From NCBI GenBank assembly GCA_021773235.1, contig JAJFKL010000032.1:186001-250000 (forward strand): a stretch of DNA of 64,000 nt, in the 5' to 3' direction. Below are positions 1-64,000 of the stretch, one piece after another. Origin of the DNA: Gammaproteobacteria bacterium (GTDB lineage: Bacteria > Pseudomonadota > Gammaproteobacteria > Eutrophobiales > Eutrophobiaceae). The notes below the pieces were generated by a model. It did no database searches, had not been told where the DNA came from, and worked only from the letters and a program-made list of their open reading frames with translations. The first letter of the stretch is position 1, and each line of letters opens with the position of its first letter. The position numbers were made by a program, and so were the translations under genes.

Positions 1-369
1 AGCGCATTAAGTGTAAACATTTACCCATTTATTGCATTTCATTGCCGTATAGCAACGCCATGTGTTGTTGTGACTAAGAAGGTTTTAGATGAAACCCCGT
101 TTAATGCATCTCTTAGAGTCAGTGAGGATACGCTGTTGTGGTTGGAACTCTCCAGAAAAATAGCATTGCATGGTATTAATATACCGTTAGCCCGTATAAA
201 CATAGGTCATCAACCACATTTTGGAGATCCAGCCGGAAAAGAACATGGTTTATATGTTATTGGTAGAGAAGCCTTTTCTCACAATAGGCCATTGTACCTT
301 CTCCATTCGTTGTACCGCATGATCAGGATCTTTTTAAGAAGGTATGTATGGGATAAGTTTAAGATTTAA
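1..369 (+). CDS. Glycosyltransferase family 2, C-terminal part (5' end outside window)
   Basis: The reading frame is open from base 1 to the TAA at 367-369, about 122 codons, so the gene begins upstream. The visible part has the pattern of a GT2 (GT-A fold) sugar transferase just after its catalytic centre: a hydrophobic strand ending in TPCVVVTK, then SEDTLLWLEL, where the ED pair matches the conserved acidic ED/W motif that positions the acceptor or catalytic base. The C-terminus is basic and aromatic (RMIRIFLRRYVWDKF), as in membrane-associated O-unit transferases. It lies 70 bases before wzz and likely adds one sugar of the repeat unit at the cytoplasmic face. The acceptor and donor cannot be read from the sequence. 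Confidence 0.7.
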   Translation, partial: SALSVNIYPFIAFHCRIATPCVVVTKKVLDETPFNASLRVSEDTLLWLELSRKIALHGINIPLARINIGHQPHFGDPAGKEHGLYVIGREAFSHNRPLYLLHSLYRMIRIFLRRYVWDKFKI

Positions 370-439
370 GTCTCGTATGTTAAATTGTGAAAATTAAAGG
401 AACATTAAAAAGTTTACATTTAAGTTAGGTATACAGAAA

Positions 440-1543
440 ATGGAAAATGAGAAAGTAAAGCAACCTGTAAATTTCCAAATCATACAGGAGAACCATAATA
501 ATGAGATTAATCTGTACGGTATGTGGCAGATATTAAATCGTTATAAATACTATCTCATCATAACTACTGTACTATGTGTAGTGATAGCATATATTTACTT
601 ATCAACACTTTCTCCAGTATATCGGGCTAACGCCTACATTCTTTCTCCTGCAGAGGAAGATATTGCTAATCTTAATATTGTTAATCTTAATTTTGATGAT
701 AATAAAAAAGAGTCACAAGCCTACTATTCTGTAGCAAGCGTTTATCAAGAATACATTAAAACTTTCAATTCCGGGTCTACTCGTAGCCTGTTTCTTGAGC
801 AGGATGAATTGTCATTTAAAGGGTGTGTAGGTTTAACTATAACTACTGCAGAAGACAAGACAATAAAACAGCATAGAGGCGTAGCAAGTTTTTCTTCAGG
901 TGATGCGGAGTTTTCTGCTAAATGTCTAAATAAATATGTGGGTTTTACTCATCGGTTAACAATCGATCGTTTAAAATATGTGGTTAAAGAAAAGACTATT
1001 GTAAAGAAAAAAGTGTTATCAGAAGAAATTAGCGTATTACGTGAAATTGCAAATAAAAATAAAGAAAAGGCCATCATCGTTTTGACAGAAGCATTAGAGA
1101 TAGCGGAAAAGCTTGGGTTGACACAAATAGTCATAACGGAAAAAGTGGTTTTTCCATCAGTAAAGCCAGAAGGCATGACGCCTTCTTTACAGATGGAAAT
1201 GTTATACCGGAAGGGCACGATGGCATTATCACTTGAGCTGGATGCATTGAAAAATAGAAAAAATAATGATCCTTACACACCTGGCTTGATAGAGCTTGAG
1301 CAAGAAATCAATTATTTGGACGCTAAATTAAATGGCTTGTCTGGCAGTGTGGTCAACGCCATAGAAATTGAACAAGAGGCAACTGTGCCTGCCCCGGTTA
1401 AGCCAAAAACTAAATTGATTATACTTCTTGGGTTAATATCAGGGTTGATGCTGGGTCTGTTCCTCATCTTTTTATTAACTGTGTTTAATAAAATACGTGA
1501 GCAATCGTCGAATGAACAGAAAATGGATTCAATACAGCAATAA
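440..1543 (+). CDS. wzz: Wzz-type polysaccharide chain-length regulator
   Basis: 367 aa. One transmembrane segment lies at about residues 38-56 and a second near the C-terminus (about 328-348), enclosing a long periplasmic domain rich in Lys, Glu and Leu with coiled-coil character. This is the PCP1/Wzz topology. A proline-rich stretch (PAPVKPKTK) just before the second TM segment is the usual Wzz signature. There is no C-terminal kinase domain, so it is a Wzz O-antigen-type co-polymerase and not a Wzc tyrosine kinase. It works at the inner membrane with the Wzy polymerase (15841) to set chain length. It heads the sugar synthesis operon; the next gene starts 78 bases downstream. Confidence 0.88.
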   Translation: MENEKVKQPVNFQIIQENHNNEINLYGMWQILNRYKYYLIITTVLCVVIAYIYLSTLSPVYRANAYILSPAEEDIANLNIVNLNFDDNKKESQAYYSVASVYQEYIKTFNSGSTRSLFLEQDELSFKGCVGLTITTAEDKTIKQHRGVASFSSGDAEFSAKCLNKYVGFTHRLTIDRLKYVVKEKTIVKKKVLSEEISVLREIANKNKEKAIIVLTEALEIAEKLGLTQIVITEKVVFPSVKPEGMTPSLQMEMLYRKGTMALSLELDALKNRKNNDPYTPGLIELEQEINYLDAKLNGLSGSVVNAIEIEQEATVPAPVKPKTKLIILLGLISGLMLGLFLIFLLTVFNKIREQSSNEQKMDSIQQ

Positions 1544-1621
1544 CTGCACAGAAGTGATTCTTATTTCTGATCAAGCTGTGGTGTCACCATATTATTATCA
1601 AAGTAAATTATCGGAATTTTT

Positions 1622-2683
1622 ATGTATAGATCTCCATATTTAATTACAGATAGAAAAATCAAGTTTGCTATTCTTGGATGCGGCCGTATATCGCAACAAC
1701 ATATCAAGTCAATTGAACTACATAAGGAAAATGCAGAGTTGGTTGCTGTTTGTGATACTGATGAGTCTGTCTTGGAAAGTGCGATAAAGGAAAACAATGT
1801 GGAAGGATTTTTGTCGCTTGAGGATATGCTGAATAAAAGTGATTTTGATGTGGTGGCAATTTGTACCCCAAGTGGCTTGCATTCTGAACAGTCAATCATG
1901 GTGTCTAAAGCTGGACGACATGTAATTACTGAAAAGCCAATGGCAACCAGGATGGTTGACGGTAAAAATATGGTGAGAACGGCTGATGAAGAAGGTACGC
2001 ATTTATTTGTGGTAAAACAAAATCGTTTGAACCCTACATTACAATTACTTAAGAATGCGGTTAACAAGAAAAGGTTTGGTCGTATATATATGGTGACTAT
2101 TAATGTGTTTTGGACACGGCCACAAGAATACTATGACCAAGCGAAGTGGCGTGGGACATGGGAGTTTGATGGGGGCGCATTCATGAATCAGGCAAGTCAT
2201 TATATTGATTTATTGGACTGGTTGATTGGACCAATTGAAAGTGTGTTTTCATACACGAATACTCTCGCAAGGGATATTGAAGTAGAAGATACCGGGGTTG
2301 CCTGTGTTAAATGGCGCTCGGGTGCACTAGGAACAATAAACGTAACGATGCTGACGTACCCTGAAAACTATGAGGGGTCGATTACTATTCTAGGCGAAAA
2401 GGGTAGCGTTGAAGTTGGTGGTGTTGCAGTCAATGAAATAAAACATTGGAAATTTGAGTCTGAAGACGACGATGATGAAGATATTACGGAGACAAATTAT
2501 CAACCTCAATCGGTATATGGTGTCGGTCACCCGCTCTATTATGACAACGTTATTCGAGTACTAAGAGGTGAAGAAAAACCTGAAACAGATGGTCGCAGCG
2601 GCATGCGATCTTTAGAAACGCTTATTGCAATGTATTTATCTGCAAGAGATAGCCGCTTGGTATCACTTCCGCTTGAGTATTAA
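1622..2683 (+). CDS. wlbA: UDP-sugar 3-dehydrogenase, Gfo/Idh/MocA family (WlbA/WbpB-like)
   Basis: 353 aa. The N-terminal Rossmann fold has the nucleotide motif LGCGRISQQH (about residues 18-27) and the family EKP motif in TEKPMATR, whose Lys is the usual catalytic or cofactor-contacting residue. The C-terminal domain has GGAFMNQASHYIDLLDWLIG-type residues typical of WlbA. In the known pathway this enzyme oxidises C3 of UDP-GlcNAcA so that the next gene product (WbpE) can transaminate it. The order wlbA-wbpE-wbpD with short gaps fits the UDP-2,3-diacetamido-dideoxy-glucuronic acid route. WbpA, which makes the UDP-GlcNAcA substrate, is not in the window. Confidence 0.85.
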   Translation: MYRSPYLITDRKIKFAILGCGRISQQHIKSIELHKENAELVAVCDTDESVLESAIKENNVEGFLSLEDMLNKSDFDVVAICTPSGLHSEQSIMVSKAGRHVITEKPMATRMVDGKNMVRTADEEGTHLFVVKQNRLNPTLQLLKNAVNKKRFGRIYMVTINVFWTRPQEYYDQAKWRGTWEFDGGAFMNQASHYIDLLDWLIGPIESVFSYTNTLARDIEVEDTGVACVKWRSGALGTINVTMLTYPENYEGSITILGEKGSVEVGGVAVNEIKHWKFESEDDDDEDITETNYQPQSVYGVGHPLYYDNVIRVLRGEEKPETDGRSGMRSLETLIAMYLSARDSRLVSLPLEY

Positions 2684-2716
2684 TCGCTTTTTAATTCCTT
2701 CCTGGATTAACAATCA

Positions 2717-3868
2717 ATGAGTACGGATAATATAAATATTCCTTTTATCGATTTAGCATCGCAACAAAAACCAATCCGTAGCTTGATCGATAAACGTATC
2801 ATGGATGTTTTAGATCATGGGAAATATATTATGGGTCCTGAGGTAGCTGAACTGGAAGAGTTGCTATCAGGATTCACCAAGGCAAAGCATGTAATTACCT
2901 GTTCTAGTGGTACAGATGCCTTGTACTTATCATTACTTGCTGGTGGAATAGGTAAAAATGATGTCGTCTTTATACCTTCTTACACTTTTGCTGCAACGGC
3001 TGAAGCGGTCGTGCTATGTGGTGCAACAGCAGTGTTTATTGATGTAGATCCTATTTGCTTTAACATGGTGCCGAATAAACTTAATGAAGCAATAGCTAGA
3101 ATAAAAAAAGTGAATAAATTAAAGCCTAAAGCTATTATCTCCGTTGACTTATTTGGTATTCCTGCTCCATACAGTGATTTGTGTGATATAGCGAATCAGC
3201 ATGGTCTTTTGTTGATAGCAGACGCGGCTCAGAGTTTTGGTGGGAGTATTAATGGAAATAAAGTGGGTACACATGCTGATATCACCACAACAAGTTTTTT
3301 TCCGTCCAAGCCTTTAGGCTGCTACGGCGATGGTGGAGCTATTTTTACTGATGATGATGATACCGCTGATATAGTACGTTCCATCCGTGCACACGGAGGA
3401 AGCAATCAGGGCAAATATGATAATGTCAGAGTAGGTATGAACGCACGCCTAGATACAATTCAGGCGGCTGTACTTATCGAAAAGCTAAAGGTTTTTCCGG
3501 ATGAGTTGCATTCAAGACAGTTAATAGCTGAGCGTTACGCAGAATCATTAAGTAATGTTGTAGACGTTCCGTCCGTTCCTGAAGGGGTCTTATCAGCATG
3601 GGCACAATACACTATAGCGACCGATCAGCGGGACGAGTTATGTGATTATCTAAAAGAACACGACATACCAACTCAAATCTATTATCCAAAACCTCTACAT
3701 AAGCAGTTGCCTTATCAAGAAAGTCAGGCTGTTTCCGGCGGGTTGCCTATTACTGATAAACTATCACAAACGTTGATGAGCCTGCCTATGCATCCTTATC
3801 TGGCTACTGAAGTACAGGATAGAATTACGCAGTGTATAAAACAGTTTTTTAACGAAAATGCTGTATAA
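2717..3868 (+). CDS. wbpE: PLP-dependent UDP-3-keto-sugar aminotransferase (WbpE-like)
   Basis: 383 aa, the length usual for DegT/DnrJ/EryC1 sugar aminotransferases. Visible motifs are the substrate loop SSGTDALYLSLLA, the PLP-contacting IADAAQSFGG and the Schiff-base lysine in FFPSKPLGCYGDGGA. It begins 33 bases after wlbA. By position it is the 3-aminotransferase that converts UDP-3-keto-GlcNAcA to UDP-GlcNAc3NA with glutamate as donor. The assignment to C3 and not C4 rests on the neighbouring wlbA and wbpD, not on residues I can read. Confidence 0.85.
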   Translation: MSTDNINIPFIDLASQQKPIRSLIDKRIMDVLDHGKYIMGPEVAELEELLSGFTKAKHVITCSSGTDALYLSLLAGGIGKNDVVFIPSYTFAATAEAVVLCGATAVFIDVDPICFNMVPNKLNEAIARIKKVNKLKPKAIISVDLFGIPAPYSDLCDIANQHGLLLIADAAQSFGGSINGNKVGTHADITTTSFFPSKPLGCYGDGGAIFTDDDDTADIVRSIRAHGGSNQGKYDNVRVGMNARLDTIQAAVLIEKLKVFPDELHSRQLIAERYAESLSNVVDVPSVPEGVLSAWAQYTIATDQRDELCDYLKEHDIPTQIYYPKPLHKQLPYQESQAVSGGLPITDKLSQTLMSLPMHPYLATEVQDRITQCIKQFFNENAV

Positions 3869-3950
3869 AATACTCGTGTTTCAAATTAAAACAATATGAG
3901 TATAATGTTGATTAGTAAGCACTAATATAACCCCATCGTTTTACACAATT

Positions 3951-4535
3951 ATGTCTTGTCAAATTCACGAAAGTGCGATTGTTGATGTCGGCGCCCAAAT
4001 TGGAGAAGGTAGCCGTGTCTGGCACTTTTCGCATGTATGTGCCGGTGCAAAAATTGGTAGTAATGTATCATTGGGGCAAAATGTTTTTGTCGGCAATCAA
4101 GTTGTTATTAAGGACAATTGCAAAATTCAGAACAATGTCTCTATCTACGATAATGTCTTTTTGGAAGAGGGGGTGTTTTGTGGACCGAGCATGGTATTTA
4201 CCAATGTTTATAATCCTCGCGCACTAATAGAAAGGAAGTCGGAGTATAAGGACACGCACATAAAAAAAGGGGTAACCCTGGGTGCTAATTGTACGGTTGT
4301 TTGCGGTGTGACTATTGGTAGTTTTGCTTTTGTTGGTGCTGGAGCTGTTGTGAAAAGTGATGTGCCTGATTATGCGCTTGTAGTAGGTGTTCCGGCAAAA
4401 CAGATAGGCTGGATAAGTGAATACGGTGAGCGCCTAACATTACCACTAGCTGGAGATGGAGATGCAGTTTGCTCGCATACAGGAAAGCAATATAGATTAA
4501 GAGACGGTCAATTGAACTCAATTGAAGAAACTTAA
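3951..4535 (+). CDS. wbpD: UDP-3-amino-sugar N-acetyltransferase, left-handed beta-helix (WbpD-like)
   Basis: 194 aa built of hexapeptide repeats such as [24 protein letters not shown] and [16 protein letters not shown], the left-handed beta-helix of trimeric acetyltransferases. The insert [21 protein letters not shown] between coils is typical of the WbpD/WlbB group and shapes the active site. It should acetylate the 3-amino group introduced by WbpE using acetyl-CoA. It follows wbpE after an 82-base gap. The C-terminal tail (about residues 165-194) lies outside the helix, as in the family. Confidence 0.85.
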
Positions 4536-4558
4536 ATAATTATTATGAGGATTATAAA

Positions 4559-5530
4559 TTGAACCTGACGGGAAAAAAGATCTTGGTTATCGGTGGCGCC
4601 GGTTTTATCGGGAGTCGTGTGGTGGCCGAACTGTTGGAAACAGATGTTGATAAAGTGCTTATTTACGATAACTTTGCACGTGGTAAGCGAGAGTATATAA
4701 GCGAATGTCTCAACGACCCTCGTTGTACACTTTATCCAAATGGTGGAGATGTTCGTGAAATTGACATTTTAAATGAAGCGATGAAAGGGATGGACGCTGT
4801 CTTCCATCTAGCTGCGATGTGGTTGTTGCATTGTAAGGATTTTCCACGAACAGCATTTGATGTAAATATACAGGGTACATACAACGTGTTAGAAGCATGT
4901 GTGAACAATAAAATTCAGAAGCTGGTCTACTCTTCATCGGCATCTGTCTATGGTGATGCAGTTGAAGTGCCGATGACAGAATCACATCCGTTTAATAACA
5001 GAAATTTTTATGGTGCTAGTAAGATTTCCGGAGAAGCCATGTGTCGTGCGACAAGTGATCGCTATGGATTAAATTATGTTGGGTTACGTTACATGAATGT
5101 TTATGGTCCGCATCAGGATCAGACAGCAGCCTATACAGGTGTAATACCAATCATGTTAAACAAAATTGATCTTAACGAAGCCCCTGTTATCAACGGTGAT
5201 GGTAGTCAAGCTTATGATTTTGTTTCAGTTGGTGACGTCGCTCGTTGCAATGTTTTAGCATTACAGTCTGAGGCGACCGATGAATTTTATAATGTTGGTA
5301 CAGGTGTGCAAACAAGCATCAAGGAACTATGCGATCTTATTCTTGAACTTAGACAATCTGAATTGAAAGTAGACTATAAACCATATGCACCGGAAGATGC
5401 GCGACAACTAGTACAAAACCGTATAGGTTGCCCAGTAAAGGCAAAGCAGGAGCTTGGTTTTGAATACAAAGATAGATTAAGAGAAGGCTTGCTCGAATTG
5501 ATTGCATGGCGCGAATCAAATACAAACTAA
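4559..5530 (+). CDS. NAD-dependent nucleotide-sugar epimerase/dehydratase (extended SDR), TTG start
   Basis: 323 aa. The start is TTG: GAGG at 4547-4550 is 8 bases upstream, while the nearby ATG at 4544 runs into a stop after five codons. The Rossmann motif GGAGFIGS (about residues 13-20), the serine strand YSSSASVYGD and the YGASK catalytic Tyr-Lys are all present, so it should be active. The segment AAMWLLHCKDFPRTAFDVN is distinctive. The substrate is likely UDP- or GDP-linked, but whether it epimerises or dehydrates cannot be told. The next gene starts 8 bases after its stop and is an aminotransferase, so a keto-sugar product is plausible. Confidence 0.75.
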   Translation: MNLTGKKILVIGGAGFIGSRVVAELLETDVDKVLIYDNFARGKREYISECLNDPRCTLYPNGGDVREIDILNEAMKGMDAVFHLAAMWLLHCKDFPRTAFDVNIQGTYNVLEACVNNKIQKLVYSSSASVYGDAVEVPMTESHPFNNRNFYGASKISGEAMCRATSDRYGLNYVGLRYMNVYGPHQDQTAAYTGVIPIMLNKIDLNEAPVINGDGSQAYDFVSVGDVARCNVLALQSEATDEFYNVGTGVQTSIKELCDLILELRQSELKVDYKPYAPEDARQLVQNRIGCPVKAKQELGFEYKDRLREGLLELIAWRESNTN

Positions 5531-5537
5531 TAAATCA

Positions 5538-6683
5538 ATGAATAAAAAAAGAAATATTGCAATTGCTCTTCCATCGACAGGCGAAGATGAGTGGCAAGCT
5601 ATAAGAGAACCTTTGCTTTCGGGCTGGATTACGCAAGGACCTAAAGTAGCCGAGTTTGAAAAACAGTTTGCTAAAATTCATCAAGTTCCACATGCCTTGG
5701 CAGTAACATCTTGCACAACTGGTTTGCACTTAGCGTTGGCCGCGCTGGATATAGGGCCCGGAGATGAAGTCATAGTGCCGGCTTTTACTTGGGTAGCCAC
5801 GGCCAATGTAGTTCTCTATTGTGGTGCAACGCCAGTATTTGTCGATGTAGACCGTGAAACATTTAATATCAATCCGGCAGAAATAGCATCTAAATTAAGT
5901 GATAAAACCAAAGCAATTATACCGGTTCATTTATTTGGCTTATGTGCGGATATTGATGCTATACGTTCAGTGATCCCTGCACATGTGAAAGTAATTGAAG
6001 ATGCGGCTTGTGCTGCTGGAGCAAAATATAAAGGCGAATATGCTGGCGGTCTTGGTGATGTTGCTTCTTTTTCATTTCATCCACGTAAATCAATTACCAC
6101 TGGTGAAGGTGGCATGGTGACATGCCGTGATGATGATTTAGCAGAACGCATGAATCAGATGCGAAATCATGGCGCTACGATTTCTGAAGAGCAACGCCAT
6201 AATGGTCCTAAACCCTATATTCTGCCTGATTTTAATCTTTTGGGTTTCAATTATCGCATGACTGATTTACAGGGGGCTGTTGGTTTGGTTCAATTATCCA
6301 AGCTTAAGCAGTTTATTGATGAAAAAGCACATTGGGCCGAATATTATAGGCAACAACTGGGAGGGGTAGATTGGTTGCAATTACCGAGTGAACCCGATAA
6401 TGGACGCCATGGTTGGCAGTCCTTTGTTTGTTATGTGGATCCTGCTAAAGCGCCAATGTCTAGAAACCGAATAATGGAGTGCTTACAAGAGCATGGGATA
6501 TCAACACGGCCTGGAACACATTCTGTGCCGACATTAAATTTATACAAGGAACGATTTGGCTTGCAAGCGGATGATTTTCCGGCAGCTAAAGATTGCCAGG
6601 AATTTTCAATGGCGATTCCCTTGCATAATCGGATGACAGAAGAAGACTATAGCTATGTCGTCGATGCATTAAAGAATCTATAG
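5538..6683 (+). CDS. PLP-dependent sugar aminotransferase, DegT/DnrJ/EryC1 family
   Basis: 381 aa from the ATG at 5538. An in-frame TTG at 5502 lies inside the preceding gene without a clear ribosome site, so I prefer the ATG. Motifs seen: VTSCTTGLHLALAALDIGPG, VIEDAACAAGAKYKG and the lysine in FHPRKSITTGEGGM that should carry PLP. It resembles the 4-keto-6-deoxy-hexosamine aminotransferases (PerA/PglE/ArnB group) more than the upstream WbpE. With the WbpM dehydratase at 27360 it could make a 4-amino-6-deoxy sugar; that link is inference. It is followed 17 bases later by a methyltransferase. Confidence 0.78.
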   Translation: MNKKRNIAIALPSTGEDEWQAIREPLLSGWITQGPKVAEFEKQFAKIHQVPHALAVTSCTTGLHLALAALDIGPGDEVIVPAFTWVATANVVLYCGATPVFVDVDRETFNINPAEIASKLSDKTKAIIPVHLFGLCADIDAIRSVIPAHVKVIEDAACAAGAKYKGEYAGGLGDVASFSFHPRKSITTGEGGMVTCRDDDLAERMNQMRNHGATISEEQRHNGPKPYILPDFNLLGFNYRMTDLQGAVGLVQLSKLKQFIDEKAHWAEYYRQQLGGVDWLQLPSEPDNGRHGWQSFVCYVDPAKAPMSRNRIMECLQEHGISTRPGTHSVPTLNLYKERFGLQADDFPAAKDCQEFSMAIPLHNRMTEEDYSYVVDALKNL

Positions 6684-6700
6684 CATAGGAAGTAATAAGA

Positions 6701-7645
6701 ATGTTTAATATTCAGAAAGTATTTGCTGATGAAATAGTAATAGAAAATAACTATATCTTCTTAGCAGATGAATCCAGTTCTGAAAATCAAGCGCAGACAA
6801 ATAAAGTGTTTAGTGAGAAGTGGACTAAATCTCGTGAACGTGTTGATACATTGGCTGAGTTTCAAAAGAAATGGTATCTGGAGCTTTACGGTTTTAATGA
6901 CGAGAAGGACCTATCTAGTTTCTTGAGAAAAAAGAAAGTCATATTTGATGCTGGTTGTGGACTTGGATATAAGGCGGCCTGGTTTGCTGAACTTGCTCCA
7001 GAATCAACAGTCATCGGCATGGATTTTTCTGAAGCAGCAAACATTGCCAGCCAAAAATATAATTATGAAAATCTTTATTTTTGTCGAGGTGATATTGCTC
7101 ATACAGGTATGAAAGAAGGTGAAATCGATTACGTAAGTTGTGATCAGGTGATTCATCATACTGAAAACCCCGAAGAAACCTTTAAACACCTTTCATCACT
7201 ATTGGCATCACAGGGTGAGTTTGCTTGTTATGTATATAAAAAAAAGGCGTTGCCTAGAGAGTTGCTAGATGATTATTTTAGAGATTTTTCAAAAACGCTA
7301 AGCAATGAAGAACTATGGGAATTAGCGGAGCAGGTAACTGAACTAGGTCGTCGCCTGGATTCATTGGACTGTGAGATTGATGTGCCAGAAATCCCAGCTT
7401 TAGGAATAAAAGAAGGTCGATTGCCCATTCAAAGGTTCATTTATTGGAATTTTATGAAATGTTTTTGGAATAATGACCTTGGCAAGGACATTTCTGTTGA
7501 TACAAATTTCGATTGGTACTCGCCATCTAATGCTTATCGGTACACTAAAGAAGAGTTTTTGGATTTCGCAAAGAAAAATAATTTAGAAACAACTTTTCTT
7601 CATGAAGAAGACGCCTGCTACTCTGGTCGGTTTTTAAATAAATAG
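6701..7645 (+). CDS. Class I SAM-dependent methyltransferase
   Basis: 314 aa. The SAM-binding motif I is IFDAGCGLGYKAAWFAE (about residues 86-102), followed by the acidic GMDFSEAA strand and the DQVIHH segment that fits motif IV. The N-terminal 80 residues precede the Rossmann domain, and an unusual C-terminal extension (about 190-314) with several Trp and Tyr residues follows. By context it probably methylates a sugar or amino-sugar intermediate, or caps the chain. The acceptor is unknown. It lies between the aminotransferase and the asparagine-synthase-like gene. Confidence 0.7.
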   Translation: MFNIQKVFADEIVIENNYIFLADESSSENQAQTNKVFSEKWTKSRERVDTLAEFQKKWYLELYGFNDEKDLSSFLRKKKVIFDAGCGLGYKAAWFAELAPESTVIGMDFSEAANIASQKYNYENLYFCRGDIAHTGMKEGEIDYVSCDQVIHHTENPEETFKHLSSLLASQGEFACYVYKKKALPRELLDDYFRDFSKTLSNEELWELAEQVTELGRRLDSLDCEIDVPEIPALGIKEGRLPIQRFIYWNFMKCFWNNDLGKDISVDTNFDWYSPSNAYRYTKEEFLDFAKKNNLETTFLHEEDACYSGRFLNK

Positions 7646-7720
7646 AAAGAGAGCTTATTCAATGTGTAAATTCTTTGCGTTAGTACACTATAATTAAAAT
7701 TTCTAAAAAGTGCTTATAAT

Positions 7721-9613
7721 ATGTGTGGCATAGCCGGTATCATCAATTTTGACGGCGCATCTGTATCACCTCCGATACTTAAACGAATGACCGATGCTAT
7801 AATTCATCGTGGCCCGGATGGTGAAGGTCATTGGATTGAAAATAATATCGGTTTCGGGCATCGTCGACTGGCTATTATCGACCCTTCGCCCTTAGGGCAT
7901 CAACCGATGCTCTCATCAGATAACAGATATATCCTTAGTTATAATGGTGAAATTTATAATTTTAAAGAACTACGTGTAGAGTTAGTTACAGCAGGTTTTC
8001 AGTTTCATTCTCAAACAGATACAGAAGTTGTGCTTAATGCCCTCATTCATTGGGGTGTTAAGGCTTTAGATCGATTTAATGGGATGTTTGCTTTTGCATT
8101 ATGGGATCGAAAGGAGCAGACATTATTATTAGCGCGTGATCGCTATGGAATAAAACCGCTCTATTATGCTAAATGGGGTTCCGTTCTACTGTTTGGTTCC
8201 GAGCAAAAAGCCATTCTTGAACATCCAGAAGCTCCTCGTGAACCAGACATGGAAGCAATGCTGGAATATTTTACTTTCCAGAATATATTTACCGATAAGA
8301 CATTACTTAAAAATATAAAACTGCTCCCAGCTGGACATTACATAAACCTTTCTCTAGCGGACAAACATAATACGTACAGATCTGACAGTGAATTAAAACA
8401 GGTTCAATATTGGGATTACCATTTCCGCGAGCCAGAGCATCGTGCATCAGATAGAGAATATAAAGAAGAATTGGATCGACTTTTTGCCCAGGCGGTGAAC
8501 CGACAATTGGTTGCTGATGTTGAATTGGGTAGCTATTTAAGTGGTGGTATGGATTCAGGTTCGATTACCGCAGTTGCCTCTCAATCGTTTCCAAACCTGA
8601 AAACATTCACCTGTGGTTTTGATCTTAGTTCGGCATCTGGATTGGAATTGGCCTTTGATGAGCGAGTAAATGCGGAAGCGATGTCTTATCGCTTCAAGAC
8701 CGAACATTATGAAATGGTATTGAAGGCGGGTGATATGGAACGTTGTTTACCATCACTGGCATGGCACCTTGAAGAACCTCGTGTAGGACAAAGTTATCCA
8801 AATTATTATATGGCGCAACTTGCTGGGAAATTTGTAAAGGTTGTTCTCAGTGGAGCTGGGGGTGATGAACTATTTGCAGGCTATCCCTGGCGTTATTACC
8901 GTGCTGTTGTTAATGATGATTTTGATCATTACATTGAGAAATATTATAGCTATTGGCAGCGTATGGTGAGTAATAATGATCTGAAAAAAATGTTTGCGCC
9001 AGTTTGGAATGATGTGAAGGATGTTAACACGCGGGATATATTTCGCGATGTGTTCGTGACTCGCCCGGAAGAATTGGGGACGCCTGAAGAGTACATTAAT
9101 CATTCACTCTATTTTGAAGCTAAAACATTTTTACACGGGCTCTTTGTCGTCGAAGATAAACTCAGCATGGCACATAGTTTAGAAACACGAGTTCCTTTCA
9201 TGGATAACGATCTGGTCGATTTCGCCATGCAGTGTCCGATAAACCTCAAACTTAATAATCTTACTGATGTAATGCGTATCAATGAGAACGAACCCGGAGA
9301 TAAACAAGCTCATTTTTTCCAAAAAACTAATGATGGCAAGCAGATATTACGTAATGCTATGGAAAAATATATCCCAAAAACTATAACCGAAGGTGAAAAG
9401 AAGGGGTTTTCTGCACCAGATGCCAGTTGGTTTAAAGGGGAGAGTATAGACTTTGTTAAACGTCGATTACTAAATAAGAACGCAGCAATATATGACTATA
9501 TGGATCAAAATATTGTAGAACAGTTGGTGAACGAACATCTTAATGGCTCAGAGAATAAGCGACTACTAATATGGTCATTACTCAATGTGGATGAATGCTT
9601 GCGACGAGTATGA
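7721..9613 (+). CDS. asnB: Asparagine synthase-like glutamine amidotransferase (sugar uronamide formation)
   Basis: 630 aa. Cys2 of MCGIAGIINF is the N-terminal nucleophile of the class II glutaminase domain; LSYNGEIYN and the arginine in IHRGPDGEGH are also conserved. The synthetase domain has the ATP pyrophosphatase loop YLSGGMDSGS (about residues 273-282). Within O-antigen loci such proteins (WbpS type) amidate the carboxyl of a uronic acid, so this one is more likely a uronamide synthase than a general AsnB. Ammonia would be channelled between the two domains. The stop overlaps the next start in ATGA (9610-9613), implying translational coupling. Confidence 0.82.
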   Translation: MCGIAGIINFDGASVSPPILKRMTDAIIHRGPDGEGHWIENNIGFGHRRLAIIDPSPLGHQPMLSSDNRYILSYNGEIYNFKELRVELVTAGFQFHSQTDTEVVLNALIHWGVKALDRFNGMFAFALWDRKEQTLLLARDRYGIKPLYYAKWGSVLLFGSEQKAILEHPEAPREPDMEAMLEYFTFQNIFTDKTLLKNIKLLPAGHYINLSLADKHNTYRSDSELKQVQYWDYHFREPEHRASDREYKEELDRLFAQAVNRQLVADVELGSYLSGGMDSGSITAVASQSFPNLKTFTCGFDLSSASGLELAFDERVNAEAMSYRFKTEHYEMVLKAGDMERCLPSLAWHLEEPRVGQSYPNYYMAQLAGKFVKVVLSGAGGDELFAGYPWRYYRAVVNDDFDHYIEKYYSYWQRMVSNNDLKKMFAPVWNDVKDVNTRDIFRDVFVTRPEELGTPEEYINHSLYFEAKTFLHGLFVVEDKLSMAHSLETRVPFMDNDLVDFAMQCPINLKLNNLTDVMRINENEPGDKQAHFFQKTNDGKQILRNAMEKYIPKTITEGEKKGFSAPDASWFKGESIDFVKRRLLNKNAAIYDYMDQNIVEQLVNEHLNGSENKRLLIWSLLNVDECLRRV

Positions 9614-10197
9614 AGAAAGAAACAACATCCAATAAAGAATCTACTTCAGAGCTAGAAGAAAACATAGTTGTGGAATTGGAAAAGTTGCGTCAAAAATTAG
9701 AAGAATTATGGCTGTCCAGACAGACAGAAGTATCAAAAAAATGGGATCGCACATTACCTTTTGCAGATTATTTTGTTGATCGTTGGCGAAAGGCAGAATT
9801 ATTGGGTTTTGGTGAAGGAAGTTCTGTTTATGATAATTCTTTAATAATTGGCCAAGTCTCAGTAGGAAAGAATACCTGGATAGGACCTAATACTATATTA
9901 GATGGCTCTGGGGGATTAACTATTGGAGATAATTGTTCCATTTCTGCTGGTGTTCAGGTCTACACACATGACTCTATTGAATGGGCTCTAAGCTCAGATA
10001 ATAAACCACTGGATAAAGCACCGACTATTGTGGGAAATAATTGTTATATCGGTCCAAATGTTGTGATTGCTAAAGGCATAACTATTGGAGATCGATGTGT
10101 TATCGGTGCAAACAGTTTAGTTCTCGATGATATTGAAACAGGATCAAAAGCACACGGTACGCCGTGCAAAATAGTTGGTAAAAGTTGTCAGGAATGA
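9610..10197 (+). CDS. Hexapeptide-repeat acyltransferase (LbH fold, MAT/O-acetyltransferase-like)
   Basis: 195 aa from the ATG at 9610, which overlaps the asnB-like stop as ATGA; an in-frame ATG at 9595 is also possible. The first 60 residues are charged and probably helical. They are followed by hexapeptide coils (SVGKNTWIGPNTILDG, IGDNCSISAGVQVYTHDS, GNNCYIGPNVVIAKG). The HDS with its conserved His is the likely catalytic site, as in maltose/galactoside O-acetyltransferases. It probably adds an acetyl group to a sugar of this polymer; O- versus N-acetylation cannot be decided. Confidence 0.75.
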   Translation: MKKETTSNKESTSELEENIVVELEKLRQKLEELWLSRQTEVSKKWDRTLPFADYFVDRWRKAELLGFGEGSSVYDNSLIIGQVSVGKNTWIGPNTILDGSGGLTIGDNCSISAGVQVYTHDSIEWALSSDNKPLDKAPTIVGNNCYIGPNVVIAKGITIGDRCVIGANSLVLDDIETGSKAHGTPCKIVGKSCQE

Positions 10198-10229
10198 CAT
10201 CGACATTGATGGAGACATCATGAGCTATT

Positions 10230-11417
10230 ATGAAAGATATATTTATGTTGCAGCAAGCTGATATTTTTCAAGCGGGAATAACAATCTGTTCAAGGTGTAT
10301 CTATGATTCACGAGTAGCTTCAATAGTTTTTGACGAAGATGGTGTTTGCAATTATTGTCATCAAATTGATAAATTGAAAGAAGACTATGGAACAGGCACG
10401 GAGAAAGGAAGACTCTTATTCGAATCCATTTTAAAGGATATAAAAGAGGCGGGTCGAAATAATAAATATGATTGTGTAATTGGTGTAAGTGGAGGGACAG
10501 ACTCTTCATATTTAGTATGGCTTGCTAAAGAATGGGGCTTGCGGCCACTCGCAGTTCACTACGATAACACCTGGAATTCTGCGATTGCCACCATGAATAT
10601 TCAGCGAGTATTGTCTAAGCTAGATGTAGATCTCTATACACACGTGGTCAATAACAAGGAAGCAGATGATATATTCAAGTCCTTCTTTAAGGCTGGTGTC
10701 GCCGAAATTGAAGCTTCAACAGATCTCGGCTTTGCCTATGTTCTACGTAAAGCGGCGGCAAAATATTCCATAAAACACATACTTGAAGGGCATTCATTTA
10801 TTGAAGAAGGGTTGACGCCATTGGGAAAAAATTATTTTGACGGGCGTTATATTCAGGCAATTCACCAACAATTCGGAACTCAGCCACTAGAGACATACCC
10901 ACTAATGACATTTAGACGATTTGTAACTTCGGCTGTGTTTGATAGGGTCAAATTTATCAGGCCCTTGTGGTATATCGACTATTCAAAGCAGAAAGCACAG
11001 GATTTTCTTCGGTCCAATTTTGGATGGAAGTATTACGGTGGGCATCATCTTGAGAATCGAATGACCGCTTTTCTGCATGGGATCTATGCCCCGCAAAAAT
11101 TTAAAATGGATTTCAGAAATAATACACTAGCTGCCTGTGTAAGAAATGGTGTAATGACACGTGAACAGGCATGGGCTGATTACAATAAGCCGCCTGTTAT
11201 TGAAGATGAGTTACTCGATTATTTTAAAAAACGACTTGATATCTCAGATGATTTATATGAACAAATAATGTCTGCGCCGCCAAGATCATGGGATGAATAT
11301 CCAACCTATAAGAAACGATTTGAACGCTTACGGTTATTTTTTTCAGTGCTTGCAAAATTAAATCTGGTGCCGATGAGTTTTTATCTTAAATATTGTTTTC
11401 CTGTGAAGGAAACATGA
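10230..11417 (+). CDS. wbpG: N-acetyl sugar amidotransferase (WbpG-like)
   Basis: 395 aa. The CSRCIYD and CNYC pairs (about residues 21-24 and 41-44) form the zinc-type knot of this family. The PP-loop GVSGGTDSSY (about 87-96) binds ATP to activate the substrate. WbpG works with HisH and HisF paralogues, which supply ammonia, to convert an N-acetyl group to an acetamidino group; both partners follow directly. The start is uncertain: the best Shine-Dalgarno (GGAG at 10211) faces an ATG at 10220 that opens a 13-codon overlapping frame, and ATG 10245 is a further in-frame choice. Confidence 0.85.
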   Translation: MKDIFMLQQADIFQAGITICSRCIYDSRVASIVFDEDGVCNYCHQIDKLKEDYGTGTEKGRLLFESILKDIKEAGRNNKYDCVIGVSGGTDSSYLVWLAKEWGLRPLAVHYDNTWNSAIATMNIQRVLSKLDVDLYTHVVNNKEADDIFKSFFKAGVAEIEASTDLGFAYVLRKAAAKYSIKHILEGHSFIEEGLTPLGKNYFDGRYIQAIHQQFGTQPLETYPLMTFRRFVTSAVFDRVKFIRPLWYIDYSKQKAQDFLRSNFGWKYYGGHHLENRMTAFLHGIYAPQKFKMDFRNNTLAACVRNGVMTREQAWADYNKPPVIEDELLDYFKKRLDISDDLYEQIMSAPPRSWDEYPTYKKRFERLRLFFSVLAKLNLVPMSFYLKYCFPVKET

Positions 11418-11567
11418 ACTAATAGAAACCATTATGGATAGTTTCAAAAGAGTAATTAGTTGTATGCACGAAATAACATCTGGATTTTTAGTCCGCCATA
11501 AAAACACATCAATGACATGCTCCCCGGCATGCACGACAAATCATAATCAAAAGTTGTTCATAGAATC

Positions 11568-12173
11568 ATGATAACGATTATTGATTATGGCTTAGGTAAT
11601 TTGGGTTCAATTCAAAATATGTTTAAACGTATTGGTGAAGAGATTGTTGTTACTAATGATTTTGATGTGATTGATAAAGCTACAAAACTGTTATTACCTG
11701 GTGTCGGGGCATTTGATAATGCCATGTTTCGCATTAATGACAGTGGCCTGCGCGAGATTCTTGAACGCAAGGTGTTCACAGAGAAAGTGCCTATCCTCGG
11801 GATATGTCTAGGTATGCAGCTTCTTACCTGTGCTAGTGAGGAAGGAAGCTTGCAGGGCTTGGGCTGGATAAAGGCATCAACCAAACGTTTCCCCGCGGAA
11901 TCGGGATTAAAAGTACCTCACATGGGTTGGAATATTGTGAAACCAAACCAAGACAGCGAATTGATTAACGATTTGCCGAATGAATCCCGGTTTTATTTTG
12001 TTCACTCTTATTACGTAGAGGTAGATAGTCAGAAAGACTCTATACTCAAAGCTGACTATAGCATCACATTTGATGCGGCAATTCAAAACGAAAATGTTTA
12101 TGGCGTTCAGTTTCATCCGGAAAAAAGCCATAAATTCGGTATGCAATTACTCAAAAATTTTGTGCAACTTTAA
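11568..12173 (+). CDS. hisH: HisH-like glutamine amidotransferase for sugar amidination
   Basis: 201 aa, class I (triad) glutaminase. The nucleophile elbow is GICLGMQLL (Cys about residue 82), and the His-Glu pair lies in FHPEKS near the C-terminus. The oxyanion strand LPGVGAFDNAM is intact. In this place, between wbpG and a HisF paralogue, it makes ammonia for WbpG and is unlikely to serve histidine synthesis. Its last base is the first base of the hisF start codon (TAATG overlap at 12171-12175), so the pair is translationally coupled. Confidence 0.87.
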   Translation: MITIIDYGLGNLGSIQNMFKRIGEEIVVTNDFDVIDKATKLLLPGVGAFDNAMFRINDSGLREILERKVFTEKVPILGICLGMQLLTCASEEGSLQGLGWIKASTKRFPAESGLKVPHMGWNIVKPNQDSELINDLPNESRFYFVHSYYVEVDSQKDSILKADYSITFDAAIQNENVYGVQFHPEKSHKFGMQLLKNFVQL

Positions 12174-12934
12174 TGTTACGTACACGTATTATTCCTACCT
12201 TATTGTTACACGACGAAAGTCTTGTTAAGACAGTACGCTTCAATAAGTTTACTTATGTTGGTGACCCATGCAATACAGTGCGTATTTTTAACGAGCTAGA
12301 AGTCGATGAATTGCTTTTTCTGGATATTACAGCAAGTCGTGAAAAACGCTCTCCAAATTTGAAGCTTCTTGCAAACATAGCTAATGAGTGTTTTATGCCG
12401 CTTGCTTATGGTGGCGGAATTCGTACTTTAGATGCCGCCAAAGCGATATTTGAAATAGGTTTTGAAAAAGTTGTTGTTAATACATCTGCGATAGAAACAC
12501 CTGAGTTGATAACTAAGCTTTCGGATCATTATGGTAGCCAGGCTGTAATCGTTTCATTGGATGTAAAAAAGGATTTGTTAGGTGCTTACCATGTATGTAC
12601 TTATTCTGGAACAAAAAAATTAAAATATGATCCGGTAGAACAAGCAAAAAAAATGGAGTCATTGGGTGCTGGTGAGATTCTGCTAACATCTATTGAACGA
12701 GAAGGGACATGGAATGGATTTGATCTGGAGTTAATAAAAGACGTGACCGGGGCTGTTAGTGTACCTGTTGTTGCCCACGGCGGCGCAGGAACGATTGAAC
12801 ATATCGGCGAGGTCGTTAAGTATTCTGGTGCTTCTGCAGTCGCTTTGGGAAGCATGGTGGTTTTTCAGAAGAAAGGCATGGGAGTGTTGGTGAATTTCCC
12901 GGATGAAGATCAAGTGAATGCGGTTTTGTTATGA
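12173..12934 (+). CDS. hisF: HisF-like ammonia-channel/synthase paralogue for sugar amidination
   Basis: 253 aa TIM barrel (LAYGGGIRT, VSLDVKK, VVAHGGAGT). Canonical HisF begins with a CLDV-type strand whose Asp11 is catalytic; here the strand reads IIPTLLLHDE, so the Asp is replaced by Leu, while the second Asp (VSLDVKK) remains. This pattern marks the LPS-associated HisF2 group, which I take to act as a channel or partner for WbpG and HisH and not in histidine synthesis. It ends in ATGA with the following membrane protein. Confidence 0.87.
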   Translation: MLRTRIIPTLLLHDESLVKTVRFNKFTYVGDPCNTVRIFNELEVDELLFLDITASREKRSPNLKLLANIANECFMPLAYGGGIRTLDAAKAIFEIGFEKVVVNTSAIETPELITKLSDHYGSQAVIVSLDVKKDLLGAYHVCTYSGTKKLKYDPVEQAKKMESLGAGEILLTSIEREGTWNGFDLELIKDVTGAVSVPVVAHGGAGTIEHIGEVVKYSGASAVALGSMVVFQKKGMGVLVNFPDEDQVNAVLL

Positions 12935-14508
12935 CAATGGAAGCTACAAATCTGGAGAATCTATTGCTTGTGATCATTTTAATTCTAATTGCTTTTGCTT
13001 TGGCTTTTGTTGCGACTTATCAGCAAGTAAAAAAACTAAAAGAATGTGGTTCAGATCATTCGGTACATCTCTTTTTAATCGATAAAATACGAAATAATGG
13101 ACATCGCTTATTCTCAACGGTGCCGGACATACTTAATGAGGCGTATCTAGGAGCTTTTCCTCTGTTTGTCCATTACCTGTTATCTTTCTTAAAACCTGAT
13201 GTTGTTGAAAAGGTATCGTTAATATTGAATCCCTTAATAAATGCATTTTTAGTCGTTATGATGTGTTTATCCTATTATTATTTAATAGATAAAGTAGCGA
13301 GTGAAGATTTATTTGTAGTCGGTTTTTTTATCGCATTTTGTCCTCAGTTTTACCATGCATTTAGTGCAAGAAACTTTGGGATAAGCTCTCGCCCTTTAGG
13401 AATACTGTTGATTTCTGCATTGGTTATAACAAATTATCTATATCAGTATTATGATGAACAATTCATTTTCCTGATTGCAGGCGTTTTTTTGTGTTATTTG
13501 ATTTGGGGGAGTAATACATTTGCCCAGCAGACGTTTGTTTTGTCTGGAATACTCATGGGGAGTATTTATTCTGACTGGTTTATCTTGGTTTGCGTCTTTA
13601 TTTCTGTGCTTATATTTATTTTAATTCATAAAAAATATGCACTTTCTTATTTGTTTCGAACAGGGTTGTTTATCTATACTTATGCTACTCAAATTGCAAA
13701 AACATATATTCTAAAACAGCGATATAGTATTTGGAGAGATCTTGTTTATGATATCTATGTCAAGTTAAAAAATGAACCGGCCACTAAATCCATACAATAT
13801 GCTTACAACAACTCTATTTTAATAGTACTGTTTTTGAACCCATTTATTATAATCACGATCCTGCCATTTAATTTTATCGAAGAACCATTTTTAGTGCATT
13901 GCCAGAATTTTTCAATCTGTTGTTTTATATTATTTATAATGACGTCATTTCGTTGCACTCGTTTTCTTGGAGAGCCTGAAAGATATGTTGAAATGGCAAG
14001 CAGTTCTTCAATTATAGTAACAGTTGGATTGCTTAGTTTTATTGATTTCAATTTATATGCAGCTGTCTTGGTAGCGTACTGTCTTCTGCTCTATTTCCTT
14101 CAGATGTTTGTGGTAGATAAGTTAAAAGCTCATGTAGGAAGAAAAAAGAATACGCTGCAAAAGGTTGAAGAGACTATCAATTTATCGTCTAAGGAAAAGT
14201 GTGAACAAGTTCGATTTTATTCGAATAGCGAGGACGTGACAAAAATGTTTATGAACAATGATTGGGGTTTTGCACGTTTTTGGTCTCCGGACACTAAATT
14301 TGCAGGATATAATTTTCAATCTGCCTATTATCAATTTCCATTTTATACCAGAGAGTTGTCTAATGAGGTGTTAGAACAGTATAAGATAAATTATGTTGTC
14401 TATGATAAAAATAACTTTATAGATGAGCCACACAACCCGGGTTTGAATGTCGTAAAAAAAATATTCGAAGATAAAGATTATTTGGTATATAGGCTTGAGT
14501 GGTGTTAG
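12931..14508 (+). CDS. Multi-spanning membrane protein, possible GT-C-type glycosyltransferase
   Basis: 525 aa. About ten hydrophobic segments lie between residues 10 and 390, followed by a soluble C-terminal domain of about 120 residues with many aromatic residues (NNDWGFARFWS, NFQSAYYQFPFY). The first TM segment is followed by a cytosolic/periplasmic stretch HSVHLFLIDKIRNNGHR. The layout resembles GT-C transferases, which use lipid-linked donors, with a soluble C-terminal module, but I see no decisive acidic motif. It could also be a second polymerase-like protein. The start overlaps hisF as ATGA. Confidence 0.55.
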   Translation: MTMEATNLENLLLVIILILIAFALAFVATYQQVKKLKECGSDHSVHLFLIDKIRNNGHRLFSTVPDILNEAYLGAFPLFVHYLLSFLKPDVVEKVSLILNPLINAFLVVMMCLSYYYLIDKVASEDLFVVGFFIAFCPQFYHAFSARNFGISSRPLGILLISALVITNYLYQYYDEQFIFLIAGVFLCYLIWGSNTFAQQTFVLSGILMGSIYSDWFILVCVFISVLIFILIHKKYALSYLFRTGLFIYTYATQIAKTYILKQRYSIWRDLVYDIYVKLKNEPATKSIQYAYNNSILIVLFLNPFIIITILPFNFIEEPFLVHCQNFSICCFILFIMTSFRCTRFLGEPERYVEMASSSSIIVTVGLLSFIDFNLYAAVLVAYCLLLYFLQMFVVDKLKAHVGRKKNTLQKVEETINLSSKEKCEQVRFYSNSEDVTKMFMNNDWGFARFWSPDTKFAGYNFQSAYYQFPFYTRELSNEVLEQYKINYVVYDKNNFIDEPHNPGLNVVKKIFEDKDYLVYRLEWC

Positions 14509-14521
14509 TTAACGGTAGTTT

Positions 14522-15847
14522 ATGCTGAAAAAAGCATTAGAAAGTGAGATATTTAAGAATATCTCCTGGCAGTGGTTTTCAGTTGCAATAACAGCCAGCT
14601 TTGGTTTTATTCAATCTATTTTTATTGCAAGAAGCATCGGAGTCTATGAGTTTGGACTTTTTGCATTAGCGATGGGAGTTGCGTCATTAGCGATGCAACT
14701 ACTGGATATTCGATATTTAGATGTGTTGGTAAAATATCTAACTGAGTTTAGGGAGAACGAGACAGAAAATACTTGTTTAAGTTTGATCTTCTTGAGTTTT
14801 TTCTATGCCGCAATAGCATACATAATCGTACTCCTGATACTTTTGCTCTTTGGAGATGTCATTCAAGGCATTCTCTTTTCTGAAGAAAAGTATTCTACAA
14901 TTAAAACGTTATTGATACTTTGTCTCAGCAATGTTTTTATTAATGTACATTTATATCCGATTTTTCAATCGGTATTCAGGGTATATTCACGTGTCAAAGC
15001 TCTTTCAATATTAACAGCTTGTCTCTACACCACACGTTTATGCATGGTCGTTGTTATGCTTTGGTATCTTGGACTTGGACTAGTAAGCGCATTGGTTGCA
15101 TTATTATGTGTGAATATTATATTTTTGTTTTTCTATGCCATTGTAGCGATTAGAACTTTATTGACTGATACACCTACCGGATTTTGTTTCAAAAGTTCTT
15201 TTTTAGTATTAGAGAATCAAAATTTACGCAAATTCATAAAAAATATTTATTTCACATCATTGTTTTCTATTCCGTCAAAGGAACTAGACATCAATATACT
15301 AGGTGTTATGGCAGATCCAGCACAGATAGGAGTGTACCGGATTGCTAAAAATTTTTATGCTGTAATTTGGGCATTCATTGACCCTGTAGTACTGGTGTTA
15401 TATGCCGATCTCACTAAGAAATATATCGCAAAAGAGTATAAGGAGATTATTTCACTTATAAGAAAGGTATCTATTGCTGGTTTTGTTGCTTCAGTGTTAA
15501 TGATTTTATTGGCACTCGTGGGATTTGAGTACATCATAAGTTTTACCGTAGGCGACGATTTTCAAGATGCAAAGAATCTTTTTTGTGTGATGTTGGCGGG
15601 CTCGATAATCTGGGCGAGTTTTATTTGGATATACCCTGTTTTTTTATTTTTAGGTGAAACTCAAATTATTTTTAAGACAACGCTCATTTCCGGTATATTA
15701 TCAGCGTGTTTATTTTATCTGCTAACTTTACAATATGGTGTGCTTGGTACTACGGTGGCTTATTCTCTTACACCTGTAATTGTCAGCATCCTACAAATCA
15801 TTGGTTTGCGAAATTGCAATAGTTTTATGCCGATAAGACAATGCTAA
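14522..15847 (+). CDS. wzx: Wzx-type O-unit flippase (MOP superfamily)
   Basis: 441 aa with about twelve TM segments spread over the whole length and the charged N-terminus (LKKALESEIFKNISWQW) before the first helix, as in polysaccharide transporters of the MOP exporter superfamily. FGLFALAMGVASLAMQLLD matches the N-terminal Wzx pattern of YGLFxLxxxxxxLxxxLxD. It should flip undecaprenyl-PP-linked repeat units to the periplasm for Wzy. It overlaps wzy by 7 bases. Confidence 0.83.
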   Translation: MLKKALESEIFKNISWQWFSVAITASFGFIQSIFIARSIGVYEFGLFALAMGVASLAMQLLDIRYLDVLVKYLTEFRENETENTCLSLIFLSFFYAAIAYIIVLLILLLFGDVIQGILFSEEKYSTIKTLLILCLSNVFINVHLYPIFQSVFRVYSRVKALSILTACLYTTRLCMVVVMLWYLGLGLVSALVALLCVNIIFLFFYAIVAIRTLLTDTPTGFCFKSSFLVLENQNLRKFIKNIYFTSLFSIPSKELDINILGVMADPAQIGVYRIAKNFYAVIWAFIDPVVLVLYADLTKKYIAKEYKEIISLIRKVSIAGFVASVLMILLALVGFEYIISFTVGDDFQDAKNLFCVMLAGSIIWASFIWIYPVFLFLGETQIIFKTTLISGILSACLFYLLTLQYGVLGTTVAYSLTPVIVSILQIIGLRNCNSFMPIRQC

Positions 15848-17121
15848 TATTAATAACGCTTCTTTTATGTCTTTTCCTATATGGAATAAATCGAGATATA
15901 TTCTCACCTGCCAAGATTTTTGTTATTAATTTAGTGGTGTATCATTTTGATATCTTTTTTAATGATTATTCACTGGCTACGCAAGTCACATATGTCTTTT
16001 ATATTTTTCTGGCATTCTTGCTGGGCTGGCTTGAGTTTTTCTATTACAGAAATATATCACTGAAACCCAGCATAGATAAAAGACGATATTTCATTGAGAA
16101 GATAAAGAATAGGCGGGTGCATGGTTTAATATGGATGGCAAGCAGCCTACCTTTGCTTGGTCAACTATATATGTTTTATCATTTTGGTGGTGTTCAACAG
16201 TATCTTACAGCGTTGCCTGCCAAGGTAGTGTCTTTTCAGGGGCTGGGGTTTTATTTGATAGCAATTTCCCTATTTCAGGTGATCAATCTTGTTTATTTTA
16301 CTTACTTACTCATGCGGGTTGATTGTAAAAAAAGAGAATTATTTATATATTTAATCCATCTGTCTCTTGGTATTACTCTTGCCGTTTTGTCTGCTTCCAG
16401 GACAGGCATACTAATTTATTTTGTTTATATAGCGATAATATTACATTATTATTATCGTCCCGTTCGTATAGTTACTCTGATGTTTCTGGGCACGTTTCTG
16501 CTTTTATCTGCATCTATATTGGAAGTAACTAGATATAATTTTAGTATTGATGCAATTCCCACAGCTCTAAAAAATAGGAATGTAGGAACATTACAACATT
16601 TTAAGTATGGACTGGTTCCTCTGGAATTGGTTTATTCAAGAGATATAACGGAATTACATTATGGGGCTTCCTATATGAGCTTGGTGACGAATTTTATTCC
16701 GAGGGCTATTTACCCTGATAAGCCAGCTAGTGGTGGTGTGATTTTTACAGACGCATACTACAGAGACATATATAAAAGTAGGACTTCAAACCTAGCGACT
16801 GGACTATTACCAGAAGCATTTATAAACTTTTCATTTATTGGCGGGATTCTGTTTTCTATAATTGCATATATTATGATGTTTGCCCCCCTTTTAAAATACT
16901 ACACATGCAAGATTAGAAATAAAAGTTCCGATTTTTTTTCAAGTTTGAGGTTTCCTGCTTATATACTAATTTGTAATGGTCTTGGTGCAATACTGGTTGT
17001 TGAATTTACAAATTTATTTTTGTTTTTAATTATTAAGGTAGTATTTATTGTCCTGCTTGTGTGTGTTATAAAATCGATTATAGGAAGCGTCAACCCTTCT
17101 ATCAAAGTAAGAATGGTATAA
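15841..17121 (+). CDS. wzy: Wzy-type O-antigen repeat-unit polymerase
   Basis: 426 aa with about ten TM segments. The periplasmic loop carries LSASRTGI (arginine at about residue 188) and the run NFIPRAIYPDKPASGG followed by LLPEAFINF, the pattern of the oligosaccharide repeat-unit polymerase family, where arginines in two periplasmic loops are catalytic. It overlaps wzx and ends before a 242-base gap without a convincing gene. It polymerises flipped units at the outer face of the inner membrane under Wzz control. Confidence 0.82.
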   Translation: MLILITLLLCLFLYGINRDIFSPAKIFVINLVVYHFDIFFNDYSLATQVTYVFYIFLAFLLGWLEFFYYRNISLKPSIDKRRYFIEKIKNRRVHGLIWMASSLPLLGQLYMFYHFGGVQQYLTALPAKVVSFQGLGFYLIAISLFQVINLVYFTYLLMRVDCKKRELFIYLIHLSLGITLAVLSASRTGILIYFVYIAIILHYYYRPVRIVTLMFLGTFLLLSASILEVTRYNFSIDAIPTALKNRNVGTLQHFKYGLVPLELVYSRDITELHYGASYMSLVTNFIPRAIYPDKPASGGVIFTDAYYRDIYKSRTSNLATGLLPEAFINFSFIGGILFSIIAYIMMFAPLLKYYTCKIRNKSSDFFSSLRFPAYILICNGLGAILVVEFTNLFLFLIIKVVFIVLLVCVIKSIIGSVNPSIKVRMV

Positions 17122-17363
17122 ATATGTTAGTATAATCTATGATGTAGTGCATCAACCATAATATTATTTAGCAAAATGAATTAGTGTTGTTCATTCTCTA
17201 TGTCAAGCTAAAGTATTGGGTTACAACGTCAGTAAAAAATATGTTGGGTTTGATTTTTGTTACGAATTTCTGTTTGTCTTGATGAAAAAAATGAACATAT
17301 TAGTTGTTATTAGAACTCGCATTTACAAATTTAATTAACAATATATTAAATAAAAATTAACCT

Positions 17364-18506
17364 ATGAAAATTTTTCTAAATCTTCTGGCTGGAGTTGCTG
17401 GTGGACCAATAAACCGGGCAAAAGAATTTCTCGATATCTTTGATGAAAAGTATTCTGATGGTGACAGCTTGATCGTTATAAAAGAAAAAGGTTTTTTGGA
17501 CGAGTATGTTTCAAAGCCGGGTAGAGTGGTTATCGATGTTGTCTTGAGACATAGAAAATTACGATTGTTACACAGGATAGCATGGGAAAATTTGATGATG
17601 TATAAAGTTATAAAAACTCATCAACCTGATGTGTTTTTGACATTTTCACATTACTTGCCTTTTTCTCACAACAGTAAAATTCCTTCTGTTGTAGGCGTCG
17701 CAAATTTAGCTCCGTTCTCACTAGAAGCACAGGAAGAAGAATTATGGCCTATACGTTTAAAAATGCGACTTCTTAAAAATACGATATTAAATTCCTGTGG
17801 ACGAGCGACACATATACTTGCTCTTTCTGAAACATGCAAAAAAACACTAGTAGATCATGGTCTTAGTAGCGATGATATTACTGTTGCTTCTAATGGCGTA
17901 AGCAGTTATTGGAAACAGAAGTCTTTGCCATCCTCGACATTGAAACGTATAGGAGTGACTAAGCCATTTATTTTGTACGTCTCCCATGTGCAACGTTACA
18001 AAAATCAAATCAGACTTATTGAGGCCTACTCAAGATTAGAACCTAAGATCCGGCAAAATTATCAGCTTGTTTTAGTCGGGTCAGCACAAAACTATGATTA
18101 TTATAGAGAACTTCATTCTCTTATTTTTAAAAAAAATATGTCCACTGATGTATTATTAGTGCCAGGCATGGACAAAGAGAATCTTCGGAATTTATACCAA
18201 TCCACTGTGTTATTTGTATGTCCATCATTGATTGAAAACTGTCCTAATACATTACTTGAAGCCATGATGTCTGGTGCTCCAGTTGCTGCTAGTAATATAT
18301 TGCCCATGCCCGAATTTGCAAAGGATGCCGCAAAATATTTTAATCCTCTTGATGAAGACTCGATTTGTCAGTCACTGAGTGAAATATTATCGAAACCCCC
18401 GATATATTTAGAAGAAATGAAAACTCTTTCTAGTAATCAGGCTGAAAAATATACGTGGGATATGTTTGTCGAGAACGTTAGAAATATTTGTTACTCTGTT
18501 GTATAA
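17364..18506 (+). CDS. Glycosyltransferase family 4 (GT-B fold)
   Basis: 380 aa. The C-terminal donor domain has FILYVSHVQRYKNQIRLIEA and the EX7E motif ENCPNTLLEAMMSG (about residues 292-305), which retain the sugar nucleotide in retaining GT4 enzymes. The N-terminal GGPINR loop is the acceptor side. It is flanked by two gaps (242 and 372 bases), so it may have been acquired on its own. The sugar transferred is not determinable. Confidence 0.83.
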   Translation: MKIFLNLLAGVAGGPINRAKEFLDIFDEKYSDGDSLIVIKEKGFLDEYVSKPGRVVIDVVLRHRKLRLLHRIAWENLMMYKVIKTHQPDVFLTFSHYLPFSHNSKIPSVVGVANLAPFSLEAQEEELWPIRLKMRLLKNTILNSCGRATHILALSETCKKTLVDHGLSSDDITVASNGVSSYWKQKSLPSSTLKRIGVTKPFILYVSHVQRYKNQIRLIEAYSRLEPKIRQNYQLVLVGSAQNYDYYRELHSLIFKKNMSTDVLLVPGMDKENLRNLYQSTVLFVCPSLIENCPNTLLEAMMSGAPVAASNILPMPEFAKDAAKYFNPLDEDSICQSLSEILSKPPIYLEEMKTLSSNQAEKYTWDMFVENVRNICYSVV

Positions 18507-18878
18507 ATGATTTTAAGTAGCTATTAACTTGAAATACTATTTAGCTCTCTTTCAGTCTTGCTCGATCTTGATGAGTTCTTGTTGAAGAGCGTTGTGTGGA
18601 CTAAGAGTTATCCTGATATATAGATTTCGACATTAATATTTTGGTATAACAGACAATTAATATCGATATGTGCTGCTACCATAAGGCATGGCAATACTGT
18701 TTATCTATATGCCGATGATAGAAGTAAGTTCAATTCTGAAGTTCTGTGTAAGAAATGAGATGCGACAATACTTATGTGTCATCCCAAAAGGGATTCCTGC
18801 AAACAATTGTAAATAACAATCTCAAGTATTAGCTTGAGTTTATATCTTGTCTTAATATTGAAATCCAAAGAGGTGTTT
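18507..18878 (+). other. Non-coding gap, AT-rich
   Basis: 372 bases without a convincing gene. The only structures seen are a 6-bp hairpin CTCAAG/CTTGAG near 18822-18838 and weak short frames. It separates the GT4 gene from the DPGTG cassette and may hold that cassette's promoter, which I cannot place with confidence. Confidence 0.5.
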
Positions 18879-19130
18879 ATGAAAAAAAATAGTGCTGGTA
18901 TTTTATTGTCCTTTGCATTGACAATGATTTCACCAAATGTATTTGCATACCTTGATCCTGGTACTGGCGGCATGATAATTCAAGCAATTATTGCAATCTT
19001 TGTTGGGGCGGGTCTTTTCTTCAGTCATTTGAGATTGAAAATATCAGCGTTTTATAATTCTATTCTTCAACGACTGAAAGGGAATGATACAAAATCTACA
19101 GAGCCTGAAGAGAATCAACCAAAAGAGTAA
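18879..19130 (+). CDS. Small exported membrane protein with DPGTG motif
   Basis: 83 aa from the ATG at 18879, chosen because AAAGAGG at 18867-18873 is correctly spaced; the longer TTG frame from 18834 is not needed. A signal peptide ends at VFA (residue 23), followed at once by YLDPGTGGM, then a TM helix of about 20 residues and a charged tail. Small proteins with this Y-(I/L)-DPGTG motif recur beside polysaccharide and AlkP-type genes; the function is unknown to me. Two bases separate it from the methyltransferase, and the trio 18879-21983 looks like one unit. Confidence 0.72.
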   Translation: MKKNSAGILLSFALTMISPNVFAYLDPGTGGMIIQAIIAIFVGAGLFFSHLRLKISAFYNSILQRLKGNDTKSTEPEENQPKE

Positions 19131-19132
19131 AT

Positions 19133-20518
19133 ATGAAAGAACAAGTATTAGGCTCATTTCGAGATCCATCTGGGTATGTTTATAAAGAGGATGGAAAAAT
19201 TTATCGGTGTGTAAATAAAGTCTATCAAGATAATTACGAACTATTTGTCAACTCAGGTTTATATGAACGACTTATCAAAGATGACTTGTTTATTCAGCAT
19301 ACGGAGATAAAACCAGATGATTCCGCTACAACTGAAGTATATCTAAAGCTACTTCCCGAGCAGATTCCATTTGTGTCGTATCCTTATGAATGGTCTTTTA
19401 GCCAGCTTAAAGATGCTGCTCTACTAACATTGAATGTTCAAATTGTTGCGCTTGAATATGAGATGAGTCTCAAAGATGCTTCGGCCTATAATATTCAGTT
19501 TTATAATGGTGCCCCTGTATTTATTGATACATTGTCACTAGAAAAATATAAAACAGGAAGCCCCTGGGTTGCATACCAACAGTTTTGTGAGCACTTCCTT
19601 GCCCCGCTTGTCTTGATGAGTCGGCTTGATGTTCGTCTTAACAAGCTTCTCTGTACTAATACAGATGGAATTCCAATTGAGCTCGCTAGTAAATTGTTGC
19701 CTATAACGACCTACTTCAAATTTGGAATATTAGCGCATATTCATGCATTAGCATTTGTAAAAAAACGCTATTCTAACACAGAAATTAAAAGTGAAAATAT
19801 AAAGCCGATCAGTAAGAAATCACAGCAGGGTATATTACAGAGTTTAAAAAATACTATTTTAAATATTAAAAGTCCGCCTTTAAATACTGAATGGGCAACA
19901 TATTACAAAGAGAATAATAATTACGAAAGTCAGTCAATGACAACGAAAGAACGTTTCATAAGTGATTGCCTAGAACAAATAGAACCTGAGATGGTTTGGG
20001 ATTTTGGTGCCAATACTGGAAGGTTTAGTCGTATTGCAAGTTCTAAAGGAATTAAAACAATAGCATTTGATATTGATTATTCATGTGTTGAAAATAATTA
20101 TCTGATTTGCAAAAAAAATAATGATAAAAACTTATTGCCACTGATTTTTGATCTGGTTAATCCTAGTCCAGCAATCGGATGGGATAATACTGAACGTGAC
20201 TCTTTGGTAGGGAGGAATAAGCCTGAACTTGTATTTGCTTTAGCACTAATTCATCACTTAGCAATATCAAATAATTTGCCACTTGATAAAATCGCACAAT
20301 TTTTGGCCAAGTACTCTCCCAAATTAATCATTGAATTTGTGCCGAAGAATGATTCTATGGTGCAAAAATTATTGTCAACAAGAGATGATATATTCCCTGG
20401 TTATACAATTGATGAATTTGAGCGGGTATTTGAAAATTATTTTTCTATAATTAAACATTTGGAAGTTGATGATTCCCAAAGGCATTTGTATCTATTGGCG
20501 CGGATTGAAGATGTTTAA
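19133..20518 (+). CDS. NoeA-like SAM-dependent methyltransferase
   Basis: 461 aa. The N-terminal 200 residues (SFRDPSGYVY, LKDASAYNIQF, PVFIDTLSLE) match the domain found before the methyltransferase in nodulation protein NoeA-like proteins. The C-terminal Rossmann part has VWDFGANTGRFSRIA (SAM motif I, about residues 289-303), an acidic AFDIDYSCV and ALALIHHLAI. The acceptor is not known, but the company of a DPGTG protein and an AlkP-fold enzyme suggests cell-envelope or polysaccharide modification. It overlaps the next gene by 8 bases. Confidence 0.75.
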   Translation: MKEQVLGSFRDPSGYVYKEDGKIYRCVNKVYQDNYELFVNSGLYERLIKDDLFIQHTEIKPDDSATTEVYLKLLPEQIPFVSYPYEWSFSQLKDAALLTLNVQIVALEYEMSLKDASAYNIQFYNGAPVFIDTLSLEKYKTGSPWVAYQQFCEHFLAPLVLMSRLDVRLNKLLCTNTDGIPIELASKLLPITTYFKFGILAHIHALAFVKKRYSNTEIKSENIKPISKKSQQGILQSLKNTILNIKSPPLNTEWATYYKENNNYESQSMTTKERFISDCLEQIEPEMVWDFGANTGRFSRIASSKGIKTIAFDIDYSCVENNYLICKKNNDKNLLPLIFDLVNPSPAIGWDNTERDSLVGRNKPELVFALALIHHLAISNNLPLDKIAQFLAKYSPKLIIEFVPKNDSMVQKLLSTRDDIFPGYTIDEFERVFENYFSIIKHLEVDDSQRHLYLLARIEDV

Positions 20519-21983
20519 AGGTATACTTTATTTCGCGTGGATTGGTTTTTCTTTAACAGCATTGTTCTTTTATCCATTGGCCTCATCCTTATCTGATGGG
20601 TTGTATTACATGCAATGGAAGGTATATAACACGTATGAATTATTTGCGTGCATGATATTAGGCATGATTATATTTGGCTTTGTTTTTTCATGTGTTGAGA
20701 AGGTGTCAAATAAATATATTTCAAGTATAGCAATAATTGTATTGTCAATTGTTCCTTTATCATCCTTTATTATTCATTTGTGCAGGCAGCTTGAATTAAG
20801 TGAGTATTTGTTGAGGCTATATGATATCTCTATTATGGGTTTAAATTTATCAGTTGTTTTTTCAATGTTTTTACTACTGGCTGCGATCGTGTTGTTAACT
20901 TTATTCAAGGATAAAGTTGGGAAGATTGTTTTGTCAGTTATCTTAATAATTTCACCCGTGTCAATAGTTGTTGCGACAACCGTGTGCCAATATGGTTTTA
21001 ATGACACGTTAAACGAGATTTCAATTAAGATACAAAAAAATGATTTAAATGAGACCACTCTTCCAAATATATTTGTTTTTGTATTTGATGAACTCGATTA
21101 CAACTATATATATCAAAATGAAACGATTAAGCCTAAATATCCAAACTTATTTAGTTATTCAAATTCCGCAATCAATTATCATGATGCAATATCACCAGGC
21201 AAGCATACATTGACATCTTTGCCGGGTTTACTATTGGGGGTAAGAAACAATAGCATAGAGGTATGTAGAGATTATTTGTGTCAGAAAAATAGTAATGGTA
21301 GTTATGAAAAAATTAAATATTCAGATCATAATATTTTTAAGTCAGCACAATCTATAGGATATAAAACAGCAATATATGGGTGGATGCATTCATATTGCGA
21401 ACAGTTCAATAAATATTTGGATGAATGTCGTTCATATAGTCTTTATAATTACTCGTCGGTTAATAATAAGTTTTCTTTATTAAACCCAATATTGACAAAT
21501 ATTATATTATGGCCTCGTCAATTCCCATTTGGACTGGTTAAGAACCCAATTATTTCAATATTTCAAAAATTAACAGTAAATCAGACATATGCCAAAATAT
21601 TTGATAAATTGAGTTACGAGCCACCACTTTTCATGGTTGCTCATTTTAGTGTGCCACATTCACCTTTTGTATTTGATGAAAATGGCTTCAATCCAGCATT
21701 AGATCCATTTTTACAAAATCGTGATAACTACGAAAAACAAATTTCTTATATTGATAATATCTTCGGTAATTTTTATAAAAACGTTAGTGGATTAAATAAT
21801 TACAAAATCATGTTGACTTCAGATCATGGGTATAGAGAATTTCTTAAACAAGAAGACTGGGATAAAGTCCCTTTGATAGTTTGGGATAGTGAATCTGAAA
21901 GAAAAAAAGATGTTTTTTATGAAGTTAAAACAGAAGAAATATTGTTTAGTTTATTAGATGAAGCTGCGATAAAAATATTTTGA
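20511..21983 (+). CDS. Membrane-anchored AlkP/sulfatase-superfamily enzyme
   Basis: 490 aa from the ATG at 20511, which overlaps the methyltransferase stop; the in-frame ATG at 20466 would give 15 further residues. About five TM segments (to residue about 160) are followed by a periplasmic AlkP-fold domain: NIFVFVFDELDY (metal-binding Asp), PGKHTLTSLPGLLLG (Thr as likely nucleophile), HFSVPHSPF and SDHGYRE (metal ligands). Architecture resembles lipoteichoic-acid synthase/phosphoethanolamine transferases. It may transfer a phospho-group to a sugar of this polymer. The donor is unknown. Confidence 0.75.
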   Translation: MFKGILYFAWIGFSLTALFFYPLASSLSDGLYYMQWKVYNTYELFACMILGMIIFGFVFSCVEKVSNKYISSIAIIVLSIVPLSSFIIHLCRQLELSEYLLRLYDISIMGLNLSVVFSMFLLLAAIVLLTLFKDKVGKIVLSVILIISPVSIVVATTVCQYGFNDTLNEISIKIQKNDLNETTLPNIFVFVFDELDYNYIYQNETIKPKYPNLFSYSNSAINYHDAISPGKHTLTSLPGLLLGVRNNSIEVCRDYLCQKNSNGSYEKIKYSDHNIFKSAQSIGYKTAIYGWMHSYCEQFNKYLDECRSYSLYNYSSVNNKFSLLNPILTNIILWPRQFPFGLVKNPIISIFQKLTVNQTYAKIFDKLSYEPPLFMVAHFSVPHSPFVFDENGFNPALDPFLQNRDNYEKQISYIDNIFGNFYKNVSGLNNYKIMLTSDHGYREFLKQEDWDKVPLIVWDSESERKKDVFYEVKTEEILFSLLDEAAIKIF

Positions 21984-22066
21984 CAATTTTATAGTTCTCA
22001 TATGTCGTTTTATATTAAAAATAAGAATTTACTGACATTTATAGATGCCTCAATAGAGCGTAGAAG

Positions 22067-22921
22067 ATGAAAATACTTATCTTGGGTGCGACTGGAATGC
22101 TGGGTAGTACAATTTTTCGCATGTTCAGCGACAAGACAGATTGGAATGTCTTTGGTACTGTGCGTTCCGAAGAATCAATTCAGACATTTTCGAAGACAAT
22201 ATCTGATAAGTTAATCAGCCATTGTGATGTGACAGATAATGATCGTTTAAGTCAGGTAATTACACAGGCCAATCCAGATGTAGTTATTAATTGTATAGGT
22301 GTTGTCAAGCAAGTTTCTGATGCACATGATCCTGTGAAGATGGTAACGATTAATTCACTTCTGCCACATCAATTGAGTAAAATTTCAGCCAATATTGGTG
22401 CGAGATTAATCCATATTAGTACAGACTGTGTATTTTTAGGTAACAAGGGGAATTACACGGAGGATGATATTCCAGATGCTCAGGATATTTATGGTCGTTC
22501 AAAATTACTTGGTGAAGTCAGCAGCGAACATTGTATTACTTTGAGAACGTCGATAATTGGTCCTGAACTGAATACTAAAAATGGTTTGCTTGAATGGTTT
22601 CTTTCCCAAAATGATAAATGCGAAGGTTACGCCAAAGCTATATTTTCTGGGCTTCCAACAATTATTCTTGCTAAGATTATTGCTGAAACAATAATCCCTA
22701 TGCGGGAATTACATGGGGTTTACCATGTGGCTTCCCAGCCTATTTCAAAATTTAATTTACTGAAATTAATTTCAGATATATATGGTAAAAAGATAGAATT
22801 AATTTCTAATAATGATCTAGTTATAGATAGATCTTTGTCAGCAGATAAGTTTCAAAAAATAACGGGCTACAAAGCACCAGAGTGGACTGAAATGATTGAA
22901 ACTATGTATTTAAATCAATAA
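22067..22921 (+). CDS. RmlD-like SDR reductase for UDP-L-QuiNAc or L-FucNAc (QnlB/WbvR-type)
   Basis: 284 aa. The Rossmann motif is LGATGMLGST (residues 6-15), STDCVFLGNKG holds the serine strand, and YGRSK is the catalytic Tyr-Lys. It is a full-length RmlD-like fold with no C-terminal cupin. The FnlB/WbjC/CapF reductases that give UDP-L-FucNAc are about 370 aa with a cupin; the shorter WbvR/QnlB type gives UDP-L-QuiNAc. Gene order with 22940 and 23943 supports this pathway, so L-QuiNAc is the better guess. RBS TAGAAGATG lies just upstream. Confidence 0.75.
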   Translation: MKILILGATGMLGSTIFRMFSDKTDWNVFGTVRSEESIQTFSKTISDKLISHCDVTDNDRLSQVITQANPDVVINCIGVVKQVSDAHDPVKMVTINSLLPHQLSKISANIGARLIHISTDCVFLGNKGNYTEDDIPDAQDIYGRSKLLGEVSSEHCITLRTSIIGPELNTKNGLLEWFLSQNDKCEGYAKAIFSGLPTIILAKIIAETIIPMRELHGVYHVASQPISKFNLLKLISDIYGKKIELISNNDLVIDRSLSADKFQKITGYKAPEWTEMIETMYLNQ

Positions 22922-22939
22922 GCATGAGACTAAAACTGT

Positions 22940-23950
22940 ATGTTTGATAATAATGTGTTAATGATTACTGGAGGAACAGGCTCATTTGGTAATGCCGTAT
23001 TAAATCGTTTCTTATCAACTGATGTAAGTGAGATTCGTATTTTTAGTCGAGATGAAAAAAAACAAGAAGAAATGCGGCTGAGCTATAATAATAACAAGCT
23101 AAAATTCTACATAGGAGATGTGCGTGATTTTGACAGCATTTCTCATGCTATGAAAGGCGTGGATTATGTGTTTCACGCAGCAGCACTGAAGCAGGTTCCT
23201 TCCTGTGAGTTTTATCCTATGGAAGCAGTTCGAACCAATGTTCTTGGTGCAGAAAATGTCATGTCTGCTGCTATTATGAATAGTGTTAAGCGTGTAATAG
23301 TATTGAGTACAGATAAAGCTGTTTACCCCATTAATGCAATGGGGTTGTCAAAAGCATTGATGGAAAAATTGATGGTGGCTAAATCACGTTCGCAAAATGA
23401 AGGTGAAACAATATTTTCTGCTACTAGATACGGAAATGTAATGGCTTCTCGAGGCTCTGTCATTCCATTGTTTATTTCACAACTAAAGCAAGGGGAACCA
23501 CTGACGGTAACAGATCCAAACATGACCCGATTCTTAATGTCTTTAGAAGACTCGGTGGATTTAGTATTGCATGCTTTTAAAAATGGCCAGCAAGGTGATA
23601 TTTTTGTACAGAAGGCTCCAGCGTCAACGGTTATTGATCTATCTGAGGCATTAAAAAATATTTTTAATAGGGATAACCAAATAAATATTATTGGAACTCG
23701 CCACGGTGAAAAGCTTTATGAGTCATTAATTTCGCGAGAAGAAATAGCGCGTGCAAATGAAGAGGAGAACTATTTCCGCATACCTGCTGATGCCCGCGAC
23801 TTAAATTACAATATGTATTTTAGTGATGGCGAAGAAAAAATATCTCGATTAGAAGATTATACGTCGCATAGTACTAAAAGGCTTAATGTTAAAGAGGTTG
23901 AGAAACTTCTTCTAGGCCTGGATTACATTAAGGGAGAGATTAATGCTTAA
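22940..23950 (+). CDS. UDP-GlcNAc 4,6-dehydratase/5-epimerase (FnlA/QnlA/WbvB-like)
   Basis: 336 aa. The Rossmann motif is TGGTGSFGN (about residues 10-18). The catalytic set appears as STDKAVYPINAMGLSK, with Met in the place usually held by Tyr, as is common for this subfamily. It starts the pathway from UDP-GlcNAc to a 4-keto-6-deoxy-L-hexose that is reduced by the upstream gene and epimerised at C2 by the downstream one. It overlaps the epimerase gene by 8 bases. Confidence 0.83.
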   Translation: MFDNNVLMITGGTGSFGNAVLNRFLSTDVSEIRIFSRDEKKQEEMRLSYNNNKLKFYIGDVRDFDSISHAMKGVDYVFHAAALKQVPSCEFYPMEAVRTNVLGAENVMSAAIMNSVKRVIVLSTDKAVYPINAMGLSKALMEKLMVAKSRSQNEGETIFSATRYGNVMASRGSVIPLFISQLKQGEPLTVTDPNMTRFLMSLEDSVDLVLHAFKNGQQGDIFVQKAPASTVIDLSEALKNIFNRDNQINIIGTRHGEKLYESLISREEIARANEEENYFRIPADARDLNYNMYFSDGEEKISRLEDYTSHSTKRLNVKEVEKLLLGLDYIKGEINA

Positions 23951-25070
23951 AGTTATGACTATAGTCGGAACTCGTCCTGAGCTGATTAAGATGAGCCGCG
24001 TCATAGCCGAGTTTGATTTACAAACTGAACATATTCTCGTACACACCGGTCAAAATTACGATTATGAATTGAATCAAATATTCTTTGATGAAATGAATAT
24101 TCGCAAGCCAGACTATTTTTTGGAAGTAGCTGGAGAAAATGCGGCACAAACTATAGGTCAGGTTATTATTAGTTCCGATGATATTTTACGCAGGGAAAAA
24201 CCAGATGCTGTTTTACTCTATGGAGACACGAATTCTTGTCTGGCTGTGATTTCTGCAAAAAGACTTAAGATTCCCATATTCCATTTTGAAGCTGGAAACC
24301 GTTGTTTTAATCAGCGTGTGCCAGAAGAATTGAATCGCAAGGTCATTGACCATTTAAGTGATATTAATCTCGTTTTAAGCGAGCACGCTAGACGTTATTT
24401 GATCTCAGAAGGCATCCCTGCTGAAACGATTATCAAGACCGGTTCTCATATGCAAGAGGTGTTGGAATTTTATTCCTCGGACATTGAAAAATCAGATGTT
24501 TTGAAGAACAATGAGTTAAAACAAAATGAATATTTTGTCGTGAGCGCACACCGAGAAGAAAATGTTGATTCGATAGAGAACCTTAAAGAACTTTTAAACA
24601 CACTTAATGTGCTGGCTGGTGAATATAAATTGCCAATAATTGTATCAACACATCCACGAACACAGAAGCGCTTAAATCAAATTGATAATAAAGAAATTAA
24701 TGATTTAATTAAATTTATTAAACCACTTGGTTTTATTGATTATATAAAGCTACAGCTAGAGTCTCACTGCGTTATATCAGATAGTGGCACTATTACCGAA
24801 GAAGCAGCATTGTTAAAATTCCCCGCAATAACTATTCGTGATGAGCATGAAAGACCAGAGGGTTTTGATGCGGGGGTTCTTATTATGACGGGATTAAAAC
24901 AAGAACGGGTTCTGGAAGCCATAAAGATAATTAAAATGCAGCGAAATAAAATTAATAACGATATTGGCGCTGTAGTTGATTATGAAGCTGGTGCTGTTTC
25001 AAAAAAGGCGGTCAGGATTGTTCAAAGTTACGTTGATTATATTAATAAAAATGTCTGGTCATCATCTTAG
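23943..25070 (+). CDS. fnlC: UDP-N-acetyl sugar C2-epimerase (FnlC/WbvD/CapG-like)
   Basis: 375 aa, GT-B-like fold related to WecB. VGTRPELIKM, HTGQNYDYELNQIFF, YGDTNSCLAV and FEAGNRCFNQRVPEE are characteristic of the FnlC/CapG branch; the SAHREENVD segment carries the His-Arg pair. The EAGNRCFNQRVPEE form distinguishes it from plain WecB (EAGLRT). It completes conversion to UDP-L-QuiNAc or UDP-L-FucNAc. It is not WbpI by length or motif, which leaves the 2,3-diacetamido sugar without a visible C2-epimerase. Confidence 0.85.
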   Translation: MLKVMTIVGTRPELIKMSRVIAEFDLQTEHILVHTGQNYDYELNQIFFDEMNIRKPDYFLEVAGENAAQTIGQVIISSDDILRREKPDAVLLYGDTNSCLAVISAKRLKIPIFHFEAGNRCFNQRVPEELNRKVIDHLSDINLVLSEHARRYLISEGIPAETIIKTGSHMQEVLEFYSSDIEKSDVLKNNELKQNEYFVVSAHREENVDSIENLKELLNTLNVLAGEYKLPIIVSTHPRTQKRLNQIDNKEINDLIKFIKPLGFIDYIKLQLESHCVISDSGTITEEAALLKFPAITIRDEHERPEGFDAGVLIMTGLKQERVLEAIKIIKMQRNKINNDIGAVVDYEAGAVSKKAVRIVQSYVDYINKNVWSSS

Positions 25071-25088
25071 TTACTCGTAAGTAAGTTC

Positions 25089-26297
25089 TTGAATATATAT
25101 ATTGTTTCCCAATGGTATTACCCAGAACCAGACGGTAGAGTAAGTGCGCTTGCTGAAGGTCTTGTCTCAGAAGGACACAATGTGGTTGTTATAACAGCAT
25201 TCCCTAATTACCCAAGGGGAATAATTTACGAAGGCTATAGAATTAAGTGGCGTCAGTGGGAGGTAATCAATGGAGTTCGTGTATTACGCCTGCCAATATT
25301 TCCTGACCATAGTCGCTCTGCAATAAAGCGAATTTTAAATTACGCCAGTTTTTCGCTCTCATTGTTTTTTCTTTCGCCATGGTTTATTAAAAAACCAGAT
25401 GTATTTTGGGCATATACACCATTTGTTATCTTGCCGACACTCTGGCTAAAAACCTTATTTAAAAGCCCTTATGTTTTAGAAATATCCGATATTTGGCCTG
25501 ATACAATCTATGCTACTGGAATGTTAAAACCAGGAATGTTAACAAACACGCTCAATAGCATTGCTAAGATTGGTTACAAGTATGCGTCAGCAATCACAGT
25601 CCAGAATATTGGATTTAAAACATGCTTGGTAGATAGGAATGTAGAAGACAGTAAAGTCTTTGTTGTTGAAAACTGGGCGGATGAGAAATTATTTAGACCT
25701 GTAGATTACGATCACGAATTAGCGAAGAGATATAATTTGCAAAATAAGTTTATTGTTATGTTTGCTGGGAATATGGGGATCGCTCAAGGTCTTGATAATA
25801 TCATAGAGTCTGCTGAGCTATGTAAAGATAAAATAGATGTTCATTTTGTCTTTATTGGCGATGGAGCATGTCTTCAGGAAATAAAACGAAAATCTACTGA
25901 ATTAGGGCTAGAGAACATATGCTTTATTGATAGAAAACCTCTTAATGAAATGGCAAATTATTTCTCTCTTGCTAATGTGTTATTGGTGACATTATGTGAC
26001 GATCCTTTATTTGAAATAACATTACCATCTAAAACTCAAGCATATCTTGCATGTGGCAAGCCTATTATTATTGCAAAGCGAGGTGAAGATGCGAAAATGC
26101 TAAGTAACAAAGGATGCGCTCTTAATTGTGAGCCAGATAATCCAATAGCACTTGCCGAACTGATTAAAAAAATATTTCATATGAGTCATGATGAGCGGGC
26201 TCATATGGGAGAGTGTAGTTTGCAACTATTTAAGGAAAGGTACAGGAAAAATAAATTAGTGAAAAAAATGGAAAATATTTTACGAAATGTTAATTAG
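25089..26297 (+). CDS. wbuB: Glycosyltransferase family 4, WbuB-like (L-QuiNAc/L-FucNAc transferase)
   Basis: 402 aa with a TTG start at 25089; no in-frame ATG lies nearer the conserved N-terminus (MNIYIVSQWYYPEPDGR). The N-domain has VVVITAFPNYPRGIIYEGY, and the donor domain has MFAGNMGIAQGLDNIIE and LPSKTQAYLACGKPII (the second Glu of EX7E is replaced in WbuB types). It follows fnlC by 18 bases and stands just before the initiating transferase, so it most likely adds the L-amino sugar to the first lipid-linked residue. Confidence 0.8.
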   Translation: MNIYIVSQWYYPEPDGRVSALAEGLVSEGHNVVVITAFPNYPRGIIYEGYRIKWRQWEVINGVRVLRLPIFPDHSRSAIKRILNYASFSLSLFFLSPWFIKKPDVFWAYTPFVILPTLWLKTLFKSPYVLEISDIWPDTIYATGMLKPGMLTNTLNSIAKIGYKYASAITVQNIGFKTCLVDRNVEDSKVFVVENWADEKLFRPVDYDHELAKRYNLQNKFIVMFAGNMGIAQGLDNIIESAELCKDKIDVHFVFIGDGACLQEIKRKSTELGLENICFIDRKPLNEMANYFSLANVLLVTLCDDPLFEITLPSKTQAYLACGKPIIIAKRGEDAKMLSNKGCALNCEPDNPIALAELIKKIFHMSHDERAHMGECSLQLFKERYRKNKLVKKMENILRNVN

Positions 26298-26323
26298 GCA
26301 GGTTTAAGAAAAGATAAATCGAC

Positions 26324-27349
26324 ATGATTTTATTAATTGTATTATCTGCAGTTTTGATGTTTTCCGTGCTGATGACGGGTTTGATCCGTAAATATGCTTT
26401 AAGCCGCTCAATAATTGATATACCAAATGAGCGCAGTTCACATACAATTCCAACTCCTAGAGGTGGTGGCGCTGCAATAGTTATTTTGTTATTGGTGTCA
26501 ATTCTCTATAGTTATCTCTCCGATCTATTTAGTCTAGAGACACTCTGCGCGCTGGGCATAGGAACATTTATCGTCGCAATAGCTGGTTGGGTAGACGATC
26601 ATAGACATATACACGCTTTGGTCAGGGCAATTGTCTATGCACTGTCGGCAACATGGGCGATAGCTTGGCTTAATGTTGAATATAACTTTTATAGTGAATT
26701 ATTCATATTCCCATATGGCTTAATCAGTTGTGTATTTATTATTATTGGAATTGTCTGGCTAACCAATTTATTTAATTTCATGGACGGAACTGATGCACTA
26801 GCAGCAACACAAAGCATATGTACTAGTACAGCGGTATCATTTTTATTCTGGCTCGAAGGTCAGCAGGGAATGATGTTGGTTTCTTCTGTCATGCTAGCAT
26901 CGTGTTGTGGCTTTCTTTATTGGAATTGGCCTCCTGCGAAAATATTCATGGGTGATGTCGGTAGTTGTGCTCTGGGTTTTTGCTTCGCAATATTAGCAGT
27001 GCTTGGTGAAATTACTAACTCGATTCCTATTCCTGTTTGGTTTATTCTGTTATCAGTATTTATATGTGATGCTACGTTTACATTATTAACAAGGGTTGTT
27101 AGAGGCGAACAATGGTATAAAGCACATAAGTCACATGCCTATCAAAGATTAGTGTTTTGTGGAATGACCCATAAAAAATTGGTTAGTTTATTCCTTTCTA
27201 TCAATATATTAGTGTTATGGCCTTTGGCATGGATTGTTTATAAAGAAAAAACATTAACAATGTATGTTTTGTTTTTTGTTGTTTTACTGATGTTTGTTTT
27301 ATGGGGAAGAATACAAATTTATTATAACCGTGTAATAAGTAGGGATTGA
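26324..27349 (+). CDS. wbpL: Undecaprenyl-phosphate HexNAc-1-P transferase (WecA/WbpL family)
   Basis: 341 aa with about ten TM segments. PNPT family motifs are all visible: PNERSSHTIPTPRGGG, the Mg-binding DD in GWVDDHRHIHALVR, LTNLFNFMDGTDALA, FMGDVGSCALGF and the KSHAYQRL loop. It starts the lipid-linked repeat unit by moving a HexNAc-1-P from a UDP-sugar to undecaprenyl phosphate. The neighbour WbpM suggests a 6-deoxy-HexNAc such as QuiNAc or FucNAc as first sugar. Confidence 0.87.
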   Translation: MILLIVLSAVLMFSVLMTGLIRKYALSRSIIDIPNERSSHTIPTPRGGGAAIVILLLVSILYSYLSDLFSLETLCALGIGTFIVAIAGWVDDHRHIHALVRAIVYALSATWAIAWLNVEYNFYSELFIFPYGLISCVFIIIGIVWLTNLFNFMDGTDALAATQSICTSTAVSFLFWLEGQQGMMLVSSVMLASCCGFLYWNWPPAKIFMGDVGSCALGFCFAILAVLGEITNSIPIPVWFILLSVFICDATFTLLTRVVRGEQWYKAHKSHAYQRLVFCGMTHKKLVSLFLSINILVLWPLAWIVYKEKTLTMYVLFFVVLLMFVLWGRIQIYYNRVISRD

Positions 27350-27359
27350 TATTAACGAA

Positions 27360-29216
27360 ATGTTTCGCTTGGCAACAAAAAAAAATATTATTGCACATGA
27401 CTTGATGATGTCTGCTATTGCATGGCAATTAGCCTGGTTGTTGCGCTTTAATCTCGAATACCCATACAAAAATTGGGAGTTGAGCCTTTATACAATCCCG
27501 TTGATCCTATTGATTCAAGCGTTTGTATATTATCGATTTAAACTGCATAAAGGTCTTTGGCGCTTTGCTAGCTTACCTGATTTGTGGAATATCTTTCGAG
27601 CTTGTATTTTTGGGGCATTATCAATAACTCTTGTCTTATTTATGTGGAATCGTTTGGAAGGTATTCCTAGGTCTATATTTATTCTTTACCCGATATTGTT
27701 AATGTTTTTACTTGGGGGCCCTCGACTTACTTACAGAATGTGGAAAGACCATTCCCTTAATATAACGGTTATAAAGAAAGGTAAAAAAGTATTAATAGTT
27801 GGTGCTGGCTCTGCTGGCGACATGCTTGTTAGAGATATATTAAGAGAAGGGAATTATCAAGCAATTGGTTTTGTTGATGATCAACTAAAGCTTGTTGGAT
27901 CAGAAATGCATGGTGTCCGTGTTTTAGGTGCTGTTAAAGATGTTCCGAAAATATGCATAGATGAAAACATTGACCTCATTATAATTGCTATTCCTTCTGC
28001 AACAAATAAGCAAATGCAGAATATTTTGAATACTTGTGAAAAAGTCCAGTGTGAACTTCGAACCTTGCCAAGTTTACATGATATGGTTTCTGGACGCCTT
28101 AGTGTAAATCAATTACGTGAAGTATCTATTGAAGATCTGCTAGGTCGTGAAAAAATTAAATTAGACTGGGCTGCTTTACAAAAGGGTATTTCCAATAAAA
28201 AAGTTCTTGTCTCTGGTGGCGGAGGCTCTATAGGATCTGAACTTTGCAAACAAATTGCTTCACTTGCCCCGTCAGGATTAATTGTTTTTGAAAGAAGCGA
28301 ATACAATCTTTATCGTGTTGAAGAGTCACTAAAAGGGTCAGGGATTAATTGTCATTTTGTTTTAGGTGATTTGTGTGACAGAGAAAAAATATATCAGACA
28401 ATTGCCGAACATAAACCAGATATTATATTCCATGCTGCAGCATATAAGCATGTTCCTATTCTTGAAAGACAACCACGAGAAGGCGCAAGAAATAATGTGC
28501 TAGGCACGAAAAACATTGCTGATGCTGCTCACGTAAATAATTGTGAAAAATTCGTATTGATTTCTACGGATAAAGCGGTAAATCCAACAAATATTTTAGG
28601 CGCAACAAAACGAGTTGCGGAAATGTATACAGAAATTATGAATGGGCGTAGTGAAACTCGCTTTATTACTGTGCGTTTTGGTAATGTTCTTGGCTCAGAA
28701 GGTAGTGTTGTGCCGTTGTTTAAAGAGCAGATTAAGAAAGGTGGACCAATCTCTGTAACGCACCCGGATATAACACGCTATTTCATGACAATTCCAGAAG
28801 CATGTCAGTTAATAATGCAAGCTTGTTCAATGGGTCATGGTGGCGAAATTTATGTTCTGGATATGGGAGAACCCATCAAAATTAACTATCTTGCAGAGCA
28901 AATGATAAGGTTGTCTGGGCTGATACCAAACGAAGATGTCGATATTGTCTATACGGGATTAAGGCCAGGCGAGAAAATGTATGAAGAATTATTTTATGAT
29001 TCAGAAGTAAGAGAAGAAACCGAGCATCATAAAATTTATATTGCTAAACATCATCAACTTAAAGTTACTGAAGTACTTCAAAAAATTGATGTTTTGATAA
29101 ATAAATGTGAAATTATAGATGATGAATCAATACAAAAAACGCTTAAAGAGTTAGTCCCACTCGAAAACGGAACGGCAAGCAATGTGATACAAATTGACAG
29201 TCAAAATACGCCATGA
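27360..29216 (+). CDS. wbpM: WbpM-like membrane-bound UDP-GlcNAc 4,6-dehydratase
   Basis: 618 aa, matching the long WbpM/PglF type. About four TM segments in the first 120 residues are followed by a first Rossmann-like domain ([14 protein letters not shown]) and the catalytic SDR domain ([16 protein letters not shown], about residues 284-299). The active site reads [16 protein letters not shown]: Leu fills the position of the Tyr or Met of other family members. It makes UDP-4-keto-6-deoxy-HexNAc. A dedicated reductase is not obvious, unless the SDR at 4559 serves. It overlaps galU in ATGA. Confidence 0.87.
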
Positions 29217-30085
29217 AGCGTATTACAAAAGCTGTTTTCCCTGTAGCCGGACTTGGCACCCGTTTTCTTCCGGCAACAAAGGCAAACCCTAAGGAAATGT
29301 TGCCCATAGTTGATAAACCTTTAATTCAGTATGCAGTAGAGGAAGCAGTTGCCGCAGGAATAACAGAACTTATCTTTATAACAGGAAGAACAAAACGTTC
29401 AATAACTGATCATTTTGATAAGGCCTATGAGCTTGAGACAGAACTTGAAAAAAAAGGGAAAACAGAACAGCTTGAAATTGTAAAGGGCATTATTCCAGAG
29501 GGTGTTACCTGTATTTATATCAGGCAAGCAGAGCCATTAGGGCTCGGTCATGCTGTGTTATGTGCTAAACCTGTAGTTGGCGATGCACCATTTGCAGTCA
29601 TACTGCCCGATGATTTGATTGAAGATGGTGGCAGGGGTGCTGTGAAGCAGATGATCGGTAAGTATCAACAAGAGAACAGTAGTATCATTGCTGTGCAAGA
29701 TGTCCCGAAGGAAGATTCATCGAAATATGGAATTGTAGAAACTAGCTCAACCGATGATAAATCATTATCTAAAATAAACAGTATTGTCGAAAAACCTGAA
29801 CCGGATTTGTCGCCATCGACACTAGGTGTTGTTGGTCGGTATGTGTTGACTCCTGAAATATTTAATTGTCTTGAGAAAACTCCTAAGGGAGCTGGGAATG
29901 AAATTCAACTGACTGACGCGATAAGTCTATTTCTTAAAAAAGAATCAATTTATGCCTATGAATTTGAAGGCACGAGATATGATTGCGGCTCGAAGTTAGG
30001 CTACATGCAGGCGTCAATACAATACGCTCTTAAAGACACAGATATTAAAGATGAATTCTATGCTTATCTAAAAGAAATTAGCTGA
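29213..30085 (+). CDS. galU: UTP--glucose-1-phosphate uridylyltransferase
   Basis: 290 aa, usual size. The nucleotide-binding loop [20 protein letters not shown] (residues 10-29) is complete, as are [11 protein letters not shown] (metal Asp) and [15 protein letters not shown] (substrate). It makes UDP-glucose for polysaccharide and for other envelope pathways. It is the last gene of the polysaccharide operon, coupled by ATGA to wbpM and closed by a strong terminator 18 bases after its stop. Confidence 0.93.
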
Positions 30086-30102
30086 TATAAATTTCAGTCA
30101 AT

Positions 30103-30134
30103 AAAAAAGGGTTTCTTTATGAAACCCTTTTTTT
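30103..30134 (+). terminator. Rho-independent terminator after galU
   Basis: A hairpin with AAAAAAGGGTTTC (30103-30115) pairing GAAACCCTTTTTT (30121-30133), loop TTTAT, runs into a T tract. It ends the polysaccharide operon and is A/T-symmetric enough to act from the minus strand too. Confidence 0.9.
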
Positions 30135-30137
30135 GTT

Positions 30138-30200
30138 TGGCTCCCCGAGCGCGCCTTGCTGCGAACTCGTGAGATATCTATACCTCTGCCGGCTAAGCTA
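30138..30200 (-). other. Putative prophage attL: tRNA-Asn 3'-end fragment with degenerate tRNA-like sequence
   Basis: Read on the minus strand, 30150-30138 is GCTCGGGGAGCCA, matching the 3' acceptor end plus CCA of a typical gammaproteobacterial tRNA-Asn. The part at 30183-30200 reads TAGCTTAGCCGGCAGAGG, like a D-arm, and a TTCG lies between, but the 5' acceptor strand TCCCCGA that would pair is missing, so this is not a working tRNA. It lies between the galU terminator and the first phage gene, as expected where a phage has used the 3' end of a tRNA gene. The intact tRNA should then lie at attR, outside the window. Confidence 0.5.
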
Positions 30201-30217
30201 TGTAAAAAGGCGGCGTA

Positions 30218-31171
30218 GTGGCTGGAGACGTAGACAAGCCAAAGGATTCCGTTACTTTCTACTGTCGGGATTGTAGGGAACGGTTTGCTGGTAAGCCTGA
30301 TTTTATTGAGTCAGCGCCGCTTGAGACGTATCACCCTTATCTTTATTTCAAAAAATGCCCTATATGTCGCGAAGATGCACCTCAAGCACATTGGGAACGT
30401 AATTTATTAAAAGCCTGGGCTAATTCCACTGGCCCAAAAACGGATGCTGGCAAGGCTGCTTCTGCAGCTAACCTTGAAGGGCATCCCACTCCTGAAGAAT
30501 CGTTGAGAACGCGGTTCAATGCTATGTCGCATGGCTTAACAGCTAATGTGGCCACTTATTACCCTGCCAGACCTGGCAAATATCCTGAATGTGACGGTTG
30601 CGAATTTAAAGATTCAATTTGCGGCGATGAGATTGCGTGTCTGAAGAAGATGGATTTGTTTTTTAAGCATCATGTGGCTTTTGATACCAAGGACCCGGGC
30701 AAGCTCATGGGGTTACGCGCGAACACTCAGGCGGCGATACAGGCGATTATTGACAGCATGATTCTTGCGATTGCTCAAGACGGTGGGCCTCGAATAAAAG
30801 AGCCTGTCTGGACTCGTAACAAGGAGGGCTTTGTTGAATTAATTAGTTATTTCGATGCCGATACAAGCGAGATAGTTTCTTTAGTCGAACATAAGGCTCA
30901 CCCACTATTGAAGCCGTTAATGGAGTTTATCAGCAAAAACTCTATGTCCCTGGCTGACATGAATATGACTCCGAAGGTTATGGAAGAGCAGGAGGCTTTG
31001 AGCGGGTTCATCGACAACACTAAGCCTCAGACAGCTACCGCCCTGGAAGACTTTAAGCAACGGACTGAGGAAAGTCTGGACAAGATGAGGGGCATGATTG
31101 AGCGTAGCCAGGAAGCCACTAAAAATGACGCTATTTTGATTGAGCACCAGGAGAGCGAGTCTGGTGGCTGA
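30218..31171 (+). CDS. Putative small terminase subunit with zinc-knuckle-like clusters
   Basis: 317 aa with a GTG start at 30218 behind AAAAGG (30205-30210). Position, immediately before the large terminase and overlapping it, suggests the small terminase or DNA-recognition subunit. It has paired cysteines CRDC (about residues 16-19) and CPIC (46-49), and a CDGCEFKDSICGDEIAC cluster (about 128-144). Between them is GPKTDAGKAASAANLEGHPT, a motif like the TGPKT.EGKA pattern seen in several phage proteins. The C-terminus is acidic. No helix-turn-helix is obvious to me. Confidence 0.6.
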   Translation: MAGDVDKPKDSVTFYCRDCRERFAGKPDFIESAPLETYHPYLYFKKCPICREDAPQAHWERNLLKAWANSTGPKTDAGKAASAANLEGHPTPEESLRTRFNAMSHGLTANVATYYPARPGKYPECDGCEFKDSICGDEIACLKKMDLFFKHHVAFDTKDPGKLMGLRANTQAAIQAIIDSMILAIAQDGGPRIKEPVWTRNKEGFVELISYFDADTSEIVSLVEHKAHPLLKPLMEFISKNSMSLADMNMTPKVMEEQEALSGFIDNTKPQTATALEDFKQRTEESLDKMRGMIERSQEATKNDAILIEHQESESGG

Positions 31172-32753
31172 ACGGCTCTCAATGGCTAAGCGTATCCGGA
31201 TGAAGAATCTGGCTGAAGAACAGATTATGCTGTATGCCGATGATCATGCTTTATGGCATAAGCACATCCATAACGTTGAGCTGGATTCAATGCAGATACT
31301 GAAATGCATGGAGATGGACCAACATCCTAATACAATCGATTATTCCTGCAGGCGTACCGGCAAGACTGCAGTAAAAGAAATGTTTGATCTGAAAGTGAAT
31401 GCCACCAAGCCAGATCAGTCTTTGGGTGTTGTCGCTCCGCGGGAGGCTCAGTCTAAAGTCAATCTTGATTATCATCTTGACGCTATTCGCCGGTCAGAAA
31501 TATTGAGCGCTTTTATTAATTACAAAAGTGGGCGCCGGCAATTAGCGGACACCTATTATCAATTTGCAAATAATTCAAAAGCGCAGTGCTACGGCATCAT
31601 GGCTAATGTTGACGGTGGCGATCTCACTTGCGCATCTCTGGAAGAGGTTGATGATATGCCTCGAGATCGATTGTACTCACGTTTTCTGCTTATGCTTGGC
31701 TCTACCCGGCGATTGGGCGCAGTTAAGACAAGTGATGATGAACCACCTCAAATCAGAGTAACCGGCGTGTTTAAGGGCGCTGATACGCTGCAGGAGCTCA
31801 TATCTTCAGGCAAGTATCACGGGCTTCCTATTGTTGATGTCAATCTAGGCATAGAAATGGGCATTATTCATAAGACTTTTATGGAGGATATGCGCGATCA
31901 ATTATCAGCCGAAGAATATATTCGGCAGCTGCTGTGTAAAAACGTCTCTTCACGAAACTTGATCTGGGAAAAATGGATTCGTGTTGCCATGGTTACCGGC
32001 TTAATGGCCAGCATCGAATTAGCAGGTCCATTGCCAGGCATTCAATACAAAAAACGCGGATTGATTTCTTTTGGCTATGATCATTCTGGTCATGGCGAAT
32101 GCCCGGAGTCTTCTAAATATGCTTTGGTTGTTTGGGAGCAGATTGGTAATTTTTCGTGTCCGATATTTTGCCGTACCTGGCCGCCTGGTACTGATGAGCC
32201 GATTGTTGAGCGTGATCTGTTTGGTTATTGGGAATATTTTAGGCCTGACTATGCAATTGGTGATGCTTATGGCGTTGGTTTAATTACGCATGTTAATGAC
32301 ATGATTTTTAGCAGAGGTCTTACGACAATCAACCGTCACACGATCAACGAAGGCGATAGCACAGCAAGCAGCTGGTCAGATTGGGCTTTTTCTCCTTTAC
32401 GGTTTGAGGGCATGACAAAGCATGCCATGGCCACGGCGTTGAAATCTGTCGTCCATAATAGGCAGTGCGCAATACCTTATATCGAAGACAACGAAGACGA
32501 TGATGATTTAGCTATGGCTGACTTGAGATCGTTCATAAGGCAGCTGGCCAACATTAAGACAGAACAAAACAAAGCGGGTTATGCAACCTATAAGATGGTT
32601 AACACAAAACTTGGCGACGATTTGTTTGATGCTGGTATGGCAGGGCTTTGGGCGTTGATTACACAGGGCGTTGCTGATATTAAGACGGTTATCATGTCGA
32701 GCGGTACTACACGCGAGAAATTGGTTGGCGGCGCAACTGCGTTGCCTGGGTAA
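31164..32753 (+). CDS. Large terminase subunit (packaging ATPase/nuclease)
   Basis: 529 aa from the GTG at 31164, which has GGAG (31150-31153) at good spacing and overlaps the previous stop; the open frame extends to a TTG at 31140 and an ATG lies at 31182. The ATPase shows YSCRRTGKTAVKE (Walker A-like, about residues 61-73) and an acidic ASLEEVDDMPRD candidate Walker B. The nuclease (RNase H-like) shows GYDHSGHGE, AIGDAYGVG and LFDAGMAGLW aspartates in the right order. It drives DNA into the prohead through the portal (32775). Confidence 0.87.
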   Translation: MAERLSMAKRIRMKNLAEEQIMLYADDHALWHKHIHNVELDSMQILKCMEMDQHPNTIDYSCRRTGKTAVKEMFDLKVNATKPDQSLGVVAPREAQSKVNLDYHLDAIRRSEILSAFINYKSGRRQLADTYYQFANNSKAQCYGIMANVDGGDLTCASLEEVDDMPRDRLYSRFLLMLGSTRRLGAVKTSDDEPPQIRVTGVFKGADTLQELISSGKYHGLPIVDVNLGIEMGIIHKTFMEDMRDQLSAEEYIRQLLCKNVSSRNLIWEKWIRVAMVTGLMASIELAGPLPGIQYKKRGLISFGYDHSGHGECPESSKYALVVWEQIGNFSCPIFCRTWPPGTDEPIVERDLFGYWEYFRPDYAIGDAYGVGLITHVNDMIFSRGLTTINRHTINEGDSTASSWSDWAFSPLRFEGMTKHAMATALKSVVHNRQCAIPYIEDNEDDDDLAMADLRSFIRQLANIKTEQNKAGYATYKMVNTKLGDDLFDAGMAGLWALITQGVADIKTVIMSSGTTREKLVGGATALPG

Positions 32754-32774
32754 GTAGCATAAGAGGAAAAAATT

Positions 32775-34127
32775 ATGAGCATCTTGTCTCGGTTTTTTAA
32801 AAACAAAGCGACTGAAGAAAAAGTTTTGCCTGGCGAACTGATCTCTCAGTCTTCTGAGCGCGGCTATCGTCCTAACCCTGATGATCGCATGAAGTACATG
32901 TACCGTTTAATGTGGGTTGATCCCGCTTTCAGACAATCAGTTATAGATATTCGCGCTATGGATAGGGCGGACACGAGAGTTAAACGGGTTCATAAAAAAA
33001 CCGCTTCGACATTAACCAAGAGCGGTCTTTGTTTATCGATGAAGCAAGAAAATGCGAGAGTGCGAAAGCTGTGGGACAGCATGGTTAAAAGGCTTGGGCT
33101 TAATAAACGTCAAAAACTAATATCAGATACTCGCGGTTACCTGATGGAAGGCAACTTGATGATGCAATGGGTGTTAGGTCCGGACAATAAAGTTTGGCAA
33201 GGTATACGCATGCCTTCCGAAACAATGATCGCTGATGTTAATCCTAATGGCGTCTTCAAAGATGCACAGACAGCATTTAAACAGATGGACCTTATGACTG
33301 GTGGCGTTATTGATTCGTTTGCTTTGTGGCAGATTACCCACGGAAGGCTGGACCCGGACAATTACGATGATAAGGGCAGCATGGGCAGGCCTTTAATGGA
33401 TGCGTCTCGTGAAATATGGAAAAAATTAACAATGACCGAGGAAGATCTGGTTATTCGTCGCCGCGATCGCGCGCCTTTGCAGAAGGTTCATGTGCTAGAG
33501 GGAGCGACTGAGCCAGAGCTTAAGGAATATGAAAACGGGATTAACGAACGCAGAAAAATTGCACCGATCGACCTTGATTACTTTTTAAATAAAAAAGGTG
33601 GCGTTACTTCGCTGCAGGGCGATGAGAACCTGGACCATATAAAAGATATTTCTTTGTTGATTGATAGTTTTTTTGCCGGCGCTCCCGCGCCTAAAGGCAT
33701 GTTTGGTTATACGGAGGGATTGAACCGCGATATTCTTCAGGACATGCGCCGGGACTTCTTCGAGGAAGTCGACACGATGCAAGATGAAATTTCCAGCGTT
33801 TACCGTGAAGGCTTTGAGCTGGAGTTATTGTTAAATAATATCGATCCGAATAAATATGATTTTGAAGTTAAGTTTAACGAACGAGTGACCGAGACACCTA
33901 ACCAGGCAGCGGATAGAGCACTTAAAATTCAGGCTACTGGTGCCAGCGTTGAGACTGTTTGGGAAATTGCCGGTGTTGACACAAGAAGGGAATTAAATCG
34001 ATTGCAAACACAGAAGGATAGTAACGACCCTTATCCGGATCCGACAAACATAGGCAATCAAAACGTCAGCATTACTGAAGGCAACGCACCTAAAAAAGAA
34101 AGTGCTACGAGCGTAAGCAACAAATAA
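32775..34127 (+). CDS. Portal protein
   Basis: 450 aa, following terL by 21 bases. It has the portal pattern: an N-terminal arm, a clip/wing region with ERRKIAPIDLDYF, and the stem region DISLLIDSFFAGAPAPKGMFG, then a helical C-terminal part that ends in a polar tail with many Asn and Ser. It forms the dodecameric DNA channel at the head vertex. Its stop overlaps the MuF start (TAATG). Confidence 0.82.
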   Translation: MSILSRFFKNKATEEKVLPGELISQSSERGYRPNPDDRMKYMYRLMWVDPAFRQSVIDIRAMDRADTRVKRVHKKTASTLTKSGLCLSMKQENARVRKLWDSMVKRLGLNKRQKLISDTRGYLMEGNLMMQWVLGPDNKVWQGIRMPSETMIADVNPNGVFKDAQTAFKQMDLMTGGVIDSFALWQITHGRLDPDNYDDKGSMGRPLMDASREIWKKLTMTEEDLVIRRRDRAPLQKVHVLEGATEPELKEYENGINERRKIAPIDLDYFLNKKGGVTSLQGDENLDHIKDISLLIDSFFAGAPAPKGMFGYTEGLNRDILQDMRRDFFEEVDTMQDEISSVYREGFELELLLNNIDPNKYDFEVKFNERVTETPNQAADRALKIQATGASVETVWEIAGVDTRRELNRLQTQKDSNDPYPDPTNIGNQNVSITEGNAPKKESATSVSNK

Positions 34128-35950
34128 TGTACGGCACGCCTATTATTAAGCTGGCTGAAGATTCTGGTCGCCTTGCAATCAAGGCTGCGATTAAGCGCGG
34201 CAGTAAATCTGCTCAGGCTAAATTAAATAAATTAGATATTGACACGATTACTGATCTCACTGTTGTTTATGAGAATGCGCGGGAAGATATTCGCAATTCA
34301 ATTTTAAACCATGCCGGGGACTCAGGCAGTTTGCGGATTGAAACAATGAACAGTTTATTGCAGCAAGTTAATAACCGGCTTGATCAGCTCAGCGTGGCGC
34401 GTAACGCTATGCTTGACGATCGTTTATTAGCAGCTGCTCGCTTAGGAACGGAACCGGTCGCAGCTGCAGGCGTGGGCGTCAACTTCGCCAGAATAAATGA
34501 AGATGCTGTTCGTTTTGTGAATGAGCTGGTCACTGGCGAAGGGCTGCAACTATCCGATCGTTTATGGCGGATTGATAACCATGCAAAACAAGTTGTAGGC
34601 CAGGCAATACAGTCCAGCATTATCCAGGGACACTCTGCCAGCGAAGCAGCTCAGCAATTGCTTTCTCGCGGGGAATCGGTGCCGGCAGACATCGCCAGCA
34701 AAATGAATATTGCTAATGCCACGCGCGTTAGCCAGGAGGCTTCATCATCCTTAATGACCGGTGATGGCAATCCGTATAGAAATGCATTGCGCGTGATGCG
34801 TACTGAGATAGGTCGCGCTAACAATAAGGCGTTTGAAGAAAGTGTTTTTGAAGTTCCTGAAGCTATCGGCACGCGGTTTATGTTATCGCCTAATCATCCG
34901 AGGCCTGATATTTGCGACATGCATGCGAGTGTGAATCGTTACGGTCTTGGTCCAGGCGTTTATCCTAAAGGCAAGAATCCTTATCCAGCGCATCCGGAGA
35001 CGATTAGTTTTATGGAGGTTGTTTTTTCAGATGAAGTATCAAAGTTTGACCGTGAATCAAAAGAAGATCGGATTGCCTGGCTAAACAAACAATCAGGGAC
35101 CACTCAAGAGCAAGTATTAGGCGGCAGGAAAAAACGCGCTGCATTAAAGAGCGGCTTTCTAAAAGAAAATCAGATTGCAACGCCATGGAAAGTATTGAAG
35201 GTTCGTTATGAACGATTAGGTATTGATGTTGACTCGCTGCAGATAAAACCGGTTCCACTGTCAACGGTATCAATTGTCGAAGGACTGAGCCCTGTTGCTG
35301 TCCCGGTATCTAAGGCGTTTGAGATCAAGGGATATAGGCAAGTATCAAAAAGGACATTGGCCGCGATCGATTCAGTGCATGGTGATGGCAAGTTAGATCT
35401 TATTCAAATCAAAAAGAGTACAAGCCGAAAATTCCGGGGCGCATACAGCATGACGCTATCAGGGAAACCCGGAAACATTCAAATATCTCAAGTAGGGGCA
35501 CATAAAGACCTGACGTTAGCTCATGAAATAGGACATTTCATTGACCATCGAGGCGTTAGGCATGTCTCTGGTTCTGTTGACCAGGAGATCTTTGCTTCCT
35601 GGACTGACGACACTCATAAGGAGTGGCGCGATGCTGTTTTTAACTCGCGTGCCACACAGCATTTATCAGAGCTGCATAAAACTAATGTTGTTAATGGCTA
35701 TCGAATAGATAAGGGGCATGTTGATTATTTGTTAACTACTCATGAAGTTTGGGCAAGAAGCTATGCGCAATATATAACGGTGCGTAGTGGTGATGAGGTT
35801 ATGGCCAGGCAATTAAAAGAAATGTTAAACCTGAAAAAAACAGCGCCAGTGTATTATGATTACCAATGGGATGAAGATGATTTTCAGCCGATTGCGCAGG
35901 CGTTCGATCGTCTGTTTACTAAACTAGGATGGATCAGCGATGAGCGGTAA
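34127..35950 (+). CDS. MuF-like head morphogenesis protein fused to a zincin-like C-terminal domain
   Basis: 607 aa. The N-terminal half (to about residue 300) has the MuF/SPP1-gp7 pattern, with VMRTEIGRANNKAFEE (helical arm) and HPRPDICDMHASVNRYG, whose Cys and His lie where the family's conserved residues sit. The C-terminal quarter carries LAHEIGHFIDHRG (HEIGH at 466-470) and TTHEVWARSYAQYI (Glu540), which together look like a zinc metallopeptidase core. Such C-terminal modules on MuF proteins are often polymorphic effector or anti-host domains delivered with DNA. Whether this one is active is inference. Confidence 0.75.
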   Translation: MYGTPIIKLAEDSGRLAIKAAIKRGSKSAQAKLNKLDIDTITDLTVVYENAREDIRNSILNHAGDSGSLRIETMNSLLQQVNNRLDQLSVARNAMLDDRLLAAARLGTEPVAAAGVGVNFARINEDAVRFVNELVTGEGLQLSDRLWRIDNHAKQVVGQAIQSSIIQGHSASEAAQQLLSRGESVPADIASKMNIANATRVSQEASSSLMTGDGNPYRNALRVMRTEIGRANNKAFEESVFEVPEAIGTRFMLSPNHPRPDICDMHASVNRYGLGPGVYPKGKNPYPAHPETISFMEVVFSDEVSKFDRESKEDRIAWLNKQSGTTQEQVLGGRKKRAALKSGFLKENQIATPWKVLKVRYERLGIDVDSLQIKPVPLSTVSIVEGLSPVAVPVSKAFEIKGYRQVSKRTLAAIDSVHGDGKLDLIQIKKSTSRKFRGAYSMTLSGKPGNIQISQVGAHKDLTLAHEIGHFIDHRGVRHVSGSVDQEIFASWTDDTHKEWRDAVFNSRATQHLSELHKTNVVNGYRIDKGHVDYLLTTHEVWARSYAQYITVRSGDEVMARQLKEMLNLKKTAPVYYDYQWDEDDFQPIAQAFDRLFTKLGWISDER

Positions 35951-36095
35951 AGAAGAAGACAAAGAAAAACGAATTCAGGAGACAATGCAGGCCACTGGTT
36001 TGCCTAGGGCCGATGCAGAGATTATTTATGAACAGGAACAGGGTAACATTGACGGCGATGTAATTATTGAGGGTGAAAATGACACAAACAGCTAA
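35940..36095 (+). CDS. Small acidic phage protein, unknown
   Basis: 51 aa, too short for standard tracks. ATG 35940 overlaps the MuF stop (35950) and the frame ends inside the next gene, the spacing typical of coupled phage genes. It is highly charged: Lys/Glu-rich at the start (MSGKEEDKEKRIQETMQ), then ADAEIIYEQEQGNID and acidic to the end. No recognised domain. It could be an internal scaffold or a modulator of MuF. Confidence 0.6.
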   Translation: MSGKEEDKEKRIQETMQATGLPRADAEIIYEQEQGNIDGDVIIEGENDTNS

Positions 36096-36264
36096 AATGG
36101 TTGAACCTGGACCGAGACAAGAATTGCAGTGCCTCTGTGGGCATCCTGTTTTTGATGGTATTGTTTTTCGGGTGCGCGTTTTACGTCTTAGGCCTGATAA
36201 CGTCACGGAAGGAAAGTGCAGATGTAAACGATGGAACCCATTGCCACTAACCTATACGCCTTGA
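36079..36264 (+). CDS. Com-like zinc-finger protein
   Basis: 61 aa from ATG 36079, overlapping the previous small gene by 17 bases. LQCLCGHPVFDG and GKCRCKRWNP give two CxC pairs about 30 residues apart, a compact zinc ribbon like phage Mu Com. Com binds mRNA and turns on translation of the downstream mom gene. Here no mom-like gene follows, so its RNA target, if any, is unknown; a role in the structured leaders nearby is a guess. Confidence 0.6.
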   Translation: MTQTAKMVEPGPRQELQCLCGHPVFDGIVFRVRVLRLRPDNVTEGKCRCKRWNPLPLTYTP

Positions 36265-36476
36265 CTTTGCAATGAATGAAGCTGAAATATCCTCCGCGAT
36301 TAACATCTCTATTGAAGCAGGGTGCTTAGGGCGTGTTCATCCTTATTTAGTCGCAGAGCAACTTACTCAGTGTATTGATGATAACGCTGATCGGCTAAAC
36401 TGCCTGGGTAAAATCAAACGAGGCTTATTTGAGAGAAGAACAGAACTGCCCTTTAGCATGCCTACGCCTTGACTTT
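36255..36476 (+). repeat. Two copies of a 14-base direct repeat flanking a 66-aa gene
   Basis: TACGCCTTGACTTT occurs at 36255-36268 and at 36463-36476. Each copy encodes the last codons of a gene, including the TGA stop, and contains TTGACT, a good -35 hexamer. The 208-base spacing holds exactly one gene. Confidence 0.7.
36272..36472 (+). CDS. Small phage protein of unknown function
   Basis: 66 aa with ATG at 36272. It contains helix-forming ISSAINISIEAGCLGRVHPY and LVAEQLTQCID, then a basic middle. No family recognised. It is bracketed by two copies of a 14-base repeat (36255-36268 and 36463-36476), and its stop codon lies within the second copy, so the gene may have come in with the repeat. 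Confidence 0.55.
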   Translation: MNEAEISSAINISIEAGCLGRVHPYLVAEQLTQCIDDNADRLNCLGKIKRGLFERRTELPFSMPTP

Positions 36477-36496
36477 ACTATGAAATAGACTAATCA
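36469..36496 (+). promoter_or_regulatory. Sigma-70-type promoter for the capsid gene
   Basis: TTGACT (36469-36474), 16 bases, TAATCA (36491-36496). The -35 overlaps the stop of the preceding gene. Transcription would start near 36503, at the first base of a conserved leader box. Confidence 0.55.
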
Positions 36497-36501
36497 TTAC
36501 A

Positions 36502-36566
36502 ACTGAACAAGGCATAACGTATTAATTAGCGAAAGCCGGAACCTCGAAAGGGGTCCCGGCTTTTTT
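36502..36566 (+). promoter_or_regulatory. Leader with conserved box and terminator-like hairpin, copy 1
   Basis: The box ACTGAACAAGGCATAACGTA starts at 36502 and is followed by hairpin GCCGGAACC/GGTCCCGGC (36535-36543 with 36552-36560, one A-C mismatch), loop TCGAAAGG and six T. A near-copy precedes the tape-measure gene (48463-48526). Box, loop and T-run are conserved while the stem varies and stays paired. It could be an attenuator, a processive antitermination site or a 5'-end stabiliser. Confidence 0.7.
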
Positions 36567-36579
36567 GCGTTTAGGGCTT

Positions 36580-39195
36580 ATGAAAAACTTAAATATTATC
36601 AAGCTTGAATCCAAACTGCCTGAAGGCACGTATAGGGTCATGAGTGACTGTATCAACCTTGCTGAAGGCAAGCGTCGAACAGTGGGCACTCTTACCCGCG
36701 TATTCAAGTATCCGGACGATCCTTACTACGGCGAGTTATCTATTACTAGCGCCATGCTTAAGCAGATGGTTAAGAATTTTTCCGATGATGTTTATGGCCA
36801 GAAAATCTATATCAACCAGGCTCACTGTGACAGTCACGGTGCTGCAGGGGAAATCATTCGCGTCTTTACTGAAGGAAAGAAACTCAAGGCTGAGATTGAC
36901 TGGACTGATTTCGGAGTAGAACTGATTCAGAAGAAAGGGTTTAGATATTTCAGTGCAGAATTTACTGAAGACTATAAAAACCCTGAAACTGAAACAAGAC
37001 ATGGCGCAACATTGCTGGGGGCGGCTTTGACAATCAGGCCGCGGGTCAAGCATCTCGATCCGGTCAATCCAGATGAGCTTCAGCTCTCTGAAGACGATCA
37101 GGAAATACCTTATCTACTTTCACCGAATGTTATTCGAATGCTCTCAGAGGAGATTACTACCATGTGGGAAAAATTACGCAAACAACTTGAAGAGAAGCTT
37201 AAAGCTAAAAAATTAAGCGATGCAAGTATAAAACTCTTGTTATCAAAATTTGATGAACAAGTGACTAAATTAACTGAAGAGTCCCAGGCTATTGCAGTCA
37301 TGGAGGCTTTTGATGCTGCTGGCAAAGAGCTGGCGGATGCTATTGAAGCGGGTGCTGCAAATTCTGATCAGCCAATTAACTTAAGCGTTAATGTTGGTGG
37401 TGGTGCAGGCATGTCCGCGGAAGAAGTTACAAAGCTCATGGAAGATAATGCTAAAGCAGCTGCAGCTGCAGCTACTAAGCTGACTGAAACGCTCGAGGGT
37501 AACGTGAAGAAATTCACTGATCAGCTCGAGGCTTCAGAGTCTTATAAGAACCTGCCTGAAGAACAGCGCACGATTTTGTCAGGCGCTAGTGCACTAATCA
37601 CTGCAGGCATGACCTCAGACCAGGTTAAGGCCTTAGCTGAGAATCAATTGAAGTCAGCTGAAAATATGGCGGTTCAGATTCAGTTAGCTGCTAAAGGTTT
37701 TGGTGGTGGTGCTGGTCATGTTCATATTTCTATGGACGAATCAAACAGCATTAAACAACTGCAGGACACTATTGATAAACGTCTTGGCTATGCTGATATG
37801 CCAGAGGGTGAGCGGTTTGAGCGCACCGGCGGCACATTGCAGGCTAAGAATAAAAAGCTGGCTGAAGATGTCCTGGCTCAATTTGATATGGAGCGTGGCC
37901 GTGAGTTGCAGGAAGAAGCAAAGATGCTTGCTGGTGGTGTTGGCACTATCAGCGACACAGCGGTTCCAGTTTCTGTAGAGCGTACTGTTATCCGTGAAGC
38001 TTTGTACGGTTTGAATATGTTGAATTTTGTTGATGTCGGCACAGTTCCTTTTGCTAACGTGATCAATATTCCTTATTCATACCGGGACACAACTGCAGCA
38101 GGGAAGAATGGCACGCGAGTTTATGAAGGCGGCGCTATCAGTCGGGCTGGTGTTATCCAGACCACGGAAGAAGCGCGTCCTACACCTCAAAAAATCGCGT
38201 TTAAGATCTCTGATGAAATGCGCTACCTCACTTCAGCTAGTGCATTGAATTGGGAAATCGTTTCAGAAAACACACGCAACGCGATTCGTGTTGTTGGTGA
38301 AGATACCGAGCAAGTGGGCATGAATGAGATTCTTCATTCTACGCTTGAGTATGGCGCTGTTGCGGTCAGCAATGAAAATCTGGAATTGCAGGCAGACGGC
38401 ACCGACAAGGTATTTATCCTGGCTAACTTCCCTGTGGTTCGTCCACGCAAGGTTTATGACCTTAAGGGCGCTCAAGTCGGCAGCACAGTTAATCCTATTA
38501 CTGTTACTTATAATTCGGTTGCAGTTCTGGAATATGATGGCACAGGTACTCAGGCGGCAGGCACTTATTATGTGCTTGATTATGACCTGGGCGAAATCTA
38601 TCTGGTTGATGAGGCAGGCGCTATCCAGCTTCCAGCTGATACGGTTGCCTATACAATCAGTTACTCATACGCAACCAATGTTTATGCGTTTGATACTGAT
38701 TTACCTGCCAGCACAAAGGTAAAAGAGCATTGGGATACCTTCCTGTATCGCTACGGCTTAAGGAAAGCGTTGATCAAGTCTCAGCGTTTCTATCGTGCCG
38801 ATCTTGGCATCATGAGCGACACGTTCAAAACGTCTATCGAGCAGGCTGAAACTTTCAGCGCGAATGCGAGTAGACCGGGAACCGATTTGAATGCTGATGG
38901 TGACCTTGGGCGCATTAAAGGCATACCTAACTTCAGCACTTCAGCTCCTGGTTTGCATATCGGTGATCGTTACGCTGTTCTTGGTGAACGTAACACCACG
39001 CGCTTCAGAATGATGAAGGCCTGGCAAATGGGCATGCTTGAGAACTGTCGCGATTCTAACGGCAAGCTGACCGGCGAAAAAGAAGCTTACGGCGATCAGT
39101 TCATCGTGGCGCATACACCTACGCAACTGAAGGCGGCAACTACGGCTGTCATGCAGTACGGCGCTGCCGCTCGAATTGCTCGAGTAACACCTTAA
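36580..39195 (+). CDS. Fused prohead protease-scaffold-major capsid protein
   Basis: 871 aa from ATG 36580 behind AGGG (36571-36574). Residues 1-190 match the Mu-I-type prohead protease (GELSITSAMLKQM, YINQAHCDSHGAAGEII, TLLGAALTIRPRVKHL). Residues about 190-400 are Lys/Glu/Ala-rich coiled coil (LRKQLEEKLKAKKL, KAAAAAATKLTETLEGNV), as in a scaffold. From about 425 the major capsid follows: TAVPVSVERTVIREALYG, FANVINIPYSYRDT, KISDEMRYLTSAS and the C-terminal HTPTQLKAATTAVMQYG. The single uninterrupted frame, with no internal promoter seen, means all three functions are made as one polypeptide, presumably cut during maturation. Strong expression is suggested by its own promoter and leader. Confidence 0.8.
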   Translation: MKNLNIIKLESKLPEGTYRVMSDCINLAEGKRRTVGTLTRVFKYPDDPYYGELSITSAMLKQMVKNFSDDVYGQKIYINQAHCDSHGAAGEIIRVFTEGKKLKAEIDWTDFGVELIQKKGFRYFSAEFTEDYKNPETETRHGATLLGAALTIRPRVKHLDPVNPDELQLSEDDQEIPYLLSPNVIRMLSEEITTMWEKLRKQLEEKLKAKKLSDASIKLLLSKFDEQVTKLTEESQAIAVMEAFDAAGKELADAIEAGAANSDQPINLSVNVGGGAGMSAEEVTKLMEDNAKAAAAAATKLTETLEGNVKKFTDQLEASESYKNLPEEQRTILSGASALITAGMTSDQVKALAENQLKSAENMAVQIQLAAKGFGGGAGHVHISMDESNSIKQLQDTIDKRLGYADMPEGERFERTGGTLQAKNKKLAEDVLAQFDMERGRELQEEAKMLAGGVGTISDTAVPVSVERTVIREALYGLNMLNFVDVGTVPFANVINIPYSYRDTTAAGKNGTRVYEGGAISRAGVIQTTEEARPTPQKIAFKISDEMRYLTSASALNWEIVSENTRNAIRVVGEDTEQVGMNEILHSTLEYGAVAVSNENLELQADGTDKVFILANFPVVRPRKVYDLKGAQVGSTVNPITVTYNSVAVLEYDGTGTQAAGTYYVLDYDLGEIYLVDEAGAIQLPADTVAYTISYSYATNVYAFDTDLPASTKVKEHWDTFLYRYGLRKALIKSQRFYRADLGIMSDTFKTSIEQAETFSANASRPGTDLNADGDLGRIKGIPNFSTSAPGLHIGDRYAVLGERNTTRFRMMKAWQMGMLENCRDSNGKLTGEKEAYGDQFIVAHTPTQLKAATTAVMQYGAAARIARVTP

Positions 39196-39241
39196 ATCAT
39201 TATTCACATCATAAGAGACTACCGACAAGGAACGTGATTGC

Positions 39242-39257
39242 CGGGCAAGGATGCCCG
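39242..39257 (+). other. Small hairpin after the capsid gene
   Basis: CGGGCA/TGCCCG with loop AGGA, no T-run. It lies 46 bases after the capsid stop and may protect the abundant capsid mRNA from 3' decay. Confidence 0.4.
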
Positions 39258-39288
39258 AATGATTTAGAAATAATTCGGGAGAATATTT

Positions 39289-39798
39289 ATGAATAATCAA
39301 GTTGTTGTTAAGGGCGGTGAATCTGGCAAGTGGGTGAATAGCACTTTTGTTCCTCCAGGCGAAACCCGCACTTTTAATGAAAATGAAGTGCCTGTGCATC
39401 TACGACCAGTAGCGGCAGAGGTTGAGCAAGTCGAAGCCGTTAACCCTCTTTTAGAAATACTCGATTTGAGTATTCCAGCTATTACCGAGATGCTTCCTGG
39501 TTTTACTGATGAAGAGCTGGACGCTCTTGAGAAAGCAGAAACTGACGGTAACACGCGTGTTGGTTTAATTGCCGCGATTACTGAAGAACGTCTTGATCGT
39601 GCAGCCAAGCTGCAGGAAGCCAATGAGTTTTTATCTCAGGATGAAGAAGCAATTGTTGAGGCTTTGGATAGCTTAAACGCAACTCCAGAAGAAATTACTT
39701 ACATGGTTGGTGTTGAGCAGAAAAACCAAAACCGTGAAGAGTTGCTGAAGATCATGGATGAAAAGATTCAGGAAGCAGTTGAAGCAGCTGCTGAATAA
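39289..39798 (+). CDS. Acidic phage structural protein, unknown
   Basis: 169 aa behind CGGGAG. The first 35 residues (GKWVNSTFVPPGETRTF) look like a small beta domain; the rest is highly acidic and helical (FTDEELDALEKAETDG, EEAIVEALDSLNA, KIQEAVEAAAE). The location after the capsid gene suggests a head decoration or head-completion protein. No family recognised. Confidence 0.6.
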   Translation: MNNQVVVKGGESGKWVNSTFVPPGETRTFNENEVPVHLRPVAAEVEQVEAVNPLLEILDLSIPAITEMLPGFTDEELDALEKAETDGNTRVGLIAAITEERLDRAAKLQEANEFLSQDEEAIVEALDSLNATPEEITYMVGVEQKNQNREELLKIMDEKIQEAVEAAAE

Positions 39799-39823
39799 TT
39801 AATTTATTCGATAACGGAGAACT

Positions 39824-40003
39824 ATGACCGTGATAGAAAAAGCATCTGCCACTGCTGCAGCTTCAGCATCAAGCTTAACCATGGTGTTGAGTTTTTTAAA
39901 TAACAATGCTGCCGGCATTGGCGCTGTTTGTTCTATCTTGACAGTTTTAATTTATTTCGCCTCAGTGCTTTGGCGTATAAAACATCAAAGTAACGGGGGT
40001 TGA
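39824..40003 (+). CDS. Holin-like small membrane protein
   Basis: 59 aa behind AACGGAGA at 39813-39820. One strong TM segment (GIGAVCSILTVLIYFASVLW, about residues 32-51) follows a less hydrophobic Ala/Ser segment, and the tail is basic (RIKHQSNGG), the usual pattern for small phage holins. It begins the lysis cassette with the transglycosylase and Rz/Rz1. Its stop is 6 bases before the next start. Confidence 0.65.
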   Translation: MTVIEKASATAAASASSLTMVLSFLNNNAAGIGAVCSILTVLIYFASVLWRIKHQSNGG

Positions 40004-40008
40004 TTGAT

Positions 40009-40230
40009 ATGGCAGAGGTAATTTTAACTTCATCCATTCTCAAGATTGTGATGGCCGCGATTGCGATCTGTGTTGTTTGGATGATTTTACGTTTTCTGGA
40101 CAAACTCAGCGGCTTTAACTTCAAAGGAGTTATCAATGAAGAAGAATATGAGCTTAGTTATGGTCTCGGTATTTACCTTGGCTATCGTTTTATTGGCGCC
40201 TGTATCCTCGTCGGCTTACTCTTTTCCTGA
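40009..40230 (+). CDS. Second small membrane protein of the lysis cassette
   Basis: 73 aa from ATG 40009. Two TM segments (about residues 9-27 and 52-72) with an acidic loop between (GVINEEEYELS). It may be a second holin or an antiholin. Its last 95 bases overlap the transglycosylase gene in another frame, an unusually deep overlap that still leaves both with good ribosome sites. Confidence 0.6.
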   Translation: MAEVILTSSILKIVMAAIAICVVWMILRFLDKLSGFNFKGVINEEEYELSYGLGIYLGYRFIGACILVGLLFS

Positions 40231-40804
40231 TCGTTACGACAGACAAATAGAGCAGGCCTCTGAGCAATATATGCCTGGAGTCGATTGGCGTTTACTCAAA
40301 GCACAATACTATCAAGAGAGTCATTTAAACCCTGCTGCTGTGTCGCCGGTTGGCGCTGCAGGCGTTGCTCAGTTTATGCCAGGCACCTGGCTTGATGTGA
40401 GCAAACAACTTGGGTTTAGCAATCATATCTCTCCTCATATGGCAGAGCCGGCAATTTTAGCGGGCGCGTATTACATGGGGAAACTACGAAAGTCCTGGTC
40501 CGCAAAACGTCCGGACGCTGATCGGCATAGCTTAGCTTTAGCGAGTTATAACGCTGGCATGGGTAACTTGATAAAAGCGCAAAAGCTCTCAGGCGGTGAG
40601 CCGGCATATGCCGCGATCATTGCCGAGCTTCCCGCTGTTACCGGTCATTATTCTAAAGAGACGATTACTTACGTTAGTCGGATCTGGAAATATTGGACGC
40701 AGATGGTTTTAGTGTCGAGACAGGAACGCGAAAGGCATCCTGTAATGATTAGCGTTATCGCGGCAAGCACTTGGCCAATCATTAAAAAAGAAGTGCCTGT
40801 TTAA
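40136..40804 (+). CDS. Exported lytic transglycosylase (endolysin)
   Basis: 222 aa with AAAGGAG at 40122-40128. A signal peptide is predicted to end near SSSA (residue 27). The SLT fold shows YYQESHLNP (catalytic Glu61), VGAAGVAQFMPGTW, AYYMGKLRK and LASYNAGMGNL. It cleaves peptidoglycan at the MurNAc-GlcNAc bond at the end of the cycle. A signal peptide on the endolysin suggests Sec export, with the holins perhaps timing membrane depolarisation. Confidence 0.83.
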   Translation: MKKNMSLVMVSVFTLAIVLLAPVSSSAYSFPDRYDRQIEQASEQYMPGVDWRLLKAQYYQESHLNPAAVSPVGAAGVAQFMPGTWLDVSKQLGFSNHISPHMAEPAILAGAYYMGKLRKSWSAKRPDADRHSLALASYNAGMGNLIKAQKLSGGEPAYAAIIAELPAVTGHYSKETITYVSRIWKYWTQMVLVSRQERERHPVMISVIAASTWPIIKKEVPV

Positions 40805-41301
40805 TGAACATCACGGCAACAATTATTGTTGTCTTGACTCTGGCTCTTGGTGCGTCCGGATGGATGCTCAAGGGCCAGATTCAAGCCAATGGGAAATTGG
40901 AGCAGGTCGTTGAAGATAACCAAAAAATTTATGACGGCAATGTTGCTCAGTATGAAACATCAATTAACGGGCTGAATAAAGACAAGGCAGAGCTCGAGGC
41001 AATCAATAAAAAGTCGGAGCAGGCCATTGCTTATGCCGTCACACTGAAGCACAAAAACGCAAGAGCCACTGCAAAGGTCAGGAGAGAAATTTATGAAATC
41101 AAAATATCAGAAGTCCCTGGCGCTGAATGTCTTGATGTCCCTATGCCTGCTGAGCTTGTTGACTGCTTGCGCGACAACTCCGGATGTGGAGCGAAAGGTG
41201 ATAACGCAGACAGTGACAAAATACGTTTACCCGCCTCAGAGTTTGATGATGGAAACACTGGAGCCTACTTTGATTGGCAGAACCTACGAATCCCTGGTTA
41301 A
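40804..41301 (+). CDS. i-spanin (Rz-like)
   Basis: 165 aa, starting on the last base of the transglycosylase stop. An N-terminal TM anchor (residues 4-20), then a long charged coiled coil (GKLEQVVEDNQKIYDGN, NKDKAELEAINKKSEQA) as in Rz. It spans the periplasm and partners the outer-membrane Rz1 lipoprotein encoded inside the same DNA in another frame to disrupt the outer membrane. Confidence 0.8.
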   Translation: MNITATIIVVLTLALGASGWMLKGQIQANGKLEQVVEDNQKIYDGNVAQYETSINGLNKDKAELEAINKKSEQAIAYAVTLKHKNARATAKVRREIYEIKISEVPGAECLDVPMPAELVDCLRDNSGCGAKGDNADSDKIRLPASEFDDGNTGAYFDWQNLRIPG

Positions 41302-41392
41302 TTGGGCGGCAGAATTACGTCAGGCTTTGCGTGATGCTAATGCAGATAAAGCAGCATTAAGAAATTGGACGAATAATTTTGAAACGCCTTAA
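41093..41392 (+). CDS. o-spanin (Rz1-like lipoprotein)
   Basis: 99 aa embedded in the Rz-like gene in a +1 frame from ATG 41093, with RBS GGAGAG. The lipobox LLTAC (Cys26) closes a short signal peptide; proline (VYPPQ) and helical segments follow. This nested layout is the hallmark of Rz/Rz1. The last 14 bases overlap the next gene. Confidence 0.8.
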   Translation: MKSKYQKSLALNVLMSLCLLSLLTACATTPDVERKVITQTVTKYVYPPQSLMMETLEPTLIGRTYESLVNWAAELRQALRDANADKAALRNWTNNFETP

Positions 41393-41771
41393 ATACGAAA
41401 CCACCGCTGCTTTTTCATTCGACATTGCTACTGTCTTGACGGATTTGAATATTGTTATTGGTGATATCACTGCTGCTGTTTTTCTATTAAAAATTGATCC
41501 TGCTGACACTGATGTTCTTGCTGTCGTTAATAAGACTCTCGGCGCTGGCGTTGCCACCGGCGTCAGCACGCTTGACGTGACTTTAGAACTTGCTGATTAC
41601 GGGTCCGGGAAAATTGAAAAGAATGAAATCTATTTTATCGGTCTCGGTATTAAGACAGCAACGATCACTGAATTTTATGAGGCACCTATTCTTAGCGATA
41701 AGGACAAAGACGTGCCGTTTAAAGACAGTCGCATTATCTTTGAACCGGATGTTATCAGGGCGGGGTTATGA
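41379..41771 (+). CDS. Phage structural protein, possible head-tail or baseplate element
   Basis: 130 aa with a TTG start at 41379, inside the end of Rz1; no ATG lies nearer. All-beta character: FSFDIATVLTDLNIV, ITAAVFLLKIDPADTDV, LDVTLELADY. The pattern resembles immunoglobulin-like small structural proteins. It overlaps the next gene by 4 bases. Function inferred only from position at the start of the connector genes. Confidence 0.55.
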   Translation: MKRLKYETTAAFSFDIATVLTDLNIVIGDITAAVFLLKIDPADTDVLAVVNKTLGAGVATGVSTLDVTLELADYGSGKIEKNEIYFIGLGIKTATITEFYEAPILSDKDKDVPFKDSRIIFEPDVIRAGL

Positions 41772-42397
41772 GTTTCGGTAGACAACAATTTAAACAGGCT
41801 TTTATCGACAGCTTGCAGGATTCGATCTCTGTTTTTAATTCGGACGAATACACTGATCTGGATCGGCATATTGATCATGCTGTTGTTGATTACGCTCGTT
41901 ATCGACCTTACAAAACAATTGAATCAATAACATTAGTTTCTGGCACCTCCGTTTATGCCGCGCCTGCTGGCTTTATTTCTCTGGTTGAACAGCTTTACGG
42001 TAAGAGCGAGATCCACACCAGAAAGCCCTGGGATGATAACTACCCTAAATATTTGCCTGGCGTCAAAGTGGTTCGTGATGATTCGGACAAGTCTGTTGAT
42101 CTGGTTTTATATCCTACTCCTGGAGCTCACGTTATCTCTTGTTGTGGGGATAATTTTGAGTTTATTTGCAAGAAGCGGCATGTGTTAGACAACCGATCGT
42201 CATTAACTACGATACCGCTTGAAGATAAAGACTTGCTGTTATTGCGTTGCCAGGCAGAGGCCATGAAAGAGGCGGCGATGCGTAACGCGCATAAACCGGT
42301 AACGATAAGAGACGGCGTCTCGGGCACACCACGAAACAGCACGCCTGCCGCACTCTACACGGCGTTAATCAAAGAATTCGAAAAGGTGATGATGTGA
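41768..42397 (+). CDS. Head-tail connector/adaptor protein
   Basis: 209 aa. The N-terminal helix (FKQAFIDSLQDSISVF) and YTDLDRHIDHAVVDYARYRP are typical of gp6/gp15-like adaptors that dock below the portal. An Ig-like middle (SITLVSGTSVYAAPAGF) and a helical C-terminus follow. Position between capsid genes and tail genes fits. Stop overlaps the next start as GTGA. Confidence 0.6.
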   Translation: MSFGRQQFKQAFIDSLQDSISVFNSDEYTDLDRHIDHAVVDYARYRPYKTIESITLVSGTSVYAAPAGFISLVEQLYGKSEIHTRKPWDDNYPKYLPGVKVVRDDSDKSVDLVLYPTPGAHVISCCGDNFEFICKKRHVLDNRSSLTTIPLEDKDLLLLRCQAEAMKEAAMRNAHKPVTIRDGVSGTPRNSTPAALYTALIKEFEKVMM

Positions 42398-42903
42398 AGT
42401 CGGGCGTAACGTTTGACGATAAGGAGGTGCTTACGGCCTTCAGGCGGGCTCCTGACATTATGCATCGTCACGTCATTAATAAAATGCTGCGTGGCGGTCA
42501 TGAATTGTGGCGAGAAATGCAGCGAAACATACGCGCTAATAATTCAATGGCCGATTCGGTATTGATCAGTTCTGGAACCGTTAAGCAAGGCGGTGACAAA
42601 CTAAATCCGTCTGTTGAGGTTGGCGTTGGTGCTGCGCATGCGATCTTTGTCGAGGAAGGCAGCAAGCCTGGCGGCACACCAAACGATCAAACGTTAGAAG
42701 ACTGGATTAAGCGAAAGCAGATCGAACCGCTTGATCCTTCCATGGATATGGAAGATTTAAAATTTCTGATTGGACGAAAGATCAGACAGGAAGGCACACC
42801 TAAAAAACCGTTTGCGGATCCTGCTGTTAAAACAATGCGCAGCCGTATTTTTAAATTGATTAATGAAGGCGTTGAGGCAGGGCTGAAGGAGGCGTTCGGG
42901 TGA
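42394..42903 (+). CDS. HK97 gp10-like tail/neck completion protein
   Basis: 169 aa, GTG start overlapping the previous stop. VSVGVGAAHAIFVEEGSKP-type residues (EVGVGAAHAIFVEEGSKPGG) and KPFADPAVKTMRSRIF match the gp10/HK97-type family, which forms the head-tail joining or tail completion ring. Next gene overlaps as GTGA. Confidence 0.7.
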   Translation: MKSGVTFDDKEVLTAFRRAPDIMHRHVINKMLRGGHELWREMQRNIRANNSMADSVLISSGTVKQGGDKLNPSVEVGVGAAHAIFVEEGSKPGGTPNDQTLEDWIKRKQIEPLDPSMDMEDLKFLIGRKIRQEGTPKKPFADPAVKTMRSRIFKLINEGVEAGLKEAFG

Positions 42904-43322
42904 GTTCGTTTGGCGATAAATTAGAGCGGCTTAAAACAGACATGAAGGCTGCTGTCCCAACAGATCAGATCGTTACTCGCGTCTTTCAACACTTTGATGC
43001 GCGTGGCGACTATAAGTTAAAGGCCGGAGTCTGGACCATTATGAGTAAGGGAGGAAGCGCGTTTAATTCGCCGCTTGACGTCTCCCTTCTAGAAGGTGGT
43101 CTGAATATTGTTTTGCTTTATCAGTTCAAGCTGTCAGATAAGGCAACAGGACAGGATATCGAAGAAGAAGAACTTAAGGCCTACGACACACTAATAAACA
43201 TTATCGATACCGCGGCCGGTTCAACACATTGTTTTGATATCGAAGGCTTTCAACAGTCTATGCAGATCGAGAGGCCCTATGGCTGGATTGCTATTTCATT
43301 AACCTGGAAAGAATTTGATTAA
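42900..43322 (+). CDS. Tail terminator protein (lambda U-like)
   Basis: 140 aa, GTG start coupled to the previous gene. It has an alpha-beta organisation with VFQHFDARGDYKLKAGVW and VLLYQFKLSDKATG. Its location just before the tail tube gene matches gpU-type proteins, which stop tail growth and join the tail to the head. Sequence evidence alone is weak. Confidence 0.55.
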   Translation: MSSFGDKLERLKTDMKAAVPTDQIVTRVFQHFDARGDYKLKAGVWTIMSKGGSAFNSPLDVSLLEGGLNIVLLYQFKLSDKATGQDIEEEELKAYDTLINIIDTAAGSTHCFDIEGFQQSMQIERPYGWIAISLTWKEFD

Positions 43323-43336
43323 GAGGAGAAACTAAA

Positions 43337-44290
43337 ATGCCTAATCGACACGGTAGAGAGACTCAATTATTGCTGCAGAGACAGTCAGCGTCCAGAACGG
43401 CGCCAGCTGCAGCTGCGTTTAAAATGAAATACAACCCGGGTATCTCATTGGGTCGTGAGCCTGAGCGTCAGCCAGACAACACGATCAACAATAATGCGCT
43501 TGAGGAAAAGATGGATGAGGGCGATGTGATTATCGCGCATTCAATTCCCGCCATTCTTTGTCTTAATGATATTGGCCAATGGCTAACGTTATTGTTAGGC
43601 GCGCCGGTAACTTCAGGTGCTGGTCCGTACACGCACACCTTCACGCTAGACCTTGCAGATCCATTAATCGCCTTAATGGAGCTATCTTATTTAACCTCGG
43701 GTAATGAGAAGTATGTTCGATGGTATGACAATGTTGTTAATTCTATGAGCTGGGACGTTCTCGAGGCTGAGCAAAACATGCAGATCGATATGATGGGCGG
43801 CGTGGAAGTTTCGCCTGCACCGGTCTCTGTGTTCGACGCTTCGCCTACTTCTTACGCAAAGAATCGCGCTTGCGCAAAACAGGGCAAGATGTATGACGTC
43901 GATGGTGCCAGCACCTTGGGCAAGATTGTAGGCGGCAATGTGGCGTTCAACCGTGATGTAGAAGGTCAGCGCCTGGCAGATGGACTGGAAGGTTTTGGTG
44001 AGTTCCTGGTTGGCCAGCCTACCGTGAGCGGCAGTCTTCAGGTGCTAATGGATACCGGGACGAATTTGTTTGATCATGCTTTAGCGCACACCAGTAAAGC
44101 ATTAGAACTGGTATCCAAAAACGTTGCCGGTGATGCGACTTTAACTGTCAACATCCCTCAGATTGAAGTTGAGGAAAAGAAACACGATATCCCAACATCA
44201 AAAGGCATTGTTCATGACTTCACCTGGAAAGCGCACGCTGATGCAACCGCTGTTACGGTTGTTTTAGTTAACGGCATCGCTACTTACTAA
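43337..44290 (+). CDS. Major tail tube protein
   Basis: 317 aa behind AGAGGAG. It is rich in beta character and Gly/Asp/Thr, with SYLTSGNEKYVRWYDN and VSGSLQVLMDTGTNLF, as in tail tube proteins with a duplicated fold. The genes before (terminator) and after (chaperone with frameshift) define this as the tube protein of a long-tailed phage. Confidence 0.75.
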   Translation: MPNRHGRETQLLLQRQSASRTAPAAAAFKMKYNPGISLGREPERQPDNTINNNALEEKMDEGDVIIAHSIPAILCLNDIGQWLTLLLGAPVTSGAGPYTHTFTLDLADPLIALMELSYLTSGNEKYVRWYDNVVNSMSWDVLEAEQNMQIDMMGGVEVSPAPVSVFDASPTSYAKNRACAKQGKMYDVDGASTLGKIVGGNVAFNRDVEGQRLADGLEGFGEFLVGQPTVSGSLQVLMDTGTNLFDHALAHTSKALELVSKNVAGDATLTVNIPQIEVEEKKHDIPTSKGIVHDFTWKAHADATAVTVVLVNGIATY

Positions 44291-44316
44291 CAGAGGTTTA
44301 TCTTCGGGAGAATATT

Positions 44317-44499
44317 ATGGCAGACGAAACAAAAGCAAAAAAAACTGCGCCGGTTACTTTTAAGGATAAGCATTATCGTGAACGTACGATAAAACTCGAG
44401 AAGGACGCGCTTAAGGTTAGCAATGGTCAGCTGACAACGGATAATGCTGATCACATTAAAGCACTGGATGATCATGCTGATTTTGTGAGGGTTGATTAA
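44317..44499 (+). CDS. Small phage protein between tail tube and chaperone
   Basis: 60 aa behind CGGGAG. It is Lys/Asp-rich (ADETKAKKTAP, FKDKHYRERTIKLEKDA) with no TM segment. The stop shares a base with the ATG of the chaperone gene. No family recognised. Confidence 0.6.
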   Translation: MADETKAKKTAPVTFKDKHYRERTIKLEKDALKVSNGQLTTDNADHIKALDDHADFVRVD

Positions 44500-44864
44500 T
44501 GCTGCGGCTTGGCAATATCAAGTCAAAAGTCGTTTGGGAGCAGGCAGGCATTACATTGATGCTGTCTCCTTTATACGATGATAAAGACAAAGAATTTTAT
44601 GATAAGTGTACCGAGTACATTTATCATGAAGGCAAAATGGTCGACTTCAAGCATGATGACGTTAAATATTATGAGCTTGTAGGGCAGGAATGTATTTCTT
44701 CATGGGAAGGTGTTATTGATGAAAAAGGCGGTCCTGTCGAGTGTACGCCTGACAAAGTCGCCAGATTTATGAAAGTACCAAAGGCCTCCGAATTTGTGAT
44801 GTCTCACGTAAAAACTCTTCAGCTCTCTCTTAAAAAAGAGGAGGAAGACGCAAAAAACGACTGA
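44499..44864 (+). CDS. Tail assembly chaperone (lambda G-like), unshifted product
   Basis: 121 aa. The sequence is acidic, without repeats, with YELVGQECISSWEGVIDEK. In siphophages this chaperone binds the tape measure and recruits tube subunits. It ends at TGA 44862-44864, six bases after a slippery heptamer. A second, longer product arises by -1 frameshifting (44499-45148). Confidence 0.8.
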   Translation: MLRLGNIKSKVVWEQAGITLMLSPLYDDKDKEFYDKCTEYIYHEGKMVDFKHDDVKYYELVGQECISSWEGVIDEKGGPVECTPDKVARFMKVPKASEFVMSHVKTLQLSLKKEEEDAKND

Positions 44865-45148
44865 CCGCCCTTGTAGAATGGTACCGCAAGGGCGGGCCAG
44901 CAGGCTTAAAAGCACTAGCAGATGTGCACGAGGAACCCGGGGAAGAAGACCTGCCGCCTAAGCTGGGCTGGGAGTCTGATTTATGGGAGCTGTACTGGCT
45001 TTTAAAAAACCAGTGGAGGGTAAGCGCGGCAGGTTATGTCGGTCTTGATTTGAACGCGTTTATCCCTATGATCGAGCGAAAATGCTGGGATATGACGCTT
45101 AGCTTGGAGCTGCTGTCTACTATCGAGGATGTGATGCTGAAAAAATAA
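44499..45148 (+). CDS. Tail assembly chaperone, -1 frameshift fusion (lambda GT-like)
   Basis: Slippage on A AAA AAC (44852-44858) moves ribosomes to the -1 frame. There the frame stays open from 44858 to the TAA at 45146-45148, adding 96 codons (LTALVEWYRKGGPAGLKALA onwards, with PKLGWESDLWELYWLLKN) to give a protein of about 216 aa. The extension has no good start of its own, only an internal GTG at 44924, which supports production by frameshift. This corresponds to the T domain of gpGT that contacts tail tube subunits. Confidence 0.83.
44852..44895 (+). promoter_or_regulatory. Programmed -1 ribosomal frameshift signal
   Basis: Slippery heptamer A AAA AAC (44852-44858) in the right phase, a 6-base spacer, then a perfect 9-bp stem CCGCCCTTG (44865-44873) with CAAGGGCGG (44887-44895) and a 13-base loop. 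The stop of the 0 frame lies in the spacer. Confidence 0.88.
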
Positions 45149-45304
45149 GACACAGACTCATCTATAATGTAATAATCGATTGTGCAACATAAAAACAATA
45201 AGCATGAGAACATATAGAGAACTTTTAAGCTTTTCCACAGTCCTTGTGGAATATAAATTGCAATTAAACTCAAGAACTTTGACGTGCTGCCGATGTCAAT
45301 AATA

Positions 45305-45334
45305 TTGACACAGGTTAATTGGTTAAGTTATTGT
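45305..45334 (+). promoter_or_regulatory. Putative promoter of the accessory island
   Basis: TTGACA (45305-45310), 18 bases, TATTGT (45329-45334). The -10 overlaps the left arm of a 12-base inverted repeat, so a repressor on that arm would block it. The stretch 45149-45304 before it holds no gene, only a hairpin TTCCACA/TGTGGAA (45233-45251). Confidence 0.45.
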
Positions 45335-45438
45335 AAACGCTACATTACTAAGGGGGAATCATTATGGATAATACAAGGTTTGAAGAGAGGGAGTGGTAGC
45401 TGCTGTTGAGTTGGTTGTTAGTAGATTAGCGTTTACAA
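45331..45438 (+). repeat. Perfect 12-base inverted repeat, possible paired operators
   Basis: TTGTAAACGCTA (45331-45342) and its exact complement TAGCGTTTACAA (45427-45438), 84 bases apart. They surround an 11-codon frame and the space before the 45464 gene. They could be operators for a looping repressor or the ends of a small insertion. Confidence 0.65.
45364..45399 (+). CDS. Eleven-codon leader frame
   Basis: MDNTRFEEREW then TAG, behind a strong AGGGGG (45350-45355) at good spacing and between the two arms of the inverted repeat. It contains two AGG arginine codons. It could be a regulatory leader peptide for the next gene or chance; no family. Confidence 0.35.
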   Translation: MDNTRFEEREW

Positions 45439-45463
45439 AAACCGCAACACAAAGGTAAAGAAT

Positions 45464-45922
45464 ATGACAGCTGTTACTACGGGACACGTTCCCACGAATG
45501 AAGCCGGCTCGTTTACCGAGCACGCAAGCGTTAATGTAAGCTCCCGGCCCGCAAATAATGTTTATCGCGAGCTCTTATTAAAGCACTCGCAACGCAAGGA
45601 AAAAGAAAAAACACCTGCAAGCACTCCGAAAGCGAGCCCGTTTCATAGCTTGATCCCGCGTCTTTTTGGGGTTGACCTTAGCGGCATGTCCAACAGATTA
45701 TCATTTTCTGAAAGGGCTGATCTGTTTCAGGATTTGATAACTAAAGTATTCAGCGCCAATGAAGATGGCGTTATTACGGAACACGAAGCGAATACTCTTG
45801 TTCGTCTTCTTGCCGAGAAGTTTTTTTCCTCTCAGGTCGACTCCATGATTCACGGGCTCTTTGACGAAGCCGATTACTCAAGAAATCTCTTTGTTGGCAG
45901 AACGAGAACATTTAAACCATGA
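45464..45922 (+). CDS. Accessory-island protein with degenerate EF-hand-like segment
   Basis: 152 aa. The first 60 residues are polar and disordered-looking; FSANEDGVITEHEANTLVRL (about residues 100-119) resembles an EF-hand loop with the first Asp lost. No signal peptide. It overlaps the next gene by 4 bases, and the two probably act together. Not a recognised tail protein. Confidence 0.55.
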   Translation: MTAVTTGHVPTNEAGSFTEHASVNVSSRPANNVYRELLLKHSQRKEKEKTPASTPKASPFHSLIPRLFGVDLSGMSNRLSFSERADLFQDLITKVFSANEDGVITEHEANTLVRLLAEKFFSSQVDSMIHGLFDEADYSRNLFVGRTRTFKP

Positions 45923-46389
45923 CAGAAGACAATACTGGTGATGGCGACTCCTCTTCAGATAGACCAGAAGACTCGAAAGCGGTAGAGGGAGAATTGCAGG
46001 AAGCAGCCAGCGCGGTCAAGAAAATTTCAGAAAAACAGCCTGAAATGATGGAAGAAATGTTTTCTGTCATGATGCAGAGCGGCGGCAACTCCTTGCACGA
46101 TAAATTCAACGATGAGCACATAACCTCGTTAGTTGGATTAATGCAATCTCATGATGAAAGAGAATATGACCTTCATAAAACCGCACGGGAAAATGCTTAC
46201 TCAGGCTCTGTCCAGCGGAGGGTTATTTACGGTGGCGTTATCCTTTTGATTTTTATTTTTGTGATGTCCTCTCTGTATCTGTTCAAAGACAACACCGATG
46301 TTCTGGTGCCTATTCTCTCAGGGCTTGGTGGGCTTGGTTCCGGAATTTTAGGCGGTATTGGCATAGGAAAAAGCATGCCTGGCGGGTGA
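45919..46389 (+). CDS. Accessory-island membrane protein, two C-terminal TM segments
   Basis: 156 aa. A charged, acidic N-terminal 95 residues (GDGDSSSDRPEDSKAVEGEL), then RRVIYGGVILLIFIFVMSSL and a Gly-rich second hydrophobic segment (LVPILSGLGGLGSGILGG). The topology fits a protein that changes the inner membrane of the lysogen, for example superinfection exclusion; that is inference. Confidence 0.6.
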   Translation: MTEDNTGDGDSSSDRPEDSKAVEGELQEAASAVKKISEKQPEMMEEMFSVMMQSGGNSLHDKFNDEHITSLVGLMQSHDEREYDLHKTARENAYSGSVQRRVIYGGVILLIFIFVMSSLYLFKDNTDVLVPILSGLGGLGSGILGGIGIGKSMPGG

Positions 46390-46429
46390 TTCCATGTGAT
46401 GTTGAAGAAGGATCTCACATCGTGAAGCG

Positions 46430-46438
46430 TGGTATAAT
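46430..46438 (+). promoter_or_regulatory. Extended -10 promoter for the lipoprotein gene
   Basis: TGG-TATAAT at 46430-46438, with no clear -35. It is followed by a short palindrome TTGATT/AATCAA (46438-46451) and AAGGAGG (46454-46460). An own promoter inside a late operon marks this as a moron gene. Confidence 0.6.
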
Positions 46439-46467
46439 TGATTAAAATCAATCAAGGAGGATGACTT

Positions 46468-46932
46468 GTGCGCGCATTATTTCTTTTTTTTACCTTTCTC
46501 TGTCTAACGGGTTGTGAGCAGCTAGACGGGCTTATGTCGGCCAGTGAAGTAGCTGAGCTAAAACGCACTTTAGGTGAATATCAATACATTGATGTAGACC
46601 CTCAATTAACATTTGAATTTAGAGAGACTGAATTTACTTCTAAGAAATCAGCTTATGAAGATATCGATGTCACTTTTAACCTGAAGGTCACTCAACACAA
46701 CAAAGACTTCCCTGTAGATAAATACCAGTTGATCTTGAACATCTCTGTGCTAGATGAGAACGAAAACGAGGTTTATGATTTTTCGGAAGTGCTGAATGTA
46801 GATGCAGAAGTAAGTACTATCCAGCAAACGCAAAAACTGTTTAATTTTGAAGGTATTTATGCCTTAGGGCATAAGTTAGTAGTGGAAAAATATAACTGGT
46901 ATCCAATCAGGGACTTTAAGGCTTACAAATAA
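46468..46932 (+). CDS. Lipoprotein, possible superinfection-exclusion moron
   Basis: 154 aa with a GTG start behind a perfect AAGGAGG. The signal peptide ends in LCLTGC (lipid-modified Cys16). The mature part is small and beta-rich (LTFEFRETEF, VTFNLKVTQ, YQLILNISVLD). Phage lipoproteins of this size often block a receptor or DNA entry. It has its own extended -10 promoter, so it may be expressed in the lysogen. Confidence 0.65.
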   Translation: MRALFLFFTFLCLTGCEQLDGLMSASEVAELKRTLGEYQYIDVDPQLTFEFRETEFTSKKSAYEDIDVTFNLKVTQHNKDFPVDKYQLILNISVLDENENEVYDFSEVLNVDAEVSTIQQTQKLFNFEGIYALGHKLVVEKYNWYPIRDFKAYK

Positions 46933-46945
46933 TCTGCCTAGCTTA

Positions 46946-47140
46946 TTAATCATTGTCCAAATGGCTGATTAGGTCTTCTAGATCAACAGTTTTATTCTTG
47001 TTCTTTTTAAACCAGCTTATCATTGGCTTGTGTATTTCAGGGGCTTCTATACATTCTTTTAATTCTTCGTGAGACAGCCAGCAGTCAGACGCGTCCAGTG
47101 CGGCTTTCATTTCCTCTTTACTAATTTTATTGCCAGTCAT
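46946..47140 (-). CDS. Small acidic protein on the minus strand
   Basis: 64 aa, starting at 47140 and reading left, with AGGGAAAG upstream on the minus strand. Lys/Glu-rich helices (ISKEEMKAALDASDCWLS, HEELKECIE) and an ENKTVDLEDLISHL-like C-terminus. It lies tail-to-tail with the lipoprotein gene, the only minus-strand gene within the late region. Unknown function. Confidence 0.55.
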   Translation of the reverse strand: MTGNKISKEEMKAALDASDCWLSHEELKECIEAPEIHKPMISWFKKNKNKTVDLEDLISHLDND

Positions 47141-47164
47141 TTCTTTCCCTGATTCGACTAAGAT

Positions 47165-47192
47165 TTGACAATCCTACCAAAATCACTATCCT
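47165..47192 (+). promoter_or_regulatory. Promoter of the antirepressor control region
   Basis: TTGACA (47165-47170), 16 bases, TATCCT (47187-47192). A transcript would start near 47199, just before the segment GTGCTCAAAAC that is complementary to the antirepressor leader. Confidence 0.55.
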
Positions 47193-47198
47193 AAATAC

Positions 47199-47253
47199 AA
47201 GTGCTCAAAACACTCTGAAAGCGGACAGCCGCAACCGACAACGCGGCTTTTTT
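47199..47253 (+). ncRNA. Putative small antisense-type RNA (P1 C4/P4 CI-like)
   Basis: From a probable start near 47199 the RNA would carry GTGCTCAAAAC (47201-47211) near its 5' end and finish at hairpin AGCCGC/GCGGCT (47227-47232 with 47243-47248) and a T-run to 47253, about 55 nt. The 11-base segment is the exact complement of 47369-47379 in the leader of the BRO-N gene. Known relatives in P1 and P4 are short RNAs released from the same transcript that pair with the leader and stop antirepressor expression. Processing and function here are inferred. Confidence 0.5.
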
Positions 47254-47427
47254 GTGCCTGCATGAAAAGACTACGGTGACCAGCCAGTAACCTCACCCGA
47301 CGATTTATGCCGGGTGTAGGTGAATACAAGACCGCTTGCGGGAATAAACCTGCTGTTTCTTTTGGACAGTTTTGAGCACCCGGCACCCTATTTAGGGTCA
47401 ATCAAAAAAACCAAAAGGAGGTTCTCT
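47254..47427 (+). promoter_or_regulatory. Structured leader of the antirepressor gene with antisense target boxes
   Basis: Holds hairpins CACCCG/CGGGTG (47294-47299 with 47311-47316) and CCGC/GCGG (47332-47341). The target box GTTTTGAGCAC (47369-47379) pairs with 47201-47211, and TATTTAGG (47389-47396) pairs with CCTAAATA (47190-47197), which overlaps the -10. A frame from GTG 47320 (NTRPLAGINLLFLL) runs in phase into the antirepressor; from memory, similar leaders occur before prophage antirepressors. Confidence 0.55.
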
Positions 47428-48036
47428 ATGAGCCAGCAATCTAATGCCGTCTTACAGGACGGCGATCTTATTAGTTACGATTTCAACGGAAAACCAATCG
47501 ACCTTGTCCCGCATGATGGCGGTTTTTGGGTCACAGGCGAGGCGATAGGGGGCGCTTTGGGGTATCCAGACGCCCCTAGAGCTATTGCCAAAGTGTACGA
47601 GAGGAACCGCGAAGAGCTTAAAATCCATAGCTGCGTGGTCAAACTGACCACGCAGGGTGGCAACGGTAGCGGACAAAAACGGAGAATTCGCGTCTATAAC
47701 GAAGAGGCGATCATGATCATTACTATGCTATCCCGCCAGCCCAAGGCGGCAGAGTTTCGGGCATGGGCGGTGCAGATCCTCAAAGCTTACCGGCGCGGGG
47801 AATTGGTGATGTCTACGCCGGGAGAACGTGATCGTCTGCTGGAACTCTGCATTCGAGAGTCGGGCAATGGGAATATTGCCGCTATGGACACGCTGATTAC
47901 GCGCTACGGTTATCGCTCTGAATTGAAAGAAGAGCAGCAAGTATTGTTGGCGGTGTTGCGCGGCAAGGTGCAGGTTCAATTGCCTTCCCTGCCTAAATGC
48001 TTCATCGAGGCAGGCAGTCAAGGCGGTGATGTATGA
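47428..48036 (+). CDS. BRO-N domain antirepressor-like protein
   Basis: 202 aa from ATG 47428 behind AAGGAGG (47415-47421). The N-terminal 110 residues match the BRO-N domain: FWVTGEAIGGALGYPDA, ELKIHSCVVKLTT, RRIRVYNEEAIMIITMLSR and AAEFRAWAVQILKAYR. Such proteins inactivate phage repressors or bind DNA. The C-terminal part is helical. Its place inside the late operon, behind a separate promoter and antisense-type leader, suggests control of lysogeny independent of the right-end repressors. ATGA overlap with the next gene. Confidence 0.75.
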   Translation: MSQQSNAVLQDGDLISYDFNGKPIDLVPHDGGFWVTGEAIGGALGYPDAPRAIAKVYERNREELKIHSCVVKLTTQGGNGSGQKRRIRVYNEEAIMIITMLSRQPKAAEFRAWAVQILKAYRRGELVMSTPGERDRLLELCIRESGNGNIAAMDTLITRYGYRSELKEEQQVLLAVLRGKVQVQLPSLPKCFIEAGSQGGDV

Positions 48037-48323
48037 TGACTAATAAACGCACCGTTAAAGGCATGATGAATGTGCTTTATGATATTAGGAACATGCATAA
48101 GGCTTTGGCTGAGATTGAGGCCGACAAAGATCTGATTAAGCAATTACTGGCACGTATCGAGGTTGCTCAGACACGAGAGGAGGCAAAGCGCCTGACAGAG
48201 TGCGTCGAACAGATGCAGGATGATCTGTTTAGTGCCAAGGAAGAATACGACAAGCTTTATAAAACACTGAAAAAAACAGGGGTCAAAATCGATATAAGGG
48301 ACAAGTTTCATGTCCCCGCTTAA
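48033..48323 (+). CDS. Small coiled-coil protein coupled to the antirepressor
   Basis: 96 aa. The start overlaps the antirepressor stop as ATGA. Charged helices (LYDIRNMHKALAEIEADK, TREEAKRLTECVEQMQDD) indicate a coiled coil; no TM. Likely a partner of the antirepressor or a regulator. The start of a further small frame lies 14 bases before its stop. Confidence 0.6.
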   Translation: MMTNKRTVKGMMNVLYDIRNMHKALAEIEADKDLIKQLLARIEVAQTREEAKRLTECVEQMQDDLFSAKEEYDKLYKTLKKTGVKIDIRDKFHVPA

Positions 48324-48447
48324 TCTGACAGTGACCGAGCCGAGGCTTACTATTGTGGTTGTTATTCCTGATTTGCATCTCTTTGTGCTACTACGGGAGA
48401 TGCGCCAGGGGCTGGAAATGATGTTGTGCTATTTGAATTCAGAATAA
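48310..48447 (+). CDS. Small overlapping phage gene, unknown
   Basis: 45 aa. ATG 48310 with AGGGA at 48297-48301, overlapping the previous gene by 14 bases. The middle (RLTIVVVIPDLHLFVLL) is hydrophobic, maybe a single membrane segment or a beta strand. The stop lies just before an extended -10 promoter. Confidence 0.45.
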   Translation: MSPLNLTVTEPRLTIVVVIPDLHLFVLLREMRQGLEMMLCYLNSE

Positions 48448-48449
48448 AT

Positions 48450-48458
48450 TGCTATAAT
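48450..48458 (+). promoter_or_regulatory. Extended -10 promoter for the tail operon
   Basis: TGC-TATAAT (48450-48458), no clear -35. Transcription would start near 48465 at the same conserved box seen before the capsid gene. Confidence 0.65.
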
Positions 48459-48462
48459 GTGC

Positions 48463-48526
48463 ACTGAATAAGGCATAACGTATTTAAACGAAAGCCGGAA
48501 TCTCGAAAGGGATTCCGGCTTTTTTT
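48463..48526 (+). promoter_or_regulatory. Leader with conserved box and terminator-like hairpin, copy 2
   Basis: ACTGAATAAGGCATAACGTA begins at 48463, with perfect stem GCCGGAATC/GATTCCGGC (48494-48502 with 48511-48519), loop TCGAAAGG and seven T. Copy 1 is at 36502-36566. It stands 39 bases before the tape-measure gene. Confidence 0.7.
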
Positions 48527-48564
48527 GTGGGCGTTCATAACGGCTATGGTCGGAGCTTGGTTTT

Positions 48565-50811
48565 ATGAAAGGTAAAGAAGTCAGAGTTATTCTTACCATG
48601 GACGGCAGGCAGTACGCGGTTGCTGTTGATAAAGCAACGGGCAAGATGCGTAAGCTGTCAAACTCGGCAAAAGACATGACTCACGCCATGAGCGCCAGCA
48701 CTATTGCTCAACGAAAGAATGTTGTCGCCAGCAAAGCTTTGGTTGGTGGCATGTCTAGCGCAGGCCGGCAGGCCCGCGTACTAGGTAAAGACGTTAAAAA
48801 CACCCGTCTGCAATTCGACTTCATGAAGCGCGATATTGTTACTTTAAGAAACAGTCTTGGTGTTATTGGGTTTGGATTGTTGACGCGTGAAATTATCCAG
48901 GCGGGCATTCAAATGGAGCGCCTGAACAACCAGATGCTAGCCGCTACAGGCTCCACTACTCTTGCTGCTAATGAGATGGTATTTGTCAGGAACGAGTCCG
49001 ATCGTCTTGGGCTCTCTCTCTCTAATCAGATCGGGCTTTATGCACGATTAACAGCCGCGTCAAAAGGGACTGAGCTACAAGGGAAGTCTACTCGAGATAT
49101 TTTCTCTGCTATTAGCGAAACAGCAACGGTATTGCAGCTTAGTGCGCAAGATACCGAAGGCGCTATTCGCGCCATAGAACAGATGATGTCGAAAGGCAAT
49201 GTCCAAGCTGAAGAGTTACGCGGTCAATTAGGCGAGCGTATACCTGGTGCGTTTCAGATTGCCGCCAGAGCTATGAACGTAACAACACAAGAGTTGAACA
49301 AAATGCTGGATGGAGGCAAAGTTCTGGCATCCGATCTGCTTCCCGCTATGGCCGAAGAGCTACGGAAAACCTTTGGCGATAATCTCAGCGTTGCTGTTAA
49401 TAGCGCTACTGCAAATATAAACCGGTTCGAAACTCAGCTCTTTGATTTAAAAGTTGAGATGTCAGAAAACTTATTGCCTATTTTTAGCGATGGCATCCGT
49501 TTAACCGGAGAGTTTGCTGGCGGTATTGTATTGCTTGGTGAAAAAATCGGTCTTTGGGAGCGTAACCTCAACAAACTGTCTTTAGCGCAGCTCAGCGTTG
49601 AACTCGATGACGTTAATCAAAAGTTTAAAGAGCAGTCTGATCTATTAAATAAAACTAGCGCTGGTCCAGCAACAGCACAAATCAACAGAAGCATAAATGA
49701 GACATTAGAAAAACGTACGGACATTGTTAAAAGGATTATTGAGTTACAGCAAAGACAAAAACAGTTGGAGCAAGGCTCCGCCAATCCAGCAGCCGTAAGC
49801 ACAGGGGGTGAGGGGCAAAACAAATCTGCTTCCGATCTGTTTGATTCGGTTAATTCTAAGCTGAAAAAACAGATCGAACTCTATGGACAAACAACTCAAG
49901 CGGCTGCCGTTCGATACGAAACTGAAAAAGGCGCGTTAAAGGGTTTATTGCCAGGGCAAAAGGAAGCTTTGATATTGCAGGCAGAGCAACTCGACAAGCT
50001 TAAAGCTCAGACGGCCGTTCTTAAGGAGCAGACTGAAGTAGCTACTATTTACCATGAGCAACATACGCAAGGACTAGAAAACAATATTGAGCAGTGGCGC
50101 GTACTGGAGCAAAACGCAGTAGTTTACGATGACAAAATAAAAGAGCTGGATGATTCAGTTCATTCTCTTGATAGTACAGCGCAAGAACTTGGCTTTACTT
50201 TTTCTTCTGCTTTTGAAGACGCGATCATTGAAGGCGAAGGCTTTCGCGATGTGCTTGGCGGCATTTTTAAAGATATGCAGCGCATTATTTTGCGTAAGAC
50301 AGTCACCGAGCCATTTGGCAATTTTGTTAGTGACGCGATCACTGGCGATGAAGGTGGTTTTGGCTTTATAAAGAATTTATTTAGTGGCGGCGCTTCAACA
50401 AGCTCAGTCTCCTCCGGCCTCGGCAGCGGACTCGGCGCGAATTTTCCGATAGCACATGATGGCGGTGTTCCCGGCGCTGGCGAAAACAGCGGTACCCGTT
50501 TTGTTTCTCCTCGCGTGTTTGATAACGCGCCACGTTTTCATGATGGCCGTGTGCCTGGTCTTAAGTCTGGCGAGCTCCCGGCGATCATTAAAGATGATGA
50601 AGGTGTGTTTACGCCAGCGCAGATGAAAGCATTGGGTGGCAGCAATATTAATATAACGCAGCATTTTGAAATTAGCGGCGGCGTTGGCGATGAAGGCGTT
50701 TCTCCAGAGGTGTTAGCTAAAGTCGGCAAGCAGTTTGAGGGCATGATGAAAGGGATTGCTCAAAAAGAAATATTTAATTCAACGCGTAACGGTAGCGGTA
50801 ACCGGTTATGA
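48565..50811 (+). CDS. Tail tape-measure protein
   Basis: 748 aa behind GGAG (48552-48555). The N-terminal tape-measure domain shows LGLSLSNQIGLYARLTAAS, GKSTRDIFSAISETATVL, EGAIRAIEQMMSKGNVQAEE and LRGQLGERIPGAFQIAARAM. Long helical and hydrophobic stretches follow (FDFMKRDIVTLRNSLGVIGF near the start), and a Gly-rich C-terminus (SSGLGSGLGANFPIAHDGGV). Its length sets tail length. It is separated from the chaperone by a 3.4-kb island. ATGA overlap with the next gene. Confidence 0.85.
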   Translation: MKGKEVRVILTMDGRQYAVAVDKATGKMRKLSNSAKDMTHAMSASTIAQRKNVVASKALVGGMSSAGRQARVLGKDVKNTRLQFDFMKRDIVTLRNSLGVIGFGLLTREIIQAGIQMERLNNQMLAATGSTTLAANEMVFVRNESDRLGLSLSNQIGLYARLTAASKGTELQGKSTRDIFSAISETATVLQLSAQDTEGAIRAIEQMMSKGNVQAEELRGQLGERIPGAFQIAARAMNVTTQELNKMLDGGKVLASDLLPAMAEELRKTFGDNLSVAVNSATANINRFETQLFDLKVEMSENLLPIFSDGIRLTGEFAGGIVLLGEKIGLWERNLNKLSLAQLSVELDDVNQKFKEQSDLLNKTSAGPATAQINRSINETLEKRTDIVKRIIELQQRQKQLEQGSANPAAVSTGGEGQNKSASDLFDSVNSKLKKQIELYGQTTQAAAVRYETEKGALKGLLPGQKEALILQAEQLDKLKAQTAVLKEQTEVATIYHEQHTQGLENNIEQWRVLEQNAVVYDDKIKELDDSVHSLDSTAQELGFTFSSAFEDAIIEGEGFRDVLGGIFKDMQRIILRKTVTEPFGNFVSDAITGDEGGFGFIKNLFSGGASTSSVSSGLGSGLGANFPIAHDGGVPGAGENSGTRFVSPRVFDNAPRFHDGRVPGLKSGELPAIIKDDEGVFTPAQMKALGGSNINITQHFEISGGVGDEGVSPEVLAKVGKQFEGMMKGIAQKEIFNSTRNGSGNRL

Positions 50812-51143
50812 GTGATTTTGCCTGGACACCTCATTACGGCACTCGCAAAGAAGTTGAGCCACGTACGCTTACAGCAAAGCTGGGCGATGGTTACGAGCAA
50901 AGAGCGGCTGATGGTTTAAATCACATGCCTGAAATATGGACAGTCGTTTTTACCTCAGTTACTCACGCAAAGGCAGCTGCAATCATTTCTTTCCTTGAAG
51001 GTAAAGCCGGTGTTGCTGCGTTCACGTTTACACCACCAGAAGGGGCCGAGATCAAGGTTGTCTGCAGGAAATGGCCGCGCACGATTAAGGGCCCTAATTT
51101 AAGCTCTTTGACGCTGACCTTTAAACAGGTGTTCGATCTATGA
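50808..51143 (+). CDS. Minor tail protein (lambda M-like)
   Basis: 111 aa. DFAWTPHYGTRKEVEPRTLT and FGDGYEQR-type residues (AKLGDGYEQRAADGLNH) with FTFTPPEGAEIKVVCRKW match gpM, a tail-tip assembly protein. ATGA overlaps on both sides place it in the M-L-K-I-J order of lambda. Confidence 0.82.
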   Translation: MSDFAWTPHYGTRKEVEPRTLTAKLGDGYEQRAADGLNHMPEIWTVVFTSVTHAKAAAIISFLEGKAGVAAFTFTPPEGAEIKVVCRKWPRTIKGPNLSSLTLTFKQVFDL

Positions 51144-51856
51144 CCATTAACGAAACAGTTCAGGAATTTAATCCTGGTGCACAGGTTGAGTTGTTTGATA
51201 TTGATGCATCGAACTTTGGCGAGGGTATTTTACGATTCACGGCTTCGGGCTTTGATGATGATGGCATGGGTGGTCTGCAGAATATTTTCTTTGATGGCAA
51301 TGAGTATGAGGCGTTGCCGATTGAGGCGGATGGTTTCGAGTGGAACGGCAAGGGTGTGCAACCGACACCGACATTAACCTTGTCGTCTATCAAGAAAGTT
51401 ATTCGCAATTTGTTGTATTCCACTAATGGACTGGTCGGTGCGCAGGTGACGCGGCGGATTACGTTTGATCGGTTTCTGGATGGACACGAGGAACCGGATG
51501 CAGATGCCGTTATCTGTAAGGACATCTTTAACGTCGAACGCATGGAGTCGATGAACAAGGTGTTTAGTAAGTTGCAGTTGGCGACGATTCTGGATATCGA
51601 GGGCGTTAAGTTTCCGGGCGGTCAGTTGATTCGTAATACCTGTATTAATACTTATCGGCATTATGTTGATGGTGCGTTTGTTTATTCTACTGGCCGGGCG
51701 TGTCCTTATGTTGGCGCGGCTTCGTTTGATATTAACAACAATTCGACAACGGATGAGAACGATGTTTGTCCTCATAACTTGCAAGGTTGTCGCACGCGTC
51801 ATGGTGAAAATGGCGTGTTGCCGTTTTTAGGTTTTCCGGGGCTGTTACGCAGATGA
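51140..51856 (+). CDS. Minor tail protein (lambda L-like), probable Fe-S protein
   Basis: 238 aa. QEFNPGAQVELFDIDASNF and FDRFLDGHEEPDAD match gpL. The C-terminal half has four or five cysteines (NTCINTY, RACPYVG, DVCPHNL, GCRTRHG) that fit the cysteine set which binds an iron-sulfur cluster in gpL. It forms part of the tail tip. Confidence 0.82.
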   Translation: MTINETVQEFNPGAQVELFDIDASNFGEGILRFTASGFDDDGMGGLQNIFFDGNEYEALPIEADGFEWNGKGVQPTPTLTLSSIKKVIRNLLYSTNGLVGAQVTRRITFDRFLDGHEEPDADAVICKDIFNVERMESMNKVFSKLQLATILDIEGVKFPGGQLIRNTCINTYRHYVDGAFVYSTGRACPYVGAASFDINNNSTTDENDVCPHNLQGCRTRHGENGVLPFLGFPGLLRR

Positions 51857-52569
51857 GTTTCTCTCACCTTTATCCTGAAATAAAACAGCACGCATTGGAT
51901 GTGTACCCTGAAGAGTGTTGCGGTTTGGTAGTGGATGATAAATACCATGCGATGCCGAATCAGTCCGACGATCCTGAAAACAGTTTTAAGATCGATAGTA
52001 CAGCAATGCTTGCGGCAAGAAAGATCGGCCTGCAGGCTATCGTGCATTCTCATCCTGATGATATTGCTGCACCAAGCTCAGCGGATATGGCCTCACAAAT
52101 AGAGAACGTGGTGCCTTGGATCTTGCTGAATACAGATGGCGAGTTTGCAGGCGAGCCTTTTGTCTTTGGCGACTCGGCACCGATACCGGATTTAATGGCG
52201 CGCACATTTCGTCATGGTGTGACGGATTGTTATAACTTAATCCGTGATTTTTATCGGCAGGAATTAAACATTACCTTGAAAGATGTTCCACGCGATTGGG
52301 AGTGGTGGAGCAAGGATCAAACGCTATACGAGGATGGTTTTAAAGAAGCGGGTTTTCATAAGATTGACCAGAGTGAGGTTCAGTATGGCGATGTCTTTCT
52401 GGCCAACATTCGATCTAATACTCCGAATCATGGCGGCGTGTATGTTGGTGATGAAATGATATTACACCATCTTACTGGTTCACATGCCGTTGAAAACAGA
52501 TTGCCTAAACGCGATCTCGTTTGTCGGTATCAAAATTATATTTCTTATTGGTTAAGGTATGAGGAGTAA
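51853..52569 (+). CDS. Tail assembly peptidase (lambda K-like): JAB plus NlpC/P60
   Basis: 238 aa. The N-terminal JAB/MPN domain has Glu in YPEECCGLV and the metal motif HSHPDDIAAPSSAD (HxHx7SxxD complete). The C-terminal NlpC/P60 domain has Cys in HGVTDCYNLIRDFY and His in TPNHGGVYVGD. It may cleave peptidoglycan during DNA entry or process the tip. Both active sites look intact. Confidence 0.85.
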   Translation: MSFSHLYPEIKQHALDVYPEECCGLVVDDKYHAMPNQSDDPENSFKIDSTAMLAARKIGLQAIVHSHPDDIAAPSSADMASQIENVVPWILLNTDGEFAGEPFVFGDSAPIPDLMARTFRHGVTDCYNLIRDFYRQELNITLKDVPRDWEWWSKDQTLYEDGFKEAGFHKIDQSEVQYGDVFLANIRSNTPNHGGVYVGDEMILHHLTGSHAVENRLPKRDLVCRYQNYISYWLRYEE

Positions 52570-52573
52570 CAAA

Positions 52574-52735
52574 ATGAGTATCGCAATTGTTCTGCATAAA
52601 TATAAGGGTTTTGGTTTTGGTGTTAAGAGTTACACAGGTGATGTACATCGTTCTGTTATTATTAAATGTGGTTTTGTTTCTGCAAATATAAGCAATCAAT
52701 CCACGTACGCATTTAAGGCGCTGACTAGTATTTAA
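52574..52735 (+). CDS. Small phage gene between K and I homologues
   Basis: 53 aa, with GAGGAG (52561-52566) at ideal spacing, which is why I call it. Gly/Phe and hydroxy-rich (HKYKGFGFGVKSYTGDVHRS); one cysteine; no TM. In lambda no gene stands at this place, so it looks like an extra cargo gene. Unknown function. Confidence 0.6.
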   Translation: MSIAIVLHKYKGFGFGVKSYTGDVHRSVIIKCGFVSANISNQSTYAFKALTSI

Positions 52736-52737
52736 TT

Positions 52738-53448
52738 ATGCTACGCACTATCCACTTTCACGGCGCATTAGCAGATCAATTCGAGCCTGAGTATCGGCTT
52801 GATGTTGATAGTGTTGCTGAAGCGTTGCACGCCTTATGCACTCAGCTTGACGGTTTTAAATCGTATTTTAGTGAACACTATTATCAGATCGTGCGTGGCG
52901 ATCAGCGTATCGATTCTGGAAAGGTGGAGCACCAAGCGTTGACGCTTGGAAAAGCAAACGAATTGCATATCATCCCTTCTGCTGTAGGGGCAAAGGAAGG
53001 CGGTTTGGGTAAAGTGATATTGGGTGTTGCCGCTATTGGCTTGTCGTTTGCGAACCCTGGTCTTAGTTTAGCTGGCGGATTAATAACACAGGGTAGCGTT
53101 GCATCGTTTGGGTTTAGTTTATTGCTTGGCGGTGTCAGTAGTTTATTAGCACCACAACCAAAGGCACCTACGGCGCAAGAATCGGTAGCTGAGAATGCAT
53201 CGGCTTTATTTAATACACCATCTACGCCTTTCGAGGGCATGGCTATTCCAGTGCAGTACGGTCGCGTTCGTGTTGAGGGTATTCCTGTGTCACAGGAGTT
53301 ACGCAATATTGATGTCTCTGCGTCGATACCTGTTAACGATGCAACTCCACCTCCTACTGGTGGCGGGTCCAGTAGTCCGCCACCAAGTACGGCGGATATT
53401 ATTGCTGGCGGTCAAAACGCACCTTCTCCTCCTGGTACTGGCAAATGA
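52738..53448 (+). CDS. Tail assembly protein (lambda I-like)
   Basis: 236 aa. The N-terminal ubiquitin-like part (LRTIHFHGALADQFEPEYRL, ALTLGKANELHIIP) and the following Gly-rich hydrophobic middle (VAAIGLSFANPGLSLAGG) match gpI. The C-terminal 50 residues are Pro/Gly/Ser-rich linkers (ATPPPTGGGSSSPPPST). ATGA overlap with J. Confidence 0.8.
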   Translation: MLRTIHFHGALADQFEPEYRLDVDSVAEALHALCTQLDGFKSYFSEHYYQIVRGDQRIDSGKVEHQALTLGKANELHIIPSAVGAKEGGLGKVILGVAAIGLSFANPGLSLAGGLITQGSVASFGFSLLLGGVSSLLAPQPKAPTAQESVAENASALFNTPSTPFEGMAIPVQYGRVRVEGIPVSQELRNIDVSASIPVNDATPPPTGGGSSSPPPSTADIIAGGQNAPSPPGTGK

Positions 53449-56400
53449 CGGTTGTTGAAGGCAAGAAAGGCGGCAAGGGTGGCGGTGATGTTCGTACGCC
53501 GGTTGAAGAAGCCAATACGCTTAAGGCAAACACGAAAGCGTTTATTGATTATGTGATTGGTGAAGGGGTGATTGGCGGTTTGGTCAATGGTGGGCAGACC
53601 ATAATTGTAGACGGCACGCCATTGCTTGATTCAGCAGGACGGCATAATTTTAAAGGCGTGTCTTGGACTGAGCGGCTCGGCTACCCATCACAAGATCCGA
53701 TTCCCGGTTTTAATGCTGTTGCACGCGAATATGGTGACGGTGCGCAGTTGCTTGCCGATCAAGCGCAGACACGGACAATAAACGATACTGATCTGGACGC
53801 GATCAATCTTAAGATTCGTATTCCTTCGTTAGTTAAGTATATCGAAGAAGGCGACAACGTTGGCGACAGGGTAAAAACAATTGTGTCGCACACGCTTGAG
53901 GTTAAGCCGTCTGATGGTGGGTGGGTGACGCATCCGAACCTCACTATCTTTGGTAAAACCACATCAACATTTGAAAAGTCATACCATGTAACGCTGCAGG
54001 GTACCGGTCCTTGGGATATTAAGGTGACGCGCACGACACCGGATAGCGACTCTCAAGGGTTGCAGAATAATTCTTTTTTGTGGGGCTACACTGAAATCAT
54101 CGAGGCGCGTTTTGCTTATCCTGGTATTGCACACACGGGCTTGGTTATCGATGCCGATCAATTTGGCGGCCAGATTAAGAAAGTTGAGTTTGATATTTAT
54201 GGGCGTGTGTTATCGGTGCCTTCTAATTACGATCCTGTCACGCGGGTTTATACCGGTATTTGGGATGGTACGTTTACACCTGCTTGGACTGATAATCCGG
54301 CGTGGGTGATTTACGATATTTTAACCAACAATGTCTATGGCCTTGGCCAGTACATCGATGCTGCGTTCACGGATAAGTGGCTGCTGCACGAAATAGCCAA
54401 GTATTGCGATGGCATGGTCCCTGATGGCTTTGATGGCGAGGAACCGCGTTTTACGTTCAACGGCGAGTTTCGTGATCGAGTAGACGCGTATCAAGTTGTC
54501 ACGGAAATGATGGCGGCAATGCGTGCGATGAATTATTGGGCTGGCGGCACCATTCGATTTAGCCAAGACGCGCCGGGTGATTCGGAAATGATTATCTCGC
54601 AGGCCGATGTCATTGATGGCGTTTTTGATTATTCCAACACTGGATTAAAATCTCGGCACTCGGTTGTCTATGTCGGTTGGAAAGATCCCGACACGAATGA
54701 AAACAATGTTGAGATTGTTGATGATGTTGAGTTGATACAGCAATTTGGCATTCGTCCTTTGGAAGTGAAATACAAGGGCTGCACCTCTCGCGGTCAAGCG
54801 CACCGATACGGCAAATGGATTCTTGAATCTGAAAAAATAGAAAATAGTATTGTGACCTTTGCTGGCGGTTTTAAGTTTGCGAGCTTAATGCCTGGTGCAT
54901 TGATCGATATTGCAGATGATGTGATTGCGAATGTGCGTTTTGGTGGACGGGTTAAATCTATCAGCAGTTACGATGTCACGCTGGATGCACCGGTAACGCT
55001 GGATGCTGCAGAGACATATACGCTAACGGTGACGAACGCGGATCTCACGTTAAGTGAAGCCAATATTACCAGTACAGGCACATCGGAAGTGGTAACGGTT
55101 GATGCTTTGTTAACCGTCAACGCTGGTGCGTCTTGGTTAATCACTGGCACTGATGTTGCGCCTCGGCAATTTCGTGTTTTAATTAACACGCAAGAAGACA
55201 AAAACATCTTTGCGATTACCGCGTTGCTGCATGACCCGACGAAGTTCGCACGCATTGAACAAGACATTGATTTAGCTGCTGCCTCTTATAGCGCGTATCG
55301 CACTGGCGATATCTTGCCTCCATTGAATTTAAGTAAAGAAGAGTACTTGTATAAGGAAGGGGTGGCGGTGCATTCAGCAGCCACTATCTCTTGGACACCT
55401 CCAAACGATGAACGCGTATCGACATATAATTTAGAAGTTAAACGTCCGGGCGATGAAGATTGGATGCACTTATCAAGTGACGACGAACCTTCCTATACTT
55501 TGATTGATACGATAGATGGCGCTTATTCTTTTCGCGTGCGTGCGGTCGCGCTAAACAAACGTAGCGAGTGGCTGGAAAGTGCGTTTAATATTTTGTCTTT
55601 GTCGGAGCCACCGGCTGATGTGGAGAACTTTCGATCACAGATTATCGATAAGATGATCGTGTTGAGTTGGGACGCGGTGGCCGATCTTGATCTGTCACAC
55701 TATCAAATGCGACACACGAAGAGTCTCACACCAACATGGGACGCGGCGGTTATTGTTGAAGATGAGATTAAAACCACTAGCCTGGTGATTCCGGTATTGG
55801 GTGGCACCTATTTAATCAAAGCCGTCGATACATCTTTAATTCAATCGCTGAACGCGGTTAGCGTGACGAATGGCATCACTAAGGATCTATTGGCGCTGAA
55901 CGTGGTCGAGGTGGTTGAGAACGAGACGGGGTTTACCGGCGTTAAAACTAGCACTGTATTCGACGCGGGTTTGAATGCCCTGCGACTGGATACGGCTGAT
56001 GATATTTATGATTGGACTGATATCTATGACATCGATGATATTTATTATGGCGAAACCGGCCTTGCTCCGGTTGGGTATTATGAGTTTGGCGAGGTGGCTG
56101 ATCTAACCAATATATTCACCTCGCGCATTAGCACATCGATTACCTTAAGCGGTACGGATATCTTCAGTGACATTTATATTATTGATGATATTTATGCAGT
56201 GCAAAATATTTACGGGGCTGATCCGTCTGAGTATGGTTTTGAATTACAGATCTCAACCAGCGACGATATGATTGCCTGGTCTGATTGGGAACCGTTGATC
56301 ATCGGCGACACGATTGCACGCGGCTTAAAGTTCCGCGCAAAACTTACCACGACACTGCCTAACATTTCACCGTTACTTGAATCCGCCAGTATCGATATTG

Positions 56401-56654
56401 ATATGCCAGATCGGGTTTATTCTCAAGAGGATGTGACGTGTCCGGTTAGCGGCATGACGCACACTTACTCACCAGCGTTTAAAGCAAAACCGGCGCTCGG
56501 CGTTACTGCGCAAGATATGGCAACGGGGGATTATTTTACGATCACGAACCAAAGCGCAACGGGGTTTGATATCGAGTTTTTTGATTCAAGCGACACATCT
56601 ATTTCACGAACTTATGACATCTTAGCAAAGGGGTACGGTCATGTCTCAACCTAG
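53445..56654 (+). CDS. Tail tip attachment protein (lambda J-like)
   Basis: 1069 aa. The N-terminal part (VSWTERLGYPSQDPIPGF, LKIRIPSLVKYI) and the middle (WVIYDILTNNVYGLGQYID, FRDRVDAYQVVTEMM) match the tip attachment protein family. At least one fibronectin-III-like module is seen at about residues 640-720 (ATISWTPPNDERVSTYNL, SFRVRAVALNKRSEW). The C-terminus, rich in DDIY repeats, is probably the host-binding part. It is the likely main receptor-recognition protein. 14-base overlap with the next gene. Confidence 0.85.
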   Translation: MTVVEGKKGGKGGGDVRTPVEEANTLKANTKAFIDYVIGEGVIGGLVNGGQTIIVDGTPLLDSAGRHNFKGVSWTERLGYPSQDPIPGFNAVAREYGDGAQLLADQAQTRTINDTDLDAINLKIRIPSLVKYIEEGDNVGDRVKTIVSHTLEVKPSDGGWVTHPNLTIFGKTTSTFEKSYHVTLQGTGPWDIKVTRTTPDSDSQGLQNNSFLWGYTEIIEARFAYPGIAHTGLVIDADQFGGQIKKVEFDIYGRVLSVPSNYDPVTRVYTGIWDGTFTPAWTDNPAWVIYDILTNNVYGLGQYIDAAFTDKWLLHEIAKYCDGMVPDGFDGEEPRFTFNGEFRDRVDAYQVVTEMMAAMRAMNYWAGGTIRFSQDAPGDSEMIISQADVIDGVFDYSNTGLKSRHSVVYVGWKDPDTNENNVEIVDDVELIQQFGIRPLEVKYKGCTSRGQAHRYGKWILESEKIENSIVTFAGGFKFASLMPGALIDIADDVIANVRFGGRVKSISSYDVTLDAPVTLDAAETYTLTVTNADLTLSEANITSTGTSEVVTVDALLTVNAGASWLITGTDVAPRQFRVLINTQEDKNIFAITALLHDPTKFARIEQDIDLAAASYSAYRTGDILPPLNLSKEEYLYKEGVAVHSAATISWTPPNDERVSTYNLEVKRPGDEDWMHLSSDDEPSYTLIDTIDGAYSFRVRAVALNKRSEWLESAFNILSLSEPPADVENFRSQIIDKMIVLSWDAVADLDLSHYQMRHTKSLTPTWDAAVIVEDEIKTTSLVIPVLGGTYLIKAVDTSLIQSLNAVSVTNGITKDLLALNVVEVVENETGFTGVKTSTVFDAGLNALRLDTADDIYDWTDIYDIDDIYYGETGLAPVGYYEFGEVADLTNIFTSRISTSITLSGTDIFSDIYIIDDIYAVQNIYGADPSEYGFELQISTSDDMIAWSDWEPLIIGDTIARGLKFRAKLTTTLPNISPLLESASIDIDMPDRVYSQEDVTCPVSGMTHTYSPAFKAKPALGVTAQDMATGDYFTITNQSATGFDIEFFDSSDTSISRTYDILAKGYGHVST

Positions 56655-58026
56655 TACTATTACAATTCCAGGGTCGCCATTAGGCGGCGGCGCTGCAGTC
56701 ACAAATTTACAGGACACTATCAATGCGTTGGCCTCCGGGCATAAAGGCGCATCACGTCCTCCCTATGTTCTCGAAAACATGATATGGACTAAAGAAGTGT
56801 CTGCGACTGCGTGGGAGGTTTACCTTTATGATGGCGCTGCAGATATTTTGTTGTACGTTATTAACCCAACAACAAACAACTATGCCGCGAAGCTGATTAC
56901 CAAGAGCGCGACCTTTGCGTTGGCGGTTACTGATCGGGATAAGTTTTTCTACTGCACAGCATCAGCAGATTACGATATTACATTTGCGGCGGTGGCCACG
57001 TTAACGGATGCGTTTCATTGCGTTATTAAAAATGATTCGGCTTACACGTTAACGCTTAACCCTGACGGCAGCGAAAACATTAACGGAGCAACGACACTGG
57101 CATTGCCTGCTGGCCGTAGCGCTTTTGTTTTTAATTCGGGCACGGCTTTGTTTGCGATTGTGGTTGGTGGCTCCTCTTCATCGGCTAGGGTGTGCGAAGC
57201 GAGGTTAACGCTGGAGTCTGGTGTTGCTGTTTCTATAACAGATCAGACTGCTAAAACAACCGTTTATTTCACGCCGCACAAAGGAAACAGTATTGCTTTA
57301 TATGATGGATCTAATTGGGCAGATCACACGCTTGCTGAAATATCTGTGGCGGCTCCTGCAACAACAGACACGCCTTTTGATGTTTTTGTTTATGACAACG
57401 CGGGAACTCTCACGCTTGAGACTGTTGACTGGACAAACGACACAACCAGAGCAACAGCGATTGTTTTGCAAGATGGCGTGTATGTTAAGTCCGGAGCAAC
57501 GACAAGGCGTTATCTAGGCACCGGCAGAACAACCGGGGTTAGTGGGCAAACTGAAGATTCAGCAGGGACTAGATACTTATGGAATTATTATAATCGAGTT
57601 AAAAAGCAGCTTGAATACTATCCAACAACTTCATCGTGGACAGATGCAGCGACTTATACTTGGAGGCAATGGAATGCTGATGCAAATATGCTTGTTGAAT
57701 TTATTATTGGTGTATCAGAGGACATAGTAGCCGCAGAAGCCAAAGCGATTGGCTCAAGCACAGTGGTTAATTCTTTGATAGGCACAGCAATAGGTGAAGA
57801 CTCAACAACGTCCGCTTCTCAAAATGCAGTATTTGGAGCCTGTCAAGTTCCAACATCAGCTGTTTTAAATGAGGTTAGCGCGAGTTACAAGAACATACTG
57901 TCTGCTGGCAGACATTATTTAGCATTATTGGAGCGCGCAGGTGGCGGCACAACAACAACATGGCGCGGGCAAGCAGGTGATGCACAGTCTTACCACGCAG
58001 GCATAAATGGAGAGATATTATGTTAA
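56641..58026 (+). CDS. Tail fibre/structural protein, receptor-binding candidate
   Basis: 461 aa. The N-terminal region (ITIPGSPLGGGAAVTNLQDT, ALASGHKGASRPPYV) is typical of fibre attachment segments; Thr/Ala-rich beta sequences follow (ATLTDAFHCVIKNDSAYTLT, NGATTLALPAGRSAFVF). The C-terminus (ALLERAGGGTTTTWRGQAGD) may be the distal knob. In frame overlap with J at 56641 suggests coordinated translation. No depolymerase signature is evident. Confidence 0.65.
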   Translation: MSQPSTITIPGSPLGGGAAVTNLQDTINALASGHKGASRPPYVLENMIWTKEVSATAWEVYLYDGAADILLYVINPTTNNYAAKLITKSATFALAVTDRDKFFYCTASADYDITFAAVATLTDAFHCVIKNDSAYTLTLNPDGSENINGATTLALPAGRSAFVFNSGTALFAIVVGGSSSSARVCEARLTLESGVAVSITDQTAKTTVYFTPHKGNSIALYDGSNWADHTLAEISVAAPATTDTPFDVFVYDNAGTLTLETVDWTNDTTRATAIVLQDGVYVKSGATTRRYLGTGRTTGVSGQTEDSAGTRYLWNYYNRVKKQLEYYPTTSSWTDAATYTWRQWNADANMLVEFIIGVSEDIVAAEAKAIGSSTVVNSLIGTAIGEDSTTSASQNAVFGACQVPTSAVLNEVSASYKNILSAGRHYLALLERAGGGTTTTWRGQAGDAQSYHAGINGEILC

Positions 58027-58421
58027 TCCAAAAATTAGATGAAGCAATTAGGGGTGTGTGTCCTATCAATCATATATCTATTGAAGATGAAGACGACTTG
58101 TCTACAGTAAATATTAATTTTAAAGATGAAGCGACTGCTCAACAAAAGAGTGACGCGCAGGCTGTTGTTGAGGCTTTCGTTTACAACGAAGTTAAAACCT
58201 ACACGCCTGAAGAGTTCTTTGATGAGTTCACTCAAGAACAATGGTCAGCGATTAAAACTAAAATCAAAGAAGGCGATATCAATCTGGAATATCTCTTTGA
58301 TAGGTTGCGTGTTGTCGATGGCGTAAGCGCCGATAGCCAGAAAACAATCGTTGGCGTTAATTATATTTTATCGCTCGGCATTATTAATCAGGATGATGTA
58401 GATCGCATCCTTGGCGCATGA
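58020..58421 (+). CDS. Tail-associated acidic protein, unknown
   Basis: 133 aa overlapping the fibre gene by 7 bases. Acidic with helices (KDEATAQQKSDAQAVVEAFV, FFDEFTQEQWSAIKTKIKEG) and a C-terminus LGIINQDDVDRIL. By position it may be a fibre chaperone. No family recognised. Confidence 0.55.
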   Translation: MLIQKLDEAIRGVCPINHISIEDEDDLSTVNINFKDEATAQQKSDAQAVVEAFVYNEVKTYTPEEFFDEFTQEQWSAIKTKIKEGDINLEYLFDRLRVVDGVSADSQKTIVGVNYILSLGIINQDDVDRILGA

Positions 58422-58993
58422 TTGATTTCTTTCTATTGCCATTAATGGCGCTTGGCCGTTTGCAAGGTAGCGGCGAGGTCGAGTGGTTGCCTGATTGGTT
58501 GCGGCGTATTTTAAAGTACTTTGCAACGGGCGTTATCACCACGTTTGTTTTTACCTTTTGCAAACTGGATTATTCTGCCTGGCAATGGTGGCAGTGGCTG
58601 TTGTTGTTCGGCTCCGGCTGTTTGTCCAGTTGGTGGGGCGAGGGACGCGGTCTTGGTTGGGTAGCGGGGTGGTGGGTTGACGGCGAACGGCGACCTGATA
58701 GCGGTATCGATGGATGGATGGAATATATACCCACTCATAAGTTGCCTGAAGAGTGGCAGCAAAAAGTTGCAACGTCTTTAACTCGCGGTTGGTTTTGGGG
58801 TATGGCTATGATGATTCCTGCCTACTTTATCGATCCTCAATTTATACTATTCTGGATCGCTTACCCGTTTGCGGTTTTGTTCGCGTACCTTTGGGGCTGG
58901 TGCTTGCATTATATGTTTGGCGATATGGATGCGTGGGGCTGGTCCGAGTACTTGCGGCATCCGTTCGCGTTTATGATTTTGTTGATGTTGTAG
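58418..58993 (+). CDS. Trp-rich multi-spanning membrane protein
   Basis: 191 aa, ATGA-coupled to the preceding gene. About four TM segments and many Trp (WQWWQWLLLFGSGCLSSWW). The C-terminal pair of helices (GMAMMIPAYFIDPQFILFWI, FAVLFAYLWGWCLHYMF) is followed by a cytosolic-looking end. Not a holin by size. It could be an exclusion protein or a membrane factor for the fibre genes. It overlaps the convergent repressor gene by 23 bases. Confidence 0.55.
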   Translation: MIDFFLLPLMALGRLQGSGEVEWLPDWLRRILKYFATGVITTFVFTFCKLDYSAWQWWQWLLLFGSGCLSSWWGEGRGLGWVAGWWVDGERRPDSGIDGWMEYIPTHKLPEEWQQKVATSLTRGWFWGMAMMIPAYFIDPQFILFWIAYPFAVLFAYLWGWCLHYMFGDMDAWGWSEYLRHPFAFMILLML

Positions 58994-59387
58994 CGTTACT
59001 TTCACCCAATAAGGCCTGAACATAATCAAACGTGGCGATCTGTTTCTCGCGGGGCAGGCTGCTCCATTTCTGCTGAAGGTATTCGAGTTCGACGCCTTGG
59101 GCGAAGTCGTGGTATTGACTACCGAAATGACTGGCCAGGAAGGGGTAGGAGATATTAAACAGCTCAGCCAATGGAATTAAGACGCTCGGTCGGTGCGGCG
59201 CACCGTGTCGAGACTCCCAACGGATCGCTGTTCGCAAGGACACACCGCGCGCAGCAGCAACGTCTTTATGGGTAAGGTTCGCTTTGACCCGCGCATAGGC
59301 AATTCGGTCTGATAATCGTCGCAGACCGTAATTAAATCGCTTCTCAAGATCTTCAGCTACCTCTTTTTGGGTAGGCTTTTTGTTCAT
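58971..59387 (-). CDS. XRE-family transcriptional repressor
   Basis: 138 aa, ATG on the minus strand at 59387 with AGGTGA upstream. The helix-turn-helix is RVKANLTHKDVAAARGVSLR followed by TAIRWESRHG (about residues 33-62), of CI/Cro type. No peptidase domain, so cleavage-type induction is unlikely. It is the best candidate for the main prophage repressor or Cro-like regulator. Its binding sites probably include the repeats at 59409-59463. Confidence 0.72.
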   Translation of the reverse strand: MNKKPTQKEVAEDLEKRFNYGLRRLSDRIAYARVKANLTHKDVAAARGVSLRTAIRWESRHGAPHRPSVLIPLAELFNISYPFLASHFGSQYHDFAQGVELEYLQQKWSSLPREKQIATFDYVQALLGESNATTSTKS

Positions 59388-59408
59388 TCACCTACCCTGC
59401 ATGCAAGT

Positions 59409-59463
59409 TTAGTGACATTTAGCACAGTTTCGGCAGGGTCAAAACACAGTTTCGTGTCACTAA
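59409..59463. promoter_or_regulatory. Repeat operator upstream of the XRE repressor
   Basis: An 8-base inverted repeat TTAGTGAC/GTCACTAA (59409-59416 and 59456-59463) encloses two direct copies of CACAGTTTCG (59423-59432 and 59445-59454). It is 22 bases from the repressor start, as expected for its operator. The remaining space to 59569 holds no gene on the minus strand. Confidence 0.55.
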
Positions 59464-59569
59464 CCCCTGTTTTCTTGCAGAAAGGTTGATTTTAGGAATA
59501 CATTAAGAGCCAGCCGTTTGACGGTTATTAATAATAAAAAGAATAACAAGGAGAGGTTAAATTGAAGGC

Positions 59570-59977
59570 TTACTTATTATTTTCTGAGGTTGCATCAAGC
59601 AATACTCTTAGGGCTTTCGTGGCCGTGGGGCCACGCTTTTTTAGCTCTACAAGCAATTCTGTGTCTTCTTTTGACAACACATACTCACCGCCATCTTCTT
59701 TGATTTGGACTTTGCCTGTTTCAGTGCTGATTTGCAGCAAGGCCTGTTCTATTACTTTGCTGGCTGTTTTTATCGTCTCTGTCGCAGCAATGACCATGGC
59801 GTATGGGTCGCCGGACTCGGCGCCTACCATGGTTTTTTCTGCGTCGATGCTGGCTCTGAGCCTTAGCTCTGCCTCAGCCTGAAGGCTGCGACCATTAAGC
59901 TTGGCAAGAGCCTGCAGCTCTTTCTTGATTATTTTGTCCAGTCGTACTGAAGGCGCAGTTTCTCTTGTTTCTCCCAT
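59570..59977 (-). CDS. Ribbon-helix-helix DNA-binding protein
   Basis: 135 aa on the minus strand from 59977. The N-terminal Arc-type fold reads SVRLDKIIKKELQALAKLNG then RSLQAEAELRLRASID (residues about 10-45). The C-terminal 90 residues are helical and charged (IEQALLQISTETGKVQIKED), probably for oligomer formation. It should bind the GTATAC operator region that separates it from the second RHH gene. It has almost no leader before its start, so a short or leaderless message is possible. Confidence 0.7.
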   Translation of the reverse strand: MGETRETAPSVRLDKIIKKELQALAKLNGRSLQAEAELRLRASIDAEKTMVGAESGDPYAMVIAATETIKTASKVIEQALLQISTETGKVQIKEDGGEYVLSKEDTELLVELKKRGPTATKALRVLLDATSENNK

Positions 59978-59984
59978 ACGTCAA

Positions 59985-60038
59985 TTGTATACAAAATGTA
60001 TTGACATTCAATAAGACAAACTGTATACATATGTATAC
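59985..60038. promoter_or_regulatory. Divergent promoter-operator region with GTATAC palindromes
   Basis: TTGTATACAA at 59985-59994 and a perfect 16-base palindrome GTATACATATGTATAC at 60023-60038. A + strand promoter TTGACA (60001-60006), 17 bases, TATACA (60024-60029) has its -10 inside the palindrome. On the minus strand TATACA at 59987-59992 is in position to serve the 59977 gene. RHH dimers could block both. Confidence 0.65.
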
Positions 60039-60058
60039 AAAGTGCATAGAGATAGAAT

Positions 60059-60214
60059 ATGACAACAAAGAATCAAGATAAAAGCGTCATGCTGAGGGTT
60101 AAAAAATCGACTCATGACAAACTTAAGAAAGAGGCTAAAAGACAGAGCAGGTCTCTGATTGACACGACTGAAATGATTGTAAAGAAAGCTGTGGAGCAAC
60201 AATCGGCAGCTTGA
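60059..60214 (+). CDS. Small ribbon-helix-helix protein
   Basis: 51 aa, divergent from the other RHH gene. SVMLRVKKSTHDKLKKEAKR is an Arc/CopG-type strand and first helix, then QSRSLIDTTEMIVKKA. It is basic and of the usual minimal RHH length. Together with 59977 it forms a pair of small repressors around one operator, like Arc/Mnt in P22. Confidence 0.62.
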   Translation: MTTKNQDKSVMLRVKKSTHDKLKKEAKRQSRSLIDTTEMIVKKAVEQQSAA

Positions 60215-60437
60215 GAGATGTTTTTTTAAATATCTTCACCGTTACTGTAAAAACGTTTACGTCCTAGACGCTTTACTAAGAGAAGAGCCTCTGCCAGTGC
60301 ACTAACACTGACAGAGGCGGGTTGAGGTTACTGGCTTGGTCACCATTTTCGCCTCAGTCGTAAGAGTACAACACTCTTATGACTGAGCATAGCCAGCAGC
60401 CTCGTTTATGACAATGTGAGATAAACGGAGGAGTCAC
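60215..60437 (+). promoter_or_regulatory. Highly structured leader upstream of the CII-like gene
   Basis: Two strong hairpins are visible: CCTCTGCCAGTG/CACTGACAGAGG (60288-60317, one mismatch) and a 15-bp hairpin starting CTCAGTC (60353-60367 with 60373-60387, one G-T pair, loop ACAAC). A weaker CGTTTA/TAAACG stem sits near the ribosome site AGGAG. No gene. It may control translation or termination. Confidence 0.6.
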
Positions 60438-60905
60438 ATGGCTAGTGACATTGATATAGCGGTAGATAAGACCGCGCGGAATTTTAAGAACGAAAAGGGT
60501 GAGCGTGGTTTTACTGCCCTGGCTGAATCACTTGGCCAGAATCCACGCTACTTCAGCAACAAGGTGAGCGCTGGTTACGACGATGCTCACCTGAATCCCA
60601 ATGAACTTCTGGCAGTCATGAACCAGGCTGACAATTACGAGCTCCTTCACACCTACGCGCGTTTATGTCGTCGACCACAAGTTTGTGTTGAGCTGGGGGA
60701 ATATTCCGATGTTTCTGATGTTGCGTTATTAGACGCCTGGTTAAACCTGCAGATTGATCAGGGGCAAACAGCAGACGCGATTAAGAAGGCCATAGCAAAA
60801 GGCGATATCACACGAAAAGCATTTAACGAAATTGATCGTGAAATGCATGAAGACATTACCTGCATGTTCGAACTTCGCGCACGTCTCGAAGGCTTGGTTC
60901 GATGA
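60438..60905 (+). CDS. CII-like phage regulatory protein (CP76 family)
   Basis: 155 aa behind CGGAGGAG. SDIDIAVDKTARNFKNEKGE, FTALAESLGQNPRYFSNKVS (HTH) and HLNPNELLAVMNQADNYELLH match the Phage CP76/CII family. It probably activates lysogeny or integrase genes. The leader before it is strongly structured, so synthesis is likely controlled. ATGA overlap with the next small gene. Start of the early operon. Confidence 0.78.
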   Translation: MASDIDIAVDKTARNFKNEKGERGFTALAESLGQNPRYFSNKVSAGYDDAHLNPNELLAVMNQADNYELLHTYARLCRRPQVCVELGEYSDVSDVALLDAWLNLQIDQGQTADAIKKAIAKGDITRKAFNEIDREMHEDITCMFELRARLEGLVR

Positions 60906-61099
60906 GTGATGCCACTCCCAACATGAAAACCCATATCAAGAAAGATCGTTATCGTTTGTTTGCGACTGTCACGCTGACGCAGCCAGACGGCAGGGAAGCG
61001 ATCACAACAATGCGACCCGACATCAAGCCTGGCGATATCGAAGTTATTAATTTTAAGCGTCGATGTGGACACGTTAAACCGGTCAAGGTCGCAGCATGA
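60902..61099 (+). CDS. Small early phage protein
   Basis: 65 aa, coupled as ATGA. Basic, beta-like (KKDRYRLFATVTLTQPDGRE) with one Cys. It could be a nucleic-acid-binding cofactor of CII, or a small anti-host protein. No family recognised. Confidence 0.6.
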   Translation: MSDATPNMKTHIKKDRYRLFATVTLTQPDGREAITTMRPDIKPGDIEVINFKRRCGHVKPVKVAA

Positions 61100-61272
61100 C
61101 TGACACGGTTCCCATTCCAAAAGAGTTAACTAAGCGCGGCATTACCAGCGTCGAGGATAACCTTGAGCCTGATCAGTCTATCAATTGCGGTCATTTGTTG
61201 TTTGTTCATTTCGAAGATGAATTTAAAAAACGTTTTTTTGAACAGGCTGGGCAGGAGCAAATAAGTGAATAG
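61096..61272 (+). CDS. Small early phage protein, below usual length cut-off
   Basis: 58 aa from ATG 61096, ATGA-coupled to the previous gene, and its end overlaps the next GTG start. PIPKELTKRGITSVEDNLEP and SINCGHLLFVHFEDEF; acidic C-terminal FKKRFFEQAGQEQ. No family recognised. Included because it fits the tight chain of overlaps. Confidence 0.6.
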   Translation: MTDTVPIPKELTKRGITSVEDNLEPDQSINCGHLLFVHFEDEFKKRFFEQAGQEQISE

Positions 61273-61495
61273 GGCAGCAGTTATGGCAGCAAGAGATCAT
61301 GCGCCCGAACTGCTTGAACGCCTTGAAGTTATGCAGTCCTATTTAATTGGTGATCGAGACTGTTTCTATGAAGGCTGCGCTGTTGGTAATGAAGGGCAAA
61401 TAACTGACGCAGACGATCAACACGTTCTTGATTCAATGGATAAGGACATTGAATTAAACGCTGCAATAATTAAAAAAGCCAAAGGCATAGCATGA
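61265..61495 (+). CDS. Small early phage protein
   Basis: 76 aa with a GTG start and RBS GGGCAGGAG. NRAAVMAARDHAPELLERLE is an amphipathic helix; acidic middle, two Cys in DRDCFYEGCAVG. It may bind a metal or a partner. Coupled to the following gene (stop/start overlap at 61492). Confidence 0.6.
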   Translation: MNRAAVMAARDHAPELLERLEVMQSYLIGDRDCFYEGCAVGNEGQITDADDQHVLDSMDKDIELNAAIIKKAKGIA

Positions 61496-61863
61496 ACGCT
61501 TCAATCATAAAACTTATTCAGCCAGGCGATCACGTTCCTTTAAAAAAACGCCGTGTTTGGTTGTCAATAGGCAAGGCACATTGCCTGAGTGAAGATGCTT
61601 GTATTTATTACATGGTCAACCGTATCGATAATCAGTTGCTTCCGTTCGTTGAAGTGCATCAGGGCATTAATGTTGTCACTAAGTCATTTAACGCTTATCA
61701 AAACGCAGTTGATCGGTACTTCGACCTGCCTCCATGGTTCCCGCTCGCGATAACAATACGCGCAATAGAAGTTATTGATGGCGCACCGAGACGGGCATTT
61801 ATTGAAGGTTTGCATTCAAGCGAGTACGAGAACCTAAAACTCACGTCTAAAGCTGGAGGATAA
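61492..61863 (+). CDS. Early phage protein, unknown
   Basis: 123 aa, ATGA coupling. A compact alpha-beta sequence (IQPGDHVPLKKRRVWLSIGK, CIYYMVNRIDNQLLPFVEVH) without TM segment. Not recognised. Four bases separate it from the next gene. Confidence 0.58.
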   Translation: MNASIIKLIQPGDHVPLKKRRVWLSIGKAHCLSEDACIYYMVNRIDNQLLPFVEVHQGINVVTKSFNAYQNAVDRYFDLPPWFPLAITIRAIEVIDGAPRRAFIEGLHSSEYENLKLTSKAGG

Positions 61864-61867
61864 AGGT

Positions 61868-62116
61868 ATGGCGAAGTTAAGAGATCTGTTTTTTTACCTG
61901 AAAACTATAAAGGCAAAAATCATATGTTTTTTTAGGGGTCATGACTGGGGGTATGCCGTTTGCATTACGCCGGTAACTTTAGAATTTTGTCACCGAGGTT
62001 GCGGCAAAGAAATTCAGGATCGGACATTTGATGATATTGAACCTATGGGCAATGAATGGGAATGGGACGAAGTTTCTGATCAAGCCGTTTATATAGGTGA
62101 TGACCATGGCCTTTAA
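61868..62116 (+). CDS. Small zinc-finger-like early protein
   Basis: 82 aa. KIICFFRGHDWGYAV with EFCHRGCGKEI gives Cys/His groups that resemble the compact zinc proteins (CxxGHxW..CxxCG) seen in many phages. Acidic C-terminus. It overlaps the recombinase gene by 11 bases. Function unknown. Confidence 0.58.
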   Translation: MAKLRDLFFYLKTIKAKIICFFRGHDWGYAVCITPVTLEFCHRGCGKEIQDRTFDDIEPMGNEWEWDEVSDQAVYIGDDHGL

Positions 62117-62696
62117 TAAATATTTCACGGAACAAGAAGAGAAGCAGCTGCTAAATAAAGTTCGCGCATCCAAGAAGATTTTGGATCGTCGTGACTTTGC
62201 CTGGATGGAGGCCTTGCGTTGCACTGGCCTGCGCATTGAAGCATTCAGTTTGCTTAATGTGAGTCATGCAAAAGAAGTCGTTAAGACTGGTCAGCTAAAT
62301 ATCGATGCCATCTATCAAAAACGAAACATCAAACACGAAGGTTATGTTACCAAGCGTGGGATTTTAGCGTTTAAACGTTTGCTGAGAATCCGGAAGCTAA
62401 TGGGTTACGTTGAGAACCTTGACGATCCTCTCATTATGAGCCGCAATAAAAAACGCATGTCTGTGCGTTCGTATCAATCACGCATGCAGCAATGGGTCAA
62501 AGCTGCAGGTCTCCCTGCAGGTTCGCCTCACTGGTGGCGCCATACTTTAGCGAAACGCATTGTAAAAAAATCAACTTCTCTCACGCCTTTGTTAATCGTG
62601 CAGAACGTACTGGACCACACATCAACCAGGAACACCGGTATTTATACAAAACCTGACAAAGAAGAAATGAAAGAAGCTTTAGAGGAGGCGATGTAA
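62106..62696 (+). CDS. Compact tyrosine recombinase (phage integrase-like)
   Basis: 196 aa from ATG 62106 with AGGTGA at 62095-62100 (an ATG at 62100 is also in frame). Only the catalytic fold is present: Arg43 in CTGLRIEAF, HWWRHTLAK (His142, Arg145), LDHTST (His171) and Tyr180 in TGIYTKP. The N-terminal arm- and core-binding domains of phage integrases are missing, so core-site binding must come from the N-terminal 40 residues or a partner. It lies in the right place for a prophage integrase near attR. It could instead resolve dimers. Confidence 0.72.
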   Translation: MAFNKYFTEQEEKQLLNKVRASKKILDRRDFAWMEALRCTGLRIEAFSLLNVSHAKEVVKTGQLNIDAIYQKRNIKHEGYVTKRGILAFKRLLRIRKLMGYVENLDDPLIMSRNKKRMSVRSYQSRMQQWVKAAGLPAGSPHWWRHTLAKRIVKKSTSLTPLLIVQNVLDHTSTRNTGIYTKPDKEEMKEALEEAM

Positions 62697-63085
62697 TGGA
62701 GTTAGATAAAAACGACTTTGATCTGCTTATCGACAATGAAGGTGATGTTCATCTTCAGTATAAAACGACTCAAGAGGGATCGTCGTTGCACTGTCTTTGC
62801 ATCCTCGAGGATGAAGTTATTTATAGCGTTATCAATAAAGATACAGTTCGCTCTGGACACTGCTCGTATGCACCTAAAAAGTTGCTACCCGGCGCTGTGT
62901 TGGCGGCGCACCATTGCGCAGAACTGTGCGCTGAAACACCCAGTTTAATCAAGGACATTATTCACACGATGTTTTCATTGCTGACGGGTTACGCCGTCGA
63001 GGGCGTGCTGTCTGATTCATGCACCTCATCAAATGCTGTCGGCCAACTAGATAGCGAAACAAGTCAGGCAGGGGCAGCGCGTTAA
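62696..63085 (+). CDS. Early phage protein, unknown
   Basis: 129 aa, start overlapping the recombinase stop. Acidic beginning (ELDKNDFDLLIDNEGDVHLQ), several Cys in a HCLCILED block and a cysteine pair near HHCAELCAETP. No TM. Function unknown, perhaps metal-binding. Confidence 0.55.
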   Translation: MELDKNDFDLLIDNEGDVHLQYKTTQEGSSLHCLCILEDEVIYSVINKDTVRSGHCSYAPKKLLPGAVLAAHHCAELCAETPSLIKDIIHTMFSLLTGYAVEGVLSDSCTSSNAVGQLDSETSQAGAAR

Positions 63086-63192
63086 TGATCATGGGTAATA
63101 TTAAGCGCTGTGACCAGGTGGACCCACGCACAAGTACCCTCCGCTGTGTTTATAGACCTGGTTTAATTTTTACTCTGGAGCTGTCGTCGTGA
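63085..63192 (+). CDS. Very small early frame
   Basis: 35 aa from ATG 63085 (a second ATG at 63091), whose stop TGA overlaps the GTG of the next gene. The sequence MIMGNIKRCDQVDPRTSTLR carries no recognisable motif. Coupling on both sides is the only support. Confidence 0.4.
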   Translation: MIMGNIKRCDQVDPRTSTLRCVYRPGLIFTLELSS

Positions 63193-63389
63193 ATGAGCAT
63201 GTTCTTACACTGTTGATCATGCTCGGGGTTATTGTTTATCTTGTGGTCGGCCTTGTTGTATTGCTTTTTCCCAGGTGGATGCCTGAAGAGTTTCCCTGCG
63301 AGCGAACCTTGTTTGTTCCCGTCCTTATCTTTTTATCTTGGCCAATTGTCGCTCTGTATTACCGAATTAAATACGAGCTGAAATCATGA
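63189..63389 (+). CDS. Small membrane protein, two TM segments
   Basis: 66 aa with a GTG start. Two hydrophobic helices (LLIMLGVIVYLVVGLVVLL and TLFVPVLIFLSWPIVALYY) around a polar loop with one Cys. Early-region membrane proteins can be exclusion or lysis regulators; nothing specific can be said. Coupled as ATGA to the next gene. Confidence 0.6.
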   Translation: MNEHVLTLLIMLGVIVYLVVGLVVLLFPRWMPEEFPCERTLFVPVLIFLSWPIVALYYRIKYELKS

Positions 63390-63589
63390 GTATGCGCACC
63401 GTTATCCTCGAGGATCTGTCTGCAGAAAATAAGCAGCGCGCCTGGCAATGGCTAAAAGAAAATAAGCCGACTTATGCGCAAATGATTAAAGACGATCCTG
63501 GCTACAAACATTTGCTTAAAACCTTTAACGGAAAATCGGAGGTAGAGGTCGATGCCGATATATTGCTTCGAGCAGGACAGGCTGGATAA
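63386..63589 (+). CDS. Small early phage protein
   Basis: 67 aa. Charged helical sequence (MRTVILEDLSAENKQRAWQW, KPTYAQMIKDDPGYKHLLK). No recognised family. Its end overlaps the next gene in another frame by 38 bases. Confidence 0.55.
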   Translation: MSMRTVILEDLSAENKQRAWQWLKENKPTYAQMIKDDPGYKHLLKTFNGKSEVEVDADILLRAGQAG

Positions 63590-63734
63590 GGCTATTGCTG
63601 ACTACGCGGAAGAGTGGAATGACTGCGACGATATGGATATACACCAGGCAGAAGCGAACGCTGCAGCAGTAAAACATTTTTTTAATTCTGAAGCAGTTAA
63701 AAAGAACAAGCTCATGGTTAACACCGATAAGTGA
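63552..63734 (+). CDS. Small early phage protein
   Basis: 60 aa from ATG 63552 with AGGTCG upstream. Acidic, helix-rich (DRLDKAIADYAEEWNDCDDM, HQAEANAAAVKHFFNSEAV). The overlap with its neighbours in different frames argues both for real coupling and for caution. Confidence 0.5.
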   Translation: MPIYCFEQDRLDKAIADYAEEWNDCDDMDIHQAEANAAAVKHFFNSEAVKKNKLMVNTDK

Positions 63735-63925
63735 AATGGATCCTTCAGGGCAACAAGCTTATGAGCGAGTGCGGCGACTACAAGATCGCAAATTTCAGCA
63801 GACAGAAGGGCGGCGATCAATATTGTTTATGGACCGTGTTCGGCGCGTCACCGTTTGAAAGATGTTTTTGCCGGCTGCTGAGTATGGGCACGCTGGATGA
63901 AGTTAAGAATTATTTTGAGAAGTAA
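63731..63925 (+). CDS. Small early phage protein
   Basis: 64 aa with GTG start overlapping the previous stop. Three Cys and a basic N-terminal half (MKWILQGNKLMSECGDYKIA, SRQKGGDQYCLWTVFGAS). No family recognised. It ends 45 bases before csrA. Confidence 0.52.
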   Translation: MKWILQGNKLMSECGDYKIANFSRQKGGDQYCLWTVFGASPFERCFCRLLSMGTLDEVKNYFEK

Positions 63926-63970
63926 CGGAAAAGGTAAATTTTAAACCAGAGTTATAAAAGGAGAATACGA

Positions 63971-64000
63971 ATGTTGATATTAACAAGAAGAGTAGGCGAA
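63971..64000 (+). CDS. csrA: CsrA-like RNA-binding regulator, first ten codons only
   Basis: MLILTRRVGE from ATG 63971 behind AAAAGGAG (63956-63963) is the invariant N-terminus of CsrA (RsmA), which binds GGA in mRNA leaders; the rest lies beyond the window. It continues the + strand row of small early phage genes with no terminator between, so it may be phage-encoded. If attR lay just before it, it could be the host gene, but I see no second tRNA fragment. Confidence 0.6.
   Translation, partial: MLILTRRVGE

What the first reader, a model, noticed from the sequence alone, without database searches (positions are those of the whole stretch)
47165..47430. Antisense-type immunity control region before a BRO-N antirepressor
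GTGCTCAAAAC (47201-47211) is the exact complement of 47369-47379, and CCTAAATA (47190-47197) complements TATTTAGG (47389-47396), in the same transcript order as the C4-ant system of P1 and the CI RNA of P4. A promoter (47165-47192), a small terminator hairpin (47227-47253) and further hairpins sit between. The target boxes flank the approach to the antirepressor ribosome site (47415). Such systems are known at immunity loci, but here it lies within the tail operon of a lambda-like phage, which I have not seen described.
Basis: partly seen in the sequence, partly recalled or inferred. Interest (0 to 1): 0.75.

Follow-up and report, generated by a model that had tools for sequence, protein, structure and literature searches.

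The report
C4-type antisense switch before phage antirepressor
A prophage carries a three-part RNA switch in front of a gene thought to undo its own dormancy; the middle part belongs to an RNA family so far listed without a settled job, and the same arrangement, with its pairing letters changed in step, recurs in many phages.

Summary
The 11-nt complementarity is real and marks an RNA-pairing region upstream of a Bro-N antirepressor gene. The antisense element is 47308-47393, a match to Rfam RF02221 (sRNA-Xcc1, 60.7 bits, cut-off 53). The upstream terminated RNA (47199-47253) mimics the ant ribosome-site region, as a1b1/IsrK does in Salmonella phage Gifsy-1. In RF02221-like elements from viral and bacterial contigs the P3 loop (b') and junction 3/1 (a') complement both the upstream RNA and the ant leader, and the partners co-vary: a1+b1 in order in 88 of 134 loci against 1.6% after swapping partners; b2 at the start codon in 68 of 106 against 3.3%; five positions each show all four Watson-Crick pairs beyond every shuffle. 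A distant phage with the same tail-operon layout (L250) has different but mutually complementary boxes. The second box (CCTAAATA/TATTTAGG) is chance. Rfam's C4 model does not hit the window, so this is a C4-like variant. It suggests a job for an RNA family that has been discussed as a virulence sRNA. RNA in this organism and repression itself are untested.

The parts
47165..47192 (+). sigma-70-like promoter (TTGACA-16-TATCCT) of the upstream RNA; likely start near 47199
   Evidence: sequence, scan (10/12 matches; number of such sites not above chance)
47199..47253 (+). short terminated RNA carrying a1 and b1 (target mimic, position of c4-a1b1/IsrK)
   Evidence: fold; blastn of its terminator part (47218-47262) hits stretches upstream of ant in Stx phage phi296 and of an rha-like gene in phage VHML; weak E-values (0.02 and 0.9)
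47201..47211 (+). box a1, exact complement of a' (11 nt)
47214..47221 (+). box b1 TCTGAAAG, pairs with CTTTTGGA 47359-47366 (8 bp, two G-U) in the whole-leader fold
   Evidence: the isolated duplex shifts the last pairs; inverted repeat I1
47221..47253 (+). two exclusive hairpins: GCGG 47221-47224 / CCGC 47229-47232, or GCCGC 47228-47232 / GCGGC 47243-47247 plus T run 47248-47253 (terminator)
   Evidence: pattern present in the window; 22 of 71 relatives meet the strict pattern, base shuffles 0.1%
47308..47393 (+). C4-like antisense element, Rfam RF02221 sRNA-Xcc1, three-way junction P1/P2/P3
   Evidence: 60.7 bits, gathering 53, E 7.3e-10; only Rfam hit at gathering in the window
47357..47365 (+). 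b' = P3 loop TTCTTTTGG, complement of b1 and of the SD region (b2)
   Evidence: sequence; duplexes
47369..47379 (+). a' = junction 3/1 and the start of the 3' arm of P1, complement of a1; TTTTGA part complement of a2
47402..47407 (+). a2, TCAAAA, complement of TTTTGA in a' (6 nt, weak on its own)
   Evidence: (window row)
47411..47419 (+). b2 CCAAAAGGA, overlaps the SD; 47411-47418 pairs with 47358-47365, 8 bp with one G-U
   Evidence: one search reports the exact 6-nt part CAAAAG
47416..47421 (+). Shine-Dalgarno AGGAGG of ant
   Evidence: sequence
47428..48036 (+). antirepressor gene, Bro-N domain, 202 aa
   Evidence: Pfam Bro-N 1.1e-9; PHROG anti-repressor families, best 4.6e-15

Best explanation
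A C4-type antisense control unit for a phage antirepressor, built on the RF02221 RNA. A promoter inside the tail operon makes a short terminated RNA (a1b1). Readthrough gives a longer RNA with the RF02221 element and the Bro-N antirepressor. The element, probably released by processing, presents b' (P3 loop) and a' (junction 3/1) and pairs with a2 and b2 at the ant ribosome site, so that no antirepressor is made and the repressor holds. The short a1b1 RNA copies the ribosome-site region, in the same order and sense, and titrates the antisense RNA, relieving repression as IsrK does. Pairing of the element with nascent a1b1 may also favour the terminator over the competing hairpin, as described for P4 CI RNA. 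Shown here: anatomy, Rfam match, complementarity and its co-variation across loci. Inferred: transcripts, processing, repression, titration, attenuation.
For: RF02221 match. Swap tests on 134 non-redundant RF02221-like elements (window included): loop to upstream >=6 nt in 80% own against 14% swapped, loop to downstream leader 67% against 8%; a1 and b1 in order 88 of 134 against 1.6% (maximum of 50 permutations 4.5%); b2 within 16 nt of the start codon 68 of 106 against 3.3% (maximum 8.6%); both together 42 of 106 with 39 distinct b' loops. Of 28 of the 134 also scanned with Rfam, 26 reach the RF02221 cut-off (not L061, L114). Fixed-register test on 102 loci: 56.9% Watson-Crick against 38.6% (sd 1.4, maximum of 2000 shuffles 43.8%); five of seven positions exceed all 300 shuffles made per position and each shows all four pair types. 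L250: same order of tail genes (tube, chaperone, module, Bro-N, tape measure), RF02221 70.9 bits, Bro-N 39% identical, different boxes but a1 GCTGATAAC / a' GTTATCAGC / a2 CTGATAA. Genes after the 42 full modules: KilA-N 9, pRha 6, Bro-N 5, ORF6N 5, P22_AR_N 2, AntA 2 members, so at most 29 of 42. The Gifsy-1 isrK locus has the same layout by Rfam: c4-a1b1 and isrK (overlapping), then C4, then the antirepressor-like gene. Short IsrK activating translation of its own readthrough mRNA is published (PMC4825925: abstract, section 21 and passages). Outside evidence for a stable RNA: 88-nt sRNA-Xcc1 mapped by RACE (PMC2996969, passages); an 89-nt sRNA-Xcc1 with 40,293 transcriptome and 290 footprint reads, RCV 0.02, in E. 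coli O157 EDL933 (PMC5331693, passages), where I find an 89-nt RF02221 match directly upstream of ant. Window duplex energies: a1b1 with P3-J3/1 -25.8, P3-J3/1 with the leader -18.1 kcal/mol.
Against: The window itself is one of the weaker examples: b1 pairs only with two G-U pairs, so it fails the exact a1+b1 test, and a2 is 6 nt. Of the 106 loci with a usable start codon, 29 have upstream boxes but no b2 at the start codon (21 of them Lysobacterales by record title), and 35, the window among them, do not meet the strict upstream test. At least 13 of the 42 genes after full modules match none of the six antirepressor domains counted. A Bro-N relative (L249, 53% identical) has no Rfam match at gathering in the stretch held. 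Across the 42 full loci a1b1 is not generally the stronger partner (21 of 42), so simple titration by strength is not supported. Window folds give ambiguous SD accessibility (0.49, 0.03, 0.49, 0.49, 0.48 for five 5' ends). Rfam C4, c4-a1b1 and isrK models do not hit the region.
Confidence: 0.78

Rival explanations
1. Cis-only switch: the RF02221 element is not released but stays in the ant leader, its P3 loop and junction kissing the ribosome site of the same RNA, and the short a1b1 RNA acts in trans to open it (IsrK-like activation without a free antisense RNA).
For: All pairings seen are equally possible within one transcript; the whole-leader fold pairs a1b1 with b'a'; IsrK works on its own readthrough transcript (PMC4825925).
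Against: Stable 88-89-nt RNAs of the element's length are reported (PMC2996969; PMC5331693). In 29 of 106 loci the upstream boxes match without a b2 at the start codon, which a purely cis leader switch does not need.
Confidence: 0.15
2. One reading: the 47199-47253 RNA is the antisense repressor and acts on the ant leader.
For: It is complementary to 47369-47379 upstream of ant, has its own promoter-like site and folds with a terminator.
Against: Its boxes have the same sense as a2/b2, so it cannot pair with the ribosome site; what it pairs with is the antisense element. The second box is chance.
Confidence: 0.03
3. Decayed relic: a once working module, now inactive in this prophage.
For: b1 has two G-U pairs and a2 is short.
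Against: RF02221 match above its cut-off, 11-nt a1/a', open ant frame with SD, hairpin switch kept.
Confidence: 0.08
4. Trans-acting host or virulence sRNA, as RF02221 has been discussed in plant and fish pathogens, with phage linkage incidental.
For: sRNA-Xcc1 is reported under HrpG/HrpX control (title of Chen 2011, seen only in reference lists) and is discussed as virulence-linked (PMC12189769; PMC8780938; passages).
Against: Co-variation with the boxes at the adjacent gene start and antirepressor domains in many of those genes.
Confidence: 0.03

Closest known systems
C4 antisense RNA of phages P1/P7 and relatives (Rfam RF01695, with c4-a1b1 RF03163)
   Same: Order a1b1 - antisense RNA - a2b2 at the ribosome site - antirepressor. 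In the Gifsy-1 C4 fold an 8-nt hairpin loop (TCGGTGAT) and the 8-nt junction after it (TACGCCAA) are, by eye, complementary to both the IsrK stretch and the leader printed in that call, as b' and a' are in the window.
   Different: No C4 or c4-a1b1 model match in the window even at E<=10; different conserved core (AAUACAA..ACC..GGGAAU); placed in a tail operon.
IsrK / orf45 / AnrP locus of Salmonella phage Gifsy-1
   Same: Short terminated RNA upstream, readthrough transcript, stable processed RNA (STnc1160) between, antirepressor downstream (PMC4825925).
   Different: IsrK model not met in the window; IsrK acts through orf45 and translational coupling, whereas no separate frame of 50 aa or more lies between the element and ant here (shorter frames not examined).
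P4 CI RNA (seqA-CI-seqC) and N15 anti-immunity RNA
   Same: Processed antisense RNA flanked by an upstream and a downstream complementary site (P4 as summarised in PMC4825925; N15 small processed RNA from a reference title). N15 carries isrK plus C4 matches just upstream of the gene group that ends in its annotated anti-repressor Ant.
   Different: P4 CI controls replication genes by termination; the P4 sequence was not examined here.
sRNA-Xcc1 (Rfam RF02221)
   Same: The window element is a member by score.
   Different: Described as an sRNA of Xanthomonas with unknown or virulence-linked role; upstream of symE in integron cassettes (PMC12444791, passages).
P22 sar RNA and phage Phi24B 24B_1
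   Same: Small RNAs reported (sar) or proposed (24B_1) to lower antirepressor synthesis; the 24B_1 precursor lies between lom and vb_24B_43 (PMC10732415; PMC12197685).
   Different: No three-part box structure is described in the passages read; Phi24B sequence not examined.

Membership tests
RF02221 sRNA-Xcc1 | covariance model score at or above gathering (53 bits) | tested here: met
   60.7 bits over positions 1-87 of 87
RF01695 C4 antisense RNA | covariance model match | tested here: not met
   no match at E<=10 in 46000-48500; none at gathering in the window
RF01695 C4 antisense RNA | element carrying b' in a hairpin loop and a' in the following junction, complementary to a site at the antirepressor ribosome site | tested here: met
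   window: b2 8 bp with one G-U, a2 6 nt; relatives: 68 of 106 have b2 at the start codon
RF01695 C4 antisense RNA | upstream a1b1 copy of the target | tested here: met
   a1 11 nt exact, b1 8 bp with two G-U; b1 does not meet the exact >=6 criterion
RF01695 C4 antisense RNA | antisense RNA accumulates and represses ant in trans | not testable with these tools
   only relatives: 89-nt abundant RNA in EDL933 (PMC5331693)
RF03163 c4-a1b1 / RF01394 isrK | covariance model match of the upstream RNA | tested here: not met
   no match in the region at E<=10; the one weak isrK hit in the host genome lies elsewhere, over the end of a protein-coding frame and a terminator-like stretch
Bro-N antirepressor | Bro-N domain above Pfam cut-off | tested here: met
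   39.2 bits, cut-off 25.6
P4 CI RNA | pairing with the upstream site causes premature termination | not testable with these tools
   only the alternative hairpins were seen

The most novel reading that the evidence does not exclude
RF02221 (sRNA-Xcc1) as a whole is a second, widespread class of C4-type antisense RNA whose ancestral job is to hold phage antirepressors silent. It moves between phage gene neighbourhoods, tail operons included, with its boxes diverging fast and in step. In Lysobacterales genomes it has been taken over in a form that keeps the target mimic but has lost the ribosome-site target, so that there it would act as an attenuator of its own transcript or as a decoy or guard against incoming phages. 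The 'virulence sRNA' reading of its copies in Xylella, Xanthomonas and Aeromonas would then be mostly mistaken.
Probability: 0.5. Interest if true: 0.75.

Novelty: new variant of a known kind. Interest (0 to 1): 0.62.

Why it matters
It offers a function, and a testable one, for an Rfam family that papers have treated as an orphan or virulence sRNA. The boxes behave like a specificity code: 39 different b' loops among 42 full modules, so which phages silence each other's antirepressors might be predicted from sequence. It also places an induction switch inside a tail operon, with two different sets of boxes (window and L250).

Tried and rejected
C4, c4-a1b1 and isrK Rfam models on the region: no match. 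The weak isrK hit elsewhere in the host genome lies over the end of a protein-coding frame and a terminator-like stretch (by eye). The second box of the finding: rejected as chance. Titration by relative duplex strength: not supported over 42 loci (21 of 42). RF02221 in 53 genomes of the host's family, the window's own included: only the window's own above cut-off; a sub-threshold match in G042 (52.1 bits) has no antirepressor-like frame in the 3 kb fetched, by eye. Search for closer prophage relatives: two Bro-N relatives in viral contigs, one with and one without the RNA; a tail tube query gave none; tape-measure relatives L255-L259 have no RF02221 match in the stretches held, and the ORF lists (80 aa or more) of three of them show no Bro-N-like gene before the tape measure, by eye, so the module looks like an insert between chaperone and tape-measure genes. 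A search for other 7-mers complementary to b' in the 5-14 kb held of 25 loci picked by box type (mostly Lysobacterales) showed no second a2/b2-like layout in the Lysobacterales loci, judged by eye. Rows dropped before counting: 234 sites far enough from contig ends, 185 kept after stem/length/energy filters, 134 after removing >90% similar ones; 106 of 134 had a usable start codon; 102 of 134 had an independent GCGG anchor. The filters do not use complementarity. The 134 were defined by pattern and stem, not by the Rfam model; 28 of them were also scanned with Rfam and 26 reached the RF02221 cut-off, L061 and L114 did not.

Full report
Observation. The 11-nt pair is the core of a 21-nt, 81% complementary inverted repeat, 47201-47221 / 47359-47379; 1 of 2000 dinucleotide shuffles reached 11 nt. 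The second pair is chance: 203 of 2000 shuffles reach 8 nt, it overlaps the -10 hexamer, and relatives do not keep it (0 of 42).

What is there. The only Rfam match at gathering in 64 kb is RF02221, sRNA-Xcc1, at 47308-47393, 60.7 bits. Downstream follow the SD and a 202-aa Bro-N antirepressor. Upstream is a promoter-like site and a 55-nt RNA with a terminator. The unit lies between tail chaperone-type genes and the tape-measure gene, in a prophage with an HTH protein at 58971-59387, a TraY-domain protein, a CII-type regulator and integrases further right.

Relatives. From 234 sites, 134 non-redundant elements with a closing stem were kept, the window among them. These were not chosen by the Rfam model; of 28 that were also scanned with it, 26 reach the cut-off. 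The loop of P3 and the junction 3/1 were compared with up to 150 nt upstream and 85 nt downstream, and the same was done after swapping partners between loci. Loop to upstream: >=6 nt in 80% own against 14% swapped; loop to downstream 67% against 8%; junction to upstream 78% against 21%; junction to downstream 58% against 15%. Requiring both upstream boxes in order: 88 of 134 against 1.6%; requiring b2 within 16 nt of the start codon: 68 of 106 against 3.3%; both: 42 of 106, with 39 different loops. A fixed-register test, anchored on GCGG upstream and on the parsed P3 hairpin, gave 56.9% Watson-Crick pairs against 38.6% (sd 1.4; maximum of 2000 shuffles 43.8%). Of thirteen registers tried this one was the best. 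Five of its seven positions exceeded all 300 shuffles made per position and each used all four pair types; the other two carried no information.

The nearest test is L250, a viral contig with the same order: tail tube, chaperone, an extra gene, the module, Bro-N and a tape-measure protein (the gene after the chaperone matches DUF1799 only below its cut-off). Its Bro-N protein is 39% identical to the window's and its RF02221 score is 70.9 bits. Its boxes differ from the window's, yet a1 GCTGATAAC, a' GTTATCAGC and a2 CTGATAA match each other, and so, by eye, do b1, b' and b2. Named phages: Aaphi23, with the unit between Q and lysis genes upstream of ant (RF02221 86.1 bits), and Stx phage phi296 upstream of ant (65.4 bits). 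VHML upstream of an rha-like gene is similar by eye but gives no match at gathering.

Known systems. In Gifsy-1, Rfam calls c4-a1b1 and isrK (overlapping) and then C4 upstream of an antirepressor-like gene, and the C4 fold has the same three-way shape, with an 8-nt loop and an 8-nt junction as the candidate b' and a'. The published mechanism there is that short IsrK binds and activates its own readthrough mRNA, with a stable RNA, STnc1160, processed from the region between; the authors compare it with P4 seqA/CI (PMC4825925: abstract, section 21 and passages). L003 carries an isrK-C4 unit and an RF02221 unit in tandem before one ORF6N-domain gene, and L091 carries isrK, C4 and, some 560 bases on, RF02221. 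Passages of PMC12189769 list C4, isrK and sRNA-Xcc1 within 400 bases in Xylella, where the RF02221 copies are discussed as virulence-related. The window element fails the C4 model, so it is filed as C4-like, not as C4.

Evidence that the element is an RNA of its own comes from elsewhere. An 88-nt sRNA was mapped by RACE in Xanthomonas campestris (PMC2996969, passages). In E. coli O157 EDL933 an 89-nt sRNA-Xcc1 has 40,293 transcriptome reads and 290 footprint reads (PMC5331693, passages); I find one RF02221 match of 89 nt in the stretch scanned, on the same strand, directly before ant in the newer assembly. That these are the same locus is inferred from strand, length and position.

Mechanism. 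Pairing energies in the window: a1b1 with P3-J3/1 -25.8, P3-J3/1 with the ant leader -18.1 kcal/mol. The minimum-energy fold of the whole leader pairs 47201-47211 with 47369-47379 and 47214-47221 with 47359-47366, while keeping the terminator stem; the computed duplex with the leader uses 47402-47407 and 47411-47418. SD accessibility over five assumed 5' ends is ambiguous (0.49, 0.03, 0.49, 0.49, 0.48). Over 42 loci neither partner is generally stronger, so the balance must come from amounts, kinetics or proteins. The 5' arm of the window's terminator can instead pair with GCGG next to b1, giving two exclusive hairpins; 22 of 71 relatives meet a strict form of this pattern, shuffles 0.1%. I take repression of ant by the element as most likely, titration by a1b1 as likely, and control of the terminator as possible.

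Against. The window is not a textbook case (b1 with two G-U pairs, a2 of 6 nt). Thirty-five of 106 loci miss the strict upstream test and 29 have upstream boxes only; 21 of these 29 are Lysobacterales by record title (order of Rhodanobacter and Luteimonas looked up, of the other genera recalled). Their 29 downstream genes include few antirepressor domains and one SymE. An alternative reading for those is given as the novel case. At least 13 of the 42 genes after full modules match none of the six antirepressor domains counted. A Bro-N relative without a match exists (L249). No transcript data exist for this organism here.

Print. Searches for sRNA-Xcc1 (18 papers listed), for RF02221 (2 papers), with C4 antisense (1 paper), with antirepressor, symE and C4 RNA and with phage terms (only the 8 best of 13,036 loose matches listed) showed, in titles, abstract starts and the passages I opened, no paper in the held library that links RF02221 to antirepressor control. 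I opened passages of six of the 18, not the rest. Chen 2011 on sRNA-Xcc1 is not held, and most subscription papers are missing from the library, so absence is not proven. That P1 C4 has a1b1 and a2b2 sites in this order is recalled; Rfam's family names agree, and PMC12197685 (passages) describes C4 action around the ant ribosome site.

Noticed in passing
L125, L133, L137, L153, L160, L161, L180, L184, L196, L198, L200, L202, L206, L222, L225, L226, L230, L232, L234 and others: Lysobacterales RF02221-type loci keep co-varying a1b1 upstream (many different b' loops) but show no a2b2 at the following gene, whose product has GYxLPE near its start in the majority consensus.
   Followed up: partly
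L003:662-1794; L091:843-1672: isrK / C4 units and an RF02221 unit stand close together before antirepressor-type genes, in L003 also with c4-a1b1 and with isrJ after the gene: two C4-type controls in a row.
   Followed up: partly
L002, L006, L018, L031, L033, L101, L103: A group of environmental viral contigs shares a different element with the same core (GCCGGGATGG..AATACAA.ACC..GGGAAT..CCATCGGAATCCCGG), with no a1b1 RNA seen upstream by eye. Unexplained.
   Followed up: no
L202, about 413 bases upstream of the element near 4132: What looks like the 3' half of a second RF02221-like element on the opposite strand, with the same CTGTGTG loop core.
   Followed up: no
L070, L165, L169: Two core matches or modules, with different P3 loops, within a few hundred to two thousand bases of each other.
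   Followed up: no
G042:C4:157278-157358 (L248): Sub-threshold RF02221 match (52.1 bits) in a genome of the same genus, without an antirepressor-like frame in the 3 kb fetched.
   Followed up: partly
window 58971-60905: HTH protein (possible repressor), a TraY-domain protein and a CII (CP76) regulator form the likely immunity region, about 11 kb from the antirepressor.
   Followed up: no
window 45464-47140: Four open frames without a Pfam family above cut-off (one on the minus strand) sit between the chaperone-type genes and the module, an accessory-gene spot; tape-measure relatives L255-L257 show few or no such genes there by eye.
   Followed up: partly
window 440-30085: A surface-polysaccharide-type gene cluster (by eye from translations) precedes the prophage, whose genes appear to start near 30.2 kb.
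   Followed up: no
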